Below are positions 1 through 7,820 of a DNA stretch of 7,820 nt, in pieces; the first letter of the stretch is position 1; every line of letters starts with the position of its first letter. Source of the stretch: Negativicutes bacterium (lineage in GTDB: Bacteria > Bacillota_C > Negativicutes > Sporomusales_B > JARLHX01); assembly GCA_031292035.1 (NCBI GenBank), contig JARLHX010000095.1, positions 1 to 7,820 of the forward strand, given 5' to 3'. The translations under genes and the position numbers were made by a program. The notes under the pieces were generated by a model. That model was not told the origin of the DNA and searched no databases. It saw only the letters and a program-made list of their open reading frames with translations.

Positions 1-758
1 AGGGTGTTATTAACCAGCACCGGACCACGGCTTCCAGGATTTACCCAACAATAGATTGCAGCGCCAGAGTTGTCGGCGATGACATTCTGAATGATGTTGG
101 CACTGTAAAAAACGGAACCGTTAAAATAATAATTGAAGGCACCGATGGCGGTGCCCTGGTTGCCTTGAATCGAATTGTTGGCAATCAAGATCGTTCCGAA
201 CATCGCGCTCATGATGATTCCGCCGGAATAGTTGCTTTGAATCAAGTTGGATCGAATGGCGGCGCCACAGACGCCGGTCAGATTCACAGCCGCGGTGCCG
301 TAATACAAGCAACCAGTAAAGCGGTTCTTTTCGATCACCGGCGAGCCGGACAAAACGTTGATACCGTTGCCGCAATTCACGATCACATTGGACCAAATGG
401 TGGGTGAAGAACTGGCAACGGATATCCCGGCGCCTGCATTGGTCAGGGTGAAACCCGAAAGCACCGCATTGGAGTTTTCGCCATTGTCAAAATACACGGC
501 AGCGGAATTTGCGGGAGGCTCAATTCTCGTCGCCGTAGGACCGGCGACGCTCGCCAGGTAAATGCCTTTGCCGGCAAAATTCACCGATTCATTGTAAACT
601 CCGGGCGACACCAGCACGGTATCGCCGGTGGCGCCGGCATTTATCGCGTATTGAATCGAAGGGCAATCCGCCGGCACCCGCAATGTCCGGGCAGTAGCAA
701 CCGATGACGCCATGATCAGAATCAAAAAGCAACCCAGATGAAAAATGAAAATCCGCAT
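1..758 (-). CDS. Secreted right-handed beta-helix repeat protein, N-terminal part (C-terminus beyond the window)
   Basis: An open frame of 252 codons begins with ATG at 758 and stays open to the left edge, so the protein is partial. Residues 1-23 form a signal peptide: a basic start, a hydrophobic stretch around FLILIM, and an ATA cleavage site before Arg24. The mature part opens with DCPSIQYAINAGATGDTVLV and SPGVYNESV, the usual entry into a pectate-lyase-like parallel beta-helix. It then shows irregular Asn-rich coils (SNVIVN, SNLIQSN, NNSIQGN, ANIIQN) that fit stacked rungs with an Asn ladder. Such proteins are exported and usually bind or cleave polysaccharide or serve as surface adhesins. 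No catalytic residues can be assigned here, so only the fold is claimed. Start choice: CTCC at 767-770 reads GGAG on the minus strand, 8 nt before ATG. The gene diverges from the large gene at 1079. A C-terminal sorting tag may lie outside the window. Confidence 0.85.
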   Translation of the reverse strand, partial: MRIFIFHLGCFLILIMASSVATARTLRVPADCPSIQYAINAGATGDTVLVSPGVYNESVNFAGKGIYLASVAGPTATRIEPPANSAAVYFDNGENSNAVLSGFTLTNAGAGISVASSSPTIWSNVIVNCGNGINVLSGSPVIEKNRFTGCLYYGTAAVNLTGVCGAAIRSNLIQSNYSGGIIMSAMFGTILIANNSIQGNQGTAIGAFNYYFNGSVFYSANIIQNVIADNSGAAIYCWVNPGSRGPVLVNNT

Positions 759-766
759 AATTAAAA

Positions 767-770
767 CTCC
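767..770 (-). promoter_or_regulatory. Ribosome binding site of the beta-helix gene
   Basis: On the minus strand this reads GGAG, with an 8-nt A/T-rich spacer before the ATG at 758. It is the best Shine-Dalgarno match in the window and fixes the start directly before the signal peptide. Confidence 0.6.
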
Positions 771-997
771 ATAGCCGACAGATGATGATATGGACTCCAA
801 CTGGAGGTATGTTTGATTTCGTGCCCACGACTAGCATGGGCGGCCCTCATGATTTTCTTCCTCCTCCACAGATTGGCAAGAACTTTTTCCCTGGCTCCCT
901 CTGCTTTACTCCGGCGCACGGGCAATTTGTCGCCGAATTTGCCGTGTCTCCCCCTTTTCCATGTCGTCCGAGGCACCTATTTCGTGTGCCACTCAGT

Positions 998-1034
998 ATG
1001 GATTGTTGTCACGGAGTGCACCATCACAATCCAT
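998..1034. promoter_or_regulatory. 9-bp perfect inverted repeat upstream of the large fusion gene
   Basis: ATGGATTGT (998-1006) and ACAATCCAT (1026-1034) are exact reverse complements with a 19-nt spacer that contains the palindrome GTGCAC. The right arm ends 44 bases before the ATG at 1079. Arms about 28 bp apart centre to centre would suit a dimeric regulator contacting one face of the helix over nearly three turns; a hairpin in the leader RNA is the alternative. No regulator can be assigned. Confidence 0.4.
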
Positions 1035-1044
1035 CATTTTCCTT

Positions 1045-1061
1045 AAGTTCGTAAGAACCTT
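1045..1061 (+). other. Small leader hairpin with GTAA tetraloop
   Basis: GTTC-GTAA-GAAC (1047-1058) folds into a 4-bp stem closed by a GNRA-type loop. It extends to AAGTTC/GAAC(c)TT if one bulged C is allowed. It sits 17 bases before the ATG at 1079, where a ribosome site would be expected, and no Shine-Dalgarno sequence is present. A role in translation is possible, but a stem this short may be chance. Confidence 0.25.
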
Positions 1062-1078
1062 GCCGATAGAAATTTAGG

Positions 1079-4000
1079 ATGCTGGCCATTCCGCCGGAAT
1101 CTGTCCCACAAGACAAATTGAAAAAAATCATGGCCACGACTAAGCGCGACCAAGCGGTTTCGCTGGTCAAACTCAACACCTCGGAAACAACGAATCGCCT
1201 GAGCATCGAGATTGGTGATAACGAAGAAGTCGAGGAGGACCTTGAAGGATTGGGGATTGAGGAAGTTCGGAAGGTCAAAGACAAGCGGCGCTTTATGATC
1301 CGAAGCCAACAGGTCATCAAGGTTAATCGGGCGTTCGGTCAAAAAAAACTCTGCGACAGTTTGAGCTTCACAGCGGGCCATGCGTGTTCGTTTGGCTGCA
1401 CATATTGTTATGTGCCACCGATGTTGGCGCGAAATAAACGACTCATCGCGATCAAGAACAAGACCGGAGGCAACTGCGAAGGGTTTATTGTGGATATCGC
1501 GGATGCACCGGCCAGGGCTCGTGAATTTTTGACCATTGGCGGACACGGAAAATCACCCAAATACACTGACCCCAAAGACAAACGCGTGATTTTCGCCAGC
1601 CCGCTGGTAGACGTTGCCGGGACAATGGATCAGGTGGAGACCACGGTTGCCATCTGCCTGGAGATTCTGCAATTAACAAACTGGCAAATCCGCCTGCTGT
1701 CCAAAAGCTCGCTCTTGAAGGAAGTTGCAAAAGGAATCCCCGAAGTGTTCCAAGAAAGGATGATTTTTGGTTTGTCGACAGGTACGTTTGACCCGGTACT
1801 TGCCGGAGCAATTGAAAAGGGGACGTCGAGCGTGACCAAACGATTGGAAACTTTGCACTGGCTGCAGGAACATGATTTTCGAACATTTGCGATGTTGTGC
1901 CCAATCCTGCCGCAGAAGGACTTTCATGCATTCGCCCGACAGTTTGATAGGATGCAGGTATTCAATGAATGCGAGCACGTCTGGGCTGAGGCGCTCAACG
2001 CCAGGGGTGGCTCAATGGCCGCGACCATCGCCGCCCTCCGCCAGGCTGGGCGGCAACACGAGGCGGACCTAATTGTCAGGATCGATGCAGACGACGAGGC
2101 ATGGCAAGATTACGCGGAACAAGCGTTCGTGGCGCTGACTAGATTCATCCCACCCGAAAAACTCCGCTTTTTGCAATACACCACCCGGAAAGCCGAATTT
2201 GAGCGATGGGAAAAACATCAGGAATCGGGGGCCGTGTTGTTGGACGTCACTCTGGATAGCCGGGAGGAGGCCGTTCTTGCGGATTGCGATGCAAAGATCC
2301 TGACCAACCTCCAAGGTTTCAGCGACGTCGTGACAGCCCTGAAAACAATCAAGGACCTCAAGCTTTATCGGTCTTATGGGACCTTTGAGGAGTTTTGCCT
2401 CTCAAAATACGATTTCGCACGGGCGCATGGCCACCGTTTGGTCAAGGCGGCCGAGGTTGTTCAAGCTCTAACACAAATCCAGAAAAAGGGGAAAACGTCT
2501 CCAGATGGAGACATTTTATTGCCCACCACGGAGGCCCAAGCTCGAGAACTGGCAAAAATCTTAGACCCAAAACAACAACTGGAAGTGCTGACGCTGGCAT
2601 TTAAAAAAGCCAAGAGCGCTGGCAAGGTACCGCTGAATTCCAAATTCATTCAACTTGCGGCGGCGGAAATCACCAACGGCAGCGCCAAGCAGGGAACCAC
2701 CACAGCGACATATTACGTTCCCAAGACCTATACCACCGACTTGCATGTATTCCTTGGCTGGGTGGCCAATTTGAAGACACTGGCCAAGCAAAAGGACAAC
2801 AAATCCATGGTTGAGCTGACGCGGCAATTGGAAACGGTCGAGCAGGAACAGGCTATTCTACCGAGAGACCCACAAATTTATTACGCCGGATGGAAGGCAA
2901 CGGAACGGGAACGACCATCGGTCAGCGCGGATTTTCCAGACATGGTCAAATTCACTGCCAGTGATATACAGCATGGATGGATGAACAACGAGTCGGAACA
3001 TGACGTCGAACACGACGGCCAGATATTTAGCCCATTGGGATTGTATTATTGGTTACGGTTTGCCGGGCACCCGGAAATTCAAGACGATGTGGTGTTGCAA
3101 ATATGGCCGGAAGATACGGAACGGGTCGCAAAAAAACACCGGCAGATCCTGGGAGAACCCGACGAGAAGACAGATGTTCAATTGATGCGGCGATGCTTGC
3201 GGCTGAAACTTCAAGAGCACCAGTATCTCGTGAAAAAACTCATGGCGACCGGCGACAAACTGTTGGTGGCTGATTTCACCGCAAATCCACACGGTGATGC
3301 GCTCTTCTGGGGGATGATGGAGCGGGACGGTCAGTGGATCGGCCAGAATTGGTTGGGGCGGATTTGGATGGAATTGCGGGCAGAAAGGCCAGTACCCGAC
3401 CAGAAAAGGATTGATGCAGATCGTCAGCTGATTGACAAAGCCAATCGGATTGAGCGGCTCCGGCTCTATGGCAAGAACACCGGAAAGACTGACGAAGACG
3501 AAGTGAAAAACGACCTCGCATACTGGACCGACATCGACCTTTGGGTTGCCGAACGCCGCAGCCTCACCAAACGCCGGCCTTTGAAAATCAACGTGACAAG
3601 CAACGCCAAAGCCGATGAATTCAATTTTCAGAAACTTTCTCCCATGCTGCTGGGGAAAGTTCAGTGCTACGGTGATGTGACGGCTATGTCACCCGAAGTT
3701 GCCTGGCAATATTCCAAATGTTATGCCACGGTCAGATCCGAGGCTGGCAAGGATGTTGCCACGAAAGTCCCTTACTTCACCATGGATGACCAAAAGCGGC
3801 TTCAGCCCACCAAAGCGTGGTTTGACTGGCGGGATGAAAATTACCAGAGACCGCAGTTTGCGCCGGACCATCCGGATTTTGACCCGAACAAGGACAAAAT
3901 TCGCCGGGCATTTCCAAAACATTCTTCGGTGGCATTCTGGTACTGGAACGGAGAGGTTATTACTGACCGTACAATGGCGCGGCAAAAGATTTACGCACCA

Positions 4001-5356
4001 TTGTATATCAAGGCGGTGCAAGCAACAGCAGAGTTCAAACGGCTGCGCGAAATATTTGAAGGTCGCGGAGATGAACCAGGGCGGGATCTGTTGATTTTTG
4101 ATTTCGACGGCTATGACTGGACCGGGTTGGGCATGCAGCCGGAAGATTGCATCCAAGACGTCCACTCTTTTGGGCACGGCATGTGTTGCGCATTCCTGCT
4201 TCTGGGCATTGATCCGACCACCCTCACGATTGAACAAAAGTCAGAGTCACCGGTTCCCGACAATGCCCCGCTTCTCCTCGATTGGGAGTCAAGATATGAC
4301 AGCTACCCAAAGTGGAACCATAAACCCAATGCAAAACGCGTGGCGAAAAATTCTGTTGGACAAAAGATCAAGATCGCCCAGCCGAAAATGAGCGACTCGG
4401 AAAAGGCCAACATCGAGAAGTTAACCCTGAAGATACTTGGTCTTGACCCCGCAAAAGCCACGAAGGGTTGGGGCACCGCCCATCCCCCGGGCCGGTATGC
4501 CCAAACAGTCATCCGCGTCAGCATGGATGCAGCCCATCGCTTTTCGCAGGACGGGAAGCCGATTGGCGTAAAAATTTACAAGGCAACGCCAGACGGCCGT
4601 AGCGCCTCGGTTCCCATGCTCGATTTTCACCGCAATAAACGAACCCGGCTGCCTGGGCTGAAAGAAAACAAGCACGTGCAGGACGTGCTTTATGCCGGCA
4701 TTGAAAAAGGCGAAGACGGAAAACATTATCATTTCCTGATTCAGCACTGGGTCGAAGGCGAGACCCTTGAAGACAGGCTGAACGGGAAGACAATGAAAGG
4801 TAAGAGGAAGGCTGGATTGAGCGGCGAAGCCATGGGGATCATGGACGATTTATTCAACGAACTTATCATTCCATTGTGGTCGGCAAAAACAGCGTACTGG
4901 GATGTTCGAATATCGAACTACGTTTTTACGCCAGAAGGCCAGACGATAATGATCGATTCCGATACGCTCGGAGCTAATGTTATGGAAATCCTCTATTACC
5001 CGGGCATCTACAAAAGACGGAATAAAAGCTCCCAAACGGCCATGCTGCGCTATATGCACATGGCAGGTGAAATCGCGGTGCAATGCCTCAGCTCTAATGG
5101 AGGCAACCACACAACCTCGATTTATGAACAGGTTGAAGACCGGTTTGCGACCTATTTGGAGCCGGTGTTTGTAAGGCCATATCCTCTTGTACCTGACTGG
5201 CTAAAAAAATCAAAAGCAGCGTATTCGGAATTCCGGAAGGAATTTGTGCGATTGCTGAGTCCAGGCAGCTCTCCCGTGGACTTGGCGGGCAGGCAGCTTA
5301 AAAAAATGCAAAGGCCTGACAGCAAAAAGAAACCTAAAATCACCGACCATTTGTGA
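1079..5356 (+). CDS. 1425-residue multidomain protein: SPL-like radical SAM + HTH-like helical region + NADAR-like + DUF6939-like + protein-kinase-like
   Basis: Residues 95-390 are a radical SAM domain: Cys103, Cys107 and Cys110 (CSFGCTYC) are placed to bind the [4Fe-4S] cluster, followed by LLSKSSLL (206-213), FGLSTGT (230-236), LCPILP (273-278) and a RFLQYTT end. This pattern resembles the spore photoproduct lyase/Rv2578c group. Residues 391-532 are helical (LYRSYGTFEEFCLSKYDFAR at 429-448, then LLPTTEAQARELAKI), like regions beside ParB and phage/plasmid regulators, and probably bind DNA. Residues 621-770 match NADAR (MRRCLRLKL at 703, LMATGD at 721, HGDALFWG at 738, NWLGRIWMELR at 757). 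Residues 835-1045 look DUF6939-like (SPEVAWQYSK at 871, RQKIYAPLY at 968, FDFDGYD at 1007). Residues 1130-1400 are kinase-like: VKIYK with Lys1165, HWVEGETL (1223), WDVRISN with Asp1275 and Asn1280, IDSD with Asp1293. No signal peptide or membrane segment is seen, so it is cytoplasmic. The frame is intact with a TAG just upstream in frame. ATG at 1079 is the longest start; ATG at 1130 (MATTKRDQ) is also possible, and neither has a clear ribosome site. The overall function is unknown. Confidence 0.88.
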   Translation: MLAIPPESVPQDKLKKIMATTKRDQAVSLVKLNTSETTNRLSIEIGDNEEVEEDLEGLGIEEVRKVKDKRRFMIRSQQVIKVNRAFGQKKLCDSLSFTAGHACSFGCTYCYVPPMLARNKRLIAIKNKTGGNCEGFIVDIADAPARAREFLTIGGHGKSPKYTDPKDKRVIFASPLVDVAGTMDQVETTVAICLEILQLTNWQIRLLSKSSLLKEVAKGIPEVFQERMIFGLSTGTFDPVLAGAIEKGTSSVTKRLETLHWLQEHDFRTFAMLCPILPQKDFHAFARQFDRMQVFNECEHVWAEALNARGGSMAATIAALRQAGRQHEADLIVRIDADDEAWQDYAEQAFVALTRFIPPEKLRFLQYTTRKAEFERWEKHQESGAVLLDVTLDSREEAVLADCDAKILTNLQGFSDVVTALKTIKDLKLYRSYGTFEEFCLSKYDFARAHGHRLVKAAEVVQALTQIQKKGKTSPDGDILLPTTEAQARELAKILDPKQQLEVLTLAFKKAKSAGKVPLNSKFIQLAAAEITNGSAKQGTTTATYYVPKTYTTDLHVFLGWVANLKTLAKQKDNKSMVELTRQLETVEQEQAILPRDPQIYYAGWKATERERPSVSADFPDMVKFTASDIQHGWMNNESEHDVEHDGQIFSPLGLYYWLRFAGHPEIQDDVVLQIWPEDTERVAKKHRQILGEPDEKTDVQLMRRCLRLKLQEHQYLVKKLMATGDKLLVADFTANPHGDALFWGMMERDGQWIGQNWLGRIWMELRAERPVPDQKRIDADRQLIDKANRIERLRLYGKNTGKTDEDEVKNDLAYWTDIDLWVAERRSLTKRRPLKINVTSNAKADEFNFQKLSPMLLGKVQCYGDVTAMSPEVAWQYSKCYATVRSEAGKDVATKVPYFTMDDQKRLQPTKAWFDWRDENYQRPQFAPDHPDFDPNKDKIRRAFPKHSSVAFWYWNGEVITDRTMARQKIYAPLYIKAVQATAEFKRLREIFEGRGDEPGRDLLIFDFDGYDWTGLGMQPEDCIQDVHSFGHGMCCAFLLLGIDPTTLTIEQKSESPVPDNAPLLLDWESRYDSYPKWNHKPNAKRVAKNSVGQKIKIAQPKMSDSEKANIEKLTLKILGLDPAKATKGWGTAHPPGRYAQTVIRVSMDAAHRFSQDGKPIGVKIYKATPDGRSASVPMLDFHRNKRTRLPGLKENKHVQDVLYAGIEKGEDGKHYHFLIQHWVEGETLEDRLNGKTMKGKRKAGLSGEAMGIMDDLFNELIIPLWSAKTAYWDVRISNYVFTPEGQTIMIDSDTLGANVMEILYYPGIYKRRNKSSQTAMLRYMHMAGEIAVQCLSSNGGNHTTSIYEQVEDRFATYLEPVFVRPYPLVPDWLKKSKAAYSEFRKEFVRLLSPGSSPVDLAGRQLKKMQRPDSKKKPKITDHL

Positions 5357-5383
5357 TTGGCACCAAACTCGACCAGGTGCCAA
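5357..5383. terminator. 8-bp hairpin between convergent genes, possible terminator
   Basis: TTGGCACC (5357-5364) and GGTGCCAA (5376-5383) are perfectly complementary around an 11-nt loop, and the structure begins on the base right after the TGA of the large gene. No T-run follows on either strand, so it is not a textbook intrinsic terminator. It may still stabilise the mRNA 3' end or help stop both convergent transcripts. The bases to 5449 hold only a G-rich stretch (5388-5413) and no gene. Confidence 0.4.
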
Positions 5384-5449
5384 GTCGCGGGCGGACTTGG
5401 GGCGGTCGGAGGAATTGTCAGCCAGCTGTCCAGTTTTATCTCCGCTTAA

Positions 5450-6814
5450 TCAGGGAGGAAAGCACTGCCACACATCGTGCATCTGCGATTCGATGTGGTC
5501 CTGGCTGAGATTCAACCAGCGCCCGCCTTTTGTGCTCATGCGTCCCACGCCGCATATGAATTTTTGGCGGAACCGATCGAGGCTCATTTGCCTCTCCGCA
5601 CCAGAAAACACCAGTTGTCGGAGCGCAGTGAAAATGTTGTAAGCCAAAATCGCGGACTGGAAACGCCCTTCGCCCGCATCCCCGGCGGATACGGCAGGAA
5701 ATGCGCCCTGCGCCAACCGTTCGATGTCGTGAATTGCGCATGCGACCGCAAAATCGCCCTTGAGAAATCGTTGAAATAGAAGCCCGTCAATTGCTTCGAC
5801 GTTCGTCTGGAGTCGTGCGTATTCGTAGTCGTCGTTACCCTTTCTCTTCCGGAAGAGGAACTCCTTGACCATCCCCATGTCGCCTCCTTTGTGTGACTTC
5901 GCCCAGGCAAATGCGCCGTCACCTAGAGAACCTTCTGCAGACCAGACAAGTCGAGATTCACCGGCCATCTCCCGCAGTGGCGCTTCCTCGGGCGGCATGC
6001 CCAAAATATATCCAATGTTCTTCTTATACGTTTTCCAGTGGCGGCCATCAGGCTTGGTCTTGTAAACGAATTCTCGTTTTTGCACCCATGATAGAACAGC
6101 TGGGGCGCAACATTCCGGACCTGCGCGCAGCAGGCGTGAAACCCCAAATTCATCGATCATCTCCAGGGCGGCGGTCAATCGAGCTATTAGATCAGCCGCG
6201 TGGCGACACATGCCGCCGGACAGCACCAAGTCGGCCTCCCGCCAAATGCACACCACGCGGTTTGGAAAACCGTGTGATGGTGAATTGGATCGCCAAGTTA
6301 AACGTGTGGTCGCGGGTTCTGGGACGATTTCGACATCAATAGTTGCATGTTTCAAACGGCCCACGTTCTCTGCCTCGCATTTGCTTCGGATATTCTTCAC
6401 CGATTTCCCCAGGACCATTTGCCAAGGATCTCTTCCTAACGGTGCTTTTATAAAGCTACGGCCTAGTTCACGTAAAAACCTCTGGATCCGACTGCGGCCT
6501 GGCGCTTTCCGCCCGAAGGCTTCTTCCACGCAAGCGTCCCTACGCATCAAATCAAGGTCTTGAATGCAGTCCGCACCGGCGAGTTGCAAGGAGAGAAGAT
6601 ACTCAACCAGGTCCGAAGCATCCGATGATGTGGTCTGGGTTGGCTCAGTGGATGTCGACTCGTCACTCTGGCCAGTCCAATAGTCGCCCACCGCTCTTGC
6701 CAAGCCCAGCCCCCGGTAAGCACGAAAGATGGCAATCAGCCCCACCTGCGGACTGTGGTCGGCTTTCGTTGTGCCGGTCTCGACCCGAAAACGGCAGGAC
6801 GATTTTTTGGGCAT
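5450..6814 (-). CDS. IS1380-like transposase relative with replaced catalytic residues
   Basis: This is a 454-residue protein, a normal length for IS1380 transposases. The N-terminal part (VGLIAIF...GLGLARAVGDYW, residues 24-46, then SDLVEYLLSLQLAGADCIQDLDLMR and SRIQRFLREL) has the order of IS1380 proteins. The C-terminal GRFQSAILAYNIFTALRQL (383-401) followed by CGVGRMSTKGGRWLNL (421-436) matches the AYNLL and GR..RHGRR.L.L ends of the family. The DDE positions look lost: LDxD reads TID160-V-E162, the usual RADSG reads RAG232PE, and the R-G-x-x-E site reads KGDFA356. These placements are by eye. No terminal inverted repeats or target duplication could be seen on either side. An ATG at 6904 is in frame, but the extra 30 residues are basic and unlike the family; ATG at 6814 with MPKK and a weak GGA 6 nt upstream is preferred. 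Either a decayed transposase or a domesticated one is possible. The absence of stops in 454 codons slightly favours recent decay or retained use. Confidence 0.7.
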   Translation of the reverse strand: MPKKSSCRFRVETGTTKADHSPQVGLIAIFRAYRGLGLARAVGDYWTGQSDESTSTEPTQTTSSDASDLVEYLLSLQLAGADCIQDLDLMRRDACVEEAFGRKAPGRSRIQRFLRELGRSFIKAPLGRDPWQMVLGKSVKNIRSKCEAENVGRLKHATIDVEIVPEPATTRLTWRSNSPSHGFPNRVVCIWREADLVLSGGMCRHAADLIARLTAALEMIDEFGVSRLLRAGPECCAPAVLSWVQKREFVYKTKPDGRHWKTYKKNIGYILGMPPEEAPLREMAGESRLVWSAEGSLGDGAFAWAKSHKGGDMGMVKEFLFRKRKGNDDYEYARLQTNVEAIDGLLFQRFLKGDFAVACAIHDIERLAQGAFPAVSAGDAGEGRFQSAILAYNIFTALRQLVFSGAERQMSLDRFRQKFICGVGRMSTKGGRWLNLSQDHIESQMHDVWQCFPP

Positions 6815-7081
6815 AAGATTCCAGAGTAAAGCTCGCAAAAACGAGCTAGAGCAATCTCGCACTAAAAAACGGGAACGCCAGTATTTTCGGCCCGATTCCC
6901 TCAAAATTTGGATGTTTGAAATATCGATCCCGACATGCTGCTACCGCACAGAATGGAAGGAAGAAAAACTGATGATTAAATCGCGGATATACATCGACGG
7001 AAGATCCGAGACGCAACAACTCCAAGAATGGAGAGGGGTGTCTCGCGATGCTGATGGCGTTCGCCAAAGAAAAACTGCGAA
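6815..7081. other. Intergenic region between transposase-like and winged-helix genes
   Basis: No convincing gene is seen. A 6-bp hairpin AGCTCG/CGAGCT lies at 6830-6847 in the leader of the minus-strand gene, with an A-rich loop. The 11-mer AAGAAAAACTG occurs twice, at 6961-6971 and 7067-7077. A possible short frame from ATG 6972 (MIKSRIYIDGRS, 37 codons, ending at 7085 and overlapping the GTG at 7082) has no recognisable relatives and is not called. Confidence 0.35.
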
Positions 7082-7603
7082 GTGAGAATGCATTTTACCG
7101 ACCATATGACACGCGCCGAGCGGATCGCCCGCATTGGCGAATTGCTCGCGAAAGGGGTCACCCTCATGCTGGCGCGCGAAGCCCGGGATAAGGCGGAGTC
7201 GAAGAGTGTGGAAGTCTTGGAACAAAGCTCAAAACCGGCCAAGACTGCCTTTTGCACCGAGCATGCTACTCCGGAGAACGAGGCGGAAACCGCCATACTG
7301 GCCTATTTGAGACGCGTCGGATCCGCCTCGCCGCGGGACATCCAACAAGCGCTGGACCTGTCAAAGGCGACCGCGTTCCGTCGTTTGCAACGAATGACCA
7401 AAACAGGTTTGGTCGTAAGATCTGGCCAGACCTCAGCGATTCGTTATCTGGCGATGGGGTTTGCGGGAAATCAAATCGAAGCCGCGATTGTCCGCCTCAA
7501 CGCTTTCGACCCGCCAACCACGCGCCGTTTCATGGGCGATGACGTATTGCACGGCAATACGCTCAATTTCCTCGTCGCGCACCATCGGAGCAATTTGAGG
7601 TGA
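7082..7603 (+). CDS. Winged-helix DNA-binding protein, C-terminus probably chimeric
   Basis: This is a 173-residue frame. Residues 9-33 (MTRAERIARIGELLAKGVTL onward) form a helix typical of small accessory proteins of mobile elements. Residues 68-124 are a winged helix-turn-helix: ETAILAYLRRVG, then SPRDIQQALDLSKATAFRRL with the recognition helix around SKATAFRRLQRM, and the wing VVRSGQTSAIRYLA. It should bind DNA as a transcriptional regulator; target and ligand are unknown. After RYLA (residue 124, near base 7453) the frame runs antisense through the helicase gene, so its last 49 residues are probably not native. Starts: GTG 7082, ATG 7088 (weak GAAGTGAG upstream) and ATG 7106; the last begins exactly at the conserved helix. 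The N-terminal family assignment is from memory. Confidence 0.6.
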   Translation: MRMHFTDHMTRAERIARIGELLAKGVTLMLAREARDKAESKSVEVLEQSSKPAKTAFCTEHATPENEAETAILAYLRRVGSASPRDIQQALDLSKATAFRRLQRMTKTGLVVRSGQTSAIRYLAMGFAGNQIEAAIVRLNAFDPPTTRRFMGDDVLHGNTLNFLVAHHRSNLR

Positions 7604-7820
7604 GGTGCGTTCGGGATGGGGCAGGACCCAGGCACGACCAACATGCTGGACGTCACCAATCATGCATTCGGCTTCTTGACGCAGTTCGGCGGTACGACGT
7701 TCCAATCGGGCGTTCAATTCGTCGAGCTTGTCCTCGACCTTTTTTAGGTTTGCCGCCAGCAATGGATCGTCCGGGCCACTCGCCTGCTCGTGAATTTCGG
7801 CCATGCGCATGTTCTGCCGG
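7433..7820 (-). CDS. C-terminal fragment of SNF2-type helicase with truncated DUF3883 domain
   Basis: The frame is open to the right edge, so the helicase core lies outside the window. From the edge it reads RQNMRMAEIHEQ, then a likely coiled coil (NLKKVEDKLDELNARLERR), then AWVLPHPE, then MVRDEEIERIAVQYVIAHE and TARGWRVESVEADNRGFDLI, the characteristic first half of DUF3883 at the end of SNF2/DEAD-box helicases. The domain should continue through an IEVKGR-type strand and a T.NE motif. Instead, after SRKPH (His codon at 7454-7456) come six unrelated residues and a TGA at 7433. The gene is therefore truncated at its 3' end and may be non-functional. Helicases of this type occur in phage-defence loci such as DISARM (DrmD-like proteins), which hints at a former defence gene, but the fragment alone cannot show it. 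Confidence 0.65.
   Translation of the reverse strand, partial: RQNMRMAEIHEQASGPDDPLLAANLKKVEDKLDELNARLERRTAELRQEAECMIGDVQHVGRAWVLPHPERTSPQIAPMVRDEEIERIAVQYVIAHETARGWRVESVEADNRGFDLISRKPHRQITNR
7445..7460. other. Rearrangement junction between winged-helix and helicase sequences
   Basis: To the left the plus strand reads winged-helix sequence up to RYLA; to the right the minus strand reads DUF3883 up to SRKPH. Both family resemblances end within a few bases of 7454, as expected for a breakpoint. I see no inverted repeat or target duplication at the join. A misassembled metagenomic contig would look the same. Confidence 0.5.

Follow-up and report, generated by a model that had tools for sequence, protein, structure and literature searches.

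Can a protein that strings radical SAM, putative DNA-binding, NADAR-like and kinase-like parts along one chain be a genuine entity, and what might it do? The question is raised by a frame of 1425 codons at 1079..5356 in a stretch of 7,820 nucleotides from a Negativicutes bacterium (hereafter the window; all features given below lie on its plus strand). As the initial annotation had stated, the frame translates without internal stop, and the ORF list together with relatives delimits it as the coding frame of a 1425-residue, five-module protein. A chance open frame is ruled out: when the window was resampled 200 times with a first-order Markov model, no stop-free run exceeded 381 codons. Differences from the relative at locus L002 at codon positions 1, 2 and 3 are 0.32, 0.23 and 0.56 over the radical SAM and HTH-like parts (470 codons) and 0.41, 0.35 and 0.58 over the DUF6939 and kinase parts (564 codons), which is coding selection. 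An assembly chimera is likewise ruled out by the same fusion in proteins from other contigs. The residues singled out at first, namely Cys103/107/110, D1275, N1280 and D1293, are all where they had been placed, and the NADAR signatures LMATGD, FWG and NWLGRIWMELR start at residues 721, 743 and 757. No informative name was obtained from PADLOC and PHROGs, weak ribosomal L11 and DrmC matches were treated as chance, and Rfam at gathering thresholds gave no match in the window, L002 or L041.

The architecture itself is firm: radical SAM, HTH-like, NADAR, DUF6939 and protein kinase modules follow one another in one chain. All five occur in the same order in 3 proteins on other contigs, a fourth relative is without about 155 N-terminal residues, and further relatives are without NADAR or without both radical SAM and NADAR. 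The latter state is found in P0009 and P0010, and therefore those two activities are dispensable. In one genome the radical SAM, HTH-like and joined DUF6939-kinase parts are consecutive genes, in the order of the fusion. The radical SAM protein of the L041 operon shares about 22% identity with the fused type, hence this operon should be regarded as parallel to the fusion, not as its direct ancestor. Radical SAM and HTH pieces were also observed at L051 (G109:C166 match). Since relatives on other contigs carry the same modules in order, a chance fusion of separate genes, which the annotation had named as a possible refutation, is not borne out by the homologues. The modules that it had named are thus real to varying degree and their order is common to relatives, although the HTH-like call is weak. 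As for distribution, a search of 313 genomes of the order with the kinase profile gave at least 15 with matches at E<=0.001, of which the strong ones are only the 3 known carriers; the count is a lower bound because G240, which does have such a kinase, is missing from that result. The A2 search of viral contigs found 0 relatives among 19 pattern matches.

The radical SAM module of the PA0069/SPL-like group lies at 1310..2254 (residues about 78-392), as delimited by Pfam, NCBIfam and a PDB profile, and its CxxxCxxC cluster motif (Cys103/107/110; 1385..1408) is kept in 8/8 aligned rows. For the window protein, Radical_SAM (PF04055, 3.7e-4) and NCBIfam PA0069 (8.4e-7, 28.3 of 360 bits) both stay below cut-off, while PF04055 is above cut-off in the relatives P0011, L041 and L042. 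By motif and profile together, the module is assigned to the radical SAM superfamily. The more specific claim of an SPL-type enzyme survives in its kinship only: the alignment profile finds spore photoproduct lyase as its best PDB match (8.3e-4), but SPL is only the nearest solved relative. No SPL model of NCBIfam matches the window protein at E<=1, so that the module does not qualify as an SPL equivalog, and Pfam SPL matches P0011 at 0.0056, below cut-off. Next to it, at 2255..2713 (residues 393-545), is the HTH-like module, which has stand-alone relatives, some adjacent to a radical SAM gene. In its alignment DUF3102 appears in 3/14 members at 0.024, with no curated family, and its profile against the PDB gave nothing of note; the part may be a DNA-binding module.

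The canonical (YbiA-type) NADAR module is at 2915..3418 (residues 613-780). It passes the Pfam cut-off for PF08719 over residues 646-769 (7.5e-10, 39.7 bits vs 35.1), and the profile from 8 NADAR modules matches YbiA (2b3w) at 2.3e-19. Its putative active site is less well kept. At the conserved Glu of the E-x6-K motif (E43/E88 type, the role of E88 being that given in the NADAR passages of PMC11543638) the window has L653 (3035..3037), whereas Glu stands there in the other 7 of the 8 NADARs in the alignment, P0002-P0004 and P0008 among them. The K50/K95 position is R660 in the window and Arg in 8/8; according to the corresponding results in PMC11543638, the K95R form of the C7 NADAR kept its activity in vitro and lost rescue. 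On the last strand, the YbiA Glu position is A731 with the neighbouring D732 kept in 8/8, and in the five fused copies the YbiA Glu is replaced by Ala or Met. With L653 in place of the E43/E88 glutamate and these replacements in the fused copies, catalysis by the window's canonical NADAR is doubtful. The module had been annotated as NADAR-like, NADAR domains being known to act on ADP-ribose conjugates; the family match holds above cut-off, but the E43-type Glu is replaced by Leu.

The neighbouring module at 3431..4264 (residues 785-1062), delimited by profiles and structure prediction, offers a better candidate. The whole window protein has no DUF6939 match in Pfam at E<=1 and the cut-out module matches PF22075 at 0.17 with 12 of 27 bits; PF22075 matches 36/38 members of the family alignment at E<=10 (best 4.4e-11), and the A3 profile retrieves 72 proteins, many with PF22075. 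By this transitive profile evidence the module is placed in DUF6939. PF22397 matches 10/38 members (best 7.2e-4). Two motifs stand out in the alignment: the NADAR-like E873-x3-Q877-x2-K880 (3695..3718), whose E, Q and K are found in 38/38 members with a spacing equal to that of YbiA, and DFDGYD (4100..4117), with D1008 in 37/38, D1010 in 38/38 and D1013 in 35/38, which are candidate last-strand acidic residues. W914-x3-R918 was abandoned as the counterpart of the NADAR W89/R93 pair because W is kept in only 28/38 and R in 27/38. A NADAR fold is predicted for DUF6939, but the match of the model to YbiA in Foldseek has an E of 1.5. Alignment by hhalign does not support kinship with YbiA-type NADARs: one run gave a probability of 0.3%, and a second run, whose rows were stop-to-stop frames and therefore rough, gave 0.0-0.1% while an unrelated HTH alignment reached up to 1.1%. 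The 8 PDB profile matches of DUF6939 at E<=10, that is, 7 designed TIM barrels and complement C5, were judged spurious. Judging from residue conservation, the better-preserved site of the putative ADP-ribose type is that of DUF6939, not of the canonical NADAR; in this copy DUF6939 is probably the active domain, and the canonical NADAR one that only binds or is vestigial.

The last module, at 4274..5278 (residues about 1066-1400), is of the protein-kinase fold by profile and structure prediction, and its left edge coincides with the starts of several stand-alone kinase genes. The beta3 lysine K1165 (4571-4573) lies upstream of the catalytic loop D1275-x-R-x-x-N1280 and metal-site D1293 (4901..4957), and the K, D, N and D are present in 15/15 aligned kinases. 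Pfam kinase families have no match in the window copy; among the 15 aligned members, Pkinase is matched in 1/15 (9.5e-4) and ABC1 in 2/15 (best 0.028), and the profile matches PknA at 1.4e-5. The model predicted for the module has kinases among the matches listed by Foldseek (50 of 1265). Fold prediction and the catalytic Lys/Asp/Asn/Asp place it in the protein kinase superfamily. The two slices that were folded, DUF6939 and kinase, gave a NADAR-like and a protein-kinase fold, so that the structural refutation named in the annotation did not occur in them.

The genomic setting of the relatives suggests mobile elements. At L002 and L003 there is an MbeA-type relaxase (Pfam Relaxase 0.021 in L003), and the element ends at a tRNA-Gly gene, with a single att end found. 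Inside it, a recombinase match in L002 (0.015) is below cut-off and no integrase match was found in L003; the strong integrase of L002 (3.4e-16) sits beyond the tRNA remnant. Upstream of the L041 operon there is an integrase above cut-off (5.3e-10). It is probable from the relaxase and the weak recombinase match that L002 and L003 lie on a mobile element, and integrative mobilizable elements of Verrucomicrobiota appear to carry the close relatives as cargo. Among the 5 of 34 listed ORFs scanned in the window there is no integrase or relaxase, only an IS1380-like gene, and the parts of the window and of the left flank of the L002 gene that were searched yielded no att remnants of note. The main reading given below is independent of integrase evidence.

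From these parts we infer, tentatively and at somewhat less than an even chance, a role in element-borne nucleic-acid maintenance or counter-modification under kinase control. The HTH-like part would place the chain on the nucleic acid of the element, and the SPL-like radical SAM part would install or reverse a radical-based change. DUF6939, as a distant NADAR-fold domain, would recognise and probably hydrolyse an ADP-ribose-type adduct or derivative, assisted in some members by the second, canonical NADAR. The kinase part may act as a switch on the whole assembly or signal to a partner through phosphorylation, and the net effect would be an element nucleic acid protected or repaired against lesions or ADP-ribosylation-type attack. 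The initial proposal of a repair or conflict effector may still be entertained, but the neighbourhood favours mobile-element DNA maintenance at least equally. We are more doubtful of a bolder form of this reading, in which DUF6939 is another, undescribed branch of the NADAR superfamily that mobile elements join with a protein kinase, radical SAM and a DNA-binding part, as operon or one chain, into a surveillance machine for nucleic-acid lesions or ADP-ribosylation where ADP-ribose handling gates phosphorylation.

An unlikely alternative is anti-phage or inter-element defence, in which a modification or infection signal, once detected by the ADP-ribose domains, would unleash the kinase (or radical SAM) to stop the cell or invader. 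The anti-phage model DS32_2 is the best of NCBIfam for the NADAR module (9.6e-17) and matches L046 more strongly (1.7e-29), but its 60.7 and 102.2 bits are far under the cut-off of 240. L046 also carries an MmeI-type restriction-modification gene, and DS-6 defence requires a HipA-related kinase, as described in the DS-6 section of PMC13092281; against this, PADLOC gives the window protein DrmC alone at 0.029, and the rarity within the order noted above speaks against defence too. We likewise give little credence to counter-defence, by which NADAR and DUF6939 would remove ADP-ribosylation marks or ADP-ribose signals of host immunity (DarT-type, NAD-based), as proposed for phage NADARs. For this speaks the spread of DUF6939: of 50,697 phage records searched by tblastn with the L004 domain, 50 matched at E<=1e-3 (30 named Erwinia, 8 Dickeya), many of them weakly and with some records duplicated, the Erwinia/Dickeya records among the matches listed (30 of 50) being about 260 kb. 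There are matches also to giant-virus models and on plasmid RPME01, and NADARs are common in medium-sized and jumbo phages according to the passage on them in PMC9503650. But counter-defence leaves radical SAM, HTH and kinase unexplained, PF22397 matches 0/10 carrier or relative genomes, and the phage neighbours examined are almost all hypothetical. No ADP-ribosyltransferase family of a DarT-type partner was found in the 5/34 window ORFs scanned, the window ending 2.5 kb downstream. Among 387 genomes of the phylum PF22075 was matched in none, but that search is insensitive, for it missed even G002, which has the domain; the kinase P0088 had no match against plasmids. Least probable is a biosynthetic role in nucleic-acid or nucleotide modification, in which radical SAM would cooperate with the glycosidase-like folds in building or trimming an unusual base and the kinase would act on an intermediate or carrier: the NADAR superfamily does contain an N-glycosidase of riboflavin intermediates (TIGR02464, 1.4e-5 on the window protein, below cut-off) and a radical SAM relative adjoins an AAA_25 ATPase gene, but no biosynthetic gene is among the scanned neighbours in the window, L002 and L041, and the kinase has a protein-kinase fold. 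AAA_25 has a replication role.

If the maintenance reading is true, DUF6939, which occurs in large phages, in giant viruses and on mobile elements, can be tested as an enzyme acting on ADP-ribose, and a single chain couples the chemistry of radical SAM with the handling of ADP-ribose and with a protein kinase. No description of such a link was found in literature searches, and no paper naming DUF6939 in a full-text search. The gain and loss of modules (with or without NADAR, with or without radical SAM, split operon) provide natural constructs for dissecting each part.

Compared with known systems, the radical SAM module resembles the COG1533/SPL-like group (PA0069, Rv2578c, rSAM mobile pair B) in CxxxCxxC and profile similarity, but every NCBIfam score is far below cut-off and the module is fused to four others. 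The NADAR family (PF08719; YbiA, DarT1-associated) includes the window module 646-769 above the Pfam cut-off; whereas bacterial NADARs are described as single free-standing domains in the relevant text of PMC11543638, here a canonical copy without the E43-type Glu is followed by a second NADAR-like domain. The DS-32 NADAR anti-phage protein (NF053876) differs in architecture, besides the score given above. The DUF6939 module, joined to PF22075 through profiles, exceeds the 167-position Pfam model and is fused to a kinase. With the Ser/Thr protein kinases PknA, PknB and PKR the last module shares the predicted fold and the invariant K, D, N and D. The usual kinase motifs are H/Y-x-D at the catalytic loop and DFG at the metal site, whereas the window kinase has WD and IDSD there.

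The frame that the initial annotation read as a single protein, at 1079-5356 on the plus strand, is open throughout its 1425 codons in the window and has the motif residues where they had been placed. First-order Markov resampling of the window, done 200 times, gave no stop-free stretch longer than 381 codons. Compared with its relative in the related locus L002, codon-position differences are minimal at position 2 and maximal at position 3, and on this pattern the frame is judged to be under protein-level selection. The homologue search which the annotation had proposed gave a set of ten relatives (P0002-P0011), and three of them, P0002, P0003 and P0004, carry all five modules (radical SAM, HTH-like, NADAR, DUF6939 and protein-kinase fold). 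P0008 begins at window residue 156, P0005-P0007 are without NADAR, P0009 and P0010 are without both radical SAM and NADAR, and P0011 consists of radical SAM and DUF3987. The modules are also found as radical SAM-HTH (L050), HTH-NADAR (L046), DUF6939-kinase (L041), single NADAR (L049) and single radical SAM (L048).

In L041, consecutive same-strand genes encode radical SAM, HTH and DUF6939-kinase, which is the domain order of the window protein. The L041 radical SAM shares about 22% identity with the fused type, and it is therefore probable, by sequence comparison, that the same module team was put together with two radical SAM subfamilies. A 331-aa gene of this locus (217-1212, minus strand) begins 4 bases past DUF6939-kinase, has no Pfam match, and resembles an L002 gene that lies close to an integrase in a short EWDFRSVT stretch alone. 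In a tree of 13 DUF6939-kinase rows, a branch whose support is weak (63/38) separates the NADAR-bearing rows from the others, and long branches were flagged. The family is rare in the genomes sampled: some module of the multi-module query was matched in 71 of 320 genomes of the order, the kinase match was strong in just 3 of 313 genomes of the order and of any strength in at least 15, and DUF6939 was matched in 2 of 387 genomes of the phylum, with at most six candidates scored per genome.

As to the individual modules, Pfam was run on the whole window protein at E≤1. Radical_SAM was matched at residues 100-282 (3.7e-4, below cut-off), the NCBIfam PA0069 radical SAM model gave 8.4e-7 (28.3 of 360 bits), and spore photoproduct lyase was the best solved relative for the alignment of this module (8.3e-4). 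A ribosomal L11 match (0.065) was taken as chance, and PADLOC gave a DrmC match alone, at 0.029. For the HTH-like module (residues 393-545), the curated-family search gave no firm match; its separate protein counterparts, of about 170-425 aa from stop to stop, occur in Verrucomicrobiota genomes. The HTH match is present at 24 of the 27 loci L014-L040, a radical SAM frame adjoins it at five of the HTH loci (L015, L021, L023, L024 and L040), and the module also resembles parts of plasmid proteins, mostly cyanobacterial among the matches listed.

NADAR was matched above cut-off at residues 646-769 (7.5e-10), and the NCBIfam model of the anti-phage NADAR DS32_2 gave 9.6e-17 (60.7 of 240 bits). Eight NADARs were aligned, namely the window copy, four other fused copies, L046, L049 and the related protein P0053. 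D732 is conserved in all eight, and the lysine position is Arg in all eight. The E43-type position is Glu in seven and Leu (L653) in the window alone. The YbiA glutamate is present in L046, L049 and P0053, and the five fused copies have Ala or Met in its place. These replacements suggest that the canonical NADAR of the window protein may be weak or non-catalytic. The Leu at position 653 could also come from a sequencing error in its codon.

Residues 785-1062 gave no family match in the Pfam search of the whole protein. In L004, a Verrucomicrobia MAG, a homologue of 250 aa that stands alone matched DUF6939 at 7.6e-5 (22.9 of 27 bits); its match to the DarT1-NADAR family was at 0.0019. The DUF6939 profile search returned 72 proteins, many with PF22075 already assigned, and at E≤10 PF22075 matches 36 of 38 aligned members (best 4.4e-11) and PF22397 matches 10 of the 38 (best 7.2e-4). 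A conserved 220-250-aa gene lies close to the stand-alone DUF6939 in both MAGs, L004 and L005; the L004 copy is near an HD-domain-like gene (0.0043, below cut-off), and the L005 copy is broken into two frames. Among 50,697 phage records, 50 also matched DUF6939 at E≤1e-3. The neighbours examined are hypothetical in almost all cases; a Klebsiella phage has an ATPase and a DNA methyltransferase among them. In Yersinia phage fHe-Yen9-02 (L095), a gene annotated as RNA 2'-phosphotransferase, an RNA-repair enzyme that is NAD-dependent according to PMC9503650, lies about 5 kb from DUF6939.

In the window, the fusion gene has a beta-helix gene on its left (3-800, minus strand). Immediately downstream is a 484-aa IS1380-like transposase frame (5450-6904, minus strand) with two weak IS1380-family stretches (51.4 of 180 bits), a divergent or degraded insertion sequence. 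Further right, a winged-HTH frame, MarR/CARF-HTH-like (7082-7603, plus strand), overlaps the end of an opposite-strand gene like NOV_C/HmaA, HmaA being a defence helicase (7433-7819, minus strand); the NOV_C match goes no further than profile position 39 of 91, so truncation is possible. The window has no tRNA, and the five ORFs scanned, out of the 34 in its list, include no integrase or relaxase.

A mobile element is probable in the relatives L002 and L003, which are 86% identical over 4.7 kb from the relaxase onward (MbeA-type in L002; 1.4e-32, 113.5 of 500 bits). The match stops at a 30-base 3' end of a tRNA-Gly gene, and the identical 30 bases are part of an intact tRNA-Gly(TCC) in L043. 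Within this stretch the recombinase-like gene is weak in L002 (0.015) and has no integrase match in L003. Just past the L002 remnant (21359-21388) lies a phage-integrase gene with a strong match (21512-22789; 3.4e-16), and this order suggests that two elements share one attachment site, one behind the other. Between the L002 fusion gene and relaxase are tandem 520-aa paralogues on the plus strand (13348-14910 and 15056-16618), 67% identical, the first of which, the one scanned, had no family match. Another strong phage-integrase gene (5.3e-10) lies upstream of the L041 operon. The L046 HTH-NADAR gene belongs to a same-strand run in which genes for a Y-family polymerase and for an SF1 helicase also occur, and an MmeI-type gene is close by. 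An AAA_25 gene adjoins the radical SAM relative in L047 and is the third gene away in L048, where the second gene matches Toprim_2 weakly (0.005, below cut-off).

What is established for the window protein and its relatives is the architecture, fold assignments of varying strength and conserved catalytic-type residues. The target of the protein would be nucleic acid, its substrate would involve ADP-ribose, and phosphorylation may act as control. A possible alternative, a role in defence or counter-defence, fits parts of the evidence. We propose a repair or counter-modification machine that would act on nucleic acid, a reading that fits both the ADP-ribose evidence and the genes for replication and repair near single modules. 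In the literature searched, with most subscription journals outside it, no description of a family with this module order was found, in agreement with the initial annotation, and neither DUF6939 nor the radical SAM mobile pair was found by name; no NADAR with radical SAM in one protein was found by title and abstract. The modules belong to known families; as far as could be tested, what is new is their five-module assembly and the place proposed for DUF6939.
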